From a virus: a stretch of 64,000 nucleotides of DNA. The notes beneath the pieces were generated by a model. It was not told the origin of the DNA. It did not search any database and was given only the letters and a program-made list of their open reading frames with translations. The position numbers were made by a program, and so were the translations under genes. Position 1 is the first letter of the stretch; every line of letters begins with the position of its first letter. Below, piece after piece: positions 1 through 64,000 of the stretch. The stretch lies in the IMG/VR virus record IMGVR_UViG_3300035034_000851, positions 24,951-88,950 of that record; one strand, written 5' to 3'.

Positions 1-2768
1 TTATAGCAGATCAATTAACTCAACATGTATCTGAAGATAATGAAGTAGTAAAAAATGCTAATATGATGATTGGAAAATTATCTAATAGAAATGAAATATT
101 ACAAGCAGAAATTGAAAATGAAGCAACTACAGATCGTAGAAAAAGAAGAAATACTGCTACAATAGCTAGTAATAGTAATAAAATAGCTAAATACAAATTG
201 GCTTCTTCAGATGGATATAGAGCTGCAGTATTAGATCAATTAGATAAAGGTAGTTACAAAGATATTTCTGTAATAGAAGCAAGTATTATTGCTCCAATAA
301 TGAATAGTAATTTACTTATTAAATCATTTATGAGAACTCTTAAAGATGGTTATGAATCTTTTAGAGCGGGTTTACATAAATTAGAAAAAGATTCTTTTAA
401 AATATTTAAAGAATTTGAAAACCATAAAGGTAATCAAAATGATGTTGCTAAATTTAATGAAGATATAATTGAAAAAACTGTTAGCCAAGATGGTGAAGAA
501 AATTATGGTTTTGTTCAAAAAATAGATAATCAAACTTATTCTAAAGATAGAAAAGAAATTCAAAATGAAATTGAAGAATATAATAAAACTAACAGTAAAC
601 GTAAAAATTTAAATAAAGAATTATATGAAAGAGGATTAAGAATACGAAGACCTAATGCTGACACTACAGTTACTAATCCTGTTACAAGTAAGCAAATAGT
701 TTTAATGAAAGGTCTTAATACTATTACACAAGACAAAAAAGAACAACTAACTGAAAATGAATATAATAGATGGTACAGTAATAACGTAGCAACTATAAAT
801 GGCAAATTAACTTTAGTAGGTAAAGAAGTTACAATGATAAATGATGTAAGATATTTAAATCCTAAATATACTAAACTTGAAGCTAATAAGCCTGCTAAAA
901 AATACTATGATTATTTGCTAGCAGTACATTATGAAAGTCAAGAAGGTTTACCTAGAAAACTATTTCATAAATTACCTCAAATAGAAAAAAATACAAAAGA
1001 TAGAAGAAGAGAACAAGGAATAGTATCTACTGCTAAACGTAAAGTCTCAACTACTCTTAGTACTTTAGAAGTAATTGATGAAGAAGATTTTGGAAATATT
1101 TCTAATAAAAAAAATGATGGGAAAAGTGTTGCACTACTTTATATCGGTGATATAGGTGCAGAGAATGTCTCATTAGATGTCATGAGTTCTGTATTAGCTT
1201 TTAGAGAAGCTTCAGAAAGATATAAAATTAATTATAAACTACAAGGATTTTCAGAAGCAACACTTGGTGTTGTTCAAAATAATAATCCGTTATCTGATAA
1301 TAATACTGGCTATAGTGAAGCTCGTAATAAAATACCAGGTTTTAATAAATATATGAAAGAATATAATGGCAACAATGTTGCTGCTGCTTTAAACAGTATT
1401 ATAGATATGCATATATATGGAAAGAAAAAAGAATTATCAACTTTAGAAGTATTTGGTCGTAAATTTAATATGAACAAATTAGCTGATACTTTAATGGGTG
1501 CTGCTAGTTTCACACAAATAGGTGGTGATCCAGTGCTAGCTGCAAGTAATAGTTTAACTGCTAATACATCTGTAAGAATGGAAGCTTTTGGTGGTAAACA
1601 TTTTGGCTTTAAACAATGGGCTAAAGCTGCTACTATTTATACTTCTAATGAAAGACAATTTTTAGTTGATTCCAGCCAAGGTGCAAAAACAGGTAAAATA
1701 TCTCAATTATTAGAATTATATGATGCTTTACAAGGTGAGTATACAGATGAATACGGTAGAAAAATGACTCATTCTAAAGTAAAAAAAGCTTTTAGTACAA
1801 GTACTTGGTTTAGTGGTATGCATAAAGGAGAGCATAGAGCTCAAACAAAAACAATGTTAGCTACGCTATTAAACATAGATATATTAGATAACAATGGTAA
1901 TAAAACTAACTTATATGAAGCATATGAAGTAGTTGATGGTGTATTAAGTATTAAGAAAGGGTACACAGGTATAGATGGTAAATCATTAATGCTAATTAAC
2001 ACAAAAGTGAAGCATAAAGTACACGCAATAGCTAGAGAAGCTCAAGGTGTTTATAATGATTTTGATAAAACTTTACTACAACGTCACTGGTTAGGTGAAA
2101 CGTTGTTAATTTATAAGAAATTTATCATTCCTGGTGTAACAAGGAGATTTAGAGGTCTCCATTTCAGTGTAGAAACTGAGGATTTTACTGAAGGATACTT
2201 TACAACTTTCTATTCTAGTTTAAGAAATGAAGGTTTAAGTATGTTTAAACAGTTGTATGAAAAAGATAGTAATTTAACTTCTCTTGAAAAAGAAAATATA
2301 AAAAAGACTCTTGGTGAAATATTAACTATGATGGTTTTTTCATTTTTATCTTTTGCATTTTTTGCTATGAGAGCTAAAATGCCACCTGAAAAAAGAAAAA
2401 TGATGACTTATCTTACTTATTTTACAACAAGATTAACTTCTGAATTAGCATTCTTTAATATGGGACTAGGTGATGTTAGAAATGCAGGATTTCCTTTAAA
2501 TATAAATCCTACTCTAAAGTCTTTTAGAACTCCATTTGCAACATATTCTTTTGTTACTAAAATGTTTAAAAGTTCTGCTGACGCATTTGCGTTAATTAGT
2601 GGTAATGGTAGGTATGAACGTGATATGAAATATACTTTACCTTTTTTAGGAAATATTGCTGATAAAGGTGATCCTAAAGTTTGGAAAGGTATTGCAAAAC
2701 TAATTGGAATGGGTGACAAATTAGGTAATATGGATGAAGCTTTAAAAATTATAAAAGGTTTTGAATAA
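1..2768 (+). CDS. C-terminal part of a giant, probably virion-associated protein (5' end outside window)
   Basis: The frame is open from the first bases of the window, so the ATG at 63 is only the first internal methionine and the gene begins upstream. The visible part is about 920 residues, rich in Lys, Asn and Glu, with no enzyme motif I recognise. One clear hydrophobic segment lies near residue 760 of the visible part (TMMVFSFLSFAFFAMRA), followed by a weaker one. Very long, low-complexity proteins with one or two late membrane segments are typical of ejected or cargo virion proteins of podovirus-type phages. It is the last gene of the rightward late arm and meets the leftward early arm at a shared hairpin. 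Function is inferred from size and position only. Confidence 0.7.
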   Translation, partial: IADQLTQHVSEDNEVVKNANMMIGKLSNRNEILQAEIENEATTDRRKRRNTATIASNSNKIAKYKLASSDGYRAAVLDQLDKGSYKDISVIEASIIAPIMNSNLLIKSFMRTLKDGYESFRAGLHKLEKDSFKIFKEFENHKGNQNDVAKFNEDIIEKTVSQDGEENYGFVQKIDNQTYSKDRKEIQNEIEEYNKTNSKRKNLNKELYERGLRIRRPNADTTVTNPVTSKQIVLMKGLNTITQDKKEQLTENEYNRWYSNNVATINGKLTLVGKEVTMINDVRYLNPKYTKLEANKPAKKYYDYLLAVHYESQEGLPRKLFHKLPQIEKNTKDRRREQGIVSTAKRKVSTTLSTLEVIDEEDFGNISNKKNDGKSVALLYIGDIGAENVSLDVMSSVLAFREASERYKINYKLQGFSEATLGVVQNNNPLSDNNTGYSEARNKIPGFNKYMKEYNGNNVAAALNSIIDMHIYGKKKELSTLEVFGRKFNMNKLADTLMGAASFTQIGGDPVLAASNSLTANTSVRMEAFGGKHFGFKQWAKAATIYTSNERQFLVDSSQGAKTGKISQLLELYDALQGEYTDEYGRKMTHSKVKKAFSTSTWFSGMHKGEHRAQTKTMLATLLNIDILDNNGNKTNLYEAYEVVDGVLSIKKGYTGIDGKSLMLINTKVKHKVHAIAREAQGVYNDFDKTLLQRHWLGETLLIYKKFIIPGVTRRFRGLHFSVETEDFTEGYFTTFYSSLRNEGLSMFKQLYEKDSNLTSLEKENIKKTLGEILTMMVFSFLSFAFFAMRAKMPPEKRKMMTYLTYFTTRLTSELAFFNMGLGDVRNAGFPLNINPTLKSFRTPFATYSFVTKMFKSSADAFALISGNGRYERDMKYTLPFLGNIADKGDPKVWKGIAKLIGMGDKLGNMDEALKIIKGFE

Positions 2769-2779
2769 TATGTAATAAA

Positions 2780-2798
2780 GGGGAGATTTATTCTCCCC
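2780..2798 (-). terminator. Terminator hairpin between convergent genes
   Basis: A GGGGAGA/TCTCCCC stem with a 5-base loop sits between convergent genes. Read leftward it is followed by TTTATT, so it suits the end of the leftward early transcript. Read rightward the T-run is missing. Confidence 0.7.
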
Positions 2799-2819
2799 AG
2801 TATTACTAACAGAATGTCA

Positions 2820-3005
2820 CTATTTTTCAAGTGCATAATCTTTAAGTTCAGGTTTAAAACTATTAGTATTATGTTCTTCTAATACTAATTCATTGTTGTC
2901 AAGAATTATTATTCTATCAATCCAACTTACTTCCTGAACTGCTTTAATTTTTTTAGTTTTATGTTTCCATACTTTAAATGGAATTTTTAAATCATGTAAT
3001 CTCAT
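2820..3005 (-). CDS. Small hypothetical protein (61 aa)
   Basis: A small charged protein I do not recognise. It overlaps the end of the upstream SET-domain gene by 14 bases, as expected for translationally coupled genes in this arm. It is the last gene of the leftward transcript, just before the hairpin at 2780. Confidence 0.6.
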   Translation of the reverse strand: MRLHDLKIPFKVWKHKTKKIKAVQEVSWIDRIIILDNNELVLEEHNTNSFKPELKDYALEK

Positions 3006-3309
3006 ACAAGGTATAATTTACAGTTAATTCTTCTCCTATTTCAATATTTTTAATAGGAACTAAAGTATAATAACATACACAACAGATATTCATTCCATCA
3101 TCAAAGTTGTGTTCAATTTTTTCACAATTAGGTTCATCAGAATGATTGTAGAACCCTCCAAGAGGTGTTCTAATCAATCCATTCCAAACAGTGTGTATAT
3201 GTGATGTTCCAAGTGATTTGCCAGCTTCTAAAGGCTCTACAGCAAACAATCCTAATCCCTCTATAAGGGAATTTTTTATGGTTAAATTTTTAGGTAATGG
3301 TCTATACAT
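2992..3309 (-). CDS. SET-domain protein (putative protein-lysine methyltransferase)
   Basis: A compact 105-aa protein made almost entirely of a SET fold. It has an N-terminal GLGLFA (the usual G-x-G-x-F/Y-A start), FYNHSDEPNC (the NHS-x-x-PN-C motif that helps bind S-adenosylmethionine) and C-terminal GEELTVNY with the catalytic-type Tyr. SET proteins methylate lysine side chains using SAM. At this length it has the core without pre- or post-SET zinc modules. The target is unknown; host or phage proteins are both possible. It overlaps neighbours on both sides. Confidence 0.8.
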   Translation of the reverse strand: MYRPLPKNLTIKNSLIEGLGLFAVEPLEAGKSLGTSHIHTVWNGLIRTPLGGFYNHSDEPNCEKIEHNFDDGMNICCVCYYTLVPIKNIEIGEELTVNYTLYEIT

Positions 3310-3646
3310 TTTTATTATACCATTTTATAAAATCAATAACATCATTGTAAGTATTTTTTATAAATTTAGTGTTTATGTATATACCCCCATCACTAATCAT
3401 ATTGCTAGTATTATTTAAATATTCAACATAACAATCTTTACTTTTTATTTTATCAATTACTGGTATAAGCCAATCCCAAGAAATATTATAAATAAAATCA
3501 CTTAATGAACCATTATTATTTATATTTGTATAATAAGGAGGTAATATTCTATTTTTATCATTATTTTGTAAATAATTTTTACCATATTTAGGATGTGTTT
3601 TCCAACCCATAAATTCGGCAATTAATTTATTATTAGTTTTAATCAT
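3302..3646 (-). CDS. Phage protein of the NNKLIA...SWDWL family, copy 1
   Basis: Function unknown. The frame is open from 3694, but residue 17 (MIKTNNKLIAEFMGW) at 3646 is the likelier start, because the first 16 residues are hydrophobic and unlike the relative in this window. The C-terminal half carries ISWDWLIPVIDKIKS and ends in a VIDFIKWYNK helix. The protein at 18321-18674 has the same layout (NNKLIAIF, TSWDWLMPLLGKIES, VLQFINKYNK), so the two are paralogues. I recall similar proteins as common in phages of Bacteroidota, but know of no function. Confidence 0.65.
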   Translation of the reverse strand: MIKTNNKLIAEFMGWKTHPKYGKNYLQNNDKNRILPPYYTNINNNGSLSDFIYNISWDWLIPVIDKIKSKDCYVEYLNNTSNMISDGGIYINTKFIKNTYNDVIDFIKWYNKNV

Positions 3647-3959
3647 TGTATTTATTTGTATAAAAATAATATTTGTGAGATTTACCCCAAACATTTATAG
3701 GTTTAAACATTGACAAAGTATTTCTAAGCATTAGATTAAAATCTATATGCTGGTATCTTGATCTGCCATGTACATCCATCTGAAACTTTACTTTATGTCC
3801 TTTATCTATAAATTTTTTAGCTTGAACTATCCTATAGGATAAATCATGATCTGAAATTTGAATACTAAGCTTAATTGTTTTATCTTTTTTTAATTTTTCC
3901 GCCACAATACTATATATTTTCTTAAAGTAAAACTTAAATCTGCAGTATCTGTATACCAC
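3639..3959 (-). CDS. Translation initiation factor IF3 C-terminal-domain-like protein
   Basis: Residues 25-85 match the C-terminal domain of bacterial IF3: a KTIKLSIQISDHDLSYR strand-helix start, KKFIDKGHKVKFQM in place of the usual ARRFLEEGDKVKV, then a HGRSRYQHIDF stretch in place of RGREMAH. In cellular IF3 this domain binds the 30S subunit and blocks 50S joining. The N-terminal domain and linker are absent. The first 18 residues overlap the upstream small gene in another frame, so the true start may be the GTG near VAEKLKK. This fits a wider set of translation-related genes here (tmRNA, tRNA). Confidence 0.65.
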   Translation of the reverse strand: MVYRYCRFKFYFKKIYSIVAEKLKKDKTIKLSIQISDHDLSYRIVQAKKFIDKGHKVKFQMDVHGRSRYQHIDFNLMLRNTLSMFKPINVWGKSHKYYFYTNKYND

Positions 3960-4069
3960 AATCTAATGCATTTTTTTTCGTCTATGTCTATTCTAGGTTT
4001 TAAAACTTCTTCTATAGCCCATATTATTGTTATTGCTAAACATATCATTATTATTATCGCTTGTACCAT
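3890..4069 (-). CDS. Small protein with N-terminal membrane segment (59 aa)
   Basis: ATG at 4069, stop TAA at 3892-3890. The first 18 residues (MVQAIIIMICLAITIIWA) form one hydrophobic segment, followed by a short charged tail. Function unknown. It overlaps the upstream 46-aa gene and the IF3-like gene downstream, so the three are probably coupled. Confidence 0.45.
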   Translation of the reverse strand: MVQAIIIMICLAITIIWAIEEVLKPRIDIDEKKCIRLWYTDTADLSFTLRKYIVLWRKN

Positions 4070-4194
4070 GTGTCTAATTCTATTCTATTTGTTGTTAGAG
4101 TTTTATAATGCTCTAATATTTCTATTTGTCTGGGAGTTGGGTTGTTAAAAATTACATGCCCATACTTAGGATGTTTTAATTTAATTTCACTCAT
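4054..4194 (-). CDS. Small hypothetical protein (46 aa)
   Basis: ATG at 4194 overlapping the end of the SLOG-domain gene, stop at 4056-4054. The protein starts MSEIKLKHPKYGHVIF and is charged. It is not recognised. Overlaps on both sides and a continuous frame argue that it is real. Confidence 0.45.
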   Translation of the reverse strand: MSEIKLKHPKYGHVIFNNPTPRQIEILEHYKTLTTNRIELDTWYKR

Positions 4195-4558
4195 ACTTTA
4201 TTATTCTAACTTTTAATTTTTTTTCTTTAGCTATATTAATCATATGTTCAGTACCTTTAGATTTACCATCCCAAAAAGCAATTAAAGAATCAGCATTTTC
4301 TGCCATTTTTACATTTCTAAGATAACCTGCACTTTTACCATGAGTATCCCAATCAGCTCTTATAATTTCTAATTGATGTAAATTCTCTACAGCATACTTT
4401 TCACCAAGATGGTCTGCACCATTGGCACCTCCACTAATTATAGTTACAAATTTAAATTTTGATAATATTTTATCACATTTTTCTTTTAAAACTGTATAAT
4501 TATTAAATTTTCTGCTTCCTGCTATTATTACTCTAATTTCCTGTAAGTTCATCTTCAA
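4187..4558 (-). CDS. SLOG-family Rossmann protein (DUF2493/YspA-like)
   Basis: A 123-aa single-domain protein. It has an early RVIIAGSRKF strand-loop, a central SGGANGADHLGEKYA nucleotide-binding loop, and late DSLIAFWDGKSKGTEHMI. This is the standard pattern of DUF2493 in the SLOG superfamily, which binds nucleotide-derived ligands. The specific ligand is unknown. Such genes are common beside nucleotide-metabolism genes in phages, as here with dUTPase. Start could be residue 1 or residue 3. Confidence 0.8.
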   Translation of the reverse strand: MKMNLQEIRVIIAGSRKFNNYTVLKEKCDKILSKFKFVTIISGGANGADHLGEKYAVENLHQLEIIRADWDTHGKSAGYLRNVKMAENADSLIAFWDGKSKGTEHMINIAKEKKLKVRIIKYE

Positions 4559-4790
4559 TAGCTAAATTTTTATATTTTTCATACATTTCATCAAAATTCT
4601 TTTTATCTTTATCTAAAGCTGATTTAATTAAATGTTTAGCTTGTTCTAAATCAAATCCAGGACCTTCTTTTAAATATAAAGATAAAACATAATTTAAATA
4701 ACTTCTAGAACTTGAATGTTCATGTATAGCTTCAAAAGCAGGTTTTAAAAATCTATTATGATATATTTTTTTAATTTCCTGTTGAGCCAT
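4533..4790 (-). CDS. Hypothetical helical protein
   Basis: The frame is open from 4802, but MAQQEIKKIYHNRF at 4790 is the better start. It overlaps the last codons of the dUTPase gene. About 85 residues, mostly helical and charged. Not recognised. It overlaps the downstream SLOG gene by 26 bases. Confidence 0.55.
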   Translation of the reverse strand: MAQQEIKKIYHNRFLKPAFEAIHEHSSSRSYLNYVLSLYLKEGPGFDLEQAKHLIKSALDKDKKNFDEMYEKYKNLAIEDELTGN

Positions 4791-5199
4791 GTCCTTTATC
4801 ATCTCTAATAGTTTCAGTTAATTCCTCAACTTCATTAAATTCTATTTGTTCTATAGGTTCAATTATCATTTGAGCAATTCTTTCACCAGCTTTATAATCT
4901 CCCATACCTCTAATTACTGCAAAAGTTACTTTAATTTCACCTCTATAGTCTGAATCTATTATACCTACACTGTTTCTAAAGAACATTCCAGTGTTTCTAA
5001 CAGAACTTCTGGGATAAATTTTACCAACATACCCTTTAGGTATTTCAATAGCTATACCAGTTCCATACTCAATATAACCATATTCTTTTTCTTCTATTGT
5101 TTTTTTACTTATAGCAACTAAATCAACTGCAGCAGCTCCTTCTGAAGCATAAAAAGGTGTTCTAGCTTTTCTTTGTAATTTTTTATAATTTATTTTCAT
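4771..5199 (-). CDS. dut: dUTP diphosphatase (dUTPase)
   Basis: Hydrolyses dUTP to dUMP and pyrophosphate, keeping uracil out of phage DNA and feeding dTMP synthesis. The trimeric dUTPase motifs appear in order: AAAVDL near residue 20, PRSSV (motif 2) near 64, GIIDSDYRGEI (motif 3) near 80, GERIAQMIIEPI (motif 4) near 106, and a C-terminal DDKGHGSTGN matching the RGxGSTG arm. The 142-aa length is normal. All active-site segments look intact. Confidence 0.95.
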   Translation of the reverse strand: MKINYKKLQRKARTPFYASEGAAAVDLVAISKKTIEEKEYGYIEYGTGIAIEIPKGYVGKIYPRSSVRNTGMFFRNSVGIIDSDYRGEIKVTFAVIRGMGDYKAGERIAQMIIEPIEQIEFNEVEELTETIRDDKGHGSTGN

Positions 5200-5418
5200 T
5201 TATGTTATATTTTTAAACATTAAATAATTATTCCAAGATTCTTTTTTAAGCTTTTTAAATGTATTATTACTTATTTCTACATATGCTTTAAAAAAAGAAG
5301 GCTTTATTTCACTTCTTATTCTAGCATCTTCTTGTGATTCAGCTTTCACAAAACCACAAAGAGTACCGCTATCATTAGGACCTCCATCCATCATTTGTAA
5401 TATTTTATATATTTTCAT
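5200..5418 (-). CDS. Small hypothetical protein (72 aa)
   Basis: A small soluble-looking protein starting MKIYKILQMMDGGPNDSG. Not recognised. It abuts the dUTPase gene with no gap, so probably cotranscribed. Confidence 0.55.
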   Translation of the reverse strand: MKIYKILQMMDGGPNDSGTLCGFVKAESQEDARIRSEIKPSFFKAYVEISNNTFKKLKKESWNNYLMFKNIT

Positions 5419-5616
5419 TTAATTAATTAAAGTTTGTTCAATTTCTGCAAAATATTCATATTCATCATCTTTTTCTATATCTTCATTAAATTTAGCCATC
5501 TCTTGTTCAAGTAACTCTGCTTCTTTTAAAGTATATCTAGATGCTATATGATAATTATATTTACCTTCTTTATTTCTTTTTTTTAATTTTTTAAAAATTA
5601 CTATTGAATGTTCCAT
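5419..5616 (-). CDS. Small hypothetical protein (65 aa)
   Basis: A charged, probably helical protein (MEHSIVIFKKLKKRNKEGK start). Function not recognised. Zero-gap neighbour of the gene at 5200. Confidence 0.55.
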   Translation of the reverse strand: MEHSIVIFKKLKKRNKEGKYNYHIASRYTLKEAELLEQEMAKFNEDIEKDDEYEYFAEIEQTLIN

Positions 5617-5842
5617 TATTTATTTGTGTGTTTTTTTTATTTTTAATTCTTACATCTTTATCTAATCGTTTTAAATAATTTCTAGCATTACCTTTATCAT
5701 AAAATCCATAAATAGATTTCCATATATTTCTATTAAGATTAATCATTTTTTCAATAATATATTGATTTTCTTTAAAAAAAGTGTTAGGATTATCATTATA
5801 AATTAATCTCCAATTATTTTTTTGACATATTAAATATTTCAT
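5591..5842 (-). CDS. Small hypothetical protein (83 aa)
   Basis: Asn- and Lys-rich protein starting MKYLICQKNNWRLIYND. Not recognised. Its start codon overlaps the stop region of the metallophosphoesterase gene and its end overlaps the next gene. Confidence 0.5.
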   Translation of the reverse strand: MKYLICQKNNWRLIYNDNPNTFFKENQYIIEKMINLNRNIWKSIYGFYDKGNARNYLKRLDKDVRIKNKKNTQINNGTFNSNF

Positions 5843-6537
5843 TCATTTGTATGTTTTTCGTGGTGATCTATATAAATATTTATTTTAGAATTCATTATAA
5901 GTAATAATTCTTCAAAACTAATAGGTCTATATTCACCAAATAATCTGTTAATATTGTCAACTCCTACATCCATAGTTTTATGCATACTGTAAAAGTCATT
6001 AACTTGTTTTTCTATACCTTGAGATTTAGATTCAGTATCTAATGAAGCATGTGAATGCCCATATAGCATCCAACTACCATGATGAGATTTATTCCAAACT
6101 CTCATAGCATAGTGATTCAATACAATCTTCTGTGAACCTTTCCAAGGGTCTCTGTTAGGATTTGTACCTTCTAACGGATACTTTTCAGTAAACTCTAAAC
6201 CAGGGCTTATACCTTTGTTAAAAAGCTTTAAACTTTCTTCAAAGTTTTTAGTTATTAAATGATCATGATTACCCAAAATTAAGTGTATGTTATTACACTT
6301 AATTTTAGATATGTAGTATTTTAAATCATTAAAATCTCTACCAAAATATACATCACCTAAGATATATAATTCATCCTTTATTTTTACATATTCATTAATT
6401 TTATCAATAATATGCCTAGACATTTCTAGTTCATCAGCAAAATCTCTTAAAGATTCTGGATCAGCATGAGACCAATTAGTTTGGTGCTTAACTATGTTTC
6501 TTTGATTTAAGTGTAAATCACTTGTGAACCATTTCAT
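5839..6537 (-). CDS. Calcineurin-like metallophosphoesterase
   Basis: A 232-aa phosphoesterase with the metal-binding motifs in order: DLHL (D-x-H) at residues 7-10, GDVYFG (GD) near 61, GNHDH (GNH[DE]) near 92, NHYAMRVW (the N/S-H motif) near 144, and GHSHASL (GHxH) near 163. All two-metal ligands are present, so it should be active. Substrate cannot be told; phage relatives act on nucleotides or RNA/DNA ends. A degraded relative lies at 7626. Confidence 0.9.
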   Translation of the reverse strand: MKWFTSDLHLNQRNIVKHQTNWSHADPESLRDFADELEMSRHIIDKINEYVKIKDELYILGDVYFGRDFNDLKYYISKIKCNNIHLILGNHDHLITKNFEESLKLFNKGISPGLEFTEKYPLEGTNPNRDPWKGSQKIVLNHYAMRVWNKSHHGSWMLYGHSHASLDTESKSQGIEKQVNDFYSMHKTMDVGVDNINRLFGEYRPISFEELLLIMNSKINIYIDHHEKHTNE

Positions 6538-6778
6538 CTTCTTTAAATATTCTATCTATTTCTTTTTCCCAAATATGTATTTTATCACTATCAGCATACA
6601 CTCTACTGGTAAAAAATTTCTGTTTTATTTGAGCATAAGTAAAATCTGGATTTTCTTTAATCTCTTCTGTAAACTCTTTATCCAAATAATCTATTACTTT
6701 TTGATTGTTTAAATCTAATCCACGATGTCTGCCTTCTATATAATTTTTGTATTTTTCGTTAAATTCTATTCTATTCAT
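6518..6778 (-). CDS. Hypothetical charged protein
   Basis: Open from 6808; residue 11 (MNRIEFNEKYKNYIEG, start 6778) is a plausible start because it follows the neighbouring gene's end. The protein is very charged with a long helix. No family recognised. It overlaps the phosphoesterase start by about 20 bases. Confidence 0.5.
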   Translation of the reverse strand: MNRIEFNEKYKNYIEGRHRGLDLNNQKVIDYLDKEFTEEIKENPDFTYAQIKQKFFTSRVYADSDKIHIWEKEIDRIFKEDEMVHK

Positions 6779-6786
6779 AATATTTT

Positions 6787-7230
6787 TTATTGAAAATTTT
6801 TTCTCCAATTTTTATAATCAGGAACACTTAGTATTCCTAAGTTATGAACTAAATTATTATGTTGTTTTTTTAACATAATTTCTAAACGAATATTTTGTTT
6901 TAAACTAACTTCTAACAACACTAAATAATTAATCATGTCTCCTATTTTTTCATCAACAGTTTCTTCTTTTGGAAGTTTACCTGATTTTGTATCTTCTACA
7001 ATATCCATTATAGATACTAAATGTTTAGTAGCCATACCCCATAAAGCTTTTTCTCTTGTTTCTTTATTGGTAATAGAAGCTACATTAAAATTATGTAATC
7101 TATCTCCATTCCTAACATACTCTTTAGCTTTTACACCTAAAATATTTTTTGTTTGTACCAATCTTTCTTCTAATACATTAGTAAAAAATTGTTCAGATAC
7201 TTTGTGAATATTATTTATTTCTTTGTCCAT
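6787..7230 (-). CDS. DUF1599-like (nucleotide modification-associated, MazG-type) protein
   Basis: A 147-aa all-helical protein with KAKEYVRNGDRLHNFNVAS, GMATKHLVSIMDIVED and EKIGDMINYLVLLE. This is the pattern of the phage DUF1599 group, which resembles MazG-type pyrophosphohydrolases (acidic EK..D / D..NY residues on paired helices). It sits directly upstream of a second, shorter MazG-like protein. A role in controlling nucleotide pools is inferred. Confidence 0.6.
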   Translation of the reverse strand: MDKEINNIHKVSEQFFTNVLEERLVQTKNILGVKAKEYVRNGDRLHNFNVASITNKETREKALWGMATKHLVSIMDIVEDTKSGKLPKEETVDEKIGDMINYLVLLEVSLKQNIRLEIMLKKQHNNLVHNLGILSVPDYKNWRKNFQ

Positions 7231-7444
7231 ATTGTTTAATTTTAAATTTTAATTGATTTTTGTATATTTCTAAATCTTTTCCTTTTAAAGAATTGTAATT
7301 TAAAGTTAATTGTACTTGTAAATCAGCCATTTCTTTTATAAATTCTTTTTTTCTAGCTTTTTTATCTCTAGGTTTTGTTTTAAGTTGAATAGCTGCAGCT
7401 ATTAATTCTGCAGCTTCTTCAACTAATTTATTTCTAATCTTCAT
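7211..7444 (-). CDS. MazG-like nucleotide pyrophosphohydrolase (short form)
   Basis: A 77-aa helical protein starting MKIRNKLVEEAAELIAAAIQ and continuing to KEFIKEMADLQVQL. E-E-x-x-E followed by E-x-x-D is the metal-binding signature of the MazG/dUTPase-2 all-alpha NTP pyrophosphohydrolases. Family members hydrolyse NTPs or dNTPs to monophosphates. The short length is normal for phage forms that work as dimers or tetramers. The start overlaps the gene upstream. Confidence 0.75.
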   Translation of the reverse strand: MKIRNKLVEEAAELIAAAIQLKTKPRDKKARKKEFIKEMADLQVQLTLNYNSLKGKDLEIYKNQLKFKIKQYGQRNK

Positions 7445-7625
7445 TGTCTCTAGTTATAACAGATTTGTGTCGAGGTAATGGCAAAGAACTTGGCTTAAAA
7501 ACTGTTGTCATTAATACACCAAATTTCTTTAAGTCTCTTTCTCTAATATCTTGCAATATTAAACCTATTAATTTTCCAGATTGATCATAAAAATCATCTA
7601 TTACTTTTTCTCTTTTATTACTCAT
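7434..7625 (-). CDS. Small hypothetical protein (63 aa)
   Basis: Soluble 63-aa protein (MSNKREKVIDDFYDQSGKL). Not recognised. Zero-gap neighbour of the phosphoesterase-like gene and overlaps the MazG-like gene by 11 bases. Confidence 0.5.
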   Translation of the reverse strand: MSNKREKVIDDFYDQSGKLIGLILQDIRERDLKKFGVLMTTVFKPSSLPLPRHKSVITRDNED

Positions 7626-8150
7626 TTAAATTTTTAATATTTTTTCTATTTTTACAGAATTTTTATCTGTAGAATTTCCAACACTATAGAAATTTAATGT
7701 ACCATTTTCTTTATTTTTCCAATCTAATAAAGGATAATGAGATAAAACTACATTAGGTTTGTCATTAAATTCTATAAAATACATATCAAAAGTTTCATTA
7801 AATAAATCTTTAGCTTCTACAGAAAAATCAGTAACATGTTTAGTTAATCCAAGTCTTTTATCTTCAATAATAACTTTACTAAAAACACTACTTTTATATG
7901 TCCAATAATAGTTAAGTAAAATCATATTTTCTCTAATTACTATATCATTATTTCCAAATAAAAAATATATATTATTACAATTAATATCTTCTCTAACTTT
8001 TCCTATTTTTCTTAATTCCATTTCCCAATTACCCATAAAAAATAAAACATCATTTTCTTTATATAATTGATTTAATTCTTTAATAGTAAGTTCTATATTT
8101 TGTTTAAAATCAAAAAATCCTATGTTATAATTATTTTCATTAAACTTCAT
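7626..8150 (-). CDS. Degraded calcineurin-like phosphoesterase homologue
   Basis: A 174-aa protein following the phosphoesterase layout of the gene at 5839 with key residues changed. The D-x-H start has become GFFDFKQN, the GD motif is GNWEME, the GNHD motif is GNNDI, an SHYP motif remains near residue 138, and the GHxH motif is missing. Most metal ligands are therefore gone. It may be a non-catalytic paralogue. The assignment rests on motif spacing and is moderate. Confidence 0.5.
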   Translation of the reverse strand: MKFNENNYNIGFFDFKQNIELTIKELNQLYKENDVLFFMGNWEMELRKIGKVREDINCNNIYFLFGNNDIVIRENMILLNYYWTYKSSVFSKVIIEDKRLGLTKHVTDFSVEAKDLFNETFDMYFIEFNDKPNVVLSHYPLLDWKNKENGTLNFYSVGNSTDKNSVKIEKILKI

Positions 8151-9453
8151 CTTCTTTAAAATTTATAAAATATTTTTGTTTTTTTCTTATTGAAGATATT
8201 AAATTATAAGTGTTATTTAGATATTTATAAAATATAGGAGAATTATCACCATTTTCTATTCTTAATACTAACCCTTTAGTTAAAGATTTTTTATCTAAAT
8301 TTGACTTTTTTTCTGACAAATTTGACAATATTTTATCTAAAGTAAGAACTGTTCCATAATTAACTAATTTTATATCTTTATACACTTGTTCATTTTCAAA
8401 ATTAGTTTTAAAATAAGACAAACCTATTTCAGGGACATGACTTACATTTAATTTAGAACATCTTTTTTTAACTTGGCTCCATGATAAATCAATAACTTTT
8501 CCATTTTCTAAAGTATTTGTTATTCTATGTATAAATACATCATAAGTACCAGGTTTGTAACTATAAGTAAAAGGTATGTTATCTCCATAACAATTTTTTA
8601 AAGTAGATACAGCTCCTGAACCTAATATATGTTTAAACAAAGATACGTTAAAATTAGGTACAAAACTATTTTTTTCATTTTTAAAACCAACAGCAGTGTA
8701 ATATATAGTTTCTCCTTTGTTTAATTTGTATTTAAATAATTTAGATGCATCATAGGAAGTTCCAAATTTAGAACTAAACATTAAAAATTTATTACCATAA
8801 ACAAATTTGTAATCTCGTATTTTATTAGAAAATAAAGTTTTAAGTTTATTTATAAAATTATCTTTTTGATCAACTTTTAAAAAACCACATCTTCCTGAAT
8901 ATCCTTCAAGCATTTCTGTTATTACAACAGGATTACTATTTGCCAATCCTTTAAAATCTGAAAACATTGGCTTAATTATAATATCTCTTTTAAATTGTTT
9001 ATTTAATTTAGTTAAAGGATTATCAAGAGTTGTTTTAAAACTTTCATCTATTCCTATTGTAATTGTTATATAATTAAAAGAAAAACCTTTAGTATTATTA
9101 TTTAAACAACTAATATTTTTTAATAAAATGTAATTTTCTAAAACATTAAAAGGTAAAAACAAAGCTGAAGTTAATACACCTCGTATTAATTTAGGTTTTA
9201 CTACGCCAGATTTAGACATAATACCATGTTTCATAATATTTTTATTTAAAGTATTATCTTTAAATAAGTTTAGTTCTTTTAAAAGCAATGGGTCTAATAT
9301 AGTTCCTGTAGGAAATAATAACCCTCTAGTATATAATTGAATTTCATTTGAAACAACAACTACATCATTATTAATTCTAGATACTTTAATATATTTAGAA
9401 TCAACAATTTCTTTTAAATTAGTTATTTGTACTACTGTAAATTGTCCTACCAT
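8140..9453 (-). CDS. RNA ligase-like protein (Rnl2/DRB0094-type) with substituted catalytic lysine
   Basis: A 437-aa protein whose middle follows a known phage RNA-ligase layout. VITEMLEGYSGR occupies the place of motif I (usual TEK-hydrophobic-x-G-S/T), KFLMFSSKFGTS follows as motif III-like, TIYYTAVGF as motif IIIa-like, GTYDVFIHRIT...VIDLSW with SHVPEIG as the usual C-terminal half, and KGLVLRIEN...FYKYLN as motifs IV-V. The nucleophilic lysine of motif I is methionine (codon ATG at about 8917). A working ligase would need that lysine to form the AMP adduct, so this is either a non-catalytic homologue or uses another residue. Confidence 0.6.
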   Translation of the reverse strand: MVGQFTVVQITNLKEIVDSKYIKVSRINNDVVVVSNEIQLYTRGLLFPTGTILDPLLLKELNLFKDNTLNKNIMKHGIMSKSGVVKPKLIRGVLTSALFLPFNVLENYILLKNISCLNNNTKGFSFNYITITIGIDESFKTTLDNPLTKLNKQFKRDIIIKPMFSDFKGLANSNPVVITEMLEGYSGRCGFLKVDQKDNFINKLKTLFSNKIRDYKFVYGNKFLMFSSKFGTSYDASKLFKYKLNKGETIYYTAVGFKNEKNSFVPNFNVSLFKHILGSGAVSTLKNCYGDNIPFTYSYKPGTYDVFIHRITNTLENGKVIDLSWSQVKKRCSKLNVSHVPEIGLSYFKTNFENEQVYKDIKLVNYGTVLTLDKILSNLSEKKSNLDKKSLTKGLVLRIENGDNSPIFYKYLNNTYNLISSIRKKQKYFINFKEDEV

Positions 9454-9587
9454 AATTCTTCATCTTTTTCCATTAATCCAACAGCTAAATCTAAATCTTC
9501 AATACATTCATAACAACCTATTTCAGGATCTAAAATTTTTGTATTATGTATTCCACATTTTCTTGTTATTTTCTCATTTTTTGACAT
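9447..9587 (-). CDS. Very small zinc-ribbon-like protein (46 aa)
   Basis: ATG at 9587 and stop TAG overlapping the start ATG of the RNA-ligase-like gene (ATGGTAG), which indicates translational coupling. It carries CGIH near residue 12 and CYEC near residue 30, a C-x2-H/C-x2-C arrangement suggesting one small zinc site. Function unknown. Confidence 0.5.
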   Translation of the reverse strand: MSKNEKITRKCGIHNTKILDPEIGCYECIEDLDLAVGLMEKDEELW

Positions 9588-9593
9588 ATTTTT

Positions 9594-9622
9594 ATTAAAA
9601 AAAGGGAGCTATTAACTCCCTT
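9594..9622 (-). terminator. Intrinsic terminator after ribonucleotide reductase
   Basis: On the minus strand GGGAGTTAATAGCTCCC is followed by seven Ts: a 6-bp stem with a compact loop, directly after the nrdJ-type stop codon. Confidence 0.85.
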
Positions 9623-9634
9623 TGTATTTTTAAA

Positions 9635-12169
9635 TTAACATTTACTTGATAAACATTCTAAACATTTTTGACAACCTTCTTCAAATATTAAAGCTTCAGA
9701 GCCACAATTTGAACAAGATGCTCCATTTACTTTAGCACCATTCTCAGTATATTTTTTTAATATTCTACTAATAGCTTTACTAAAACCAGTTAAATCTTTT
9801 GAATTTCTATCTAATATTGTTTGAATAAACTTTGAAGACATACCATGTCTAAGAGCACCTGATATTAATCTAGATATAACTTCTTCTTCTTCAGAATTAA
9901 GTTCTACAGATGTAAATATACCATTGTCTCCAACAAAATTGTATTCTCCTCTTTTTATTTTCTTTATTTGTATTTTACTATCTTTAATATTTAAATTAGG
10001 AGAGCAAAATATTTCGTAAGGTTTATCTTTATATAAACCAATTATGACTGTATAAGGAACTCCTTTTACAGTAGTTTTATAAACTTCTCCTTTTAATATT
10101 TTAGGTCTTTTAGAAGCATCATGAATATCAAAATTATCTTCAGTTTCTTTATTTATGTACTCTAAAACTCCATTTTTAGAAGTATCTCTATATATTGTTA
10201 CACCTTTTAATTTAGTTTGATACGCAAGTAAATAAATATCTTTTATTTCTTCTTTAGTAGTATTTTTATGTAAATTTAAAGTTGATGATATAGAGTGTGT
10301 TGTATATTTTTGTATAATAGACTGTACAGTAATTCTGTCAGTATACGGAATATTATTTGCACAAGAATTAAACCAAGGAGAAGCTTTAAATATTTCTTCT
10401 ATATCTTGAGAAGAATTTATATCTAATTGATCATTAAATTTTTTACCTATATTTATTAGAGCCCATTCTTTTAATTGAGGGTGTATAACAGGATAATTAA
10501 CCCATTTAACACCATGTTCATCTATACTATCAAATTTAAGAGATTTATCATCTGGATTAATCTTTCTTTTTCTATTATAATAAGGTGAAAATAAAGGCTC
10601 TACTCCTGAAGTTATTTGTGCCATTAAAGAAATAGTACCTGTAGGTGCTACTGTACTCCAAGACACATTTCTTCTACCATATTTACACATTTGATAAACT
10701 AATCTAGGATATTGCTCTAAAAGATTTTGATAAAAAGAATTTAAACCTTCTACTGGTTCACCATTTTTATCAAATTTATATTCTAAATTTTTATCCCAAC
10801 CAACAAAAGGTCCTTTAATTTTAGCTAGTTCTATAGTAGCTTCTAATTCTCCTTGTAATTTTTGAGAAAAAACTTCATCAATTATTGAAAAAGATTCTTT
10901 ACTTCCATAAGTTACTCCAACAGCAGCTAACATATCTCCTAATCCTGTGATACCACTTCCAGTTCTTCTACCAGATTTAGTTACATTAAGTATATTTTTC
11001 CATAAATTTAATTCAGTAGCTTTAACTTCATCAGATTCTGGATCATTTTTTATTTTATTGAGTATTTTTTCAATAGATTTTATTTCTAAATCTACAATAG
11101 TATCATTTATTATTTGTACTCTTCTAGAAATATAATGTATTTTGTCATAATCAATGTATGCACGATCTGTATAAGGATTTGTTACTGCTTTTAATAAATT
11201 TTGAGCTATTAATCTGCAAGCATCATAAGCTTGCATAAAAATTTCACCACAAGGATTTGTAGTTACTCCTTTATATTGAGGATAAACACTATCTGGAGAA
11301 TAATCATGATGTATATCTTCAAATAATTGTCCAGGATCTGCACATGTCCAAGCTGATTCAGCTACAGCATCATATATTTCATTAGCTTTTACTTTTTTAG
11401 TAAAAACACCATTTTCATGCTTTACAATTTCATTGTATTTAGCTTCATTAGCTTTTAAACCTTCAATAGATGCATCAAAAGGAAATCTTAAAATATGATC
11501 ACCTCCATTTAAAACTGCATCCATAAATTCATTAGAAAATTTTACAGATATATTAGCTCCAGACACAGAAACATTGTCTATTTTTTTATTTATAAACTCT
11601 AAAACATCAAGATGATTACAATGAATTGATAACATCAATGCACCTCTTCTACCTTTTTGAGCTACTTCATTTGTAGAATTAGAAAATCTATTCATAAAAC
11701 TTGTAGCTCCTGTTGAACTTTTAGCTGAATTACTAGTTAAAGATCCATCGAATCTTAGAGTTGATATATCTAAACCAACTCCACCTCTTCTTTTCATCAA
11801 TTGAACTAATTGTTCATCTTTTTGCATAATACCTCCATAAGAATCTTCTGGTTGTCCTATTACAAAACAATTTGATAAAGATCCTATTTTGTCAGTACCT
11901 AAATTAGATAAAATAGAACCTTGAGGTAATATTTTTAAACTATTAAAATACCCAAATAATTCATCAAACCAATCTCTTCTAGTAAAAACTCTACTTTTTC
12001 TAGCATCTGGAGCTAACATTATCATACTTTCTATGTATTCTGGAAGTATAGCATCTGTTATTCTTGTAAACATATCTTCTAATGAATCTTCACCTTTGTC
12101 TAAATACTTACTTCTAATAGCGTCTGCAGCTAAAGTGTCTCCATTAAATCTTTTTAATAATTTATCCAT
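9635..12169 (-). CDS. nrdJ: Adenosylcobalamin-dependent (class II) ribonucleotide reductase
   Basis: Converts ribonucleotides to deoxyribonucleotides for phage DNA synthesis; class II enzymes need vitamin B12 coenzyme and work in the presence or absence of oxygen. An 844-aa protein with GSLSNCFVIG (first active-site cysteine), a RRGGVGLDIS stretch, NPCGEI followed by DACRLIAQNL (the class II form of the catalytic-Cys loop) and VAPTGTISLMA. The C-terminus has CSNCGSEALIFEEGCQKC and ends SSKC, the shuttle-cysteine tail that is re-reduced by thioredoxin. No separate small subunit gene is beside it, as expected for class II. It is followed by its own terminator. Confidence 0.92.
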   Translation of the reverse strand: MDKLLKRFNGDTLAADAIRSKYLDKGEDSLEDMFTRITDAILPEYIESMIMLAPDARKSRVFTRRDWFDELFGYFNSLKILPQGSILSNLGTDKIGSLSNCFVIGQPEDSYGGIMQKDEQLVQLMKRRGGVGLDISTLRFDGSLTSNSAKSSTGATSFMNRFSNSTNEVAQKGRRGALMLSIHCNHLDVLEFINKKIDNVSVSGANISVKFSNEFMDAVLNGGDHILRFPFDASIEGLKANEAKYNEIVKHENGVFTKKVKANEIYDAVAESAWTCADPGQLFEDIHHDYSPDSVYPQYKGVTTNPCGEIFMQAYDACRLIAQNLLKAVTNPYTDRAYIDYDKIHYISRRVQIINDTIVDLEIKSIEKILNKIKNDPESDEVKATELNLWKNILNVTKSGRRTGSGITGLGDMLAAVGVTYGSKESFSIIDEVFSQKLQGELEATIELAKIKGPFVGWDKNLEYKFDKNGEPVEGLNSFYQNLLEQYPRLVYQMCKYGRRNVSWSTVAPTGTISLMAQITSGVEPLFSPYYNRKRKINPDDKSLKFDSIDEHGVKWVNYPVIHPQLKEWALINIGKKFNDQLDINSSQDIEEIFKASPWFNSCANNIPYTDRITVQSIIQKYTTHSISSTLNLHKNTTKEEIKDIYLLAYQTKLKGVTIYRDTSKNGVLEYINKETEDNFDIHDASKRPKILKGEVYKTTVKGVPYTVIIGLYKDKPYEIFCSPNLNIKDSKIQIKKIKRGEYNFVGDNGIFTSVELNSEEEEVISRLISGALRHGMSSKFIQTILDRNSKDLTGFSKAISRILKKYTENGAKVNGASCSNCGSEALIFEEGCQKCLECLSSKC

Positions 12170-12293
12170 ATGTATATTCTGTTATTTTTTTTACTTTTTC
12201 GCCTAATACTGAATAATTAGGATTATTTTTTACTAAATATTTAATTATTGAGCTAAACCTTGATTTAGCTCTATTTTTATTACTCTCTGTCAT
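12162..12293 (-). CDS. Small hypothetical protein (43 aa)
   Basis: ATG at 12293 within the end of the preceding gene; stop TAA overlaps the first codons of the ribonucleotide reductase gene. Basic, Asn/Lys-rich, not recognised. The double overlap supports a coupled cistron. Confidence 0.4.
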   Translation of the reverse strand: MTESNKNRAKSRFSSIIKYLVKNNPNYSVLGEKVKKITEYTYG

Positions 12294-12909
12294 TATCGTT
12301 ATAAAATCTTAATGTTTCTTTTTCAAAATCAATCTTACTTAGTAATTCTTTGTTTTTATATTCGTTTATAAAATCTAATTTATACTTTTCACCCATAGTT
12401 TTTTTAGCAAACATATTTTTTTCAACTATTCCAATTGTTAATTTGTTTACATATAACTCTTTTAATTTATCACTTATTTTACTATATTGACTATCTACAA
12501 AATTTCTATAGTCTTGTTTATATTCTTCACTAATTTTAAATACATGTACAATTAAATTACCTCCTCCGTCTAAATCATAATAATCTATCCAAGATTTGAT
12601 GTCTTTAAATACACCTTCTACTTCTAAAAAATTAAAATTATAATCTTTAGGTGCAAATAGCATATATAAATAATAATCTTTTTTATTGTACCATTTAAAA
12701 TCTTGTCCTTCAATACCAAAATCATCTATATATGAATTAATAAATCCATACTTTTTTAAAAAATCTAATTTTAAAGCTTTACCTGATGAACTATTTAATA
12801 ACACAGTAGGTGTTAAAAAATGTGTAGTACTGTTAGTAATCTTACTTATTCCAAGCTTTTTACATAAGTTGGACAATATCTCCTCCTTCGATGTGTTCTT
12901 TTGTGTCAT
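12280..12909 (-). CDS. Hypothetical protein (209 aa)
   Basis: Starts MTQKNTSKEEILSNLCKKLG, acidic and mainly soluble, with a DYYDLDGGGNLIVHVF stretch in the middle. No family recognised. It overlaps the exonuclease gene upstream by 50 bases and the small gene downstream. Confidence 0.6.
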   Translation of the reverse strand: MTQKNTSKEEILSNLCKKLGISKITNSTTHFLTPTVLLNSSSGKALKLDFLKKYGFINSYIDDFGIEGQDFKWYNKKDYYLYMLFAPKDYNFNFLEVEGVFKDIKSWIDYYDLDGGGNLIVHVFKISEEYKQDYRNFVDSQYSKISDKLKELYVNKLTIGIVEKNMFAKKTMGEKYKLDFINEYKNKELLSKIDFEKETLRFYNDNDRE

Positions 12910-13798
12910 TCCATATTTCGTTTTTACTATAAAATTTTAATAATTCTAAAGCTTCTTTCCATCCTTTATAATTTTCATCTCCATTTTCTCCTACATCTAA
13001 TATTCTTCCGCTACATTCAAAAATTCTAGGTCTATCATTAAATGCTGTACTTACAACTATAAATCTAAAAGGTAATATAACATAATCAGGATATTTAAAT
13101 CTTAAAGCTTCTGAATAAAAAGAAGCTTGAAAATCATATCTAAATTTCCATAATGAATTTTTAAAAGAAGATACAGAAAATCCTGTAGTTTTTAAATCCC
13201 AAGGTTGAATTATTTTATTTTTTTTATCTATAGTAATAACATCTAATAAACTTTTTAGATTTATACCATCTTTATCCCAATATATTTCTTCTTGAAATAC
13301 ATTAGTTTTATGTTTAGGTAAATTAAATAATAATTTATTAATTATAGGATCTTCATTTAATTTGTTAGTTAATTCACAAGCTTTTTGATAATCTTTATTA
13401 GATACAATAATTTTACCTTCTGAATTTTTTAAAAAATGGAAATAATGACTAAAACTGTGAATGTATTTTAATTTAACAATGTCACTTTGTTTTGCTCTAT
13501 ATTTCATTTTTTTACAAATGTTTAAAATCTCTATATCAAAATCTAAAACAGGTACAGTTTTATAACTAATGTATATTTCATCCCAAATACTTTTAACAGT
13601 ATCTGAAGGATTTTCCTTATCATTAATAAAATAAGTTGAATCAAAGTCTTCTGGAGTCAGAAGTAGACAATCTACCAATGACCCCATATTTAGACTTTTA
13701 GTTGACTTATTATCTCTATTTTTGTATAATAAAGGGTGAACTAATATTTGTTTTAAATTACTTTGAGATTCTGCGGGAAATTCTCTATAATTACTCAT
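12860..13798 (-). CDS. PD-(D/E)XK exonuclease (RecE/exodeoxyribonuclease VIII-like)
   Basis: About 312 aa from the likely start MSNYREFPAESQSNLKQIL at 13798; the nine residues before it overlap the amidoligase gene. Nuclease motifs: GSLVDCLLL early, SLLDVITID with the aspartate ligand near residue 190, IQPWDLKTTG (the D/E-x-K pair) near 203, then RYDFQASFYSEAL. RecE-type enzymes resect double-stranded DNA 5' to 3' and hand the strand to a RecT-type annealing protein. Such a partner is encoded at 22293-23787, split by an intron, so the two likely form one recombination system. Confidence 0.75.
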   Translation of the reverse strand: MSNYREFPAESQSNLKQILVHPLLYKNRDNKSTKSLNMGSLVDCLLLTPEDFDSTYFINDKENPSDTVKSIWDEIYISYKTVPVLDFDIEILNICKKMKYRAKQSDIVKLKYIHSFSHYFHFLKNSEGKIIVSNKDYQKACELTNKLNEDPIINKLLFNLPKHKTNVFQEEIYWDKDGINLKSLLDVITIDKKNKIIQPWDLKTTGFSVSSFKNSLWKFRYDFQASFYSEALRFKYPDYVILPFRFIVVSTAFNDRPRIFECSGRILDVGENGDENYKGWKEALELLKFYSKNEIWNDTKEHIEGGDIVQLM

Positions 13799-15395
13799 AT
13801 TGAAATTCAATAGGTAAAGAAACATTTTCCCTGTCTCTGTTTATTTCAGCATACATATTTTCATATCTATCATTATTAAACACTGTTCTTCTATAATTTA
13901 TATATGAAGATAACTTATCATATATTTCAGTATTTACATCTTTTATTGGAGAAATAACATCTAATAAAGTTATCTTTTCTCTTTGTTTAAGAATCTTATC
14001 TTGATTATTTTCAGCATAAGTTAAAAGACTAGAACATATTAACATCCAATGAACCATTACTGAATAATGAATTGTAGATTGATGTAATCTAAATTCTACT
14101 GTTTTAGAGTTACTAAACATTAATGGTAATAAGTTTACGTGATAGTATCTAGAATTAAAATTCCATTTTCTAGCACCTTCTTTAGGATGTTTACGAGTTT
14201 CAAAGTTATAAGTATCATCTTCTGGAGTTCCATCTGCTAAAAATTGAAAAACTTTTTTAAATTCTTCATTTATAACAGTATTTTTGTCTGCGTTTTCTTT
14301 AAACATTCTATTAGTGTTTAAAGCTAATCCAGATAAAGGTTGACAATGATCTTTAACACGACCATTTTGTCCTCTTTTATTTGCAAAATATTGTACATCT
14401 CTTTTATAAGGAGGCACTATTTCAAACATTTCATTTTGAAGTCTGTAACAAAGAGTATATAAAGATAAAATTGATTTTTTAGTACAAGGATATTTACCAA
14501 AGTGAATATGTAAAGAACATTGTTCATCAGTTTCACATCTTTTATTCATCTCAGAAAAAACAGATCTTAGAGTAGCAACACCTTTTATACCTTCTAAAGG
14601 TACAGTGGTGTATTCTACTCCTCCTATAGATCCATCTCTTAAAGGTACTAAACCATTTTTATGCAAAATAGGTTCTGGTACATGACCTAAAGAAGTTTCT
14701 ATTTCTAAACCAAAAGATTTGTTACCTATGATTTTTAATAAATCTTTATCAAGTTTATTACCTTCGTGTTTTGCAATTTTATATCCTTTTTTTATAGAAT
14801 TACCTAAAGCATTATTATCTGCTATATTGTAAGGTAATAAATCAAAATCATATCTAGCTCTTCCTTTTTTGGACATTGATTTTATTTCATAAGGTGATAA
14901 AGAACTTTTACAGTAATAATTACCATCTGATAAAGATTCTATAAAACCAAGTTCTAAACATAAAGCAACTGAAACACAATACAGTGGATTTTTATCACTG
15001 TCATCTAAAAATGTATTAGAAATTATTTTCTTCATAACAAATTTCTTTCTGTGCTCTTTTTCTCCTCGTTTATTTATAAAAACAGATTGACCGTAAGATA
15101 ATTTTACAGTTTTTTCTGTAGGCTCATAATATCCTACAACAGCTATATTATTAACATCTGTATTTAATATACCAAAAACTAATCCTCTCTTAGTTCTTTG
15201 CCATAATTTATTAGTATGATTATAATAGATTTTACCAGAATTAATTCTGTAATAGCTACCATTTGTCATTTTAAAACAAGATTCATCAATAATATAATGT
15301 TCTCCATTTATTAATCTTGTATTTTCTGCATTTGCGTCTATTAATTCCATTTTGGAATCAAAAGCTTTTATTGTTTCTAGTTTGTTATTTGGCAT
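13791..15395 (-). CDS. Amidoligase family enzyme (glutamine-synthetase-like fold)
   Basis: A 534-aa protein. The central part carries the amidoligase signature KSFGLEIETSLG near residue 225, RDGSIGGVEYTTVP near 255, CSLHIHFGKYP near 293 and RYYHVNLLPL...KTVEFRLHQST near 415. These correspond to the E-x-E, H-x-H and R/E metal- and ATP-binding residues of the COOH-NH2 ligase superfamily, which joins carboxyl and amino groups with ATP. The N-terminal 200 residues are of unknown type. It opens a cluster with a class II glutamine amidotransferase, ATP-grasp ligase, GGCT-like protein and second amidoligase, overlapping the next gene by 11 bases. Confidence 0.8.
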   Translation of the reverse strand: MPNNKLETIKAFDSKMELIDANAENTRLINGEHYIIDESCFKMTNGSYYRINSGKIYYNHTNKLWQRTKRGLVFGILNTDVNNIAVVGYYEPTEKTVKLSYGQSVFINKRGEKEHRKKFVMKKIISNTFLDDSDKNPLYCVSVALCLELGFIESLSDGNYYCKSSLSPYEIKSMSKKGRARYDFDLLPYNIADNNALGNSIKKGYKIAKHEGNKLDKDLLKIIGNKSFGLEIETSLGHVPEPILHKNGLVPLRDGSIGGVEYTTVPLEGIKGVATLRSVFSEMNKRCETDEQCSLHIHFGKYPCTKKSILSLYTLCYRLQNEMFEIVPPYKRDVQYFANKRGQNGRVKDHCQPLSGLALNTNRMFKENADKNTVINEEFKKVFQFLADGTPEDDTYNFETRKHPKEGARKWNFNSRYYHVNLLPLMFSNSKTVEFRLHQSTIHYSVMVHWMLICSSLLTYAENNQDKILKQREKITLLDVISPIKDVNTEIYDKLSSYINYRRTVFNNDRYENMYAEINRDRENVSLPIEFQYE

Positions 15396-17148
15396 TTGTA
15401 GTTGTTAATTTGTAAAATTCTTCCAATTCTATTAAAAATTCTAAATCTTCGTTATCCATGCTAACTATGTTTTTTGAATACATATTAAACACAAATTCAA
15501 ATATTACTTTGTATATAAATTTTACATCTTCATCTTCTTTTAAATTCATAAAATTACGCAATAAAAGTAAAGCATCTTCAAAATAATCACTTATTTTGTC
15601 TTCAAACTCTTCTAAATCTTTCATTACATCAAAATTATTACCTTTATCAAAAGAATCTAAGATATTAGGTTGATTTCTTTTTTCTAATTCTTCTCTTTTA
15701 TTTAATAATTCTTTTAATACTCCATTTTTTACAACATAAATAAAAGGACTAAAATCATTATAATACTCAAAATCATGTCCACTATCTTTTTCAAAATATA
15801 CATTATTTATAGCACTAAAATTCTTTTTATTATTTCCTTTTAATTTATTTAAAGTTAAAACAGGATGAGTTGGTGAAAATTCACTTATTTGGTAACCTAA
15901 ACAAGTATTTCCAGCTTTTTTTAATACTTTACATCTAGCTTTAGCTTTTATAAAATCTTCAAAATTTTTAAAAGCAACTCCATTTACAAACCATAATTTA
16001 ACAGCATTGAATCTTTTATTTCCATCTACTTTATTCCAAGCATTTTCCATATCTTCTTCTGTGTTAATATTACTATGTAAATCTTTTCTAGTTACTTTAC
16101 TTAAAACAAAACCTCCTTGTAATAATACTCCATTTCTAAAAAATCTAAATTTTTGAAAATATATAGTACTTCCATTGTAAAATTTATCTTTACTTTCTGT
16201 TACAAATAAATTTATATTAACAGATTTATTACTTTTATTCTTTCTATTAGAATATTCTAATCTATCTTGATAATTAGTAACTGAGGTACTACGGCTAGAG
16301 TTATGAGAAACAGGACAAGGGGCTGAAGGATTTAAATCTGCAGTTCTAGATATTATTTGACTACTTTCTATATGTCCTCCTACAAAAGAAATAAGTTCAT
16401 TGTTTTTGAAACTTATAACTTCATCTTCTTCTGCACCTATCATTTGTAAAGATTTAGCTATTGAAGATATGTAAACTCCTGTAATTTTACCTCTACTGTT
16501 AAGTTTTTGGTAATAATACAAAGGTCTTTCTTCATAACCACCACCTCCGCCTTTGAAAGCGTATAAATGGTTGGACTTTGTAACATCTTTAAATAATAAA
16601 GCTGCACCTCCTTCATACTCACTTAAAACTTTAAAAGTTTTGTCTTTATATAAACAAGCAAGTAATCCATGTGAATCTACATCAATATTAATAATACTAA
16701 TGTTTCTGTCTTTACATAATTGTATCCAATTTCTTAAAGTACCATTATGAGCACCTACAAAACCAGCTTCACCTTCTTGATTTTTTAATAGAAAAGGATG
16801 AGCATTTGCAGAAGTTTTTTGCCAACCTACACTTGATTTTCTTGCGTGCATTATACAAGTAAAATCTTCTTTACTTATAGTAGGAAAAGGTTTATCAACA
16901 AAAAAGTCTTTAAAATAAGAATTATTATAAACTCCATAAAATACTTCTTTATTTGAATAAATACCACAAGAATCTCCTCCTCTAGTATCATTCATAATTC
17001 CTAATATTTTTAAAGCATTTTTATCAGGTGTAACTTCTCCACAATAACCAATTAATCCACAATAAAGTGTATTAAAATTGATTTTATTATTTGCTATACC
17101 TATGGCATAACTTATTATTAATAGTAATAAATATATGAATATTATCAT
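15385..17148 (-). CDS. Class II glutamine amidotransferase (Ntn hydrolase) with N-terminal membrane segment
   Basis: Residues 30-230 match the class II glutamine amidotransferase domain: CGLIGYCGE nucleophile start, NDTRGGDSCGIYS near 54, CIMHARKSSVG near 96, and GAHNGTLRNW near 131. These enzymes release ammonia from glutamine or make the reverse transfer, using an N-terminal cysteine. Here Cys30 is preceded by a hydrophobic segment (MIIFIYLLLLIISYAIGIAN) and there is no start codon immediately before it, so either a propeptide is removed or the domain is inactive. The remaining 330 residues are unknown. It sits inside the amidoligase/ATP-grasp cluster with 4-base overlaps. Confidence 0.75.
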   Translation of the reverse strand: MIIFIYLLLLIISYAIGIANNKINFNTLYCGLIGYCGEVTPDKNALKILGIMNDTRGGDSCGIYSNKEVFYGVYNNSYFKDFFVDKPFPTISKEDFTCIMHARKSSVGWQKTSANAHPFLLKNQEGEAGFVGAHNGTLRNWIQLCKDRNISIINIDVDSHGLLACLYKDKTFKVLSEYEGGAALLFKDVTKSNHLYAFKGGGGGYEERPLYYYQKLNSRGKITGVYISSIAKSLQMIGAEEDEVISFKNNELISFVGGHIESSQIISRTADLNPSAPCPVSHNSSRSTSVTNYQDRLEYSNRKNKSNKSVNINLFVTESKDKFYNGSTIYFQKFRFFRNGVLLQGGFVLSKVTRKDLHSNINTEEDMENAWNKVDGNKRFNAVKLWFVNGVAFKNFEDFIKAKARCKVLKKAGNTCLGYQISEFSPTHPVLTLNKLKGNNKKNFSAINNVYFEKDSGHDFEYYNDFSPFIYVVKNGVLKELLNKREELEKRNQPNILDSFDKGNNFDVMKDLEEFEDKISDYFEDALLLLRNFMNLKEDEDVKFIYKVIFEFVFNMYSKNIVSMDNEDLEFLIELEEFYKLTTTNAK

Positions 17149-17969
17149 TTGTTTTCTTGTATTATTTTATTAAGTTCTTGAATATATTTTTCTGATGTAA
17201 TCTCACCAAATGAAGGTGCAGAATTAACTTCAATAATTCTCCAATCTCCTTCTTTATTAGTTCTAACATCAAATGCTCCTAAATCTAATCCAACAGCATC
17301 TAAAGCATTTACACAATCTTCTACAATTGCATCCCAAGTATCTGGTTTTTTAAATAAAGGGTTAGTTTCCAACATCCATGCACAATTTAAATTGTTAAAA
17401 AACCATCTTTCTTCTGCATCTTGTTTTCTTAATTTTCTATTTGTATAAAAACATCCATTTTTACTAACGTGTAATCTATACTCCCTAGCTCCATTAAAAT
17501 ATAATTCAAATAAATATCTAGATAAATCTTTACCATTTAACCAAGTATTGAATTCTTCTATGTTATCTATTTTTGTATTAGCATTACCTCTTGATCCAAA
17601 ACGTCCTTTAGCTATGATAGGAAAAAACATATCATTTAATGTTTTTTTATCATCATTTAATACTCCATTTTTTAAAAAAGTTTTAGAAGTTAAATCAAAT
17701 CTATACCAAAAACAATGAGATACTTTAGCTAAATCAAAGCATTTCTTCATTTTAAGCTTATCAGAGCTATTCTTAATACCATCTACTGAATTTATTTCTA
17801 AATTATAAGGTCTAATGCCATTTAATTGAGTTATACTTCCTAAACGTAATAGAATCCTTTTACCAAATGTTCTTAATAATGGATTTCTTCTTAATATACC
17901 ATGAGAAGGATGTCTTGTCCTAACATGTAATAAGGTTTTTTTCTTTATTTTTTTATCTGTAGTCCGCAT
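17145..17969 (-). CDS. ATP-grasp ligase (RimK-like)
   Basis: A 274-aa protein with the ATP-grasp layout. NSSDKLKMKKCFDLAKVSHCFW stands where the substrate-side lysine helix lies, PIIAKGRFGSRG near 118 is the glycine-rich lid with its lysine, and GAREYRLHVSKNG near 162 follows. GLDLGAFDVRTN and WRIIEVNSAPSFGEI carry the magnesium-binding D, E and N residues. ATP-grasp ligases form amide bonds through an acyl phosphate; RimK-like members add amino acids or short peptides to a target. It overlaps the GGCT-like gene and the amidotransferase gene. Confidence 0.85.
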   Translation of the reverse strand: MRTTDKKIKKKTLLHVRTRHPSHGILRRNPLLRTFGKRILLRLGSITQLNGIRPYNLEINSVDGIKNSSDKLKMKKCFDLAKVSHCFWYRFDLTSKTFLKNGVLNDDKKTLNDMFFPIIAKGRFGSRGNANTKIDNIEEFNTWLNGKDLSRYLFELYFNGAREYRLHVSKNGCFYTNRKLRKQDAEERWFFNNLNCAWMLETNPLFKKPDTWDAIVEDCVNALDAVGLDLGAFDVRTNKEGDWRIIEVNSAPSFGEITSEKYIQELNKIIQENK

Positions 17970-18324
17970 AATTTCCTGTTTTGATAATTTCTACTCCTTC
18001 ATCTTCATTAAAATATACAGAAGCTTCTATATCTTCTCCATCATCTAAAGTAATTTCTGTTGGAACTCTCTTATACCAAGAACCATCGTGATCTTGGGGA
18101 TTATAACTTTCTAATCTATCTACCATAGGCATTTGTGCTGGTGTAACTTCATACACTTCAACTCTAATAGGTGATAGTTCTATATTAGGATGTACAAACG
18201 GAATTCCATTTGCTGACATTTGATATTTATCTTTAGTCCAACCTAATCCTATTTTAACTGACTCTCCTAAAACTCCGTTATTATTATAACCTTCTCTTAA
18301 TGTTCCGTAAACTGCTACTTTCAT
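17953..18324 (-). CDS. Gamma-glutamylcyclotransferase-like (AIG2/GGCT) protein
   Basis: A 123-aa GGCT fold: VAVYGTLREGYNNNGVL (the YGTLR...N start) and VEVYEVTPAQMPMVDRLESYNP (the catalytic-type Glu region), ending in YADYR. The family cyclises gamma-glutamyl amides to release 5-oxoproline and the free amine, so here it could trim or reverse the amide bonds made by the ligases next to it. It belongs to the amidoligase cluster. Confidence 0.8.
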   Translation of the reverse strand: MKVAVYGTLREGYNNNGVLGESVKIGLGWTKDKYQMSANGIPFVHPNIELSPIRVEVYEVTPAQMPMVDRLESYNPQDHDGSWYKRVPTEITLDDGEDIEASVYFNEDEGVEIIKTGNYADYR

Positions 18325-18674
18325 ATTTTATTTTTCTTATTATATTTATTAATAAATTGTAACACTGATTTATAAGTGTTGTTAAGTTTGTCATCTCCTT
18401 TATGTTGAGCTTCAATTATTATTGTACTTTTATTAGAAATAGTAGTACAATCTGAACTAATAGTAATTTTGTAATTTAAGCTTTCTATTTTACCTAACAA
18501 TGGCATCAACCAATCCCAAGAAGTATTAAATTTTAATTTGTGTTCATTTCCTAAATTTACAAATCCATAACTAGTATGTCTTATAATACTAATAGGTAAT
18601 CTATAATACACATTATCTAATGTTTTTAAAAAAAATATAGCAATTAATTTATTATTTTGTTTAATTTTATCCAT
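18321..18674 (-). CDS. Phage protein of the NNKLIA...SWDWL family, copy 2
   Basis: A 117-aa paralogue of the protein at 3302-3646: NNKLIAIFFLK start, TSWDWLMPLLGKIES in the middle, VLQFINKYNKK end. Function unknown. Its insertion between GGCT-like and ligase genes suggests these small genes move about as modules. Confidence 0.6.
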   Translation of the reverse strand: MDKIKQNNKLIAIFFLKTLDNVYYRLPISIIRHTSYGFVNLGNEHKLKFNTSWDWLMPLLGKIESLNYKITISSDCTTISNKSTIIIEAQHKGDDKLNNTYKSVLQFINKYNKKNKI

Positions 18675-19408
18675 TACACTTGTTCTTTTAATTCTATTGA
18701 TTGTAAAACTTGCTCTGCAGAAATTATTATTCCATCATAAAACTGTTCTATGCTTAATTCTACTTGGTCGTATGCCCAAGATATTAATTCGTCACTTGCT
18801 AACCAAAAATTAGACAAACTTCTATATTCAAATCCATAAGGTGTTATTCTAAAACAACCTGGAGTACCATAGTATTCTCTTCTTAATTCATCATCATCTA
18901 ATTCAAAAGATGGTACAGCTAAATTGTAATCAAATATTTTAATTACTCTTTCTAAATCATCTTCTGTCATTTTAGTTGGCATTCCAACGTGAATATGTCC
19001 TCCTGCAAATCTTGTATTAGTTTTTTTAGGATTCTTAATTACTAGATCATAAACATTAAAATATTCAGAACAACCAAATTCATAACCTCCTTCAAAATTC
19101 TTTAAATCTTCACTTGAAAATTCAGCAGAAGCTTGAAAAGAAAAATCTATGTTTTCTGGTACACTTCTTCTTATTAAATCTAATCCTTGATAAATGTTTG
19201 CAATAAAATCTTCTTTGCAATCTGAAGGAGGAATATTAAATTCAACCATTACATTATCTCTTAGTACTCCAAAGCCATTACCAAATTTCTTTGGATTATC
19301 CTTATTATGTTCTAAAAAGAATGCTGATGCTGGTACAAAATTGCCGTTGCTTGTGTTTTTAAGGAAAAATTCTGGATCTGTTCCTATAGTAAAATTGTGT
19401 TTTTTCAT
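18674..19408 (-). CDS. Phage COOH-NH2 ligase, type 2 (phiEco32-type amidoligase)
   Basis: A 244-aa protein with FTIGTDPEFFL at residues 6-16 (the D-P-E-F/L metal-ligand start), NVMVEFNIPPSDC near 52, TRFAGGHIHVGMP near 137 (H-x-H) and FRITPYGFEYRSLSNFW near 196. This is the second amidoligase class first noted in coliphage phiEco32, a shortened glutamine-synthetase-like fold. It likely works with the amidoligase at 13791 and the ATP-grasp ligase to build or modify a peptide. It overlaps the preceding gene by one base. Confidence 0.85.
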   Translation of the reverse strand: MKKHNFTIGTDPEFFLKNTSNGNFVPASAFFLEHNKDNPKKFGNGFGVLRDNVMVEFNIPPSDCKEDFIANIYQGLDLIRRSVPENIDFSFQASAEFSSEDLKNFEGGYEFGCSEYFNVYDLVIKNPKKTNTRFAGGHIHVGMPTKMTEDDLERVIKIFDYNLAVPSFELDDDELRREYYGTPGCFRITPYGFEYRSLSNFWLASDELISWAYDQVELSIEQFYDGIIISAEQVLQSIELKEQV

Positions 19409-19409
19409 A

Positions 19410-20300
19410 TTATTTCTTGTAAGTTTTAATTATTAAATTTTTAATATCTTGATTAACTCTGTTTAATGGTAATGTTTTTAAAAAATTTTCAATTTCTTCA
19501 TTTGTAGCTATTTGTTGAGTTTCTTTTATAGTTAAAATTTGTTCGTCATAAGAACATCCTCCACAATTTTGTGGTGTGCAACTACGACAATATTTCTTTT
19601 TAAATGTTATTTCTGAATGATCTGCACTAAATATTCTATATGTAACCTTAAAACTTTTTACATTATCTATAGTAGAAAATTTAATGATATTTTCTGGTTT
19701 TACATCAAGTATTACATTAGGAGCAAAGTCCACAGATTCAAATAAATTTCTTCTAAACTTTTGATAAGGAGTATTTAATTTAGTTAAAAAAGCTTTATTT
19801 TTCTTTTTAACTGTACTTATATAATCTTTAAAATTAATATAATTTATAAAAGAAGTACTAAAAAGATCATAACCAGTTCTTCTAAAAAAAGAATTAGAAA
19901 TAAAAAGTTTATCCCACAAATTAATAGAATCATCTAATTTAAGAAATTCTTTATAATGACAACTTCCAATGCAATAAAAAGGTATTCTAAAAATAGCCCA
20001 AATTATGTTTATTAAACAAAATGGTATAATTTCTAAATCTATTTCAACTCTTAATTTATGTTTAACTTTAAGTTTATCATTAAAATATTCTACTCCTTCT
20101 GGAAATAATTCTTTAATAATGTCTTCATAAAATTTAAGATACTTTTCTTTAAAAGTATAAGCACTTGATGTTATAATTATTTTTTTTAAATTTGGATGAA
20201 TAAATTCTCTAGTTCTTCTTAATCCATCACAACACATATCATCATTTATTATTCTAATTAATGCATTATCCTTGTCGTATATTTCTGCTAATGTTTTCAT
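19410..20300 (-). CDS. Hypothetical protein with cysteine cluster (296 aa)
   Basis: Not recognised. A hydrophobic patch near residues 90-110 (IIPFCLINIIWAIFRIPFYC) could be one membrane segment or a buried core. Near residue 240 there is CRSCTPQNCGGC, four closely spaced cysteines that may bind zinc or a cluster. It overlaps the primase gene by 35 bases. Confidence 0.6.
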   Translation of the reverse strand: MKTLAEIYDKDNALIRIINDDMCCDGLRRTREFIHPNLKKIIITSSAYTFKEKYLKFYEDIIKELFPEGVEYFNDKLKVKHKLRVEIDLEIIPFCLINIIWAIFRIPFYCIGSCHYKEFLKLDDSINLWDKLFISNSFFRRTGYDLFSTSFINYINFKDYISTVKKKNKAFLTKLNTPYQKFRRNLFESVDFAPNVILDVKPENIIKFSTIDNVKSFKVTYRIFSADHSEITFKKKYCRSCTPQNCGGCSYDEQILTIKETQQIATNEEIENFLKTLPLNRVNQDIKNLIIKTYKK

Positions 20301-21282
20301 GTAAAAATTTTATTAAACTTTTTTTTCCGTAAACTTGTATAAAATCTGAAGGGTCTTTTGGTAAATCTCCTGATTTATTTTGTGGTAATTCAATTGAAGT
20401 TAAATCATATTCTTCTTTTATTTTTGTAGAATAAATTTTACCAGCTTCATCATTGTCATAAAATACTATAATATGTTTAAATCTCTTTTTTAACAAATTT
20501 ATAGCATTATTAGATACTAAACTACTTTCTGATTTACAAGCTACTGAACTATAACCACATTCATGTAATGTCATTACATCTTTTCTACTTTTAGTTAAAA
20601 TAAGTATTTCACCTTTTTCTGGGAGTTGTTCCCAACATTCTAAAATACCTCCTACCATATTAGATCTCCATTTAAAAAACTTTGCAGCTCTAGGTCTATA
20701 CAATTTAAAATCTTCTTGTTTTTCTGCATAAACATACATTGGATCATGTTGTTTATATTCATAATAAAAATCACCTCTTATCCAAGCTCTGTGACAAGCT
20801 CTTACTCTAAATTTAATTAAAGTAGGTAAAGTTATATGGTATTGAAACCAATATCTTAAATCTATTTCATTGAATTTTTGAGTTACTATTGCTATTCTTG
20901 CTTTACCTATTTCATTTTTTTTAATTTCTTGTGTCATTCTTGGTTTTTTTGATACAAAACTGTGTTTTTTAATTGTACTATAATCATCTAAAGATTTAGG
21001 TCTGTGTAAGCCTAAATTAAAATCTTTTGCTATAGTATTGCAAACATCTTTAAATGAATCCAATTCTAATGCTTTTTGTGCTACATAAAAACAATCCATA
21101 TGTGTTTTTTCAGACGCCCAATCAATAAATATTAAATTTCCATTGTTATAATCAAAATAAGCTCTACCATTAGTGTCATTTCTCCAAGGATTTTTACAAT
21201 TAGTGTTAAAAGAAATTTTACCTGGAAAATACCGTTCCATTATATCTTCCTGTGAGATTTTGTTCAGTATCAATGTTTTCAT
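20266..21282 (-). CDS. TOPRIM-domain DNA primase (DnaG-type)
   Basis: Synthesises RNA primers for phage replication. The N-terminal part has the DnaG-like core opening (NPWRNDTNGRAYFDYNNG, GNLIFIDWASEK) without an obvious zinc finger. The TOPRIM domain begins near residue 215 with EILILTKSRKDVMTLHECGY and carries IIVFYDNDEAG (the D-x-D motif) near 285. The usual EG of TOPRIM motif 1 is TKS here, a change I recall from other Bacteroidota phage primases. It lies in the replication block with SSB, helicase and polymerase. Confidence 0.85.
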   Translation of the reverse strand: MKTLILNKISQEDIMERYFPGKISFNTNCKNPWRNDTNGRAYFDYNNGNLIFIDWASEKTHMDCFYVAQKALELDSFKDVCNTIAKDFNLGLHRPKSLDDYSTIKKHSFVSKKPRMTQEIKKNEIGKARIAIVTQKFNEIDLRYWFQYHITLPTLIKFRVRACHRAWIRGDFYYEYKQHDPMYVYAEKQEDFKLYRPRAAKFFKWRSNMVGGILECWEQLPEKGEILILTKSRKDVMTLHECGYSSVACKSESSLVSNNAINLLKKRFKHIIVFYDNDEAGKIYSTKIKEEYDLTSIELPQNKSGDLPKDPSDFIQVYGKKSLIKFLHENISRNIRQG

Positions 21283-21526
21283 TTTTTATTTTTCTTTTTA
21301 TAAGTTCTTTTTTATAAGCAAAATAATCTAAAAAAAGTAAACTATTTTCATAAGATAATTCTTCTTCATCATAATACATAGAGTCATCATTTTCTCCTCC
21401 CCCATATTTTAAAGTTACACCCTTTTTAGCTCTTTTTTTTATTAAATTAATTATATTATTTAAATGATTGTCACTTAAATCACATAATTTAATTAAATTT
21501 CCTTCTCTTGTTTTATGTAATTTCAT
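21218..21526 (-). CDS. Hypothetical protein (102 aa)
   Basis: Charged helical protein (MKLHKTREGNLIKLCDLSD) between the SSB terminator and primase. Function unknown. The end overlaps the primase start by 65 bases, so the two are probably coupled. Confidence 0.55.
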   Translation of the reverse strand: MKLHKTREGNLIKLCDLSDNHLNNIINLIKKRAKKGVTLKYGGGENDDSMYYDEEELSYENSLLFLDYFAYKKELIKRKIKNENIDTEQNLTGRYNGTVFSR

Positions 21527-21540
21527 ATTTATAAAATAAA

Positions 21541-21562
21541 AAGGGGCCTATTAGACCCCTTA
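21541..21562 (-). terminator. Intrinsic terminator after SSB
   Basis: On the minus strand GGGGTCTAATAGGCCCC followed by TTTTTATTTT, directly after the SSB stop codon. Confidence 0.85.
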
Positions 21563-21575
21563 TATTATTGTTTAC

Positions 21576-22274
21576 TTAAAAAGGTAAATCATCAGATTCA
21601 CCAGAATCTAACATACTAGGCTCTTTTGGAGCTTCATATTTACCATATTCTACAGTAGAATGTACATTTCTCCAATTTTCCACAAGTCTTTCAAATCGCT
21701 TCATATTGTCTAAATTAGCATGACCAAAGTTTCTAGGTGAAACTTCCATATACTTACCATTCTTTACTCCTAGAACACCTTTTACTTCTCTGTCGCTAAA
21801 GTGCTCTATTGCACCTTTAAGAGAACTTACATCTCCATTACAAAGCTCTTCAAAAGGTAATACTAGTTCACCATCTCTTAGGTCAGGATTCAACCAACCA
21901 ATCATAAAAGAATAAATATCTGCTTCACCCTTACGAGCAATTCTAACATCTTTTCTATCATACCAGTCTGGTAATGAATCCACATCTGGTCCCCATGTAG
22001 TTTGGCCTAAGCCATTAATATACATAAATTTGCCACCATCTTTATCAGTTTTAACTTCTTCATCTTTTAACCAAAATGAAGTTTTTGTATTAACATCGTC
22101 ATTAGATAGTCTTATGTCTATTCTATTTTCATATGTTAATTCATTTTCTAAAGTCATACCTAATATTTCAGATAACTCCTCTTTTGTAGGATTAACTGCA
22201 TCTATCTTAAAATTACTTACACCTGTGTATAAGCCTCCTTTTTCATTTTTTGTTTTTATATTTTCCCAATTCAT
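21576..22274 (-). CDS. Single-stranded DNA-binding protein with DDLPF acidic tip
   Basis: A 232-aa protein that coats single-stranded DNA during replication and recombination. The body is consistent with an OB-fold protein, but I see no diagnostic strand motif. The decisive feature is the C-terminus, DSGESDDLPF, matching the acidic D-D-x-P-F tip that bacterial SSB uses to recruit partner proteins. It lies just downstream of the RecT-like gene and is followed by a terminator. The class of the OB fold cannot be told by eye. Confidence 0.7.
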   Translation of the reverse strand: MNWENIKTKNEKGGLYTGVSNFKIDAVNPTKEELSEILGMTLENELTYENRIDIRLSNDDVNTKTSFWLKDEEVKTDKDGGKFMYINGLGQTTWGPDVDSLPDWYDRKDVRIARKGEADIYSFMIGWLNPDLRDGELVLPFEELCNGDVSSLKGAIEHFSDREVKGVLGVKNGKYMEVSPRNFGHANLDNMKRFERLVENWRNVHSTVEYGKYEAPKEPSMLDSGESDDLPF

Positions 22275-22292
22275 AATTCTATCTCTTCTATA

Positions 22293-22468
22293 TTACTTTT
22301 TTTCTTCAACAATTTCAATAATTTCTCCTTCTTCATTACGGTTTACCTCAGTAGAACCTTCAACCATATGGTCAAATAATTCTTCTGTGGTATAAAGACC
22401 CAATAAAAGATCTGCACCAATTCTGTTAGCTCCTGCTGATAAGCAACGAGCCCATAACATAAATTTCA
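22293..22468 (-). CDS. RecT-like single-strand annealing protein, exon 2
   Basis: The second exon of the gene begun at 23787. Joining base 23337 to 22468 gives codon TTG and restores the frame. The joined junction reads WKKMPKI-L-KFMLWARCLSAGANRIG, then GADLLLGLYTTEEL and an acidic tail to TAA at 22295-22293. The W..MP..ML.ARA.S.GA..GLYTPEE pattern is the conserved C-terminal half of a common phage recombinase group related to RecT/Redbeta. The complete protein is 208 aa. Without splicing, exon 1 would end after three intron-encoded residues. Confidence 0.85.
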
Positions 22469-22532
22469 CTTTTGTTAACGTAAAGGCTCTTTATCCTCTA
22501 CTTCTATATGTTTCCATATAGGTCAGACTATA

Positions 22533-23048
22533 TCATAATAAATTTGTTTGACGTTTTCCTTTAAGAATTTTTGATATGGTAGCTGGATTAACATCAAAGA
22601 TTTTAGCAATCTCATAATTTTTAAATCCTTCTTTTTTCATATTAAAAACTTTACATAAATCTTCTACTTTAATTTTAATATTGTGATGATTATTACCTCT
22701 GCACATATTAGTTAAACCCATTTTATGAGCATGTAAAATATTTTCTTTATGTGTACACCATTCTAAATTATCTAACACATTATTAATTTTATTACCATCT
22801 TTATGATTTACAACTGGTAAATCTAATGGATTTTTTAAAAATGTTTGAGCTACTAATCTATGTAGCTTTTTTGTAGACACTTTATTATTTAGTCTTAACT
22901 GTATGTCAATGTATCCATGATTAGGGTTTGTACATGTAGATTTAAATATATCTTTTGGTACCCCTTTTCTTTTTAAACTTTTGACACGTCCTAAGTTGCT
23001 AATTTCATAGCAACCTTCATACCCCTTTAATTTTTTAAATTTTTCCAT
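22533..23048 (-). CDS. HNH homing endonuclease (NUMOD4-HNH-NUMOD1-type) inside the intron
   Basis: A 171-aa protein from MEKFKKLKGYEGCYEIS at 23048. A NUMOD4 DNA-binding motif (YEGCYEISNLGRVKSLKRKG) is followed by an HNH domain with HRLVAQTFL, VVNHKDGNKINNVLDNLEWCTHKENI (H-N-H residues) near 75-100. The C-terminal repeat YEIAKIFDVNPATISKILKGK is a helix-turn-helix of NUMOD1 type. It would cut intronless copies of the recombinase gene and spread the intron. The frame is open six residues further (MPYLCS), but those codons read through the promoter box TACCTTTG, so the 23048 ATG is chosen. Confidence 0.9.
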   Translation of the reverse strand: MEKFKKLKGYEGCYEISNLGRVKSLKRKGVPKDIFKSTCTNPNHGYIDIQLRLNNKVSTKKLHRLVAQTFLKNPLDLPVVNHKDGNKINNVLDNLEWCTHKENILHAHKMGLTNMCRGNNHHNIKIKVEDLCKVFNMKKEGFKNYEIAKIFDVNPATISKILKGKRQTNLL

Positions 23049-23052
23049 ACTA

Positions 23053-23087
23053 CAAAGGTACGGCAATTAAATGATATAAACAAATTT
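23053..23087 (-). promoter_or_regulatory. Bacteroidota-type promoter for the intron endonuclease
   Basis: Minus strand: AAATTTG (23087-23081), exactly 20 bases, then TACCTTTG (23060-23053). The ATG of the endonuclease follows only four bases after TTTG, so the predicted transcript would be leaderless or nearly so. The same box pair with the same 20-base spacing occurs at 43067, 44144 and 45104. Confidence 0.7.
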
Positions 23088-23336
23088 ATTTTGGATTTTC
23101 GTGGGTATATTATATTCTGCGGACTGCAGTTTCAATACCTAGTCGTTGAACCTTGAAAGAACTTTTAGCTCTAACCTTGGCTGCTGATTGGCTTATAAAA
23201 TATAAAAAGAAAGTGTACTCACACTACCATTTGATTAATTAGGTATTGACCCTCTGCGGTGGAATCTAACACACCAATGCTTTCTTTTTAATATTTTACT
23301 TAGCTTTCCAGACAATTTATCCAATTTATCCTGCCC

Positions 23337-23787
23337 AAATTTTAGGCATTTTCTTCCAATTGTCTTTTCCAGTTAGTCCCATGCCTTCTGCATCTTTCCA
23401 ACTGAATGTGGTAAATTCTTCCATATCTCCACGAACAAAACGAATTTTTGTTCTAATGTCAATAGGCTTTTTTGTAGAGTCTTTGTATTCAGATACAGTT
23501 CCGTCTTCATAAACGTATACTCCATCTTCTACAGTTTGAAATTGTATTCCTCCCTTTCGTAACAGTGCTCCTGTTGCTTTAGCTGATAAACTAAGTTTAC
23601 CTTGTATTGGAATTATATAGTGAAAGCTTTGCATTGTTGCAAAACCTAACTCTTCTCCCATTTGCTTAATTGCAAACGCATCTGATACTGTCTTAACGTG
23701 TGTTGGTAATTTTTTTGAATCAATAAGTTTCTGCAAAAAAACTTCAACTTCGCTATTCTCCTCTTTAGTAATTATTTCCTTCTTCAT
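23337..23787 (-). CDS. RecT-like single-strand annealing protein, exon 1
   Basis: The first 150 residues of a phage annealing protein. KQMGEELGFATMQSFHYIIPIQGKLSLSAKATGALLRKGGIQFQT is the conserved start of the family (G-x-L-x-L-S-A), and TTFSWKDAEGMGLTGKDNWKKMPKI leads into the splice site. The unspliced frame stops soon after, at 23326. It abuts the helicase gene with no gap. Annealing proteins pair complementary single strands for recombination-dependent replication; the RecE-like nuclease at 12860 is the natural partner. Confidence 0.85.
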
Positions 23788-24873
23788 CTAATCCTTCTCC
23801 TCTATATTACTGGGTGAGTCTAATTCTTTAAAAGTGTTTGTTTCACCATCAAAGTATAGACCCTTTTTTAAGTTTGGACGACCTAATCTGTTTTTTAATA
23901 TTTTTAAACATCTATAGTTGTCCTTTAATTTTACTATGTCATGTCCTAAGTGTTTTCTTATTTCATAACGATCAGGGGCAAACAAACCTAACACTACTAA
24001 AGCGTCACGTTGTGTTAATTTGTTATCTGCTAGACCATCTAAACTTGGTTCTAACTTAGATTCAATACTTTGTCCTTGATTAGTAAACTGCATTTTTTCT
24101 TTATCTGCAGATTGCTGCTGTACATTTACTACAGCGTATTTAAAATGTTTAGTAATTTGTTTTCTAGAGTAATCTGCTGACCACTTAGTTATAGTTTGAT
24201 GTTTATTCATCATTTGACCTGTTACTCCATCTTTTTCTTCTTGAAGAAGACTAATATGATCTGTAATTACTATTACAAATTCATTTAAATCATTAGGTGT
24301 ATAATGAGAATATATCTTTTCATCTTTTCCTTGTATATTTAAAGTTTTGTAATGATGAGTTCCATTCTTTTCAGAATAGTCTCTTACATATTTATAAATA
24401 CCTGTTGGATTAGATATACTATCTTCCACTACTAAATATTTTTCTAGATCTTGAAAGTATTCTCTACATTCATATATTTTATTTAATACATCTTGACTAA
24501 TAACTTTATTAGTATAGGTTTGTAAATCTAAAACACTGTATGAAAGATTATGTTTTACTTTCAATCTATTTGATATTAAACCTAAAGTAAATTCTTCTTT
24601 AGATTCCTCTAAAGCAAAATAAAGTATTTTAAGTTTTAAATTTTTATCGCTATATTTTTTTATATATTTATAAGGTTCTAATACAAATAATGATTTGGTT
24701 AATTGTGTTTTACCAACACCACTACTTGCAGTAACTATATAATAAACTCCTTTAATTATTCCTGGTATATGTTTGTTTAAAGTTGGAAAATTCTCAAATG
24801 GAATAGTATTAACTAAACCTTTTTTAAAATTATCCCAATTACTTTTTATTTTTTCAAAAGTATTATCAAACAT
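23788..24873 (-). CDS. DnaB-like replicative helicase (RecA-fold)
   Basis: A 361-aa ATPase. Residues 44-60 hold the Walker A motif TASSGVGKTQL. FVIVITDHISLLQEEKDG near 200 corresponds to Walker B, NVQQQSADKE near 250 fits the sensor/H4 region, and RCLKILKNRLGRP near 325 looks like the DnaB C-terminal arginine segment. The N-terminal primase-interaction domain of bacterial DnaB is missing. The gene is flanked by the RecT-like protein and a protein often found beside phage helicases, one base overlapping. Confidence 0.85.
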   Translation of the reverse strand: MFDNTFEKIKSNWDNFKKGLVNTIPFENFPTLNKHIPGIIKGVYYIVTASSGVGKTQLTKSLFVLEPYKYIKKYSDKNLKLKILYFALEESKEEFTLGLISNRLKVKHNLSYSVLDLQTYTNKVISQDVLNKIYECREYFQDLEKYLVVEDSISNPTGIYKYVRDYSEKNGTHHYKTLNIQGKDEKIYSHYTPNDLNEFVIVITDHISLLQEEKDGVTGQMMNKHQTITKWSADYSRKQITKHFKYAVVNVQQQSADKEKMQFTNQGQSIESKLEPSLDGLADNKLTQRDALVVLGLFAPDRYEIRKHLGHDIVKLKDNYRCLKILKNRLGRPNLKKGLYFDGETNTFKELDSPSNIEEKD

Positions 24874-25343
24874 TACATTCCTACTTCAAAGTCGTCTAAT
24901 GTATCTTCATTATTCTCTAAAATGTTTTCACATTCACTAGCTAATGTTGACATATTATTCTTATAAATAAAATAATGTGCGGTTTGTATAAAAGCATACT
25001 GTGATCTTGCTTTATTTTCTACATAGTTTTTAGTTGCTTTTATTATTAAATCAGTTTCATATTCTGGGTATTCTATTATAAATTTTCTCATCTTTTTAAG
25101 ACAAGATTGCTTATCACCTCGAACTGGCATTCCACCAGATCTTATTCCTTTAGGGAATATCTCCCTATAATCATTTATCCACTCTAAAACGTTATCTTGT
25201 TTTTTCGGTGCTTGTTTTATTTTTTGTAATGCTTGGTTTGTAAAATTTAATTCTGTTTCGTTGTGAATAAATCCTCTGTTTACTAATTGTTTCATAATCC
25301 CTATGGATTGTAACAATTTTATTGTATCATCAGTTTTATTCAA
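24873..25343 (-). CDS. Helicase-associated hypothetical protein (156 aa), TTG start
   Basis: WINDYREIFPKGIRSGGMPVRGD followed by CLKKMRKFIIEYPEY and YAFIQTAHYFIYKN is a pattern I recall from Bacteroidota phages, where it lies directly upstream of the helicase. A helicase-loader role is a guess. The start codon is TTG at 25343, preceded by a run of TAAA repeats ending AATAAA, the leader used by the capsid gene too. The next ATG (residue 17) would cut into a helical segment, so TTG is favoured. Confidence 0.6.
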   Translation of the reverse strand: MNKTDDTIKLLQSIGIMKQLVNRGFIHNETELNFTNQALQKIKQAPKKQDNVLEWINDYREIFPKGIRSGGMPVRGDKQSCLKKMRKFIIEYPEYETDLIIKATKNYVENKARSQYAFIQTAHYFIYKNNMSTLASECENILENNEDTLDDFEVGM

Positions 25344-25443
25344 TTTATTTTTATTTATTTATTTATTAAAATGGTATATTAGGATTCAATCCTTTTAAAT
25401 CATCTATACTAATAATTGATGCTTTATTAGAAACTTTATTTAA

Positions 25444-26400
25444 TTATTCTTTTAAAGGTTCTACTGGAAAACTATTACTATGTGAATTTGGTTGCACTGC
25501 ATAATCAGTACTATCCATTTTTCCATTAAAACTATTATTCATTGGCCTGTCTTCTGGTTTTGGCATATTGTTATAAAGATTAGCAGCTTGTTGTCGAAAT
25601 TGTCTATTTAATTTTTCATGTTCATTAATATACCCAGCCCAATTTCTTGAATGCTTTCTTCCTGCTCTTGCTGAACCAACAGCAGTTCTAGGCATTTCAG
25701 AAAAATCAGGTTCTTCATAAGGAAGTTTAACAAGATTTTCTTCTGATTCTACTTCTTCATCTTCAATTGAAGGTATTGGTTTAGGAAAACATTCATCTAT
25801 TGCTTCATTCGCTTGATCTTGTTTAATTGTGTCAAGTAAATGAGGTATTTTAACTTTTTCAGCTTCAGAAACTTTATCTTTAGAAGTAGATCTTTTATTT
25901 ATAATATTATCTAATGAAAAATCATCTTTTATATTACTTACAGGTAATTCTTCTCTTCCATAATAATTTGGATTTTCAAAGTATACTCTTTTTAGTTTAA
26001 TACCTGCTAATTTTTCTAATACTTCTAAATCATATCCTTTAAAATCTCCTAAGCTAGAACTTAAATTACTATCCTTATACATCATACTAACCCAACCATG
26101 TAATTTATATTTACAATGGAAAAAAGCTATTTGACTTATTTCTGGACAAGTTACAAATCTTAAACAATTAGGTTCATTACATAAAGTTAATAATGCTAAA
26201 GCTAATTCTGAATCTGTTACATTTTCAAAATAATTATTAACTAAAGATTTTATGTCATTAAAACTTCTATTTTTATTAGCTCCACACTGTAAACCATCAT
26301 TTTCTACTTTATAAGTTTCTGGAGTTTGTTTAAAAAAATAATCTTCTAAAAATGCGTACACGTTACTTGTGTTTAATTCTTCGTTACAGTATAATTTCAT
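25444..26400 (-). CDS. Hypothetical replication-arm protein (318 aa)
   Basis: Not recognised. The N-terminal 130 residues look globular with scattered cysteines (LTLCNEPNCLRFVTCPE); the C-terminal half is acidic then basic and disordered-looking (EDEEVESEENL; GSARAGRKHSRNWAGYINEH). After the TAA stop the same frame stays open for 24 more codons to a second TAA, ending LNPNIPF, which resembles an SSB-type tip. It overlaps the next gene by four bases. Confidence 0.6.
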   Translation of the reverse strand: MKLYCNEELNTSNVYAFLEDYFFKQTPETYKVENDGLQCGANKNRSFNDIKSLVNNYFENVTDSELALALLTLCNEPNCLRFVTCPEISQIAFFHCKYKLHGWVSMMYKDSNLSSSLGDFKGYDLEVLEKLAGIKLKRVYFENPNYYGREELPVSNIKDDFSLDNIINKRSTSKDKVSEAEKVKIPHLLDTIKQDQANEAIDECFPKPIPSIEDEEVESEENLVKLPYEEPDFSEMPRTAVGSARAGRKHSRNWAGYINEHEKLNRQFRQQAANLYNNMPKPEDRPMNNSFNGKMDSTDYAVQPNSHSNSFPVEPLKE

Positions 26401-26996
26401 AATTGTTCAATATTAGATTCTCTTAATTTTGCATAATCAAGTACAAATAACTTTATTGTATTTCCTGAATTTGGATTAATTGCTTCTGTTTGATTTAATG
26501 AAAAATTATTCATTAATTCAACGAAATAATCTGTATAAGAATAATTATTAATATTCATACTTACTAATAATATGTTTTTTCGGTCAGAATCAGCCATTTC
26601 TTTAAAAATATAATGCAATATTTGCTTTTTATAATTAAAATGTGAATTATCTATTTTTGCTATTATAAAATTTATTCCATTAGTTTCTGAAATACCACAA
26701 CTCATAACAGATTCATAATAATTTAAAGTTCGTGTTTCACCATTTATGCTTACATAACATTCATCCTCATTCATACTTAAATCTACAGATATTTCTTCAA
26801 GTTCTTCTTCTAAAGTTAAAGGTGCTTCAACTACAGGTTCTTCTCTTTTTACATTAAATAATTTTTTAGAATATTGTACTTTTGCTCCAGTATCATTTCT
26901 TAAAATATATTTAGTTTCATTTTCTTCAATTGATTCATATTCTTTATCAATAGTCAATTTAAAGTTTTTTACTTCTTTACAGATAATTTTTATCAT
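26397..26996 (-). CDS. Hypothetical protein (199 aa)
   Basis: Soluble acidic protein, N-terminal IICKEVKNFKLTIDKEYES and C-terminal KLFVLDYAKLRESNIEQL. No motif recognised. Its start overlaps the stop of the preceding gene by one base and its end overlaps the next by four. Confidence 0.55.
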   Translation of the reverse strand: MIKIICKEVKNFKLTIDKEYESIEENETKYILRNDTGAKVQYSKKLFNVKREEPVVEAPLTLEEELEEISVDLSMNEDECYVSINGETRTLNYYESVMSCGISETNGINFIIAKIDNSHFNYKKQILHYIFKEMADSDRKNILLVSMNINNYSYTDYFVELMNNFSLNQTEAINPNSGNTIKLFVLDYAKLRESNIEQL

Positions 26997-27457
26997 TATT
27001 TTTTTGTTTTTAATTTTGTTAGCATTTCTATGCTAGTTTTTGAACTTTTTTCTAAAGATTTTTTTGTTAAAACCATCATACTTAAACAATTGTCTTTTTC
27101 AACTGAATCAAGAGCATCAGGACTGCTGTTTATATATTTTCCTGGAAGTCTACAATAATCTATAAAATCTAAACTTAATAATGTATTATAATTAGGTTTA
27201 CTTGCATTTTGAAAAATTATAATCATACCATGCTGAAACATAGAAAAAAATAATTCTTTTAATGTTACATTTGATATTAAATTTTTATTTGCATAAAGAT
27301 TGTTAATTATTAAACTACTACAACTACTAAAAGGAGCTATACTAAAACTAAATAAAGGTTCTCCTTTATTATTATAAACAGCGTATTGGTTTTCATTTTG
27401 ATTATAATAATAAATTTTTTCGTCAATTTCTCGTGTTATTCTATATGTTCCAAACAT
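26996..27457 (-). CDS. Hypothetical protein (153 aa)
   Basis: Starts MFGTYRITREIDEKIYYYN; globular, with a Lys/Thr-rich C-terminus. Not recognised. Overlaps its downstream neighbour by one base. Confidence 0.55.
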   Translation of the reverse strand: MFGTYRITREIDEKIYYYNQNENQYAVYNNKGEPLFSFSIAPFSSCSSLIINNLYANKNLISNVTLKELFFSMFQHGMIIIFQNASKPNYNTLLSLDFIDYCRLPGKYINSSPDALDSVEKDNCLSMMVLTKKSLEKSSKTSIEMLTKLKTKK

Positions 27458-27461
27458 TTTT

Positions 27462-27878
27462 TTAAATCATTAAGTTGTTAATATTCTTCCAAGAATAATT
27501 ACCATTACCTGTTGCTGTCCAACTTTCATTTTGAATGTAATGAGTTATTAATAAATTTTCACCTCTAGGTTTTTGCTTTATAAAAACTATTTTATCTTGA
27601 GCATGACACCATATGGGAAATATATTATCACTTTTATGTAAAGTTTTTAACATATTTGCAACATTTTTTTTAGTATATTTAGGGTAATAAGTTTTAATTA
27701 TAGCATATAAATCTTGAAAGGTTCTTCTTGCTACTTTACACTGTGTCACAGAACATTCTTCATCGTGAAAAGTTTCTACAAATTTACCTGGAATACTATT
27801 TCTAGTAGCTGTGAATCCTAATCTAAGAAATTCAGTAGCATACATTTGTTTTTCTATTTTACAGTATATTTTATCCAT
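27462..27878 (-). CDS. Hypothetical protein (138 aa)
   Basis: Starts MDKIYCKIEKQMYATEFLRLG; contains several Cys and His (FHDEECSVTQCKVARR; IWCHAQDK), which may bind a metal. Not recognised. Four-base gap to the next gene. Confidence 0.5.
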   Translation of the reverse strand: MDKIYCKIEKQMYATEFLRLGFTATRNSIPGKFVETFHDEECSVTQCKVARRTFQDLYAIIKTYYPKYTKKNVANMLKTLHKSDNIFPIWCHAQDKIVFIKQKPRGENLLITHYIQNESWTATGNGNYSWKNINNLMI

Positions 27879-27881
27879 TAT

Positions 27882-28646
27882 TTATTTAAGTGTGCGTATT
27901 AATGTTTCTAAATTTTCAACAATATCTTCGTGACGTCTAAAAGTTATTAAATCATATAATTGTTTAATACTTACTGTAGGTTTATTAATTTTAATCCAAC
28001 AATTTAATGCTTCTACTTTTTTAAATTTAATATTTTCAGGATTAGGTATATGATTTTTATTGGATCTTACATTTAATGTTTTAGTAAAATCAATAAGATT
28101 AGTGTAATGAAAAATATCTCCATCAAATATATCATAACCATCTTGTGTTACTAATATTGGTTGTGTGATATTTTCTACTAAATTTAAACTTAAACTACCA
28201 AAAGAGTTACAAACTCTTATTTGTATTTCATTAGATTTATCTTCTATAAAAAAACCTTGAATAACATAATTTACATCATTACATGATTTTATATCATCAC
28301 CTGTAGTAAATATTTGACCATCAGACAATCTTTTAACTGAATGAATTGTATTATAATTTTCAGAAGGTATAAATACATGAGTTACAGAAGTTGTACACCC
28401 CCATTTTTTACCATCACTTTTAGAATCATATTTATGAAATACATTATTATTATTTCTTGTTGGACAATAATAAGCTAATATTTCATAATCTTTTTCAATT
28501 ATTTCTTCCCAAAATTCTGAATATTTATTAGGAGTTTGAATTAGTAATCTATTATAAAAATACATATTAGTACCTTTATGATTTTCTATAATAGTATTAA
28601 TTGGAGGACTTCCAGGATATTTTTTTATTAATTTATATTTTTTCAT
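27882..28646 (-). CDS. Hypothetical protein of the KYKLIK-YPGSP family, long copy
   Basis: A 254-aa protein opening KKYKLIKKYPGSPPINTIIEN with EFWEEIIEKDYE shortly after. The next gene upstream (28643) has the same opening and FWEEIIEK motif, so the two are paralogues of different length. The module recurs in Bacteroidota phages; no function is known to me. Confidence 0.55.
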   Translation of the reverse strand: MKKYKLIKKYPGSPPINTIIENHKGTNMYFYNRLLIQTPNKYSEFWEEIIEKDYEILAYYCPTRNNNNVFHKYDSKSDGKKWGCTTSVTHVFIPSENYNTIHSVKRLSDGQIFTTGDDIKSCNDVNYVIQGFFIEDKSNEIQIRVCNSFGSLSLNLVENITQPILVTQDGYDIFDGDIFHYTNLIDFTKTLNVRSNKNHIPNPENIKFKKVEALNCWIKINKPTVSIKQLYDLITFRRHEDIVENLETLIRTLK

Positions 28647-29083
28647 AATTTACTTTTTACTATATCTTTAAGACCTTTTTTAAAAGCTATAGAATTATTT
28701 TTACCACCCATATTAAATACATCATTTAAAGATAAACAAGGTTTATTCATTAATATATAATTTTCAGCTTTTTCTTTAGTTGAAAAATATTTTCTACTAT
28801 TTTTACCAGTCATTGAAGTACATTTTAAAAACGTAATTCTAAAAATTTTTGTATTATTAATAAGTTCAAAAACTTCTTGTTTTTCAAATACATCAACACC
28901 ATCTTCTGTTGTAAATAAAGGTTTTTCAATTATTTCTTCCCAAAATTCTTGATTATTTGAGCTATTAATTCTTACACCTCGATAATATGCTTGATTTTTA
29001 AACATACTATGATTACTAGCTTCAACAATGTATCCTAATTTAGGACTACCAGGGTATGCTTTTATTAATTTATATTTTTTCAT
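28643..29083 (-). CDS. Hypothetical protein of the KYKLIK-YPGSP family, short copy
   Basis: A 146-aa paralogue of the protein at 27882: KKYKLIKAYPGSPKLGYIVEA, then FWEEIIEKPLFTTEDGVDVFE. The middle TTEDGVDVF corresponds to VTQDGYDIFDGD in the long copy. The two overlap by four bases, suggesting local duplication. Confidence 0.55.
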   Translation of the reverse strand: MKKYKLIKAYPGSPKLGYIVEASNHSMFKNQAYYRGVRINSSNNQEFWEEIIEKPLFTTEDGVDVFEKQEVFELINNTKIFRITFLKCTSMTGKNSRKYFSTKEKAENYILMNKPCLSLNDVFNMGGKNNSIAFKKGLKDIVKSKL

Positions 29084-29091
29084 TTTCTTGT

Positions 29092-31104
29092 TTATTTAGC
29101 TAACCACCAATCATCTTTTACATTGGCATCAGCTTTCATAGTTAAATCTTTACTTTTTAAAAAATAATCTCCTCCTTTTTTCATACAATCTTCTAATATA
29201 GTTTTGTATTTATTGGATAAAGATTTTTCACACTCTAAAACAAATTCATCATGAGGTATAATACATATTAATACTCTCCCTAAATGATTATTTTTCTTAA
29301 TTTCGTTAAATAACATAGCTGCAGCAGTTTTTGTTTGATGAGCTGCAGTTGTTTGAGAAGGATTATTGAGACATAATCTCATATAATCTCCTTTTAACTT
29401 AGCAAATTCAGAAACTACAGGTTTCATGTCTCTATATTTTCTATAAGCTAATACATTACCTATTTTATAATCATCTCCTTCTTCTATAGATCTAATATGT
29501 TCTTCTTTACCAGCATTATATTGTTCCCAATCTAAATCAGTATACATTTCATTTTCAAATCTTAAAGCTTTAAATCTTTTATAAGAAGATAAATGAAGTC
29601 TAAAACCTCCTGCAGAAGTTATGTAACCAACTCTTATTGCTTCAGCATATGTTTCATCACCTTTTTTGTATATACCTGCGTGAAGTTCTTTAAAAAGCTT
29701 TTCAAGTTTTTCAGCTTCTTCTAAAGGTATACCTTGATTTACATGTATAGTGTAAGCTGAACCTCCATAAGCAAATGCAAATCTAGGAGCTTTACTATAT
29801 TTTCTTTCCTTACTAAATTTTTCCATGATAATATTGTCAGGTAAATCTTTTAATTCAGGAAAAATCATTCTAGCAAAAGCACAATGTAAATCTAAATCTT
29901 TCCATATAGATTCTAACATAGCATTATCTCTGGTAAGATCTGCTGTAACAACATTTTCTTGACCAGCATAATCAGCACATATAATATCATAACCTTCTTT
30001 GGCTTTAATACATGCTCTCATTTCTTCAGTTGCAGGTAAAGTAAGACTACTAAAAGTTTTACTTCTAGTTGATATTCTAGCAGTATCTAACATTTGATTA
30101 TAAGAACTATAACCTCTTCCATCAATTAATTGATCTAATAAATTTTGACCATAAGAATTAACTTGTTGTTTAGCATCTTGATAATCTTTCCAAATTGTTA
30201 GAAATTCATGTTTAGATTTATTAATAACATCTTTGTTAATAGATTTTTTATTATCTTTATCTAATACATTAATTCCCATTTCTTCAAAAACTGGAACCAT
30301 TTGTATTGGAGATGATAATGAAACTCCTAATTTAACAATATTAAAAATATTATGTTGTTGAACATGAAATTTACTAGACAAATTATCTAAAATGTAATTC
30401 TTTACTATTTGTTCAGATTTTTTTAATTTTTTTAAATCTATTTTAATTTTAACTTTTAATCTATCTGCATCTATTGGTGCCCCACATTGTTCAACATAAG
30501 TTATAGCTAATACATAGTTTTTATGAACATTATAAGTTACACTCATACCTTTAGCATCAATTATTTTATTTTGAACAGTATGCAATTCAATTAACTTATC
30601 TACATCATTAAAACAATATTGTATTGATTCTTTAGTAGATAATTTAATTACATTAATAGTTTTTTGGTCTTGCTTATCATATTTAATATGCAATACTCTT
30701 TCCATTACAGATCCAAAATCATTTCCTTGGATAAAAGAAGGAATTCCGTTAGTTAATAATTTACTTTGTAAAAAAGTATCACCAACTTTATCAGGATAAT
30801 AACCATACTTATAACAAAAACCTAAATCAAAATTAGCATTATGATATATTTGTTCTCTATTTTTTAAATACGGTATAACATCAGAAAAAGTATAAGCATT
30901 TTCAGATGTATAAAAATCTATAATGTAATTATCTTCTCCTGTTCCTATTTGAATGCAAAACATATCTTCTGTTTTCCAATCTAATCCTGTAGTTTCACTA
31001 TCTACAGCTATTGTAGATTTTAAATTTAAATCTTCTAATGCACAGTAATTATAATCCCCAATCTTTTTAAAAAATTGAGGATTTTTAGTTACTATATAGT
31101 TCAT
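29092..31104 (-). CDS. Family A DNA polymerase with 3'-5' exonuclease
   Basis: The phage replicative polymerase, 670 aa. Exonuclease motifs: IAVDSETTGLDW (Exo I, D-x-E) near 33, HNANFDLGFCY (Exo II) near 89, YCFNDVDKLIELH (Exo III, Y-x3-D) near 163. Polymerase motifs: ICADYAGQENVVTADL (motif A) near 380, KYSKAPRFAFAYGG (motif B, O helix) near 443, IIPHDEFVLE (motif C, HDE) near 624. All catalytic carboxylates are present. No 5'-nuclease domain. It overlaps the amidotransferase gene upstream by one base. Confidence 0.93.
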   Translation of the reverse strand: MNYIVTKNPQFFKKIGDYNYCALEDLNLKSTIAVDSETTGLDWKTEDMFCIQIGTGEDNYIIDFYTSENAYTFSDVIPYLKNREQIYHNANFDLGFCYKYGYYPDKVGDTFLQSKLLTNGIPSFIQGNDFGSVMERVLHIKYDKQDQKTINVIKLSTKESIQYCFNDVDKLIELHTVQNKIIDAKGMSVTYNVHKNYVLAITYVEQCGAPIDADRLKVKIKIDLKKLKKSEQIVKNYILDNLSSKFHVQQHNIFNIVKLGVSLSSPIQMVPVFEEMGINVLDKDNKKSINKDVINKSKHEFLTIWKDYQDAKQQVNSYGQNLLDQLIDGRGYSSYNQMLDTARISTRSKTFSSLTLPATEEMRACIKAKEGYDIICADYAGQENVVTADLTRDNAMLESIWKDLDLHCAFARMIFPELKDLPDNIIMEKFSKERKYSKAPRFAFAYGGSAYTIHVNQGIPLEEAEKLEKLFKELHAGIYKKGDETYAEAIRVGYITSAGGFRLHLSSYKRFKALRFENEMYTDLDWEQYNAGKEEHIRSIEEGDDYKIGNVLAYRKYRDMKPVVSEFAKLKGDYMRLCLNNPSQTTAAHQTKTAAAMLFNEIKKNNHLGRVLICIIPHDEFVLECEKSLSNKYKTILEDCMKKGGDYFLKSKDLTMKADANVKDDWWLAK

Positions 31105-31712
31105 TAAATAAGACTATTAACCAGATTATTTACTTCTAAAGCAAATTCACTGTTAGGAACCATTTCAGGATGACCTTGTATTGCTAATATTTTAGTTTTA
31201 TTATAAAATACTATTTCAGGATCTACAGGAGGTTTTTCCATACCTGCTGGAACTCCTTCTGCATAAGTACTACCTGTTATTTTACAATAAGCTTTAATTT
31301 CATAATCTTTTTCATTAAGATTAAAAGGATATTGCATTTGATGATGGGTACTAGTTACTTCATAATCTTTACCTTCTGGTGTAGAAACTTTGTGCATATA
31401 AGGATGATTCATATGTTGTACAAGTTTTCCACCTGACAACACACATCCCAATTGAGACCCTCTACATATACCCATAGTTAAAACATCAGGATTTTCTTGT
31501 TTTATTTTATTCCAAGAATTTATTTCACTAGCATCTCTTACAGGATTGTTTCCTGTATGTGGATGAGAATCTTCTTCATAAAGTTCAGGACTTACATCCT
31601 CTCCTCCTGTTAAAATTATAAGATCTGCTGATTTTGAATCATTAGTTAGTTCAAAATCTTTTAAAAATTCAGCATAATTTACTGCATTTCCTATTACATA
31701 TACTTTTTTCAT
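31104..31712 (-). CDS. Class I glutamine amidotransferase-like hydrolase (peptidase C26 type), copy 1
   Basis: A 202-aa protein with LIILTGGEDVSPELY near 30 (the GG-x-D-V/P motif of gamma-glutamyl hydrolases), MGICRGSQLGC near 81 with nucleophile Cys, and IQGHPEMVPN near 180 (catalytic His-x-Glu). C26 enzymes hydrolyse gamma-glutamyl amides. A second, longer copy lies at 35368. Together with the amidoligases and GGCT-like protein this gives the phage both makers and cutters of glutamyl amides. Confidence 0.85.
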   Translation of the reverse strand: MKKVYVIGNAVNYAEFLKDFELTNDSKSADLIILTGGEDVSPELYEEDSHPHTGNNPVRDASEINSWNKIKQENPDVLTMGICRGSQLGCVLSGGKLVQHMNHPYMHKVSTPEGKDYEVTSTHHQMQYPFNLNEKDYEIKAYCKITGSTYAEGVPAGMEKPPVDPEIVFYNKTKILAIQGHPEMVPNSEFALEVNNLVNSLI

Positions 31713-32320
31713 ATTGCTTTTGGTTTAAATTTAGATTCTTTTCTTGCAAAATAACCTGTCACACTATCTTTATCTTTACTAAAAAATTCTTTAGAAGTTT
31801 GAATTACTATTCCTTTTGATTTATTATTGAGGCTATCTATACCATGTCCTGAAGAATAATAGATTTTATCTTTATTATTATTGAATGCTTCTGAAAATTT
31901 AATCATAGTTTCTATTCTACGATTATCATTTACAAATTCTTTAATAAAAGAAACAGAATAACAATCTCCATGGCTTTCCCATAAAAATCTAATTATTGTT
32001 AGAATTGCAAGAGTTTTTTTTTTAGAATTTAAAGTACCTTTAGGTAATAAAGAACTACCCATAATTAAATAATATTTCTTTTTTTCTTTTTTGTATTCTA
32101 AATCTTTAAAAATTAATTTCATTTTTCTTAAATATTCTAAGAATTCTTTTCTTGTAATATCAGAATGTTTGTGTAATTCAATTTTTAAATAGTTTGAGTT
32201 TAAATTTAAAAATGAAAAACAAGACTCTGCACCATATTTTGGTGCATTTTTATGAGTCTTGTAATATATTTTATTGTTAAAACTTCTATTAGAAAAAACT
32301 TTATTTTTAGTTATCTTCAT
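31709..32320 (-). CDS. Hypothetical protein (203 aa)
   Basis: Lys-rich protein (MKITKNKVFSNRSFNNKIYY) with YYLIMGSSLLPKG near 103 and SSGHGIDSLNNKSKG late. Not recognised. Overlaps the amidotransferase gene by four bases. Confidence 0.55.
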   Translation of the reverse strand: MKITKNKVFSNRSFNNKIYYKTHKNAPKYGAESCFSFLNLNSNYLKIELHKHSDITRKEFLEYLRKMKLIFKDLEYKKEKKKYYLIMGSSLLPKGTLNSKKKTLAILTIIRFLWESHGDCYSVSFIKEFVNDNRRIETMIKFSEAFNNNKDKIYYSSGHGIDSLNNKSKGIVIQTSKEFFSKDKDSVTGYFARKESKFKPKAI

Positions 32321-32325
32321 TTTTA

Positions 32326-32862
32326 TTAGTCATATTGTTTCCAGTTGTGTTTGTTCATAAATCTTTTTTCTATTGGTTTCCAAGTATTTTCTGGTCTCCA
32401 ACTTCCTCTACCGTAAGCAAATCTAGCTTTATACCAACTGCCATATTTTACATATTTTAAATGTAAATAATATATGCTAGCGTGCAAACAGTTTTCTCTA
32501 GTTGTATCACTTAAATTAAGTTTTTTAAACATACTTTTACGAGTTGGTTCCCATATTTGCATATCACCATAACTAAATGCACCACAATCCCATACTTTTT
32601 GAGTATATTCTAAGTTATTAGGGTTAGGCCATCCAGATTCGTTTAATCCTATTTGATATACTACGGCATTACATACATTGTATTTTGCACAGTATTTGTC
32701 AATTAAATTAAATATGTTTTCTTTTTCTTCTATGTAAGTATCTTCTTCACATAGGATTTCTATAACTACAGGTTTTTCCACAACCTTTGTAGGTGTTATA
32801 CAAAATCCACTAATTGTTATTAGTGTTAGTATAGCTATTACTTTAAAATTAATTATATTCAT
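32326..32862 (-). CDS. Exported lytic transglycosylase (SLT type)
   Basis: A 178-aa protein with an N-terminal hydrophobic signal segment (FKVIAILTLITISGFCI). The lysozyme-like domain carries VYQIGLNESGW (catalytic Glu near 74), FSYGDMQIWEPT (the G-x-M/L-Q-x motif) near 97, and ARFAYGRGSW near 148. SLT enzymes cleave peptidoglycan glycan strands with anhydro-muramic acid formation. Its early-arm position, apart from the lysis genes at 48886, suggests local cell-wall opening or exclusion rather than final lysis. Confidence 0.8.
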   Translation of the reverse strand: MNIINFKVIAILTLITISGFCITPTKVVEKPVVIEILCEEDTYIEEKENIFNLIDKYCAKYNVCNAVVYQIGLNESGWPNPNNLEYTQKVWDCGAFSYGDMQIWEPTRKSMFKKLNLSDTTRENCLHASIYYLHLKYVKYGSWYKARFAYGRGSWRPENTWKPIEKRFMNKHNWKQYD

Positions 32863-32877
32863 AATATTAAATAATAG

Positions 32878-32967
32878 CAGTCAATATAAGAATCGAACTT
32901 ATTACTCAGGATTTGGGTGAACTTAATCACTTAAAGTCTAGAACTCTACCAATGAGTTTAATTGACC
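32878..32967 (-). tRNA. tRNA-Leu (UAA anticodon)
   Basis: A class II tRNA of 90 nt. Acceptor GGTCAAT/ATTGACT, U8 A9, D arm AACTC-ATTGGTA-GAGTT, anticodon loop TTTAAGT (anticodon TAA), long variable arm with a TCA/TGA stem, T arm ATAAG-TTCGATT-CTTAT, discriminator G. The anticodon stem has one A-A mismatch. No encoded CCA. UUA is expected to be the commonest leucine codon in so AT-rich a genome, which explains carrying this tRNA. Confidence 0.82.
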
Positions 32968-32971
32968 AAAA

Positions 32972-32992
32972 TAAAGGGGAAATTAATCCCCT
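32972..32992 (-). terminator. Intrinsic terminator before tRNA-Leu
   Basis: Minus strand AGGGGATTAATTTCCCCT followed by TTATTTT, after the stop of the 33015 gene and just upstream of tRNA-Leu. The tRNA must therefore be made by read-through or from its own start. Confidence 0.75.
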
Positions 32993-33014
32993 ATATTATA
33001 ATTTATAAAAATGT

Positions 33015-33323
33015 TTAATCACAGTATGCTTGTGCAAATGCAGAAAACTCTCTTCCAGGATTTTTAGGGTTTATATTTATCTGCATAGATTCATTTTCTC
33101 TATTATCCCTATTTTCTAAATGAGTCACAGCTCTACCTGTTACAATCATTCTTGCTTTTTCTTTTTTAAAGACATCATTTTTATGACATTGTGCAAGACC
33201 AATAGTCATTTTAGTATTATCTTTAGGGTTAACTATTCCTCCTAAAGTTATTTGATTTTTACCTCTTTTACCATAAAAGAAATACACTTTTTCTTGATTT
33301 ACTACTTGTTCTTTTTTTCTCAT
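33015..33323 (-). CDS. Hypothetical protein (102 aa)
   Basis: Starts MRKKEQVVNQEKVYFFYGKRG, with FSAFAQAYCD end. Not recognised. Abuts the very basic protein upstream and is followed by a terminator. Confidence 0.55.
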   Translation of the reverse strand: MRKKEQVVNQEKVYFFYGKRGKNQITLGGIVNPKDNTKMTIGLAQCHKNDVFKKEKARMIVTGRAVTHLENRDNRENESMQININPKNPGREFSAFAQAYCD

Positions 33324-33739
33324 TATCTAAATTTGTTATAAACGTGAATTAAACTTACTTGAACTTTTTTGTAAAAAATTTTAAATCCATTTTTAGTTAT
33401 TTTTTTAACTTTTATGAATTTATTAACCATTAAATAGGTTTTTTTTCTACCTCTAGTCATTTTTCTGTTTCCAGAATTAGGCATCTTAGCTTGACCCATC
33501 ATTGATTTTCTTGTGGCTCTGTTAGGAATTCCAGTTGAAAATACTTTTAAATTTCCATTTTCTTCAGAAGTTCTTGGACAATTTTCATCTAAAAAATAAT
33601 TTTGAAGATATGTACTTTTTATAGGAGGGTTAAACTTAGCTGCATTAGGATTTCCAGGCTTAGGAGCTTTTACTTTTCTAGCAATTTTTACTTTTTTAAA
33701 CTTAGATTTGTTTTCAAAATATAATGATCTTTTTTTCAT
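33323..33739 (-). CDS. Very basic hypothetical protein (138 aa)
   Basis: Extremely rich in Lys, Arg, Asn and Pro (KKVKIARKVKAPKPGNPN; KMTRGRKKTYLMV), like a nucleic-acid-binding protein. No domain recognised. RNA or DNA binding is inferred from charge only. Confidence 0.55.
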   Translation of the reverse strand: MKKRSLYFENKSKFKKVKIARKVKAPKPGNPNAAKFNPPIKSTYLQNYFLDENCPRTSEENGNLKVFSTGIPNRATRKSMMGQAKMPNSGNRKMTRGRKKTYLMVNKFIKVKKITKNGFKIFYKKVQVSLIHVYNKFR

Positions 33740-33740
33740 A

Positions 33741-33983
33741 CTATCTTTTGTTTAAATTATTTATTGATTGCATTTGATAATTATTCTCCCAATTTCTGAG
33801 TCTTCTTTGAAAAGAATATATTGAGATGTGACTCCCTCTATATTCTCTTTCAACTCTACCATGTTCTAAATCTCCACCAGTAAAACACTGTTGAACTAAA
33901 GCATTAGGTAGCTTAGGATAATTACTAAATCTTTTTTTAAGATCTAAAGACCATTTAATGTCTTCAATTGATATTACTCTCAT
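33741..33983 (-). CDS. Hypothetical protein (80 aa)
   Basis: Arg/Asn-rich small protein (MRVISIEDIKWSLDLKKRF). Not recognised. Overlaps its upstream neighbour by four bases. Confidence 0.5.
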   Translation of the reverse strand: MRVISIEDIKWSLDLKKRFSNYPKLPNALVQQCFTGGDLEHGRVEREYRGSHISIYSFQRRLRNWENNYQMQSINNLNKR

Positions 33984-34201
33984 ATTGCTTCTACTGTTGC
34001 TTCTTTAGTTAAAATAACTTCTTCGCCTGTTATAGCATTAAAAAATAGAGTTCTATCTTCTTGGACTTCTTTTCTACACAAGATTCTTTTACCTTGCTGG
34101 CAATATTGATATTGACCAGGCTTCCAATAGAATCTTCTGTGATAGTTACCAAATTGTTTCCAAACTCTTTTAAGGTGATTTTCAAATATAATTAAATACA
34201 T
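33980..34201 (-). CDS. Hypothetical protein (73 aa)
   Basis: Basic, aromatic-rich (FGNYHRRFYWKPGQYQYCQQG). Not recognised. First gene after the structured gap at 34202-34327. Confidence 0.5.
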   Translation of the reverse strand: MYLIIFENHLKRVWKQFGNYHRRFYWKPGQYQYCQQGKRILCRKEVQEDRTLFFNAITGEEVILTKEATVEAI

Positions 34202-34213
34202 GTTGTTTACCTA

Positions 34214-34320
34214 CTATACTAGGATTTTAATTAACGTATAGAATAATTACTCTTACAGTTTAAGGTACTGTAATAGAGTCATACCAACCTTCCCACTCAC
34301 ATACCTTGTATGGAGTATAG
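34214..34320 (-). ncRNA. Structured intergenic element (cloverleaf-like), identity unknown
   Basis: A gene-free 126-base gap. On the minus strand a perfect 7-bp helix CTATACT/AGTATAG closes about 107 bases. Inside are CATAC/GTATG, a long arm ACTCTATTACAGT/ACTGTAAGAGT and AATTA/TTAATT. The outline resembles a cloverleaf, but there is no T-arm consensus and no acceptable anticodon loop, so I do not call it a tRNA. Confidence 0.35.
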
Positions 34321-34327
34321 GGATATT

Positions 34328-34657
34328 TTAATAAATGTTATTATGATAGTAATCATTCATAATAACAGATTGAACATTTTTTAAACATTCTACAGCTGCA
34401 AAAGCTTTTACCAGTTTAAGAGGTAATTTTTTAGGAAAATCAAATTTAATTGTAAATTCTCTTCCTTGCCTACTATGAAAAACAAAAGTAGATTCGCCAT
34501 CATTTGCTTTTTTAAAACCTAATTCCATTTTAGGTATAATACAAGATTTTACTTCAAAATGATTTTTTAAAAGTGTATCATAATGGCCTGCATAAAAGTT
34601 AACAATACCTTTATGACTTGTTATAACATTTTTTTTATTTTTTTCTATTTTGTTCAT
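34328..34657 (-). CDS. Hypothetical protein (109 aa), paralogue A
   Basis: Starts MNKIEKNKKNVITSHKGIVN and ends with KAFAAVECLKNVQSVIMNDY. The protein at 34933 shares the C-terminal pattern (KGMCAVKCLKEVENVL) and a preceding F-x-x-R-x-x-R/N-x-E-F/I strand, so they look like distant paralogues. Function unknown. Confidence 0.5.
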   Translation of the reverse strand: MNKIEKNKKNVITSHKGIVNFYAGHYDTLLKNHFEVKSCIIPKMELGFKKANDGESTFVFHSRQGREFTIKFDFPKKLPLKLVKAFAAVECLKNVQSVIMNDYYHNNIY

Positions 34658-34949
34658 TAAACATTTTGTTTATATAGAAATTATAACCTAAATGATAATC
34701 TTCATCTATTATTAATTTCTTTTTACTTTTATTTCTTTTACAATCCTCAAATCCTAAATTAAATTGAGTAAGTTTACTACTTATTATTAATCCTTGATAT
34801 ATTAAGACAAAAATAATAATTATAAAAAACATTACTAAAAATTGTAAATTCTCGTAATTTTTAACAATAAAACTTATTGTTAATATAAATGTTAATATTG
34901 ATAACAATACTAAAAATATTTTTGATCTTAATTTAAAACGGTAATACAT
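34635..34949 (-). CDS. Small membrane protein (104 aa, two TM segments)
   Basis: Two hydrophobic segments (residues 11-29 and 37-57, rich in Ile/Phe/Leu) precede a basic soluble tail. Function unknown. Overlaps both neighbours. Confidence 0.5.
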   Translation of the reverse strand: MYYRFKLRSKIFLVLLSILTFILTISFIVKNYENLQFLVMFFIIIIFVLIYQGLIISSKLTQFNLGFEDCKRNKSKKKLIIDEDYHLGYNFYINKMFNEQNRKK

Positions 34950-35208
34950 TTTCTACTTCTTTTAAACATTTTACTGCACACATTCCTTTAAAAACGTCCA
35001 TTCTTAGAGTATTTATCTCTTCCAATTGAATATTAATTTCTCTATTATTTGTACAAAAATAAAAACCTCTTATAGGTTTCTGGTTTTTAACTGATTTTTC
35101 TACATAATCATCATGATCAATTATAAAATCATCTATCCCATTATTTTCAAACAAATCATTTACTTCTTTTAAATATTCACCTTCTTTTCCTTCTATTTTA
35201 CTATACAT
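34933..35208 (-). CDS. Hypothetical protein (91 aa), paralogue B
   Basis: The frame is open from 35262, but the first 18 codons would translate a tRNA-like element (35211-35278). MYSKIEGKEGEYLKEVND at 35208, directly after that element, is the better start. The C-terminus FKGMCAVKCLKEVENVL resembles the protein at 34328. Confidence 0.5.
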   Translation of the reverse strand: MYSKIEGKEGEYLKEVNDLFENNGIDDFIIDHDDYVEKSVKNQKPIRGFYFCTNNREINIQLEEINTLRMDVFKGMCAVKCLKEVENVLPF

Positions 35209-35210
35209 AG

Positions 35211-35278
35211 CGAACACACATGGAATCGAACCATAATCTTTTTTAAAAAATGCTTTTACCATTAAGCTATGTGTGTTC
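35211..35278 (-). ncRNA. tRNA-like element lacking a normal anticodon arm
   Basis: A 68-nt element with a perfect GAACACACA/TGTGTGTTC closing helix, a standard D arm (TAGCTTAATGGTAAAAGC) and a T arm with TTCGATT loop between TATGG and CCATG. Where an anticodon arm should be there is only ATTTTTTAAAAAAGAT, too short for a 5-bp stem with a 7-base loop plus variable region. It may be a degraded or processing-signal tRNA. Confidence 0.45.
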
Positions 35279-35350
35279 TTGAGAATTAGGTTCTCACGGC
35301 TTTGATCCTACCTTAAAAAGGTGCTCCAAATCTTGAGTAATACTCAAAAT
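35279..35350 (-). other. Cluster of three perfect hairpins
   Basis: Minus strand: TTGAGT-ATT-ACTCAA, ACCTT-TTT-AAGGT (inside a TTTG/CAAA helix) and TGAGAA-CCTAA-TTCTCA lie in a row between the amidotransferase gene and the tRNA-like element. They may be RNA processing or termination structures; no gene is present. Confidence 0.4.
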
Positions 35351-35367
35351 TAATAATCTTTACTATT

Positions 35368-36096
35368 TTAATCTTTTTTTTCATATTCTAGTAGTAATTC
35401 AATTGATCTCATAGTATATGTATCAAACAAAATTTCAGGATGCCATTGTACAGACACTATAGGATAACCTATATATTCCATTGCTTCTATTCTACCAGAA
35501 TCAATTTTACCTAGAGCTGCTGTTACAACTGCTTTTTCAGTGTCACAAACTTTAACACATTGATGATGTCTAGAATTAACATCCATAATGTGATTAACTC
35601 TTTCATCTTTTATTAATATGTATTCTCCTTTTTTAGCACCAGAAGCATGAGTATTAAAGAAATTCTTTAATTCCACTTTTTCTATAACTGCTCCAAATAC
35701 ATATTCAGACAAAGGTTCTATCTTATCTTGAATAAGCTTCATACCAAAATGAGCAGCTAATTCTTGATGACCTCTACAAATGCCAAATATAGGCGTTTTA
35801 CTCTCAACATATAATGGTAATACATTTCTAGTAAAAAAGTCTCTCTGTGGATCTAAACGACCTACTAATGAAGATAATTCTTCATCATAAAGTGCAGGAT
35901 CTACGTCAGCTCCACCAGGTAATATTAAAATGTCTAAGTCTTTAATAAAATCATTAGTATGATGTATTAATACTAAATTTAATGTTTTTTCGGCTCTTCT
36001 TGCTATTTCTTCACAAAATCTTACATAAGCAATTCCCATGCCTACATGACTTCTTACAGTCATATTTGTTACTAATCCAATTTTTAATTTGTTCAT
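35368..36096 (-). CDS. Class I glutamine amidotransferase-like hydrolase (peptidase C26, PuuD-like), copy 2
   Basis: A 242-aa protein with full C26 motifs: LDILILPGGADVDPALYDEE near 52, TPIFGICRGHQELA near 101 with nucleophile Cys, NSRHHQCVKV near 173, and IVSVQWHPEILF near 215 with catalytic His-Glu. PuuD-type enzymes hydrolyse gamma-glutamyl-GABA and similar gamma-glutamyl amides. It is only distantly like copy 1 at 31104, so the two probably have different substrates. Its ATG overlaps the TGA of the preceding small gene. Confidence 0.88.
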   Translation of the reverse strand: MNKLKIGLVTNMTVRSHVGMGIAYVRFCEEIARRAEKTLNLVLIHHTNDFIKDLDILILPGGADVDPALYDEELSSLVGRLDPQRDFFTRNVLPLYVESKTPIFGICRGHQELAAHFGMKLIQDKIEPLSEYVFGAVIEKVELKNFFNTHASGAKKGEYILIKDERVNHIMDVNSRHHQCVKVCDTEKAVVTAALGKIDSGRIEAMEYIGYPIVSVQWHPEILFDTYTMRSIELLLEYEKKD

Positions 36097-36206
36097 TTCT
36101 TGTTAATTTTTATTAGGTCTCTTTTGGATACTACTCCATTTTTTATTAAATTCTTTGTAATTTTATTCAATCTGAATAAATAAAACAATTTTAATTTTAA
36201 TCTCAT
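36093..36206 (-). CDS. Very small basic protein (37 aa)
   Basis: ATG at 36206, stop overlapping the amidotransferase start as ATGA. Lys/Leu-rich (MRLKLKLFYLFRLNKITKN). Possibly a coupling leader peptide for the amidotransferase; function unknown. Confidence 0.4.
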   Translation of the reverse strand: MRLKLKLFYLFRLNKITKNLIKNGVVSKRDLIKINKK

Positions 36207-36221
36207 TGATATTTTAAAAGT

Positions 36222-36251
36222 ATACTACTGCATATTTCTACACAGTAGTAT
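36222..36251 (-). terminator. Probable terminator hairpin
   Basis: Minus strand ATACTACTG/CAGTAGTAT, a 9-bp stem with a 12-base loop, just after the stop of the 36260 gene. The trailing ACTTTTAAAA is a weak T-run. Confidence 0.55.
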
Positions 36252-36259
36252 TTACTTAA

Positions 36260-36541
36260 TTACCTTGTTGTAGGGTATTTCTTTTTAAAAGGCTTTTTTG
36301 GTTCAAACTTATCTACTATTTGTTTAGTAAATTTGTTACCACAATGATTTGTTAAATAGTCTATTTTTCCAAGACTACTATTACCTAGATCATTTTTTCT
36401 ACCTCTAGCACTATTAGATAGTACTCTTACAATTTGATTGCCATCTTTTGCAGATACAATTCTTACATCATTTTTAGTTGATAGTGATCTAATCACTTCA
36501 TCTGGAGATGAATATCTCTTTTTACGTGTTACTTTGTTCAT
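36260..36541 (-). CDS. Basic hypothetical protein (93 aa)
   Basis: Lys/Arg-rich with SSPDEVIRSLSTKNDVRIVSA; no family recognised. Followed by a hairpin. Confidence 0.5.
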   Translation of the reverse strand: MNKVTRKKRYSSPDEVIRSLSTKNDVRIVSAKDGNQIVRVLSNSARGRKNDLGNSSLGKIDYLTNHCGNKFTKQIVDKFEPKKPFKKKYPTTR

Positions 36542-36555
36542 TGTTTTTTCTTGTT

Positions 36556-36822
36556 TTAATACCTTAAATTTGATTTATTTTTTTTAATTCTATCAGTTAT
36601 AATATTGAACCATACTATGCAATTTACAAATTGAAAGAATGCCCATATAAACAAAAATGTTGCTCTTTCTTCTAAATTTATATTAGGTAAATCCATAAAT
36701 ATTTGAAAAAAATGTTCTGATTCCCATACAATATATATTTTAATTAAATAAAATATACTATAACATATTATAGAAGTTATTAACATATTTAGACTTATTC
36801 TTTGATATTTAGCTAAAATCAT
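36556..36822 (-). CDS. Small membrane protein (88 aa, two TM)
   Basis: Two hydrophobic segments (residues 11-31 and 54-75) and a basic C-terminus. First of three adjacent two-TM proteins (36556, 36809, 37099). Function unknown. Confidence 0.5.
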   Translation of the reverse strand: MILAKYQRISLNMLITSIICYSIFYLIKIYIVWESEHFFQIFMDLPNINLEERATFLFIWAFFQFVNCIVWFNIITDRIKKNKSNLRY

Positions 36823-37096
36823 CTTCTTTATGTGTGTTAATTATTCTTATTACTGTAATTACAAATAATATAAATCCAGAAATACTATATACAAATCCTC
36901 TATAGTTCCAGTGATAATGGTGACCTTCTGATCCTCCAAAACCACCTTTTCCACATCTTTCACTTAAATCTAATAAATGTAAAGTATTAAAATTGTTATA
37001 CCAAAATTCAGTGTCAGTAAAAAGTGACATTAACATCATACTTACAGATAATAATATTACTTGTAATATTAATTTATTATATCCTTTTAATTTCAT
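36809..37096 (-). CDS. Small membrane protein with His-rich loop (95 aa)
   Basis: Two hydrophobic segments (residues 8-26 and 66-84) around a loop CGKGGFGGSEGHHYHWNYRG. The Gly/His-rich loop could bind metal. Function unknown; overlaps the neighbour by 14 bases. Confidence 0.5.
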   Translation of the reverse strand: MKLKGYNKLILQVILLSVSMMLMSLFTDTEFWYNNFNTLHLLDLSERCGKGGFGGSEGHHYHWNYRGFVYSISGFILFVITVIRIINTHKEDDFS

Positions 37097-37098
37097 AA

Positions 37099-37302
37099 TT
37101 ATTTCTTATAATGTTTAATTATTATGTAAAAAATGACTAACAACATTAAAGGCCACGCTATTAACGTGGAAAATAACATTTTATCAATGTCTTTACCATC
37201 ATCTTTATTCCAAAATTCAATTCCATGCTTTTCAGTTAATGAAACTAATTTGAAATTAATCAATACTCCTATTAAAAAGTATATTATTAAATATAATATC
37301 AT
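37099..37302 (-). CDS. Small membrane protein (67 aa, two TM)
   Basis: Hydrophobic residues 2-19 and 44-63 flank a short charged loop. Function unknown. Two-base gap to the next membrane protein. Confidence 0.5.
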   Translation of the reverse strand: MILYLIIYFLIGVLINFKLVSLTEKHGIEFWNKDDGKDIDKMLFSTLIAWPLMLLVIFYIIIKHYKK

Positions 37303-37303
37303 A

Positions 37304-37450
37304 TTAAAATCTTGTTACAGTTCCTGGATTCATTTTTCTTTGTGAACTATTAAATCCATCTAAATTACCACTACAAATCAGTTCTACTCTATTAGTAGTT
37401 TTAACATTTGTAGGTTGTTTTACTTTAATTCTTGGTCTTTTATTTTTCAT
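37304..37450 (-). CDS. Small basic hypothetical protein (48 aa)
   Basis: ATG at 37450, stop TAA at 37306-37304. Starts MKNKRPRIKVKQPTNVKTTN. Below usual ORF cut-offs but fills the space between two genes exactly. Not recognised. Confidence 0.45.
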   Translation of the reverse strand: MKNKRPRIKVKQPTNVKTTNRVELICSGNLDGFNSSQRKMNPGTVTRF

Positions 37451-37452
37451 AA

Positions 37453-37704
37453 TTACTTAAATTTTTTTTTTAAATCTGTTAGTATTTCTCTTGCTCCTAT
37501 TAAATAAGATGTAGTGTCTAGGTAAGTAGGACAATTAGTATGTTTTAATTCTGTTTTTATATTTGATATTCTTTCATCAAATATAGCGTTAATTTCTTCT
37601 ACAGTATAAGTTTTAACTGTTACTTTTGCTATAGGAGCTGGTGGTGGTTTTGATGTTTTACTTAATGGAGGTTTAGGTTTTATATGTATTTTTCTATAAT
37701 TCAT
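37453..37704 (-). CDS. Hypothetical protein (83 aa)
   Basis: Basic Pro-rich N-terminus (KIHIKPKPPLSKTSKPPPAP) followed by a helical half (EEINAIFDERISNIKTEL). Not recognised. Confidence 0.5.
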   Translation of the reverse strand: MNYRKIHIKPKPPLSKTSKPPPAPIAKVTVKTYTVEEINAIFDERISNIKTELKHTNCPTYLDTTSYLIGAREILTDLKKKFK

Positions 37705-37707
37705 AAT

Positions 37708-38340
37708 TTATAAATTTTCTTTAATCCAATTGTTTATATTAGTAATTAAAAACTTTTTTTTAGTTCCATTTGTATTTGGATTTCCATTTCCAACAACATA
37801 TTGAACACTTTTTGTTTTTAGTCTAAAATCATTAAATCCTTTTTTAAGAAAGATTTCAACTTCACTTTTACTATACATTTTTTCTTTAATCAAGTGTATT
37901 ATTACTTCATTGTTAGGTGTTAATTTTAATCTCCAATCAGGTTTATCTAATCCTGTAGGGTTATCATCATCGTAGTCACACCAATCAAGATATTCTAAGT
38001 TAACCTCATTAATACCGCCTTGTCTAGAATATTCTTCTACAAATGATTGTGGTATTTGGTTTACTCCAATAAGCTTCTTATCTGTTGTTGCTACAATTTT
38101 TCTACTACCATCAGAGTTTTTGGGTGTATTTGTGTCGCGAAGGTGAGCCTTAAATTTTTGTATAGAGTTTGTCACACTCCAATAGTACCAATCCTCATCT
38201 TTAATCTCTTCATCTGATGTGAAATAGAGATGACAAGCTTTACTGTCTCCATAAGGATATAACAATAAACTAGGACCGTATCTATGAATAGCTCCGCTCT
38301 TTGCAGGTAACATTATTACCTGTACTGTTTCTAATTGCAT
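37708..38340 (-). CDS. Conserved Bacteroidota-phage hypothetical protein (210 aa)
   Basis: Contains SRKIVATTDKKLIGVNQIPQSFVEEY and a later WRLKLTPNNEVIIHLI. I recall this pattern from crAss-like and related phages, where function is unknown. Three-base gap to the neighbour. Confidence 0.6.
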   Translation of the reverse strand: MQLETVQVIMLPAKSGAIHRYGPSLLLYPYGDSKACHLYFTSDEEIKDEDWYYWSVTNSIQKFKAHLRDTNTPKNSDGSRKIVATTDKKLIGVNQIPQSFVEEYSRQGGINEVNLEYLDWCDYDDDNPTGLDKPDWRLKLTPNNEVIIHLIKEKMYSKSEVEIFLKKGFNDFRLKTKSVQYVVGNGNPNTNGTKKKFLITNINNWIKENL

Positions 38341-38352
38341 TTTGATTTTGTT

Positions 38353-38514
38353 TTAAGGTTTATTGAAAATTCCTACTACTACTCTATAAAGTAGCACAAT
38401 AGGTGCAAAAATTATATGAGATGCAGAGTGTTCATTCCAATCATGTTGGTCACTTACACGACAACCATACGCTATCCATATTATTCCTGTTAATGTAATT
38501 TCTAATATTGTCAT
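38353..38514 (-). CDS. Small membrane-type protein (53 aa)
   Basis: ATG at 38514, TAA at 38355-38353. Hydrophobic stretches at both ends (TILEITLTGIIWIAYG; HIIFAPIVLLYRVVVGIF) with a short polar middle. It begins right after the terminator-like 3' end of the large structured RNA. Function unknown. Confidence 0.4.
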   Translation of the reverse strand: MTILEITLTGIIWIAYGCRVSDQHDWNEHSASHIIFAPIVLLYRVVVGIFNKP

Positions 38515-38520
38515 AATTTT

Positions 38521-39005
38521 TAATTTTTTTAAAAGCAGGATTATACTCTCCTGCTAGGAGTTTTACTGTATTCTCAGTGATGTATTAGCACCATCTATAT
38601 TTCTATAAATGGTCACAAGATAATTAGTACATGACTCGGATTACTTAATTCATCCTCCATTCTGTCTATCTCTTGTTGTAAACTCCTAAGTGTATTCTAA
38701 CTACTTCTCAATGTTTTATTATAGTGTTAAATCTATTCAAACATACTATTGTTTCATCTAAGTAACGTCATTTAACAGATTAGTTACTATATCTCTATCC
38801 AACATATTACCATACAGTTGGTACACTTGATAAATTTGTATGTAATAACACTAAGCTTAGACTGTAGTTTCTATTAAACCTGCTTACCTCCAGGTGCTTG
38901 TGTTATTACAATTTATATTCTATCTTTATTTAGTGACATTGACCACGGTTTTATCCATTTTCAGGACCGAGGTTAATCACAACGTCATAGGTTTAACGTA
39001 TTTCT
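38521..39005 (-). ncRNA. Large structured non-coding RNA (about 480 nt), family unknown
   Basis: No credible gene lies in this gap. Read leftward it folds into several long-range helices: GTAATAACAC/GTGTTATTAC (10 bp, about 38850-38905), TAGGAGTTTAC pairing with GTAAAACTCCTA (about 38683 with 38560), AGTAAC/GTTACT, ACCAT/ATGGT, and a TTG/CAA plus TGAC/GTCA stem near the 5' end. It finishes with AGCAGGA/TCCTGCT and T/A runs, a terminator shape. Size, ornate branching and proximity to tRNA/tmRNA recall giant phage RNAs such as GOLLD and ROOL, but I cannot match either by eye. Confidence 0.5.
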
Positions 39006-39251
39006 TTACCAATTTGGTTCATCATACATACACAAATTATAACCTATTTGTGCAGTTATAAAAACTTCTTCTCTAAAAAACCAATGTTCTTTATTACCTG
39101 AACAATCATTTTCTAATTCTATCCAATACAAACCATTTTTAGTTCCATAATCAGATATTGTTCCACAATTACACTCTGGTGTTGGTGTAATATTTTCTTT
39201 GTTACATCCTAAAAATGTAAGAAATGTTAGTATTAATAGTAATTTTTTCAT
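39006..39251 (-). CDS. Small lipoprotein (81 aa)
   Basis: Signal peptide MKKLLLILTFLTFLGC with a lipobox-type FLGC (Cys16 lipidated), then a short Cys-containing domain (ECNCG, DCSGN). Phage lipoproteins often block superinfection or inactivate receptors; here that is inference only. It lies between two structured RNAs. Confidence 0.65.
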   Translation of the reverse strand: MKKLLLILTFLTFLGCNKENITPTPECNCGTISDYGTKNGLYWIELENDCSGNKEHWFFREEVFITAQIGYNLCMYDEPNW

Positions 39252-39271
39252 TTGTATTTAATTTTTTAAAA

Positions 39272-39402
39272 AACTATTCACTTCAGGATCTTCACCTGCC
39301 TTTTAAGATTCTACGTGATATTAATTTATCGTAGTTCTTTTAATATATACTTGTACTTCTCAGTTAAGAGTCAGTACGAGCTTTCTTACTTTGTGAATAG
39401 TT
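39272..39402 (-). ncRNA. Structured RNA with terminator end (unit between lipoprotein and membrane genes)
   Basis: Perfect 10-bp closing helix AACTATTCAC/GTGAATAGTT with a T-run directly after it. Inside are three arms: GTACT/AGTAC, CTACG/CGTAG and CAGG-TGAAGAT-CCTG. There is no coding frame of note. It looks like a discrete RNA whose closing stem doubles as its terminator. Confidence 0.45.
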
Positions 39403-39407
39403 TGTGT

Positions 39408-39512
39408 TATTAATAGTTTCGGGTCTTTCAAGGTTTCTGTTAATTCCGTAGAACCTAATGTGAGCTAAACCCTTAGCTTGTCCACATTTTTACAGCTTCA
39501 CTACTATTAATA
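39408..39512 (-). ncRNA. Structured RNA upstream of 39272 unit
   Basis: Closing helix TATTAATAGT/ACTATTAATA (10 bp) with inner AGCTAA-GGGT-TTAGCT, AGGTT/AACCT and GGGT/ACCC helices. It sits a few bases upstream of the next structured unit, so both could be parts of one transcript. Unknown family. Confidence 0.42.
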
Positions 39513-39560
39513 TAAAGATAACAACGTTCCAAATTTCCGCAAAGGATGTGTTTCAATTAT

Positions 39561-39851
39561 CTATTTCTTGTTTGTTGTAAAATGATTAGCTCCACCTGTG
39601 TTAGGAGTATAAATTGTTGTGTTTAACCATTTTTTAAGAGGTTTACTCATTTTACTTTTTAATACAATTATTCTATCAATTGATTTAATTGCTAAAATAA
39701 AAAATAAACCCCCCCAAGAACTTATACTTATCAAAAAAAATCCAAGTAAAATTTCTACTGTAAGTTTATCTTTTTCAATTAAAATTTCACTTATAGATGC
39801 ATATAAAAACATAATAAGATACCCTATAAAATATATAATAAGAAAATTCAT
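39561..39851 (-). CDS. Membrane protein (96 aa)
   Basis: Two to three hydrophobic segments in residues 1-60 and a polar tail ending ANHFTTNKK. Function unknown. Overlaps the next gene by four bases. Confidence 0.5.
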   Translation of the reverse strand: MNFLIIYFIGYLIMFLYASISEILIEKDKLTVEILLGFFLISISSWGGLFFILAIKSIDRIIVLKSKMSKPLKKWLNTTIYTPNTGGANHFTTNKK

Positions 39852-40018
39852 ATTCTTTTTAATTCAATAAAAGTTTTATAAAGTAAAAAAGAGAATACAA
39901 AAACTTCAAATAAAGCTATATAACTTTGTAATGTTCCCCACCATATTATTGTAGCATAACCTAATAATATTAAAATTAATGTTAAGCCTAATAATGTAAA
40001 TAATAATAATTTTTTCAT
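39848..40018 (-). CDS. Small membrane protein (56 aa)
   Basis: Start taken at MKKLLLFTLLGLTL (40018) rather than 40081, because the longer frame would run into the preceding gene. Two hydrophobic segments. Function unknown. Confidence 0.45.
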   Translation of the reverse strand: MKKLLLFTLLGLTLILILLGYATIIWWGTLQSYIALFEVFVFSFLLYKTFIELKRI

Positions 40019-40029
40019 ATTGATTTCTG

Positions 40030-40221
40030 TTAATAAGTTAAATAAATAAAAGATAAAATAAGCAAAGCTATAGATACCCAAAATATCATACTACACGTAA
40101 ACCAATTATTGGTCATCACTAACTCATTTTCAAATAAATCATATGCAGTAAACATTACTACTATAATTAAAACGGCTGATAATCCTATTATTAAATAAGG
40201 ATCTAAATCTAAATAATTCAT
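40030..40221 (-). CDS. Small membrane protein (63 aa)
   Basis: Start taken at MNYLDLDPYLIIG (40221). The 17 codons upstream translate the terminator tail of a structured RNA (GTGTGTTTTATTTTA), so they are unlikely to be coding. Two hydrophobic segments. Function unknown. Confidence 0.45.
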   Translation of the reverse strand: MNYLDLDPYLIIGLSAVLIIVVMFTAYDLFENELVMTNNWFTCSMIFWVSIALLILSFIYLTY

Positions 40222-40264
40222 AATATTTCTTTTTTCTTGTTTTTTGATTAATAAAAATAAAATA

Positions 40265-40361
40265 AAACACACTGAAAGAACCCTCTACCTTGTAGATTAT
40301 ACTTTATTGAATTTATCATTATAGATAAAACGTGGTACTACTGCAGTAATACAGTGTGTTT
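40265..40361 (-). ncRNA. Structured RNA with 10-bp closing stem and T-rich tail
   Basis: AAACACACTG/CAGTGTGTTT closes 97 bases and is followed by TTATTTTATTTTTATT. Inner arms: TAC-TGCA-GTA, TTTATC/GATAAA and CTAC/GTAG. The architecture (closing stem as terminator, three inner arms) is like the 39272 unit though the sequences differ. Confidence 0.45.
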
Positions 40362-40373
40362 TTGGTTAAAATA

Positions 40374-40457
40374 AAAAATGCAGTGGACTTGAACCACTAT
40401 TAATAGGGATCTTTAAAAGAATATCCGTATTAACCTCGCCCATGAAAGAGACATTTT
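40374..40457 (-). ncRNA. tRNA-like element with abnormal anticodon region
   Basis: Acceptor AAAATGT/GCATTTT and T arm AGTGG-TTCAAGT-CCACT are tRNA-like, with a D-type arm CTC...GAG. The anticodon region instead shows TTAATA/TATTAA enclosing GGAT...CTTTTAA...ATCC. The inner CTTTTAA would be a lysine (UUU) anticodon loop, but its stem has mismatches. Either a degraded tRNA or one with an inserted hairpin. Confidence 0.45.
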
Positions 40458-40481
40458 ATTATTTCACTGTTTTCTATTCCT

Positions 40482-40548
40482 TCTACATCAGCACACTTTT
40501 CCCTTTTTTGGTTGTGTGCCATCTATCTTACGGATGGTTTTATGTAGA
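40482..40548 (-). ncRNA. Three-way junction RNA element
   Basis: TCTACAT/ATGTAGA closes two inner arms, CCATC/GATGG and GCACAC/GTGTGC. It lies about 25 bases upstream of the tRNA-like element. No coding frame. Part of the gene-free stretch 40222-40623. Confidence 0.4.
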
Positions 40549-40623
40549 TCTAGCTTCTATTTGTTTAAGGATATTCAGCTATTCCCTTCTTTTAACGTCT
40601 TTTGTCTGACTATGATTTTTGAT

Positions 40624-40917
40624 TTACATACACAAAATTTGTTCATATAAGTCAACATTAAAATCAGAATTCATTTCCTTTATTGTACCATTATCAAAAT
40701 CTTTAGCTTCTATTGGAGTATAATGTTCAGTTTTTTCAACTATTGCTTTTATGATTTGACCTTTAGGTAATTGACCTAAACTTTCATACAATTGTATAAT
40801 ACTGACAATACTATCTCCAGATTCATCGTGATTACTGATTAATGTTTTACCATCTGATGATGTAATTAATACTGCAAATGTTTTCATATTATTTTTTGTT
40901 TTTTCTTCGTTATTCAT
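40624..40917 (-). CDS. Hypothetical protein (97 aa)
   Basis: Starts MNNEEKTKNNMKTFAVLITS; MKTFAVL at residue 11 is an alternative start. Soluble, acidic. The upstream sequence is a run of TTTAACA(TT) repeats typical of leaders in this part of the genome. Function unknown. Confidence 0.5.
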   Translation of the reverse strand: MNNEEKTKNNMKTFAVLITSSDGKTLISNHDESGDSIVSIIQLYESLGQLPKGQIIKAIVEKTEHYTPIEAKDFDNGTIKEMNSDFNVDLYEQILCM

Positions 40918-40951
40918 AATGTTAAATTGTTAAAATGTTAAATTATTATTG

Positions 40952-41321
40952 TGGAGGTGCTGGGAGTCGAACCCAGGTCCAAAATGTTAATCATAAATAA
41001 ATTGTTACAAGTTTTGTTTTTGTTTGTATTCTTTAAACTAGAATATTAGGCTGTACTACTTAGTACAAGCTCCACCTTTAGCTTTACAGTTTTATCTCTG
41101 TTTTTGGTAATTTAGTTACCAGCTTAAATCAGCCATACTATGCTGCTATTTCTAGCTTAACAGTAGGGAACATCTGTAATACTCCTTGAGCATCAACAGT
41201 TGTATTTGATATTTGTTTGTCGTTTATGACTTGAAACATATTATTTAATGCATTGATAGTTTCATTTTTGCATACTTGTTCGTCTAATCATAGCCATTCT
41301 GTCAAAAGCCAGAACACCCCC
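40952..41321 (-). ncRNA. ssrA: Transfer-messenger RNA (tmRNA)
   Basis: A 370-nt RNA with both ends of tmRNA. The 5' end is GGGGGTG followed by TTCTGGCTTTTGACAG; the 3' end is a T arm CTGGG-TTCGACT-CCCAG then CACCTCC and discriminator A. The acceptor pairs 7/7 with one G-U. CCA is not encoded. Helix 2 is suggested by ACAAGT/ACTTGT. At nucleotide 95, matching the E. coli resume position, GTC-ATA-AAC-GAC begins a frame of 29 codons that ends LEIAA-TAG (stop at 41140-41138). A GGTAA/TTACC hairpin follows. tmRNA rescues stalled ribosomes and tags their products for proteolysis. Confidence 0.9.
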
Positions 41322-41335
41322 ATATTGTTAAAGAG
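41322..41335 (-). promoter_or_regulatory. CTCTTTAACAATA element before tmRNA
   Basis: The 13-mer CTCTTTAACAATA (41335-41323) ends two bases before the mature 5' end of tmRNA. An identical copy at 41435-41423 ends two bases before the closing stem of the hairpin RNA, exactly 100 bases away. It could be a promoter box or a processing site. Confidence 0.45.
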
Positions 41336-41343
41336 TTTAAAAA

Positions 41344-41420
41344 AATAAACAACTGAAGTGCAGTTCAAATGTTTTTACCCAATTATATTCAGTAATACAA
41401 ATTGGTTACAGTTGTTTATT
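41344..41420 (-). ncRNA. Small stem-closed RNA upstream of tmRNA
   Basis: A perfect 12-bp helix AATAAACAACTG/CAGTTGTTTATT followed by seven or more Ts closes 77 bases containing an inner CCAATT/AATTGG hairpin. Its 5' end follows the second copy of the CTCTTTAACAATA 13-mer. It looks like a discrete small RNA with a built-in terminator, placed directly before the tmRNA gene. Confidence 0.5.
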
Positions 41421-41422
41421 AG

Positions 41423-41435
41423 TATTGTTAAAGAG
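41423..41435 (-). promoter_or_regulatory. CTCTTTAACAATA element before the 77-nt RNA
   Basis: Second, identical copy of the 13-mer found before tmRNA. It overlaps the stop codon of the small gene at 41428. Confidence 0.42.
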
Positions 41436-41532
41436 CTTCGTGTCCATCAGGATCATTACCTTCTGGATCAGGTACTAAATTACCAAATTCATCCCATTCA
41501 TTAGGGTCTATTTTTTTGTTTAATTTATTCAT
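41428..41532 (-). CDS. Very small acidic protein (34 aa)
   Basis: ATG at 41532 overlaps the end of the next gene; TAA at 41430-41428. Starts MNKLNKKIDPNEWDEFGNLV. Not recognised. Confidence 0.4.
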   Translation of the reverse strand: MNKLNKKIDPNEWDEFGNLVPDPEGNDPDGHEAL

Positions 41533-41728
41533 TGTTTTTGTTATGTAAGTTTAAATCCCAATCAAAATCTTTTTCTTGAAAACTTTCTATATCTTCTTTT
41601 ACATTTTTAGCATAATCATCAACAGTAATGAATTCATCTTCACTAGTCTGTATAATCTGCCCATCTTCTTTAAGATCATTAAATTGCTTTATAATGTCTT
41701 TTAACTGTAAGTTTGTTAATCTTTTCAT
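41525..41728 (-). CDS. Small acidic hypothetical protein (67 aa)
   Basis: Helical, acidic (MKRLTNLQLKDIIKQFNDLK). Leader is a run of TAACAATC repeats. Function unknown. Confidence 0.5.
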   Translation of the reverse strand: MKRLTNLQLKDIIKQFNDLKEDGQIIQTSEDEFITVDDYAKNVKEDIESFQEKDFDWDLNLHNKNNE

Positions 41729-41754
41729 TTGATTGTTATTGTTAGATTGTTAGA

Positions 41755-41991
41755 TTAATGAGATGCTATTTGTTCTGTCCAAATAACAGTAGCTTTAAAT
41801 ATTACTCCACAATCATTGCAAATTTTAGTTTTACCACTTGATGTAAAGTCTGATGTTGACAAATGTTGACATTTTACACTATTTTTATTTTTATCTACTA
41901 ATGATTTAGATTTGTTTGCTAATATTGCAAAATTATCTTCTTCAGTGTTAGTAATAGTATTGTCTTCTAGTAAATTTTTGTTTTGATTCAT
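41755..41991 (-). CDS. Small zinc-ribbon-like protein (78 aa)
   Basis: CQH near residue 42 and CNDCG near residue 60 give a C-x-H/C-x2-C pattern after a disordered Asn/Glu-rich N-terminus. May bind one zinc ion. Function unknown. Confidence 0.5.
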   Translation of the reverse strand: MNQNKNLLEDNTITNTEEDNFAILANKSKSLVDKNKNSVKCQHLSTSDFTSSGKTKICNDCGVIFKATVIWTEQIASH

Positions 41992-42084
41992 TTTAGTTTC
42001 TTGTTAGATTGTTAAAATTGTTAAAAAGCTATATAATAGTATGTGTGATAACTTAGAGAAATAGTGTTAGAATAGGCTTAGAGT

Positions 42085-42118
42085 GGTGGATGTTAACTCC
42101 TACCACTCTCTAAACTCT
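42085..42118 (-). terminator. Probable terminator hairpin
   Basis: Minus strand TAGAG(A)GTGGT...ACCACTCTA with an 8 to 9-bp stem, directly after the stop codon of the 42121 gene; the T-run is poor. Confidence 0.5.
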
Positions 42119-42120
42119 TA

Positions 42121-42366
42121 CTATGACTCATTTTGTGGCATAAAACCATCATTCCACTTACCTTTGTACATATACTTAAAGCCTGTGGAATTAGTTACTA
42201 CCATTACGTCCCAACCTTGCACATCTTTAACTATTAATTCTATTGAAACTATATTTTCAAAGCTTGTACGAGGTTTAGAAAATATCATAGTGTTTAAACC
42301 TATATAATATTCTAATTGAATAGGAATTTGTGACTTTATGCCATCTATTTTGTTAATTATTTCCAT
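42121..42366 (-). CDS. Hypothetical protein (81 aa)
   Basis: Beta-rich small protein starting MEIINKIDGIKSQIPIQLEYY. Not recognised. Preceded by an AACAATTTAAAAG-type leader. Confidence 0.5.
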   Translation of the reverse strand: MEIINKIDGIKSQIPIQLEYYIGLNTMIFSKPRTSFENIVSIELIVKDVQGWDVMVVTNSTGFKYMYKGKWNDGFMPQNES

Positions 42367-42457
42367 TTTATTTCTTTTAAATTGTTAATCTACCTGAGTT
42401 ATTATCAGTATTAATATTATAAACCAAATTATCATCATCATATCTTTATTTCTTTAG

Positions 42458-42498
42458 CTACTTATTAAGGAATCGAACCTTATCTAACCATTTAAGTA
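42458..42498 (-). ncRNA. Minimal tRNA-like element (acceptor plus T arm, 41 nt)
   Basis: TACTTA/TAAGTA acceptor-like helix, then AATGGTTAGA (a typical D-loop string), then T arm TAAGG-TTCGATT-CCTTA. No anticodon arm can be present in this length. CTTA-AATGGTTAGA-TAAG could alternatively form a D arm. It resembles a tRNA cut down to its T-arm half. Confidence 0.38.
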
Positions 42499-42533
42499 TT
42501 TTTAATCTAATTCTTATTGCAATTTAAAGAGAA

Positions 42534-42554
42534 AAAGGGGCGTTAGCCCCCTTA
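42534..42554 (-). terminator. Intrinsic terminator after first leftward gene
   Basis: Minus strand AAGGGGGCTAACGCCCCTTTTTCTC: strong GC stem and T-run directly after the stop of the 42558 gene. Confidence 0.88.
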
Positions 42555-42557
42555 TCT

Positions 42558-42938
42558 TTAGCCTTCATTGCCTGCAATAGCAGCATCAGCCATTAGCATT
42601 GCTTTAATGCTTTCTTGTTGCTTCTCATAACCACCAGCAGCTAGGACAGCTTTTCTGTCTTCACGCTCTTGCTCATTAACAGCAAGGTGAATAACTCTAT
42701 CATTGGCAGTTAGCCAGTTGACACGATGAAGCTTCTCATCATAGTCAATAGAATCACCTACCTCTAGTTTGTCATCAAATGTTGTGATCCATCCAACTGC
42801 TTTATCTTTCAGTTGAATTGTCTTGTCACCTCTCTTTACCACTCCTCCTACTTGAGCAACCTGTGCTGAGTGTAGAACAACTCCGTTTGTTTTAGCTGGA
42901 TCAGCAGTACTGACCTCTTTAACTATATATGTATGCAT
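42558..42938 (-). CDS. First leftward gene: unknown protein, probably highly expressed (126 aa)
   Basis: Starts MHTYIVKEVSTADPAKTNGV and ends with an Ala-rich helix. Base composition is clearly less AT-rich than neighbouring genes, with codons such as GCA, GTC, ACC and CTG used freely. It is the first gene of the leftward arm and has its own strong terminator, so it forms a single-gene unit. This suggests strong early expression or recent arrival. No family recognised; a host-takeover protein is possible. Confidence 0.6.
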   Translation of the reverse strand: MHTYIVKEVSTADPAKTNGVVLHSAQVAQVGGVVKRGDKTIQLKDKAVGWITTFDDKLEVGDSIDYDEKLHRVNWLTANDRVIHLAVNEQEREDRKAVLAAGGYEKQQESIKAMLMADAAIAGNEG

Positions 42939-43107
42939 TCTGTTTCTATGATATTACCCATTAGGGGGCTTTACCGTCAGATTTAAGATGGGGGGTTGTT
43001 GTTTTGGCTCCTCTAACCACCTGAACTCTTTCTAAATTTTTTTTTATAATTTTTTTTCTGAGTACTAAATTAGCATTTACGCTATATATGTACTACCTTT
43101 GTAGTAA
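42939..43107. promoter_or_regulatory. Divergent control region between the two genome arms
   Basis: A 169-base region from which leftward and rightward genes diverge. It contains GGGGGCTTTACC and GGGGGG blocks, long T-runs on the plus strand (43036-43060), and the rightward promoter at 43067-43101. I see no clear TAnnTTTG box for the leftward gene. Confidence 0.55.
43067..43101 (+). promoter_or_regulatory. Bacteroidota-type promoter, first rightward gene
   Basis: AAATTAG (43067-43073), exactly 20 bases, TACCTTTG (43094-43101); ATG follows after six bases, so the mRNA would be nearly leaderless. Confidence 0.72.
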
Positions 43108-43245
43108 ATGAAAAATAAATTAGAATGGTGGGAAAAAATAAAGGTTAAAACTAATATTATAAAAACTAATATGGAGATGTTAGATGAAATACTTAAAGAC
43201 ACACCAGATGAAGAAGTACTAAAAAACTTAAAGTGGAAAAAATAA
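43108..43245 (+). CDS. Small charged early protein (45 aa)
   Basis: ATG six bases after a strong promoter box; starts MKNKLEWWEKIKVKTN, helical and charged. First gene of the rightward arm, likely made immediately on infection. Not recognised. Confidence 0.5.
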   Translation: MKNKLEWWEKIKVKTNIIKTNMEMLDEILKDTPDEEVLKNLKWKK

Positions 43246-43246
43246 T

Positions 43247-43447
43247 ATGAAAAAAATACAAACAGAAATAAGCCTAGAAGAAATGGAAAGGTATAAAAGA
43301 AATCCTGAAAGATTTAAAGGAGAAGAAATAGAAGTATTAACTACTTGTTTAGAATTTAATGTAATGGTTCCAATAGGAATGAATTGCAATAATCCTAAAT
43401 GTGTTAATTGTAGGAACTTTGAAGAAGTAAATTATGCTAATAAATAA
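43247..43447 (+). CDS. Small early protein with CxxxxCxxC motif (66 aa)
   Basis: Helical N-terminus MKKIQTEISLEEMERYKRNPERFKG and a C-terminal CNNPKCVNC that could bind zinc. It begins one base after the previous stop. Function unknown. Confidence 0.5.
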   Translation: MKKIQTEISLEEMERYKRNPERFKGEEIEVLTTCLEFNVMVPIGMNCNNPKCVNCRNFEEVNYANK

Positions 43448-43583
43448 TGTAAATGCAGAGTATGTAAATACTCCTGAAAGATTTAAATCTCAAAGAAAAG
43501 TTAATGATAAAATTGAAAAATTTTTATTAGAACAAGCACTTGAAATTGAAAAAAAAATAAAAGTAAAAAGTAATGATAAGTAA
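43434..43583 (+). CDS. Small early protein (49 aa)
   Basis: ATG overlaps the end of the previous gene; TAA at 43581-43583. Contains NTPERFKSQRKVNDKIEKF, echoing NPERFKG in the preceding gene. Function unknown. Confidence 0.42.
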   Translation: MLINNVNAEYVNTPERFKSQRKVNDKIEKFLLEQALEIEKKIKVKSNDK

Positions 43584-43695
43584 AAAAGAATTTTTTGAGA
43601 TATACCAAGAGTTTCCATTAAATGTTATACTAGATGATATGAGTGAAGATGAAATAGAAGCTTTATATAACAAAGTAAAAGATGAGTTTGAATAA
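43573..43695 (+). CDS. Small acidic early protein (40 aa)
   Basis: ATG at 43573 overlaps the previous gene; stop overlaps the next ATG as TAATG. Starts MISKKEFFEIYQEFPLNV. Not recognised. Confidence 0.42.
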   Translation: MISKKEFFEIYQEFPLNVILDDMSEDEIEALYNKVKDEFE

Positions 43696-44132
43696 TGGCA
43701 AATAAAAACAGAGACAAAGGGCATAGGTATGAAAGAATGTGGGCTAATGTGTTTAAAGACTTAGGTTGGGATAAATGTATTACTGCAAGGCAAGGTAGTA
43801 GGATAGCTGATGATTCAGGTATAGACCTTATAAACATACCTTATAATATGCAATTAAAATGTGGGTATCCTAGAGGCATTAACTATAAAGATATATTTGA
43901 TAAGATAGATGCTTGCAAAGAAAAGAACTTTACAGAAGATGATAGTATACAAAAATACCCTACTGTAATAGCACATAAGAAGACTTCTAAAACTAATGAA
44001 CACTTTGTTGTAATGAAGGCAGATGATTGGATAAAGCTAATACAGAGAGTAGAAGACATTAAAGAAAAAGATATTACATCTAATGTAAAGATATTAAATG
44101 ATTTAGAGAATATAATGAAAAAATATACATAA
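43695..44132 (+). CDS. PD-(D/E)XK nuclease, Holliday-junction-resolvase-like
   Basis: A 145-aa protein with KGHRYERMWANVFKDLG (Glu-containing first helix), TARQGSRIADDSGIDLINIP (Asp ligand) and NMQLKCG (the Q/E-x-K motif) near residue 52. This is the layout of archaeal-type and phage Holliday junction resolvases and related endonucleases, which resolve branched DNA before packaging. The C-terminal half is less conserved. Coupled to the preceding gene by an ATG overlap. Confidence 0.7.
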   Translation: MANKNRDKGHRYERMWANVFKDLGWDKCITARQGSRIADDSGIDLINIPYNMQLKCGYPRGINYKDIFDKIDACKEKNFTEDDSIQKYPTVIAHKKTSKTNEHFVVMKADDWIKLIQRVEDIKEKDITSNVKILNDLENIMKKYT

Positions 44133-44143
44133 AACTTTAAAAT

Positions 44144-44178
44144 AAATTAGGATATTAATAAAAATAGTTGTATATTTG
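44144..44178 (+). promoter_or_regulatory. Bacteroidota-type promoter for the structured RNA
   Basis: AAATTAG (44144-44150), 20 bases, TATATTTG (44171-44178). The first helix of the RNA starts three bases later at 44181, the expected transcription start. Confidence 0.68.
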
Positions 44179-44180
44179 TA

Positions 44181-44470
44181 GTGTATCATTCAGTTATGAA
44201 TACCACCTCTAGGTAACCAATAAGAGGTTAGAAGTTGGATTGTAGATTCAAATAGAATCAGAGTTTTCTCCAATAGATACACAAGGGTTAAAACGAGTTA
44301 GTAGTGTTGGATAGATTAGACACCATAAAGGTCTGGGGAGTTCACCCCATATTGTTATCCAGAGGCTCAATCACTGCTACTAACGAAGTTTAAACTTGAA
44401 ATAGCAACTAAGGTAAAACTTACAAGGGGAAAAGCTATGCTTATTTCACAGTAAGTATAAAAGACAAAGA
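44181..44470 (+). ncRNA. Structured non-coding RNA or long leader (about 290 nt)
   Basis: The gap 44133-44474 has no gene. Three domains are visible. First, GTGTATC/GATACAC (44181-44282) encloses CCTCT/AGAGG and TTGGA/TCCAA arms. Second, GTTAGTAG(TG)/CACTGCTACTAAC (44297-44384) encloses GGATA/TATCC and GGGG-AGTTCA-CCCC. Third, TGAAATA/TATTTCA (44397-44448). The transcript begins at the first helix. It ends close to the ATG at 44475, so it may be a leader for the membrane genes or a free RNA. Family unknown. Confidence 0.5.
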
Positions 44471-44474
44471 AATT

Positions 44475-44843
44475 ATGTATACACTCTTATTTATAAACTT
44501 ATTGTTATTGGTTCTATTAGAAGTTACTTTAGAAGTAATATATGGTGACAAACATGATCTAATATCAAATTTAAGGTTAACTGGTACTGTTATGATTGCT
44601 AGTATAATGGGACTATTAATAAATAGTTATTTAGGAGTTCCTATATACTTTTTTTTAAGAGTAGCTATATTTGATTTAGCTTTCTCAAAGATAAAAATGA
44701 AAGAATGGTTTTATTTAGGTAGTAATAAAACTGATTTAGAATTTAAAAAACTACCCGTAGCTGCTAATCTATTTGTTAGAATAACTTCTTTAATAATAGC
44801 AGTTACATTAACTTATATAACATACACATATGAATTTATTTAA
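44475..44843 (+). CDS. Membrane protein (122 aa)
   Basis: About four hydrophobic segments (residues 2-22, 37-52, 53-68, 100-118) with a short basic loop. No family recognised. It follows the structured RNA directly and overlaps the next membrane gene by 14 bases. Confidence 0.55.
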   Translation: MYTLLFINLLLLVLLEVTLEVIYGDKHDLISNLRLTGTVMIASIMGLLINSYLGVPIYFFLRVAIFDLAFSKIKMKEWFYLGSNKTDLEFKKLPVAANLFVRITSLIIAVTLTYITYTYEFI

Positions 44844-45018
44844 AAATTACTCAGTACTTAGACCATTAAAAAGCTTATTTGCTATAACAGGTGCTATTAT
44901 ATCTTTTACTCTTATTAATGGATCAGGACTTAAAGTAGCATTATGTACAATAGTACTTACACTTTTAGGTTGGACTGCTGCACACTTCTATTACAGGAAA
45001 ACAGGATACAGTTCTTAA
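44830..45018 (+). CDS. Small membrane protein (62 aa, two TM)
   Basis: Hydrophobic residues 14-30 and 35-52, basic end. Function unknown. Followed by a terminator. Confidence 0.5.
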   Translation: MNLFKNYSVLRPLKSLFAITGAIISFTLINGSGLKVALCTIVLTLLGWTAAHFYYRKTGYSS

Positions 45019-45040
45019 AGAATCGCTTAGGACCATAATT

Positions 45041-45067
45041 AGGAGAGTTTACACTCTCCTTTTTTTA
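45041..45067 (+). terminator. Intrinsic terminator
   Basis: AGGAGAGT-TTAC-ACTCTCCT followed by seven Ts, after the two membrane-protein genes. Confidence 0.88.
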
Positions 45068-45103
45068 TGCCTAATTTTATCTACACAAAAAAAATTATAA
45101 ATA

Positions 45104-45138
45104 CTACTTGGTTGTTATGATAATTTGTCGTACCTTTG
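45104..45138 (+). promoter_or_regulatory. Bacteroidota-type promoter for the 45146 operon
   Basis: CTACTTG (45104-45110), 20 bases, TACCTTTG (45131-45138), then ATG seven bases later. It lies after a terminator and so starts a new transcript that may run through the chaperonin and late genes. Confidence 0.7.
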
Positions 45139-45145
45139 TATTACA

Positions 45146-45340
45146 ATGAAGATAGAGATAAAAAAAGAAATTTTTGATTACATAGAAAGTGTTTCAAATT
45201 TAAATACAGTAGCGGATCACACTTATATTGAATACCCTTTTGGTTTTATTAAACACTATGGTGGTGCTATAAGTATGTATAAACTTGATGGTAGTCCTAT
45301 TGAAGGGGAGGAAGATGATATAAAAGTAATTTTAATATGA
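45146..45340 (+). CDS. Hypothetical protein (64 aa)
   Basis: Start at MKIEIKKEIFDYIESVS (45146). The longer frame (MSYLCIT-) would translate the promoter box TACCTTTGT as Tyr-Leu-Cys and is rejected. Function unknown; first gene of the operon. Confidence 0.55.
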   Translation: MKIEIKKEIFDYIESVSNLNTVADHTYIEYPFGFIKHYGGAISMYKLDGSPIEGEEDDIKVILI

Positions 45341-45711
45341 TAGCTAGAAGAAGTAAAGAACTAAATTTAAAGCAATTTTACAAAGAATTTTTAAGACACA
45401 CCTCAAATAGTTTCCCAGCTCATAGAAGAATCACAGATATGGAGTTAGAGATCTTAACAGAGTTTTGGATACTAGAGGGTGACTTAATAAGAAAGGATAG
45501 ATTTTCTACTACAGCTAAAAGAGCAGTAAGAGAAGAATTTGGTTTTAAAAATTATTCTAACCTAGAAAATTATATTACTAAATTAATAGAAAAAGGTTAT
45601 TTAATAAAAGTTAATAAAAAGATTTCTATTAAACCTGCTATTAACTTAGCTAAAGATAAATTAAGAGATCATAAAAAAATTACACTAGTATATGAGTTCA
45701 ATATTGTATAA
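45337..45711 (+). CDS. Possible winged-helix protein (124 aa)
   Basis: Basic helical N-terminal half; FGFKNYSNLENYITKLIEKGYLIKVNKKISIKP resembles a recognition helix followed by a wing. DNA binding is inferred only. Four-base overlap with the previous gene. Confidence 0.45.
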   Translation: MIARRSKELNLKQFYKEFLRHTSNSFPAHRRITDMELEILTEFWILEGDLIRKDRFSTTAKRAVREEFGFKNYSNLENYITKLIEKGYLIKVNKKISIKPAINLAKDKLRDHKKITLVYEFNIV

Positions 45712-46010
45712 TGGATCTAAAAGTATTAGCAGAAGAAAATAATGTATCAGAGTTCTTACTTAAAAATGTTTACAACCACTTCTTCAAATATATTAAAGAA
45801 GAAATGTCAAACAATGAAGGTAACACAATACATATACAAGAGCTTGGTAAAATAAAAGTTAATCCACGGATAATAAAACATATTATATCAGCACATATTA
45901 AAACAGCTAAAAGTTTAAAGAACAAAGGTAAAGATAATATTAAGATTAAAGAAAAAATTAAAATTCTTTGGAAAATTAGAAATAACACATGGAACACTAT
46001 AAAACATTAA
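45711..46010 (+). CDS. HU/IHF-like candidate (99 aa)
   Basis: VYNHFFKYIKEEMSNNEGNTIHIQELGKIKVNPR resembles the HU/IHF helix-helix-strand start (F...I.E.L..G..V.I..LG.F). IHF-type proteins are known in crAss-like structural arms. The remainder is a very basic helix. Assignment tentative. Confidence 0.45.
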   Translation: MDLKVLAEENNVSEFLLKNVYNHFFKYIKEEMSNNEGNTIHIQELGKIKVNPRIIKHIISAHIKTAKSLKNKGKDNIKIKEKIKILWKIRNNTWNTIKH

Positions 46011-46273
46011 ACACATTAGTAGATGTCTGGAAAAAAGACAAAGAAGGGAATGAATATTGTGCTCATGAGAGTGTAACACTAAAAAAGAATTTTGATATAA
46101 GGTTTGTTTTCCCTGAAGAGGTACTAAAACAAGGGGGAAAACCTTATAAAACTAAATGCTTAATATATGATGACATTAGAAAAGAAAGTAGCTTAATAAA
46201 AATGAGTTTTAAAAAGCTAATAGAATTAAAAGAAAGTTTAACAATAGTAGTACCAATGGGATATAAAAGATAA
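45989..46273 (+). CDS. Hypothetical protein (94 aa)
   Basis: Starts MEHYKTLNTLVDVWKKDKEG; beta-rich, not recognised. Overlaps the previous gene by 22 bases and the next by one. Confidence 0.5.
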   Translation: MEHYKTLNTLVDVWKKDKEGNEYCAHESVTLKKNFDIRFVFPEEVLKQGGKPYKTKCLIYDDIRKESSLIKMSFKKLIELKESLTIVVPMGYKR

Positions 46274-46629
46274 TGAAAAAAGTAAGAGTATTTGTAGAGG
46301 GCGTAACAGAAACGTTAGTCAGCACTCTACTAAATGGAATGACTGTAGAAACAGTGCAAGAGAGAGAACTAATAGATAGTTATTTAGTAGAATCAAATAA
46401 TTTATTAAGAGAATTTAATATAATTTATTCTACAAGGTTTAAGGAAGAATTAAGTGTTAATTTACCAGTATATCATAAGGGTTTACCTTTTGAAGAAGTA
46501 CTAGATGAGTTTATTCAGAAGTTAGATGAGTTTTACCCTTATGTAGAATCACTACCTGAATTAGCATCTATTGTAACTAATATGCTAAAATTAACTGCTT
46601 TAACTAAGTACAAATACGACAGATTATAA
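46273..46629 (+). CDS. Hypothetical protein (118 aa)
   Basis: Helical acidic protein starting MKKVRVFVEGVTETLVSTLL. Not recognised. One-base overlaps with both neighbours. Confidence 0.5.
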   Translation: MKKVRVFVEGVTETLVSTLLNGMTVETVQERELIDSYLVESNNLLREFNIIYSTRFKEELSVNLPVYHKGLPFEEVLDEFIQKLDEFYPYVESLPELASIVTNMLKLTALTKYKYDRL

Positions 46630-46922
46630 TGAAAGGTATAACATTAACCAATATAAAAGATTTTGTTAGTGGTAATATTAGAATGTTTGGTGATAGATTT
46701 AATTTATTAGAAGAACATGTCAAAGAGCAGATTATATATAGAGACAAAATTTGTGCCAGTACTTGTGGTGTTGCAGGAAAGTGTGTTCAATGTGGATGCA
46801 GTTACCCTGGTAAGCTATATGTATATAAGAGCTGCAATGAAGGTAAGAGGTTTCCAGACATTATGGAGACAAAAGAATGGTTTAAGTTTAAAGAAGACAA
46901 TAACATAATAATTGAAGATTAA
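46629..46922 (+). CDS. Cysteine-rich small protein (97 aa)
   Basis: CASTCGVAGKCVQCGC then PGKLYVYKSCNEGKRFPDIM: six cysteines likely binding zinc. I recall similar small proteins in phages of Bacteroidota before capsid-arm genes. Function unknown. Confidence 0.55.
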   Translation: MKGITLTNIKDFVSGNIRMFGDRFNLLEEHVKEQIIYRDKICASTCGVAGKCVQCGCSYPGKLYVYKSCNEGKRFPDIMETKEWFKFKEDNNIIIED

Positions 46923-46923
46923 T

Positions 46924-47370
46924 ATGAAAAACAAAACAACAAATGAGGATATGGCTACAGCCATGGTTAAAAAGACAGAAGAAGTTTATGTAATGGATGA
47001 GTACAAAGATAAAATTGGAAAAACCATTAAAGATTTACTAATAATTAAAAGATATGATATGCCAGATGAAGATGACAATGGATTGTTAGCTCCTGAATCA
47101 GGACTAATCACAGATTCAGAAGGTGTAGATAGAGAGGACAGCTACAAACCTATGTATCAAAACAAAGGTATAGTAATAGCAAAAGGACCACAATGTGTAG
47201 AAGTAGAAGTAGGGGATATTGTTCATTGGAGCTTAGATAATTATCCAAGAAGTACAATTTATTTTGATAAGACAGATTCTAGTGCATGGACTGATAACAA
47301 TAAAAAGTTTTCTCCCTATGTACTAACTTATGAGTCTTACGGAGTAGACTATGTAGAACCAGCAGAATAA
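46924..47370 (+). CDS. GroES (cpn10)-like co-chaperonin
   Basis: About 148 aa from MKNKTTNEDMATAM at 46924, the ATG right after the previous stop. The middle fits the cpn10 barrel: IKDLLIIKRYDMPDEDDNGLLAPESG (strand, mobile-loop position, I/L-L-x-P), then YQNKGIVIAKGPQCVEVEVGDIVHW, equivalent to G-x-V-x-A-x-G...V-x-V-G-D-x-V. It is longer than bacterial GroES (about 97 aa). The assignment is supported mainly by its place two bases before the GroEL gene. Confidence 0.65.
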   Translation: MKNKTTNEDMATAMVKKTEEVYVMDEYKDKIGKTIKDLLIIKRYDMPDEDDNGLLAPESGLITDSEGVDREDSYKPMYQNKGIVIAKGPQCVEVEVGDIVHWSLDNYPRSTIYFDKTDSSAWTDNNKKFSPYVLTYESYGVDYVEPAE

Positions 47371-47372
47371 TT

Positions 47373-48893
47373 ATGGTTATATTTGGAAAAGAATTACAAG
47401 ATTCACTAAAAGACGGCGTTAACATTATATGTGACGCCGTAAAAGTGACGTTAGGACCTAAAGGTAGGAATGTAATTATATATAAAGAAGATGTTAATGG
47501 TAATCCTAAAGCTATTATAACAAAAGATGGTGTATCAGTAGCTAAAGAGATATGGTCTGAAGATGCAATAGAAAATATTGCTATTAGAGTTATACAAGAA
47601 GTAGCTACTAAATCAAATGACTTAGTAGGTGATGGAACAACTACAGCTACAGTAATAGCTCAATCTATTTACAATCTAGGTGCAGAAAGAATTGCTAATG
47701 GAGCAGATCCTTTAACAATTAAAAAAGAAATGGAGGATGATCTAGTTGTTATTATAGAATCCTTAAAAGAACAAACTTTAAAAGTAAACTCTAAGAATTT
47801 AATAGATATTTCTACTATTTCTTGTAATGGTGATGAAAAACTAGGAGAATTAATAGCAGGAGTATTTAATACTGTAGGAAAAAATGGTGTAGTAACTGTT
47901 GAAGAAGCTACTGGTATAGAAACAGAAGTAGAATTTGTAAAAGGTATGGAAATAGACAGAGGTTATGAGTCTATACACTTTTTAACTCCTGGAGCTGATT
48001 CAAAAGTAGTTGAATATGAAAATCCTTTAGTATATTGTACTAATTTACCTATGAAATCCTCTGCAGATGTATTACCTTTAATGCAACAAGCTATGGAAGC
48101 TAATAAACCTTTACTTATAGTTAACGCTAAAGTAACTGGTGAAGCTTTATCTTGGTTAGCACATAACAATGTTAATGGTAGGATTAAATGTTGTGTTATA
48201 ACTCCAGAAGGATATGCACAAGGTAGATTAGAAAGCTTAAAAGATATATGTGCTATTACAGGTGGAAGTGTTGTTACAGATACTTTAAAACCAACCGAAC
48301 CTTTTGGTACTATTGAAAAAGTAATTATATCTCAAAGAAAAACTACTTTTATAGGTAAAGAAAATAAAGCAGAAGACAGAATTCAAGGTCTATTAAACAT
48401 AAAAGATGAATTGCCTACTGAGTACGAACAAAGTAGAGTGGATGAAAGAATTGCTAAATTAAAAGGCAAAGTAGCTATTATAAAAGTAGGTGCTACCACA
48501 GAAATTGAATTAAAAGAAAAGAAAGACAGAGTAGATGATGCAGTCGCAGCAACTAGAGCAGCCTTAGAACAAGGTGTACTTCCAGGTGGAGGTGTTGCTT
48601 TATTAATAGCTGGACAACACTGTAAATTATTGTCTGTAGCAGCTAGTATACCTTTTAAACAAATATGCATTAATGCAAGTGTTCAAGAAAAAGATATATT
48701 AGTAATTGAAGAAGCAATACTAAATCATGATACTGATTCTATTTTTAATGCAAAGACTATGGAGATGGAGAAAAGGAGCAAAACTAAAATATTAGATCCT
48801 GCTAAAGTAACAATAATTGCAGTTGAAAATGCAGTTTCAGTTGTGGCTACTTTGCTTACAACTAAAGTAATGGTAAAAACTAAATATGTATAA
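47373..48893 (+). CDS. groEL: Phage GroEL-type chaperonin (Hsp60)
   Basis: A 506-aa chaperonin subunit; rings of it fold proteins with ATP and a cpn10 lid. Conserved motifs run in order: VTLGPKGRNVII near 27, ITKDGVSVAKEI near 48, VGDGTTTATVIAQ near 84 (the D-G-T-T-T ATP loop), DRGYESIHF near 193, GRLESLKDI near 285, and KVGATTEIELKEKKDRVDDAVAATRAALEQGVLPGGG near 365 including the catalytic-type Asp. The C-terminus is about 40 residues shorter than in bacteria and lacks the GGM tail. Phage chaperonins are rare; capsid or tail proteins are likely clients. Confidence 0.95.
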   Translation: MVIFGKELQDSLKDGVNIICDAVKVTLGPKGRNVIIYKEDVNGNPKAIITKDGVSVAKEIWSEDAIENIAIRVIQEVATKSNDLVGDGTTTATVIAQSIYNLGAERIANGADPLTIKKEMEDDLVVIIESLKEQTLKVNSKNLIDISTISCNGDEKLGELIAGVFNTVGKNGVVTVEEATGIETEVEFVKGMEIDRGYESIHFLTPGADSKVVEYENPLVYCTNLPMKSSADVLPLMQQAMEANKPLLIVNAKVTGEALSWLAHNNVNGRIKCCVITPEGYAQGRLESLKDICAITGGSVVTDTLKPTEPFGTIEKVIISQRKTTFIGKENKAEDRIQGLLNIKDELPTEYEQSRVDERIAKLKGKVAIIKVGATTEIELKEKKDRVDDAVAATRAALEQGVLPGGGVALLIAGQHCKLLSVAASIPFKQICINASVQEKDILVIEEAILNHDTDSIFNAKTMEMEKRSKTKILDPAKVTIIAVENAVSVVATLLTTKVMVKTKYV

Positions 48894-49326
48894 ATTAAGT
48901 AAAAGATCTTTTGGCAATTTAAAAACTTGTCATGAAGATTTACAAAAAATATTTGCGTTAGCAATCCAGTTAACTCCTGTTGATTTTATTATCACAGAGG
49001 GGCACAGAAGCATTGCAAGGCAAAATGAGTTGTTTAAAAAAGGTGCATCTAAAATAGATGGATATAAAAAACTAGGTAAGCATAATCTTTCGCCTTCTAT
49101 GGCTGTGGACATATGTGCCTATGTGAAGGGAAATAAAAAATTGGCTTTTGACCCTGCACATTTAGCTGCTTTAGGAGGTTCTATTTTAGCATCAGCTACA
49201 ATATTATTGTCAGAAGGAGAAATAACACACCAAGTAAGGTGGGGAGCCAATTGGGATATGGACGGAGAGATATTAACAGATCAAAGATTTGATGATATGC
49301 CTCATTTTGAATTAAGAAAAGTATAA
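48886..49326 (+). CDS. M15-family peptidoglycan endopeptidase (endolysin)
   Basis: A 146-aa M15C-type zinc peptidase: ITEGHRSIARQNELFKKG near 36, KHNLSPSMAVDICAY near 65 (His and Asp zinc ligands), and DDMPHFELRK at the end (His ligand). These enzymes cut the L-Ala-D-Glu or D-Ala crosslink region and serve as endolysins. No signal peptide; the holin-like gene next to it would release it. Confidence 0.9.
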   Translation: MYKLSKRSFGNLKTCHEDLQKIFALAIQLTPVDFIITEGHRSIARQNELFKKGASKIDGYKKLGKHNLSPSMAVDICAYVKGNKKLAFDPAHLAALGGSILASATILLSEGEITHQVRWGANWDMDGEILTDQRFDDMPHFELRKV

Positions 49327-49778
49327 TGGGACCAATATTAACAGCAGCACTAAACCTTGTAAAAGGTAAAGGAGATGGGTCTTTAATTGAAAAAATTGGA
49401 GATGCCGTAGATAAAAATTTTACTTCTAAAAGAGAAATTGAAGAGAAGTACATGGAGATATTATTAGAAGAGAAAAAGCTTGAACAAGAATTAATGCTAG
49501 GTCAGATAAGTATTAATAAAGTTGAAGCATCGCACCCTTCTATATTTGTAGCAGGTTGGAGGCCAGCAATAGGCTGGGTATGTGCATCCGTTTTTGCAAT
49601 TAACTTTATATTTATACCTGTCTATTGTACTTTAGTAGAAACTCTAAGTCTAAATGCAGTATGTCCAGAAACTTTGGATATGAGCCAAATGATGCCAGTA
49701 GTATTAGGTATGTTAGGTATAGGAGGTATGAGAACTTATGAAAAATATAAAAAAGTAGATACACGAAATACTAAATAA
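49326..49778 (+). CDS. Holin of the 3TM (gene-transfer-release) family
   Basis: A 150-aa protein: a charged helical half (EEKYMEILLEEKKLEQEL), then HPSIFVAGWRPAIGWVCASVF, a second hydrophobic segment (FIFIPVYCTLVETL) and MMPVVLGMLGIGGMRTYEK. The S-x-F-V-A-G-W-R-P...G-x-G-G-x-R-x-x-E-K pattern is the 3TM holin family. It forms membrane holes at lysis. One-base overlap with the endolysin gene makes a lysis cassette. Confidence 0.88.
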   Translation: MGPILTAALNLVKGKGDGSLIEKIGDAVDKNFTSKREIEEKYMEILLEEKKLEQELMLGQISINKVEASHPSIFVAGWRPAIGWVCASVFAINFIFIPVYCTLVETLSLNAVCPETLDMSQMMPVVLGMLGIGGMRTYEKYKKVDTRNTK

Positions 49779-50318
49779 ATGAATATTTTTGATCTAATAA
49801 ATAATGAACCAATTATAACAATTGAAGGTTTACATATTCCTGAATTTACAGTTCTATGGAAATTAGACAAAAAAGCAGATAAATTAAAAGCTTCTGGTGC
49901 CATTAAATACGTGTATCATATGGCATCACCAGCTTCTATTTATGCAAAGTCTTCACCAGAAGATAGACCTCTTTTAGTTAGAGAAGATTGTATAGTTAAT
50001 GATTGGTTTCCTGAAAAAGAAATCCAATTAGCTATTGACAAAGTAAAAATTTTAGAAGAAACTGAAGCAATGAGATTTTTAGCTTCTGCTGAATATGCTC
50101 TTAAAAAATTAGAAGAGTTTAATTATTCTGTAGATTTTAAAGCTTTAGACGATAAAGGTAAACCTATTTATAACGTAAGAGATGTTGTAAATACTATTAA
50201 AGAAGCAGGTAAATTATTTGAATCATTAGATTCTTTAAAAGATCTTGTTACTAAACAAAAAGCTACTACAGCTAAAAGAAAAGGTAATGTAAAACCTTCA
50301 ACTATACTACATGACTAA
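49779..50318 (+). CDS. Hypothetical protein before TerL, candidate small terminase
   Basis: A 179-aa protein, mostly helical in its second half, with a Lys-rich C-terminus. Its place directly before the large terminase (8-base overlap) and size fit a small terminase subunit, but no DNA-binding motif is obvious. Function inferred from context only. Confidence 0.45.
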   Translation: MNIFDLINNEPIITIEGLHIPEFTVLWKLDKKADKLKASGAIKYVYHMASPASIYAKSSPEDRPLLVREDCIVNDWFPEKEIQLAIDKVKILEETEAMRFLASAEYALKKLEEFNYSVDFKALDDKGKPIYNVRDVVNTIKEAGKLFESLDSLKDLVTKQKATTAKRKGNVKPSTILHD

Positions 50319-52479
50319 ATACGATCCAAAAATAGCAGAGGTTATAACAGATATTAAATCAACTATACCTGAAGAGGTAAAAGATTTAGTGTCTGATTTA
50401 TCTTTTAGAAATCCAGTTTCTAATTTAAATAGAGATTATCTTTTGTTTAAAGATAGTAGTGTGTTTACACCTGCTGCTAATGAATTTGATTTAAATGAAA
50501 GTAAAGGTAACACTTGTTACACTACGGCTATACCTGGAAGCTCTCAATATTATAAATATTGGCAAGAGCAAAAAGATAGATGTTTAAATGGTTTTACAAT
50601 TGGAGGAGTTTATATTACAGGAGAACATTACTTTTATTTAAACTTTTGTAGAATAGAAAAAACAGTTACAAAACCAGATGGAAGGGAAACTAAGGAATTA
50701 GGATTCCCTAATTTTGTTTCTATGGACTATTACTATTTCTTAGAATTAGAACTTTGTGAAAACCCTGTAAAATTTGGAAAATCTAGTAAAGATAAAAAAG
50801 GAATTATACTAGCAAAAGCTAGACGTAAAGGATTCTCATTTAAAAATGCTGCAGGTGCTGTATGGATATACACATTCTTCTCTAAATCTAGAGTTGTAAT
50901 TGCAGCTGAAATTGAAGACAAAGCTATTAACACATTTAACATGGCTAAGAATATGTGTAACTTCTTAAATGAATACACAGAATTTAGACACTCTAAACTA
51001 AAAGATACTCAAACATTTATTAGGTCTGGTTGGATGGAAAAAATTAATGGACAAGATGTTGAAAAGGGATTCTTATCTGAAATAAAAATTCTTACTCTTA
51101 AAGATAATCCAGATAAATCCGCAGGTCTATCTTGTACTAGATTTATATTTGAGGAGGGTGGTCTTATTAACATGCTAAAAAAAGCTTACAGATTTGCTGA
51201 ACCTACTTTAAGAGATGGTGAAACGTGGATTGGTATACCTATTATATTTGGTACAGGTGGTGACATGGAGGGATCTACACAAGATTTTGCAGAGATGCAT
51301 AACTCACCTTCAGATTATGGTTTAGCAGAGTATGATAACATATACGAAGAAAATGAAACACAAAGTAAGTCAGGTTTATTTGTAGATGAAATGTGGTTTA
51401 GACCAGGTGCATCTTATGTAGATGAAAATGGTAAATTACATGTTTCAATGGATAAAAATGGAAACTCTTTTAGATGGGTAGCTGAATTGTCTTTGGATAA
51501 AGAACGTAAAGTAGCTTCTAAGGGATCTAAAGAAGATTATGATGTATCCATTACTCAAAAGTGTAAAACTCCAACAGAAGCTTTCCTAAAGCCTGAAGGA
51601 AACGTATTTCCAGTTGCTTTACTTAAAAGAGTTAAGAGCAGGTTAAAAATGAACAACAGATATAAAAATATAGGAGTTCCTGGAAAGTTAGAAAGAACTA
51701 GAGATCCACAGAGACCTATTAAATTTATACCTGACAGATCGTTAGAACCTATATATTCTTATCCTCACAAAAAATCAAACAATGCTGAAAGTGCTGTAAT
51801 GATTTATCAAAGTCCGCCAGAAACTGATTATCCTTCTGAAATGTATAAGATAGGGTATGACCCTGTTAAGTTTGATGTAGATAATAAATCTGCATATAAA
51901 TCTTTAGCATCATTAATAGTGTATAAAGGTTATCAAAAATTTGATCACGGTTATGATGAAATAGTAGCAGAATATACAGGTAGATATGAATCTACAGATG
52001 ATATAAATGAGGTTGCTATGATGTTATCTATGTATTATGGTAATGCTAAAATAATGCATGAGAATGAAATAGGTAAAGATGTTATGGCTTATTTTCATAG
52101 AAAAGGTAAAGTACATTTATTAGAACATCAACCTGATTCAGCAATGGGTAAGGTTATAAAGAATTCTAAAGTATCTCGTGTGTATGGTGCTCCTATGAAT
52201 GACAAGATGAAAGGTGCTTGTGAAAAATGGTGTTACAATTGGTTAATGATAGAAAGAGGTATAAGTGAGGAAGGGGAAACTATATTTAATTTAGACCTTA
52301 TACCTTCACTTGGACTAATAGAAGAACTTATGGCATACAGCAGATCTGGTAACTTTGATAGAGTGATGGCTTTATTCCAGTTAATGCTAGTGATTGAAGA
52401 ATATAAAGAAGAAGAGTTTAAAGAAAAAAATGTAAATACGATTGCTAGCCAATTACTTAATAGATTAGAAAATAAATAA
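50311..52479 (+). CDS. Terminase large subunit (TerL)
   Basis: The ATP-driven DNA-packaging motor with its nuclease, 722 aa. AKARRKGFSFKNAAGAVW near 168 is the Walker A-type R/K-rich loop in the crAss-like form. CTRFIFEEGGL near 278 is Walker B with the catalytic Glu pair, and IIFGTGGD near 310 is motif III. The C-terminal nuclease begins with YKIGYDPVKFDVDN near 511 (first metal Asp) and continues with AKIMHENEIGKDVM near 588. The long N-terminus before Walker A is as in crAss-like TerL. Confidence 0.9.
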   Translation: MTKYDPKIAEVITDIKSTIPEEVKDLVSDLSFRNPVSNLNRDYLLFKDSSVFTPAANEFDLNESKGNTCYTTAIPGSSQYYKYWQEQKDRCLNGFTIGGVYITGEHYFYLNFCRIEKTVTKPDGRETKELGFPNFVSMDYYYFLELELCENPVKFGKSSKDKKGIILAKARRKGFSFKNAAGAVWIYTFFSKSRVVIAAEIEDKAINTFNMAKNMCNFLNEYTEFRHSKLKDTQTFIRSGWMEKINGQDVEKGFLSEIKILTLKDNPDKSAGLSCTRFIFEEGGLINMLKKAYRFAEPTLRDGETWIGIPIIFGTGGDMEGSTQDFAEMHNSPSDYGLAEYDNIYEENETQSKSGLFVDEMWFRPGASYVDENGKLHVSMDKNGNSFRWVAELSLDKERKVASKGSKEDYDVSITQKCKTPTEAFLKPEGNVFPVALLKRVKSRLKMNNRYKNIGVPGKLERTRDPQRPIKFIPDRSLEPIYSYPHKKSNNAESAVMIYQSPPETDYPSEMYKIGYDPVKFDVDNKSAYKSLASLIVYKGYQKFDHGYDEIVAEYTGRYESTDDINEVAMMLSMYYGNAKIMHENEIGKDVMAYFHRKGKVHLLEHQPDSAMGKVIKNSKVSRVYGAPMNDKMKGACEKWCYNWLMIERGISEEGETIFNLDLIPSLGLIEELMAYSRSGNFDRVMALFQLMLVIEEYKEEEFKEKNVNTIASQLLNRLENK

Positions 52480-52480
52480 A

Positions 52481-54895
52481 ATGGAAAATAAAAAAGTTGT
52501 TTATAAAAACAGAGTGTCAAAATCTCAAAAAACAAAAGAATGGCATATTGCCAAAGCTAGAGAAATTAGTACAGATAGTAACTATTCCTCAAACTACAAA
52601 AAGAACAAAATAAATTATGATGCTGTAAATGGTATACTTAATCAAGAAAATTTTGAACACATTACAAAACCTCATGGATTTTCAAGTGGAGACTTAGCAG
52701 ATGAAATGCATAATTTTCCTATACTTACTTCTCATTTTAAATATTTAGAAGGAGAGATGTTAAAACGTCCAGATAACACTAGAATATTTACTACAAATCC
52801 TGAAGCAGTTCAAGAAAATAATAAAAAGAAAGGTGAGTTAACTTCTATGTATGTAGTTAATGAAATTAAAAAAGCTAGAATGGAAGAAGCTCTTAAAAGT
52901 AATCCAGATTTGCAAGAAAAAGAAATTGCTAAAATGGAACAAGAGGTTATGTCCCCAGAAGAAATTGCGGATTATATGAGAGACTACAGAGACTCATATG
53001 AAACAATGGCTCAAGAAATTTACAATCATCTTAAAGAAGATCAATTCTTAAAAGAAAAAGATAGAACAGCTTGGAAGCATGGATTAACTTCAGCTTTTGA
53101 AATATACTATACTGGTATTGTTAATAAAAAACCAATAGGTAAAGTTGTTAATCCTTTAAGATTTTCTTGTGATATGGATTCAGATTTAATGTTTATTCAC
53201 GAAGGTGAATGGGCTACTACATATGATTACATGAGTCCATCTAGAGTTGTATCTATGTTTCCTAACTTAACTAAATCTGAAATAGATAGAATTTATGAAG
53301 GAAGCAGTAGAGGTGGTGGAGCTAGAACTAGAATAGATGACAAATGGGAAATAGAATCTGATGTAGATCAAAATGACTGGTTCTCTTTAGATACTGATGG
53401 TAGTCCAGCTACTACTAGTAATAAATCTAAAGTTATGCATCATGTTTGGAGAGATTGGTACAAAGTAGGCTTTTTAACTTACATGGATGAAGACGAAGGT
53501 ATTCAAGTTATGCGTGTGCCAGAAGGTTACAGTGTAAATGAAGAAAGAGGAGATTTAAGTATTAAGTGGGAATGGTATCCAGAGATTAGACAAATAACTG
53601 AAATTAATGATGATATTTGGACAGATTGGGGAGCAGTAGATAAATTTTATGATAATGAGGATGATCCTTATGATTGCCCATTACCTTACACAGGTGTTAT
53701 ACATAATAATTTAAATTCACAACCAGTAGGTCCAGTAGATTTAATGTTACCTTTTCAATACTTTGCTAATATTGTATTTAGATTAATACAAAGAGATATA
53801 GCTTCTGATAAAGGTAAAAAACTACTAGCAAATATTAATCAAATTCCTACATCAATGGGAATAGATCTAGATAAATGGCAACATTACTTAAATGTAGATG
53901 ACATTATTTGGATAAATCCTAATGAAGAAGGTAATAGAGGTAATAATGACATGACTTCTTGGAGAAGTGTTGATATGACTGCAGCTGCATCTATAGATAA
54001 AAAAGTACAATTACTAGAATATATTGATGCTCAATGTGGTAAAGTTATTGGAATGAATGATGCTAGAACAGGTCAACAGGGTAATAGAGAATTAGTTGGA
54101 ACTACGCAACAACAAATAGTTCAGTCTAACTATACTACAGAACCTTGGTTTGCTACACATGAGTTAGGTAAAAAAGCTTTTGTAACTCAACTTTTAAATG
54201 TTGCTAAATTTGCATATCATAAATATGGTACTGAAAATTTAACTTATATACTATCTGATTTATCTAAAAAGATTATTGAATTAGATTTAGAAAAATTACC
54301 TTTAGCAAGAATAGGTGCTTATATATCTTCTTCTTCTGAAGACATGAGAATGTATAATGAGTTAAAGCAATTAGCACATGCAGCTTTACAAAATCAATCT
54401 GCTACTTTAAGTTCTATTGCTAAAATGATTAGAGGTAATGCAACTCCAGGAGAATTAATAGATACTTTAGAAGGTGGCGAAATGAAAATGCAACAAATGC
54501 AAGCTCAAGGTGCTCAAGCAGAAAGAGAAGCTAATGCTGAAAATGAAAAAAATAAATTAGAATTAGAAAACACAAAACTACAAATGGAAAAATATAAAGC
54601 AGATTTAGTAGCTGAAACAGCTCGTTATGTTGCAGAAGTTGGTTCATTTAAGTTTGCAGAAACACAAGATAGTGATGGTAATGGAATTCCAGATCAGTTA
54701 GAAGTTGATAAATTTTTAGCAGATTCCGAGATAAGAATGAAAGAGTTAGACATGAAGTCTGATGAAATTAATAAAAAATTAGGTATAGAAACAGAAAAAA
54801 ATAGATTAAAAGAAAAAGAAATAGAAAGTAAAGAAAGAACAGAAAAGTTAAAAGCTAAGACAGCTTTAAAGAATAAAGTAAGTGGAGAGAAATAA
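52481..54895 (+). CDS. Portal protein
   Basis: An 804-aa protein directly after TerL; the size matches crAss-like portals. DEMHNFPILTSHFKYLEGEMLKRP at residues 66-90 and a later NNLNSQPVGPVDLMLPFQYFANIVFRLIQRD near 407 fit the portal core. GMNDARTGQQGNRELVGTTQQQI near 520 is typical of portals of this group. The last 150 residues are coiled coil rich in Lys, Glu and Gln, as in the portal crown or barrel. It forms the dodecameric DNA gate. Confidence 0.82.
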   Translation: MENKKVVYKNRVSKSQKTKEWHIAKAREISTDSNYSSNYKKNKINYDAVNGILNQENFEHITKPHGFSSGDLADEMHNFPILTSHFKYLEGEMLKRPDNTRIFTTNPEAVQENNKKKGELTSMYVVNEIKKARMEEALKSNPDLQEKEIAKMEQEVMSPEEIADYMRDYRDSYETMAQEIYNHLKEDQFLKEKDRTAWKHGLTSAFEIYYTGIVNKKPIGKVVNPLRFSCDMDSDLMFIHEGEWATTYDYMSPSRVVSMFPNLTKSEIDRIYEGSSRGGGARTRIDDKWEIESDVDQNDWFSLDTDGSPATTSNKSKVMHHVWRDWYKVGFLTYMDEDEGIQVMRVPEGYSVNEERGDLSIKWEWYPEIRQITEINDDIWTDWGAVDKFYDNEDDPYDCPLPYTGVIHNNLNSQPVGPVDLMLPFQYFANIVFRLIQRDIASDKGKKLLANINQIPTSMGIDLDKWQHYLNVDDIIWINPNEEGNRGNNDMTSWRSVDMTAAASIDKKVQLLEYIDAQCGKVIGMNDARTGQQGNRELVGTTQQQIVQSNYTTEPWFATHELGKKAFVTQLLNVAKFAYHKYGTENLTYILSDLSKKIIELDLEKLPLARIGAYISSSSEDMRMYNELKQLAHAALQNQSATLSSIAKMIRGNATPGELIDTLEGGEMKMQQMQAQGAQAEREANAENEKNKLELENTKLQMEKYKADLVAETARYVAEVGSFKFAETQDSDGNGIPDQLEVDKFLADSEIRMKELDMKSDEINKKLGIETEKNRLKEKEIESKERTEKLKAKTALKNKVSGEK

Positions 54896-54983
54896 GAAAA
54901 GGCTATACAGTGGCCAATAAAACTTATAAAACACACTAAATAAATTTGTAAAAGTAAATTAAAATAATTATAATTGTATTAAA

Positions 54984-56129
54984 ATGAGTGAAAAAACAAC
55001 ATTTGAAGATGTTTTCAGTGGAGACGATAGTGAGGATTGGGAATTCTTAGATGACGAGACTTTTGAAGTTGAAGATTCTAAAAAAAAATCATCCAAAAAA
55101 GAAGTAACTGATGAGGACGAGGAAGAAGAAGAAGAGGAATTAGAAGAAGAAGAGGAAGAAGAGGATGATAAATCTGATGATGAATCTGACGAATCTGAAG
55201 AAGAGGAAGAAGAAGGAGAGGGTAATGAAAATTTGCTTTCTTATATTACTGCAAAATGGGCAGATTCAGGATTAGTAAGCATACCAGAAGGTATGGATAT
55301 TGAAAATGAAGATGATTTAGATAAAATTATAGAACATACTATACAAGAACAAGTAAGTAATTACAAGAATTCTTTGTCAAGTGATTCTAAAAGTTTTATT
55401 GAGTTCATTGAAAAAGGTGGTAGAGCAACTGACTACATACAGATTTCTTCTAAAGAAGATTATGCTAACATAGAATCCTCTGATGAAGAGGGTAAATTGG
55501 AAGCAATTAAAGAGCTTTATAAAAGAAAAGGTTTAAGTTCTAACAGAATAAACACATTAGTAACTGCATTAGAAGATAATGAAGAAATTGATGAAGAGTT
55601 TGAAGACGCAAAAAAATTCTTTAAAGACGAAAAAGAGTCTGAGTTAAAAGAAATAGAAGATACTGAAACTGCTAGAAGAGCACTTCAGCAATCTGAACAA
55701 GCTGACAGAGAAAAAACTATTAAGGATTTAATTAAAAATTCTTCTGAAATAAATGATTTTCCAATTACTACTAAAAAATCAAAAGATGAACTTACTAGTT
55801 ATATATTTGATAGAAATAACAAATATGTAGATGATAATGGTAATGCTTATATGATTACACAGTATCAATTGGATAAAGTTGAAAGACAAAAAGTTAAAGA
55901 AGTAAAATTTGAGGATATAATTTTTGATGCACTATATACTAAAAATAAAGGTAAACTTACCTCTATTAAAAAGAAAGGTGTAACAGAACATTCCAACAAA
56001 TTTAAAGAACTAAGTAAGCAATACAAACAGCAATCCACGGCGTCAAAGTTAGCCACTGGAGGAGGAAAAAACTCTAAAAAGAGTTCTAAATCTAAATCAT
56101 CATTTAATGATTGGCTTGCTTTAGATTAA
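54984..56129 (+). CDS. Acidic scaffold-like protein
   Basis: A 381-aa protein between portal and major capsid genes, the usual scaffold position. Residues 35-80 are almost pure Glu/Asp, the middle is helical and charged, and the C-terminus is Lys/Ser-rich (GGGKNSKKSSKSKSSFNDW). Such charge-split helical proteins act as internal scaffolds for capsid assembly. Position and composition are the evidence. TAAATTTG at 54941 could be a promoter -7 box. Confidence 0.6.
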   Translation: MSEKTTFEDVFSGDDSEDWEFLDDETFEVEDSKKKSSKKEVTDEDEEEEEEELEEEEEEEDDKSDDESDESEEEEEEGEGNENLLSYITAKWADSGLVSIPEGMDIENEDDLDKIIEHTIQEQVSNYKNSLSSDSKSFIEFIEKGGRATDYIQISSKEDYANIESSDEEGKLEAIKELYKRKGLSSNRINTLVTALEDNEEIDEEFEDAKKFFKDEKESELKEIEDTETARRALQQSEQADREKTIKDLIKNSSEINDFPITTKKSKDELTSYIFDRNNKYVDDNGNAYMITQYQLDKVERQKVKEVKFEDIIFDALYTKNKGKLTSIKKKGVTEHSNKFKELSKQYKQQSTASKLATGGGKNSKKSSKSKSSFNDWLALD

Positions 56130-56130
56130 T

Positions 56131-56159
56131 AAATAAATAAATAAATAAAACAAAAAACA
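56131..56159 (+). promoter_or_regulatory. TAAA-repeat translation leader of the capsid gene
   Basis: Five TAAA-type repeats followed by ACAAAAAACA immediately before the capsid ATG. There is no Shine-Dalgarno sequence. The same repeat precedes 59265 and the TTG-started gene at 25343. A-rich leaders raise translation in Bacteroidota. Confidence 0.6.
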
Positions 56160-57608
56160 ATGGCAAATTTAAATTTAAAAGCAAAAGTACGCCACAGACC
56201 GTGGCATGCTAACGATACAGAAATGAACCACCTTGCAAAGGCAGGTTTGGTATCACCAGAAAAAGTATCTAGAAAACTTGAGCGTCAGTTCATATCTAGA
56301 TCAAATATGTATAATCCAATGCAAGCGTATGCTGATGCAAATCCTTCACGTGTGAAGAAAATGACTCAAGACGTTTACGAATGGGAACTAATGGGAGCGT
56401 CTGATAGACCTCTTGTATGTGTTCGTGATTTAGAACCAGCTAACCTTAAAAAAGGTCTTGGTAAATCACAATTTGAGATTATGTTGGATGCTAATTGGTA
56501 TAAAGTAGGTGATGTAATAGCCCCTGCTAACAAAAAGTACTTGCTAAGAGTACAAGCACCCCCAGTTAAAGTTGGTGGAGCTAAAGGTTATAAATACACA
56601 GTTATGTTTCAAGAAGATGACAAAACAATGTTTCTTCCAAACTCATACCTAAGAACAGGAGCTAAATTCTCAAAACTATTCTCTACTTATGGAGAAGGTT
56701 CTGATAGTGCAGGTTCTGTACATTTTGCAATGCCTTTTTCTCTTAGAACGCAAACTTCTAAGATTAAGAAGGAATACAAGATTACAGGTGATGCTGCGTC
56801 TAAAGGAGTGCTAGAAATTGCACTAATGGATGCTAATAACAAAGTACATGAATCTAAATGGATCAATTATGCAGATGCTGAATTTAAGGCACAGTTCGCT
56901 CGTGAGAGAGAATTCTTATTTTGGTATGGAAGAGAGTCTAATGGTACTCCTGACACTACTGGTCGTCCAGTAAGAACAGGTGCTGGTATAGAACAACTGA
57001 TGGAATCAGGTCATCTTCATTATTATAACAAATTAAGCACTAAGCTTATTCAAGAGTATCTTGAAGACATTTTTTATAATAGAGTAGGATTTAATTCACG
57101 TCACGTACAGTCTTACACAGGTGAGTACGGATCAGCTTCTCTACATAAAGCATTAGAAAGTGATGCTAGTAAGTTCCTTACAATGGATACTTCTATCATT
57201 AATGATGCTGCAGGTTCTGAATTCAATAAGAATGCTAAAGAATTTGGTCGTCAGTTTGTACGTTATAGAGGAATTAATGGTGTTGTTTTTGACATAAACC
57301 ATAATCCTTGTTATGATGATACTTCTAAACAATGGTTGGTAGACCCAGTAACAGGAAAGCCTGCAGAATCCCAGAAATTTACTTTCTTTGATCTTTCAGA
57401 CTCAACTGGTGGTGGTAACCTAGAAATACTACAAGGTGAAAAGAAGTCAGGTTATGTATCTGGTCTTACTTCTCCTTATGGTGCTAACCGTGGTGAAATG
57501 ATGAGTAATTCTGAAGATGCTTATACTATGATTGAGCAAGAGGAAGCAGGTGTTAAAATAACAGATGTTTCTAGATGTGGTCAACTTAGACTAAGTATTA
57601 GTAAATAA
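56160..57608 (+). CDS. Major capsid protein
   Basis: A 482-aa protein following the scaffold, with distinctly less AT-biased codon use than neighbours, as expected for the most abundant product. It starts MANLNLKAKVRHRPWHAND and contains FAREREFLFWYGRESNGTPD near 245 and a long insertion-type region. The length, position after portal and scaffold, strong TAAA leader and own terminator agree with a crAss-like HK97-fold capsid protein. The fold itself cannot be shown by eye. Confidence 0.8.
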   Translation: MANLNLKAKVRHRPWHANDTEMNHLAKAGLVSPEKVSRKLERQFISRSNMYNPMQAYADANPSRVKKMTQDVYEWELMGASDRPLVCVRDLEPANLKKGLGKSQFEIMLDANWYKVGDVIAPANKKYLLRVQAPPVKVGGAKGYKYTVMFQEDDKTMFLPNSYLRTGAKFSKLFSTYGEGSDSAGSVHFAMPFSLRTQTSKIKKEYKITGDAASKGVLEIALMDANNKVHESKWINYADAEFKAQFAREREFLFWYGRESNGTPDTTGRPVRTGAGIEQLMESGHLHYYNKLSTKLIQEYLEDIFYNRVGFNSRHVQSYTGEYGSASLHKALESDASKFLTMDTSIINDAAGSEFNKNAKEFGRQFVRYRGINGVVFDINHNPCYDDTSKQWLVDPVTGKPAESQKFTFFDLSDSTGGGNLEILQGEKKSGYVSGLTSPYGANRGEMMSNSEDAYTMIEQEEAGVKITDVSRCGQLRLSISK

Positions 57609-57618
57609 ATAAAAACTT

Positions 57619-57650
57619 ATAGGGAGAGCATAACACTCTCCCTATATTTT
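57619..57650 (+). terminator. Intrinsic terminator after the capsid gene
   Basis: ATAGGGAGAG-CATAACA-CTCTCCCTAT followed by ATTTT. A partial stop here would allow more capsid than downstream transcript. Confidence 0.85.
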
Positions 57651-57671
57651 AAATTGATATATATATATAAA

Positions 57672-58475
57672 ATGAGAGAAATAAAAGAAGCAACAGTAAT
57701 AGTAAGACCCGTAATTAGGAAAAAGCCTTGGGTTAATACTAAAGAATTTGATAAAAATAAATTACATAATGCTAGTACAGTATTAGTTCCAGATTATGAT
57801 TCCTATGGTTTACATACTGGATTAACTGAAGAAAGCGAATCTAAGTTTGAAAAACTATTAGGTTATCCTGAAAAGCATTTAGCTAGTGTAATTACTAATG
57901 AATATTGGACTAATTTTACCATTAAATTGAAAGATGAGCCAAATGTGTACCATAAAGCCACTCCAAGAGAGGCTCTTATAATTGAAGTACTAAAAGCACA
58001 TGGTAAAGTAGCCAATTCAATAGAAGATATTAGTCCTGATACAGACTTTTATATAGAAGATATAGAAGCTGAAGCAGAAGAAAATATTAAAAAAGTTGAA
58101 CTTAAAGAAGAAGCATTCCTTAAATTTGCTAAACTTTCATCTCAAGGTAAAAAAGACATATTAAAAATATATGGAGAAGGTGGAGATACTGTAAGTGATA
58201 CTACTATAAAACAAATGTTAGCGTCTAAATTAGAGGATAGTCCAGAAAAGTTTTTAAGTATTACTAAACTATCTAAAGAAATAGTAAAGATTAGAGCTTT
58301 CATATTTGATTTAGAAGATTATGGTGTAATTAGAAAAAGAGCAGATGTTTACTTTGATGGAGACAATAGCTTAGGAGATATTAGAATATTCTCTGAATTC
58401 CTATTACAACCAGATAAGCAATCTTCTTATATAATGTATAAAGATAGATTAGAGCATTCTAAACTAAGTAGCTAA
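57672..58475 (+). CDS. Structural-arm protein (267 aa), possibly head-related
   Basis: Start at MREIKEATVIVRPVIRKKPW (57672), since the upstream codons lie in a TATATATA run. Acidic helical middle (DIEAEAEENIKKVEL). No family recognised. Its place after the capsid gene suggests a connector or head-completion role. Confidence 0.55.
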   Translation: MREIKEATVIVRPVIRKKPWVNTKEFDKNKLHNASTVLVPDYDSYGLHTGLTEESESKFEKLLGYPEKHLASVITNEYWTNFTIKLKDEPNVYHKATPREALIIEVLKAHGKVANSIEDISPDTDFYIEDIEAEAEENIKKVELKEEAFLKFAKLSSQGKKDILKIYGEGGDTVSDTTIKQMLASKLEDSPEKFLSITKLSKEIVKIRAFIFDLEDYGVIRKRADVYFDGDNSLGDIRIFSEFLLQPDKQSSYIMYKDRLEHSKLSS

Positions 58476-58480
58476 ATTTA

Positions 58481-59251
58481 ATGACTGTAGAAGAACAACA
58501 TATTGATTTTAAAAGGAAACTTAATAAAGTTGATTCACAGAATTACAGAAATTTTAGACCTGAAGAAATAGATTTATACCTAAATGAAGGTCAAGAACTT
58601 TTTGTTAAGAAAAGAATTAACCGTAATAATACATATCAACTTGGTTTTGAAACTACTCAAAAAAGAATAGAAGACCTAAGAGATATACATATTAAGTTTG
58701 AAGGTGATACATTACAGCCTTTAACAGCTTCTATTGTTAATGCTAATGTCTACAGATTTAATTTAGAGGATTTAGGGTTAGTAAATGGTAAATTAAAATA
58801 TCTTTACAAAACTAGAGTAAGCTTTAAAGGTACTAAAGGTGAATGTACTAATGTAAGCCTAGATGGTATTGCTGCTCAAACTGATGATTTAAATGAAATA
58901 CTAAGATCAGAGTTTTATAACCCCTCATTTGAGTGGAGACAAGCTCCTTACTTATTTTCAGAAAATTTCTTGTATGTATATACAGATGGAACATTTTCAA
59001 TAACAGAGTTAGAGTTAGATTACATTAAAAGACCATTAAAAATAGCTAATCCAAATGCTATAAAAAATAATTTGGGAGCTGTTATAGGATATAATTACCC
59101 TGACGGTACTACTGCAGTACAGACAGACTGTGAATTACAGTCTATGTATGTTACTTCAGAAATAGTAGATGAATCAATTGTATTAGCAATGATGGATTTA
59201 GGGGATCAAAGAGTACAACTTGGAAATACTAAGTTGAATATAAACGAATAA
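58481..59251 (+). CDS. Structural-arm protein (256 aa), connector-like
   Basis: NYRNFRPEEIDLYLNEGQELFVKKR near 20 is a helix pattern often seen at the start of connector proteins. A beta-rich half follows and the end is TSEIVDESIVLAMMDLGDQRVQ. Proteins with this architecture follow the capsid gene in crAss-like phages. Exact role unknown. Confidence 0.55.
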   Translation: MTVEEQHIDFKRKLNKVDSQNYRNFRPEEIDLYLNEGQELFVKKRINRNNTYQLGFETTQKRIEDLRDIHIKFEGDTLQPLTASIVNANVYRFNLEDLGLVNGKLKYLYKTRVSFKGTKGECTNVSLDGIAAQTDDLNEILRSEFYNPSFEWRQAPYLFSENFLYVYTDGTFSITELELDYIKRPLKIANPNAIKNNLGAVIGYNYPDGTTAVQTDCELQSMYVTSEIVDESIVLAMMDLGDQRVQLGNTKLNINE

Positions 59252-59264
59252 ATAAATAAATAAA

Positions 59265-60584
59265 ATGGAAAAAAGAGTAAGTAAATTTTTGTCACTAGTA
59301 AATAGTGGTAAAGCAGTAGTATCTAACGGTACAAGTCTTTATAATCTAACAACTGGTGCTTTTAATATAGACCCAGGACAACTTGGAATGTTTGACTATA
59401 ATACAAAAATAGCTATCTCTTCTTCTGTTCCTTCAACTACTAAAAAAGTATATTTTGTAGTAGGAGTAGATGCAGACGGAGATGGTACAACAGATAATTT
59501 AGAGGTTTCATTACCTATTGATATTAAGAGAGTGACAGGAGTGGAAAAACAAGATTACGTTGCACCTGTACCTCAAATGCAATTTATTAATTGGGCAAAA
59601 ACTAGTTGTGAAACTGACTATTGCTTAAAAGTAAATGTAGACTCTGTAGAGATTTCTGAATATTTAGGATTTAATCCTTTATATAAGACATTTACAGTTA
59701 CTACAGATTGTTGTGATGCAGATTGCGACACTTGTGGTGGTGGAGATTGTGCCCTTTTAGGAGCATCTCTTGTAGAGCAAATTAACGCAGATCCTGATAA
59801 ATTCTTTAGTGCAGCTTTAGTTACACCTGGAGACTTTACATTAGAGAATGTAGATTTAACATCTGACACAGAAGTAGACATAGTATTTAATGGAGTAACT
59901 ACTACTTCCGCAGCTGTAACAGTTTCTGATGACGCTGCTGGAGCACTTTTACTACAAAATTCTATTAGTGATGCTTTAGTTGCATCAGGTTTAGGAGGAA
60001 AAGCTACTGTAGTATTTAACGCTACTACTGACTTTACAGTATTAATTCTTAATTCAGCAGCTGCAAGTATTACGCTAGATTCTACAGGAGCTATTGCTTC
60101 TACAGATTCTGATGGATGTTCTGGAATATTGTTAACTACTAACTTTACCGCACTTTCTGATTTTTGTCAAATACCTACTAGTGTCTTAGATACTTCTGGT
60201 GTTAGTTTGACTATAACAGGACTATGTGGTTTTGATTGTAATTTAACTGTAACTGAGCCTCAAAAGCTTGTTTATGAAATGAACAACGGAGTTACCATTA
60301 AAAATAGAGAAGAAGAGTCTACAGGATTCGGAACTAACTTGCTATATAGATATACTTCATTAACTAATACTCCAGATAGTGTTATTAATAGAGATCTTTA
60401 TACAGATGCAAGTTTAAAATATGTAACGTATGCAATTGAGCATGTGGATAATCATGAAGGAGCACCTTCTGGCCATAGATTTGATAGTACACAATACACA
60501 ATATTAGCTGTTGCAACCTCGGGTGCTGGTGCAGGTTCTACTACAGAAACTGCTATAGATACACTTGTTGGTTTAATAGACTAA
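59265..60584 (+). CDS. Virion protein with Cys-rich loop (439 aa)
   Basis: Beta-rich protein. Near residue 70 DADGDGTTDN is a calcium-binding-type Asp loop; near 148 CCDADCDTCGGGDC is a cluster of five cysteines. N-terminal residues (SKFLSLVNSGKAVVSNGT) resemble tail-tube or coat-type proteins only weakly. Led by TAAA repeats and followed by a terminator, so it is likely abundant in the particle. A tail or decoration protein is inferred. Confidence 0.55.
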   Translation: MEKRVSKFLSLVNSGKAVVSNGTSLYNLTTGAFNIDPGQLGMFDYNTKIAISSSVPSTTKKVYFVVGVDADGDGTTDNLEVSLPIDIKRVTGVEKQDYVAPVPQMQFINWAKTSCETDYCLKVNVDSVEISEYLGFNPLYKTFTVTTDCCDADCDTCGGGDCALLGASLVEQINADPDKFFSAALVTPGDFTLENVDLTSDTEVDIVFNGVTTTSAAVTVSDDAAGALLLQNSISDALVASGLGGKATVVFNATTDFTVLILNSAAASITLDSTGAIASTDSDGCSGILLTTNFTALSDFCQIPTSVLDTSGVSLTITGLCGFDCNLTVTEPQKLVYEMNNGVTIKNREEESTGFGTNLLYRYTSLTNTPDSVINRDLYTDASLKYVTYAIEHVDNHEGAPSGHRFDSTQYTILAVATSGAGAGSTTETAIDTLVGLID

Positions 60585-60610
60585 TTTTATATATCTTCAA
60601 TTGTTATAAT

Positions 60611-60645
60611 AGGGGTAATAGTTTATTCTGTTACCCCTTTTTATA
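60611..60645 (+). terminator. Intrinsic terminator
   Basis: AGGGGTAA...TTACCCCTTTTT, an 8-bp stem with T-run after the 59265 gene. Confidence 0.85.
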
Positions 60646-60667
60646 TTAAAAAATAAAAAAAATTAAA

Positions 60668-62347
60668 ATGACAAAACAATTAATAAAAACTGTAAAAGAT
60701 TATTTTAATAAATATAGTCTTTTTACAATAAATAGTGATGGCAAAGAAACTAAAGTTAAGCTTTGTGACACAGTTATTCTTGATAAACCAAAATTTTATG
60801 GAACATTAAATCAAGTTGCTAAATTTACTTTAGGAGATACTATTGGAGATGGATTAATATATGATAACGGAACTAGTGTAACTAATGCAGGTCCAGGTAC
60901 AGGTACAGAAAACACTGCTTTTGGATTTGATTCACTTGTAGTAAATACCACAGGTTCTAATAACACTTCTGATGGTTTTGAAAGTTTAAAAGCAAATACT
61001 ACAGGTAGTAATAATACTGCTTATGGTCGTCAAAGTCTTCTTAGTAATACTACTGGTAGTAGTAATACAGCTAATGGAGTTTTAAGTTTAGGGAGTAATA
61101 CTAACGGAAACAATAACACAGCTAGTGGTCAAAGTAGTCTTGCTAGTAATATTTCAGGCGATAACAGTGTAGCTTTTGGATTTGAAAGTCTTAAAACAAA
61201 TATTGTAGGAGCTAATAATACTGGATTAGGTTATAAAACTCTTACTGATAATACATCGGGAGATGGCAACACTGCTATAGGAACTGAATCTTTATCCAGT
61301 AACACTATAGGAGAAAACAACACTGCAAGTGGTTATAATGCTCTTAAAGCAAACGTTAATGGAGTTAATAATACTGCTAACGGGTCTAAAAGTCTTGAAC
61401 GTAATATATCAGGAGGTAACAACACTGCTACAGGAGTTAACAGTCTTTTATCTAATACTTCAGGAGATAATAATACTTCAAATGGAATGGGTAATCTTCA
61501 GAATAATACAACAGGAATCAATAATTCCTCTTTAGGGTTTAAAAGCCTTTTTGCTAATACTACTGGAAATAGTAATAATGCTATTGGACGTCAAAGTCTT
61601 CTTTCAAACACAACAGGTAGTAATAATGTTTCTAATGGAACAAATAGTCTTCTTTATAATACTACAGGAGATAATAATACTGCTGTGGGGCGTTCTAGTC
61701 TTCAAAATAATATTACTGCAGATGGTAATACAGCTATTGGTTATAGTAGTCTTTTAAGCAATACCACAGGAACTAGTAACACCGCAACAGGAACTTCTAG
61801 TCTTTTAAATAACACTACAGCAGATGATAATACAGCTTATGGATTTAATAGCCTTGCAGAAAATACTACAGGAACTCAAAATACAGCATCAGGAGTTAGT
61901 AGTCTTTTGAGTAACACTACTGCGGATAAAAATTCTGCTTATGGATTTGAGAGTCTTACAGCAAACACTACAGGAGAAGAAAATCAGGCTTCAGGTTGGA
62001 GAAGTCTTTTAACTAATACTACAGGAAATAAAAATACAGCAAACGGAGCTTTAAGTCTTGCTTACAATACAACAGGAAGTGAAAACACCGCTATAGGTTA
62101 TGGTTCTTTACCTAATAATACAACAGGAAGTAATAACATTGCTATAGGTAAATTTTCTCAAAGTGGAGACTTTGATGGTTCAGTTGTAATAGGTCATACT
62201 GCAGTAGCAACAGCAGATAATCAATTTGTAATAGGCAGTTCTTCAGTTAATGCAGGAGCTATAACTACAGAAACAATTACTGCAACTAAAACTTGGACAG
62301 TAAAAATAAACGGAGATGATTATAAAATAGCTTGCATACCAGTATAA
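60668..62347 (+). CDS. Trimeric-adhesin-type fibre with 24 repeats (559 aa)
   Basis: After an 80-residue N-terminal anchor the protein consists of 24 tandem 17-residue units, consensus SL-x-x-NTTG-x-NNTA-x-G-x-x, up to about residue 500. It then ends in a short distinct C-terminal domain (SVVIGHTAVATADNQFVIGS). This is the YadA-head type left-handed beta-roll of trimeric adhesins. It is likely a tail or head fibre that meets the host surface. No intramolecular chaperone (S74) domain is visible. Confidence 0.8.
   Translation: MTKQLIKTVKDYFNKYSLFTINSDGKETKVKLCDTVILDKPKFYGTLNQVAKFTLGDTIGDGLIYDNGTSVTNAGPGTGTENTAFGFDSLVVNTTGSNNTSDGFESLKANTTGSNNTAYGRQSLLSNTTGSSNTANGVLSLGSNTNGNNNTASGQSSLASNISGDNSVAFGFESLKTNIVGANNTGLGYKTLTDNTSGDGNTAIGTESLSSNTIGENNTASGYNALKANVNGVNNTANGSKSLERNISGGNNTATGVNSLLSNTSGDNNTSNGMGNLQNNTTGINNSSLGFKSLFANTTGNSNNAIGRQSLLSNTTGSNNVSNGTNSLLYNTTGDNNTAVGRSSLQNNITADGNTAIGYSSLLSNTTGTSNTATGTSSLLNNTTADDNTAYGFNSLAENTTGTQNTASGVSSLLSNTTADKNSAYGFESLTANTTGEENQASGWRSLLTNTTGNKNTANGALSLAYNTTGSENTAIGYGSLPNNTTGSNNIAIGKFSQSGDFDGSVVIGHTAVATADNQFVIGSSSVNAGAITTETITATKTWTVKINGDDYKIACIPV
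60906..62150 (+). repeat. 51-bp coding repeats of the fibre gene (24 units)
   Basis: Each unit codes 17 residues with the core AATACTACAGG(A/T)...AATAATAC(T/A)GC. Units differ by many silent and replacement changes, so the array is old rather than freshly expanded. Confidence 0.75.
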
Positions 62348-62364
62348 AATAAATTAAAAAAATT

Positions 62365-62739
62365 ATGGATGAATACGATATAGTAACACAGAAACAGATT
62401 AAAAAAATAGAAAATTTAATTTGTAAAGAACGTGTTAAACTTAAAAATTTTAAAAGTACGCTAGACACTACAGCATCTACTTCTGTATTAGACCTTACTA
62501 ATGTATTAGGCATCTATTATACAGGCCCATCAGGAGCAGCTAAAAGTTTAACAACGTATACAACAACAGGAACAACTTTAGGAGCTTTTACACAAGTGTT
62601 AATTAATACTACTAGTGAACCCACAGTAGATGGTTCTTCATCTCCAATTTCAGGAGCAAGTTGGACTACAGGTGTAGATATGTATATGGTAGTTACTTAT
62701 AATGGAACCAGAGTAGAATACTTCTTTTTAGAAATATGA
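62365..62739 (+). CDS. Hypothetical fibre-module protein (124 aa)
   Basis: A helical charged start (KQIKKIENLICKERVKLKNF), then a Thr/Ser-rich beta domain (YYTGPSGAAKSLTTYTTTGTT). Its position between two receptor-binding-type proteins suggests a fibre tip or adaptor. Overlaps the next gene by four bases. Confidence 0.5.
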   Translation: MDEYDIVTQKQIKKIENLICKERVKLKNFKSTLDTTASTSVLDLTNVLGIYYTGPSGAAKSLTTYTTTGTTLGAFTQVLINTTSEPTVDGSSSPISGASWTTGVDMYMVVTYNGTRVEYFFLEI

Positions 62740-63590
62740 ATTTAACATTATTACATAAACTACGAGTAAGCGGTGCAGCAGGTCTATTTTTAGACACTTA
62801 CGCAGGAGCAGCAGCAGCCTACTCTTTGCAAAAAATAAAGGCTACTACTACGAATGTAATCAAAGCAAGGCGAAGTAGTGATGATGCAGAACTAGACTTT
62901 ACAGCAGCAGAAATAACGGACGGCACACTTACCACTTGGACGGGTGCAGGTGATGGATTTGTGACAATATGGTACGACCAAAGCGAGGATAACCACATTA
63001 TAAATGCAACATCTGGGGAGCAGCCTAAAATAGTTGATAGCGGTTCTGTTGTACTTGAAAATGGTAAGCCTGCTTTGGATTTTGGGGGGAGTAGTGAGCT
63101 TAATAAAGCTACAGTTTCAATAAGCAGTAACGACTATTCTTTTTTTGGAGTGGCTAATACTTCAGGTAATGGTACTAAGACATTATTTAGAAATAGAGAA
63201 CTTGGTACTTTTGGATCTTTTGAAGGTGTAGGGTTTTTAGAACTAAACCATAGTAGTATACAAAACACATTTATTGATGATGGTAGCGGTAACGCTTTAC
63301 AAGCGTCATCAAATTCTTTAACATATTCTCAGCAAATAATAACTACTTTGTACACTTTATCTACGGCAGCATTATATTCAAATGGTAGTCAAATAGGTTC
63401 TTCAAATCAGGGGTCTGGGTCAACTCCATTAACTGGTCCAATAGCATTACCCTACTTAAATGTAGGAGGTAAAATATTTAGCAGACCTTGGCAGTCTACG
63501 GTGCAAGAAATAATCCTTTATAATTCCAACCAAACAGCAAACAAAGCAGGCATAGAGTCTAACATTAACGGAAGATATACAATTTATTAA
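62736..63590 (+). CDS. Receptor-binding-type protein with concanavalin-A-like domain (284 aa)
   Basis: AAAAYSLQKIKATTTNVIKARRSSDDAELDF followed by GDGFVTIWYDQSEDNHIINATSGEQPKIV is a pattern widespread in phage tail proteins of Bacteroidota, related to ConA-like lectin/glucanase folds. The last 150 residues form the jelly-roll. It probably binds host glycans. Base composition is slightly richer in G+C than its neighbours, consistent with module exchange. Confidence 0.65.
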   Translation: MNLTLLHKLRVSGAAGLFLDTYAGAAAAYSLQKIKATTTNVIKARRSSDDAELDFTAAEITDGTLTTWTGAGDGFVTIWYDQSEDNHIINATSGEQPKIVDSGSVVLENGKPALDFGGSSELNKATVSISSNDYSFFGVANTSGNGTKTLFRNRELGTFGSFEGVGFLELNHSSIQNTFIDDGSGNALQASSNSLTYSQQIITTLYTLSTAALYSNGSQIGSSNQGSGSTPLTGPIALPYLNVGGKIFSRPWQSTVQEIILYNSNQTANKAGIESNINGRYTIY

Positions 63591-63814
63591 TGATAGGCTA
63601 CACATACATAACAGAAGAGCTAGCCATAACTGCACGCAAACAATGTGCTGACTATTACGGACTACCCAAGACACCTACAAGTACTACACTCTATAAGGTC
63701 AATTACTCAGAGGCTAGTCTTGATACTCCAAAGTTTTGGTATATAAAGTTTGATGAAAGCATAAGAGTAGTTTTAGGGCAGCCAAAAGAATTTAATATCA
63801 CCACAGAAATATAA
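63590..63814 (+). CDS. Small hypothetical protein (74 aa)
   Basis: Starts MIGYTYITEELAITARKQCADYYG; soluble. Not recognised. One-base overlap with the lectin-like gene suggests they move together. Confidence 0.5.
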   Translation: MIGYTYITEELAITARKQCADYYGLPKTPTSTTLYKVNYSEASLDTPKFWYIKFDESIRVVLGQPKEFNITTEI

Positions 63815-63828
63815 TAAAATAAAAAAAC

Positions 63829-64000
63829 ATGCTAAATTTAAAATTAACAAACTTTGTATTAGAAGGATTAGTGTCTAATGGAGACTGGCTTTCTATAGAC
63901 TCTGGTTTAGGAGAAGAAATTACTAAAGTAAATATAAAAGCTTTAGAAAAATGTAATAGCTGTTCTGGAGCAGACAGTGTAATAAATACTTTTGAATTAG
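63829..64000 (+). CDS. Start of a further structural gene (truncated by the window)
   Basis: ATG at 63829 after an A-rich leader (AAAATAAAAAAAC). At least 57 codons: MLNLKLTNFVLEGLVSNGDW and KCNSCSGADSV. The protein continues beyond the window, so nothing can be said of its function. Confidence 0.5.
   Translation, partial: MLNLKLTNFVLEGLVSNGDWLSIDSGLGEEITKVNIKALEKCNSCSGADSVINTFEL

Follow-up and report, generated by a model that had tools for sequence, protein, structure and literature searches.

Phage-encoded tmRNAs are already known (PMC4131195; PMC9004378, with 402 phage genomes), and their purpose has so far been obscure. A candidate of this kind lies in a 64,000-nucleotide stretch of the virus record IMGVR_UViG_3300035034_000851, referred to here as the window, and it raises the questions of whether the RNA is a genuine tmRNA, at which codon translation would resume on it, and what its long tag would do for the phage. 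The virus is a crAss-like phage infecting Bacteroidota, with genes for a crAss-like terminase, portal, and major head protein as well as GroEL.

The tmRNA Gene and Its Surroundings

A first-pass annotation had claimed a phage-encoded tmRNA with clear acceptor pairing at this locus, and had proposed a covariance model and ARAGORN as checks. Both call a one-piece tmRNA on the minus strand (Table 1), with an Rfam RF00023 score of 55.5 bits (E 4.7e-19, model positions 1-374) that lies above the gathering score of 47, and it is the only tmRNA in the 88,950-base virus record. The match is full-length and the acceptor halves stand in one-piece order, not in the permuted two-piece form. The tRNA-like acceptor pairs completely and includes G3-U70, the alanine identity pair, while CCA is not encoded. 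Folding of the RNA beats 100 of 100 dinucleotide shuffles (z -2.8), and pseudoknot 1 can be read just upstream of the resume site, where the GAAAC/GTTTC complementarity had been pointed out.

Table 1. Window positions of the tmRNA gene, its parts, and the adjoining inverted repeat.
Feature	Position	Strand	Basis and details
One-piece tmRNA (ssrA) gene	40951..41321	-	371 nt; ARAGORN and Rfam RF00023
Acceptor stem, 5' strand GGGGGUG	41315..41321	-	Sequence; 7/7 pairs; G3 at 41319
Acceptor stem, 3' strand CACCUCC	40953..40959	-	Sequence; U70 at 40955
Discriminator A	40952	-	
T arm CUGGG-UUCGACU-CCCAG	40960..40976	-	Rfam alignment
Pseudoknot 1	41232..41273	-	Complementarity read from sequence, without covariation support for the window RNA
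Pseudoknot 1, stem 1 AUGCA/UGCAU	41269-41273/41248-41252	-	Sequence complementarity
Pseudoknot 1, stem 2 UGAAAC/GUUUCA	41259-41264/41232-41237	-	Sequence complementarity
Resume-site pentamer UAAAC	41222..41226	-	Profile of 46 host tmRNAs; A86 equivalent at 41225
Tag DKQISNTTVDAQGVLQMFPTVKLEIAA	41141..41221	-	Open frame and resume profile; 27 codons; resume codon GAC at 41219-41221
Tag stop codon TAG	41138..41140	-	Open reading frame
Inverted repeat CAGTTGTTTATT/AATAAACAACTG, then T run	41344..41420 (arms 41344-41355 and 41409-41420)	-	Sequence; just upstream of the tmRNA

These features bear on whether the RNA could be a decoy or a decayed tmRNA that ties up SmpB or lies idle. The mycobacteriophage DS6A carries little beyond the tRNA-like part, a similar molecule inhibits tmRNA (PMC4131195), and the Rfam score is low at 55 bits versus 105-200 in most hosts. 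However, the window gene is full-length, its acceptor, T arm, and resume site are intact, and its tag is open, all of which make this explanation very improbable.

The 12-base inverted repeat with its T run is a possible terminator of the upstream gene; the terminator scan, which disallows so long a loop, did not call it. In the Flavobacterium phage Fpv1, discussed below, a hairpin and a T run likewise stand shortly before the tmRNA. Exact copies of the 13-base sequence CTCTTTAACAATA flank the window repeat, one directly before the tmRNA (41323-41335) and the other 100 bases upstream (41423-41435, minus strand). This 13-mer was rejected as a phage-wide promoter, its near-matches being no commoner than chance. 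Elsewhere in the window, a tRNA-like sequence (35211-35276, minus strand; Rfam 42.4 bits) has an anticodon arm collapsed to ATTTTTTAAAAAAGATT and receives no ARAGORN call; the related phage G004 has an intact tRNA-Arg(TCT) (L013) with a similar acceptor stem. Two glutamine amidotransferase-type proteins, Peptidase C26 and glucosamine-fructose-6-phosphate aminotransferase-like, are encoded at 35368-36096 and 15385-17148 (both minus strand), and a protein like the latter is annotated in Cellulophaga phage phi14:2 too.

Resume Codon and Length of the Tag

A resume profile was built from 46 tmRNAs of Bacteroidota genomes. All of them (46/46) have A at -4 and G at +1, 37 have T at -5, and the distance from the 5' end to the resume codon is 90-103 nt. 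When sites at positions 41-240 of the window tmRNA were scored, the best was GAC at position 101 after UAAAC, at +7.3. Between the GUUUC at the end of pseudoknot 1 and this GAC lie 11 nt, the spacing of E. coli tmRNA. The Rfam alignment sets its UAAuU-GCa onto the same UAAAC-GAC. The invariant A at -4 is the counterpart of A86 of E. coli tmRNA, which is held primarily responsible for frame selection (PMC2481249). Given the invariant A and G of the profile and the best score at GAC, the resume codon is this GAC and not AUA, and the tag is thus the 27-residue peptide DKQISNTTVDAQGVLQMFPTVKLEIAA, with Asp first and TAG as the stop.

The first-pass annotation had instead read 29 codons, ATA-AAC-GAC through LEIAA-TAG. 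That frame exists and is open; its first codon does not hold, the covariance alignment placing the resume site at GAC. By eye, AAGUC-AUA-AAC-GAC looks like the E. coli UAGUC-GCA-AAC-GAC, and the frame is identical; the 29-residue tag would open with Ile-Asn-Asp. Yet AUA scores -17.3, A is the first codon position in none of the 46 host tmRNAs, and related phages open with GGN or GAC immediately after UAANN. A start at AUA is almost certainly wrong, and AAC-GAC matches the E. coli tag by chance, with an offset of two codons. A resume codon for neither Ala nor Gly had also been called unusual, whereas an Asp start is ordinary, GAC being used by 10 of the 46 Bacteroidota tmRNAs. The claim of a long tag was borne out, since the tags of these 46 tmRNAs have 9-10 residues.

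ARAGORN itself reports a resume codon GUU and a 19-residue tag, VDAQGVLQMFPTVKLEIAA, whose VDAQ start lies eight codons late. This reading is hardly credible, as GUU scores only 1.4 on the profile and the program shows the same behavior elsewhere: among 90 tmRNAs of the related family described below that have full flanks, it called 50, of which only 6 received the full tag and 43 an in-frame C-terminal fragment. Long tags of this kind are cut short or overlooked by standard annotation. Lengthening of the tag by TAG recoding was also rejected, given that the standard table leaves the long ORFs unbroken and that a hydrophobic-Ala-Ala end already precedes TAG; a small chance of it remains, TAG being a rare stop here (1 of 36 long ORFs).

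Related Phages With Long Tags

Long tags are not confined to the window. The nearest relative with a different tag is G004, whose terminase is 68% identical to that of the window phage and whose tag, GNSLSNTTVEEFISTMVVAEREVAVA, follows UAACU. Both tags contain SNTTV, with four synonymous changes and no replacements between them. Matches to the SNTTV pattern in bacterial genome contigs numbered ten, none of which has an ARAGORN or Rfam tmRNA. Among isolated phages, the tag is 35 residues long in Fpv1 and 38 in phi14:2, where Ala followed by GNDTDNTQLKANMTVVHNILNGSDALIGSSVQKLAMVA would be expected at the ends of truncated proteins. Long-tag tmRNAs occur in 29 Flavobacterium phage records, all 29 without annotation at the site. 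The phi14:2 gene is overlapped by annotated small hypothetical ORFs and scores 46.0 on Rfam, just under the cut-off. For G182, ARAGORN itself gives a 33-residue tag opening GNNKN after UAAUU, which indicates independently that long tags do not arise from the frame chosen here. In the window, Fpv1, and G186 the tmRNA lies about 9 kb from the terminase gene, in G004 24 kb, and in all four on the opposite strand. The window terminase shares about 35% identity with that of the Flavobacterium phages.

Upstream of the tag, Fpv1, phi14:2, and G186 have in common an RNA element, AGAGATAACTGT...AACTAAGGTGA. A search pattern made from it, in which no more than one and a half codons at the start of the tag are fixed, matched 103 IMG/VR contigs and none of 396 Bacteroidota genomes. 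The frame is open from resume codon to stop in every matched contig except one, where the contig edge ends it. The 68 distinct complete tags of this family, here called the ANM family, span 27-45 residues and have a QxxANMxxV core in which Q, A, N, and M are invariant (68/68) and V is present in 67, ANM thus occurring in every tag although the pattern made no such demand. In 71 distinct coding sequences, which are related by descent so that these counts are not independent events, the tag frame is always open (71/71) and the other two never are (0/71), and mean core entropy at codon positions 1, 2, and 3 is 0.72, 0.45, and 1.02 bits. Invariant residues with varying third codon positions are the mark of selection on the peptide in these phages.

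This conservation weighs against the extra length being neutral, a spacer without function in an otherwise ordinary ClpXP tag. In E. coli, changes to the tag template do little to tmRNA activity (PMC2481249), and the spread of tag lengths within the family would also suit a spacer, but four residues that never change in 68 tags while third positions vary freely would not, a point that holds for the relatives and not for the window tag itself. We regard a neutral spacer as decidedly unlikely. That a motif stays unchanged across many phages, when E. coli tolerates alterations of the template, indicates that the tag itself matters to these phages.

Other parts of these RNAs are conserved as well. 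The Rfam tmRNA cut-off was exceeded by nine of ten sampled family loci. Of 106 relatives, 85 allowed the acceptor to be located; in these all seven pairs form, with 12 stem types, compensatory changes, and G3-U70 in 85/85; as placement required 5' GGG and at least six pairs, the telling part is the invariant U opposite G3. A separate scan based on the peptide found 77 loci, 73 of them with the same resume context. Of the four others, three resume at GAC after UAAAU, and two of these end in LEIAA, like the window tag. The IAA end remarked on earlier is real; it is not odd among related tags, which mostly end hydrophobic-Ala-Ala (VAA in 39/68, IAA in 6/68). Searches of Pfam, PHROGs, and PDB sequences gave no significant protein relative of the tag, and plasmids gave none. 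A terminase of this type is present in 24 of 25 large carriers. A contig of 165,861 bases (L304, G446) combines the long-tag RNA element with a GroEL gene but gives no terminase profile match, and may represent a further phage lineage that carries this tmRNA.

How the window tag relates to this family is less direct. The QxxANMxxV core is absent from it, AQGVLQM standing there instead, and the AGAGATAACTGT...AACTAAGGTGA element is absent before its resume codon. On the family profile the window tag scores a weak 2.5 bits, with 10 of 294 shuffles equally good. When tag ends are held fixed, its likeness to relatives is moderate, with shuffles as good in 17/2000 (L402), 22/2000 (G186), and 3/2000 (G004). 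What it shares with the ANM family is a long tag, the resume context, G3-U70, and a related terminase, and the L402 branch also has its GAC resume codon and LEIAA end. The window tag is probably a diverged sister of the family and not a member, and because it lacks the ANM core, selection seen in the family would extend to it by analogy only.

A Possible Function for the Long Tag

Taken together, these observations are probably best explained by a working phage tmRNA with a 27-residue tag that combines a ClpX-type end with a second recognition segment. The RNA is presumably expressed. It would receive CCA from the host, be recognized through G3-U70 by the alanyl-tRNA synthetase of the host and loaded with alanine, and enter stalled ribosomes together with host SmpB. 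No SmpB gene turned up in the window phage or, more widely, in 29 phage records (0/29), so host SmpB must presumably serve if the RNA works. Translation would then resume at GAC, appending Ala and the 27-residue tag. The C-terminal ALAA of tags is read by ClpX (PMC3985003), and the hydrophobic-Ala-Ala ends of the phage tags fit such reading; EIAA would act as a ClpX-type degron, leading to degradation of tagged proteins. Such an end argues against a simple escape from ClpXP, in contrast to the idea that a phage tag might steer proteins away from host proteases.

The long upstream part of the tag would serve as the second recognition segment, which selection has preserved in the related long-tag phages, and its conservation there supports some added recognition. 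It may dock tagged proteins to a host protease, adaptor, or other partner during infection. What this segment binds is the weakest step of the proposal, and any partner is named tentatively. AlphaFold models the conserved segment as one helix (mean pLDDT 69, low-to-medium confidence). GroEL was dropped as a general tag reader, since a Cpn60 gene is present in no more than 9 of 28 related phage records.

The helix could also be taken as an amphipathic segment through which, in a mycoplasma-like protease switch, host Lon rather than ClpXP would read the long tag. Bacteroidota are not known to lack ClpXP, which counts against such a switch. The extended tag of mycoplasmas and its co-evolution with Lon are precedents cited in PMC3985003, but mycoplasmas are without ClpXP and their tag ends AFA (PMC3985003), whereas the phage ends stay hydrophobic-Ala-Ala. 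A Lon switch is thus unlikely. A bolder and rather doubtful version of added recognition holds that the segment serves these phages as a peptide module dedicated to diverting truncated proteins from ordinary ClpXP turnover, for example to a phage-encoded or hijacked host partner, in which case a widespread group of Bacteroidota phages would reprogram ribosome rescue during infection.

The window tag is about three times the bacterial length, and more than 100 related virus sequences have long conserved tags. The conserved motif offers something concrete to test. Isolated phages (the 29 Flavobacterium phage records and phi14:2) carry long tags, which makes the question directly testable.

Comparison With Known tmRNA Systems

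The one-piece phage tmRNA is a known kind, while long conserved tags in Bacteroidota phages may be new, as far as the open-access literature, where we found no paper on them, can weakly indicate. The window RNA resembles the one-piece tmRNA of Bacteroidota (RF00023) in gene order, acceptor stem, T arm, UAANN-G context, and hydrophobic-Ala-Ala end, and differs in being phage-borne, in its low covariance score, and in a tag of 27 residues instead of 9-10 (GENNYALAA and similar). Some neighboring cases were noted in passing. One Bacteroidota genome has a second, diverged tmRNA (L105, G116:C1:772761-773172; 49 bits) with an ordinary GENNYALAA tag. The RefSeq tmRNA features of the gut crAssphages cr7_1 (L039) and cr124_1 (L040) are doubtful, at 21-25 bits and starred in ARAGORN, and that of cr7_1 overlaps a tRNA-Cys. 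A weak tmRNA of 30 bits (L225, G170) has a possible tag DKTSISSAIDNALNEALVNANSEVLEEALV with an ALV end, as in the mycobacteriophage tag.

Mycobacteriophage tmRNAs of the Bxz1 type are likewise phage-borne and one-piece with a long tag, that of Blubba being ATDTDATVTDAEIEAFFAEEAAALV (25 residues as annotated), but their tags are unrelated in sequence, end in ALV, and serve in an actinobacterial host. The tmRNAs of marine pelagiphages and of the methylophage Melnitz are also phage RNAs that use host factors (PMC9004378), and unlike the window tmRNA they are circularly permuted two-piece molecules.

The extended tag of mycoplasmas has about 27 residues, like the window tag. It differs in ending AFA, where the window tag ends IAA, and in belonging to cells without ClpXP and not to a phage (PMC3985003). 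Read by Lon, this mycoplasma tag is by analogy the nearest precedent for the added recognition proposed here.
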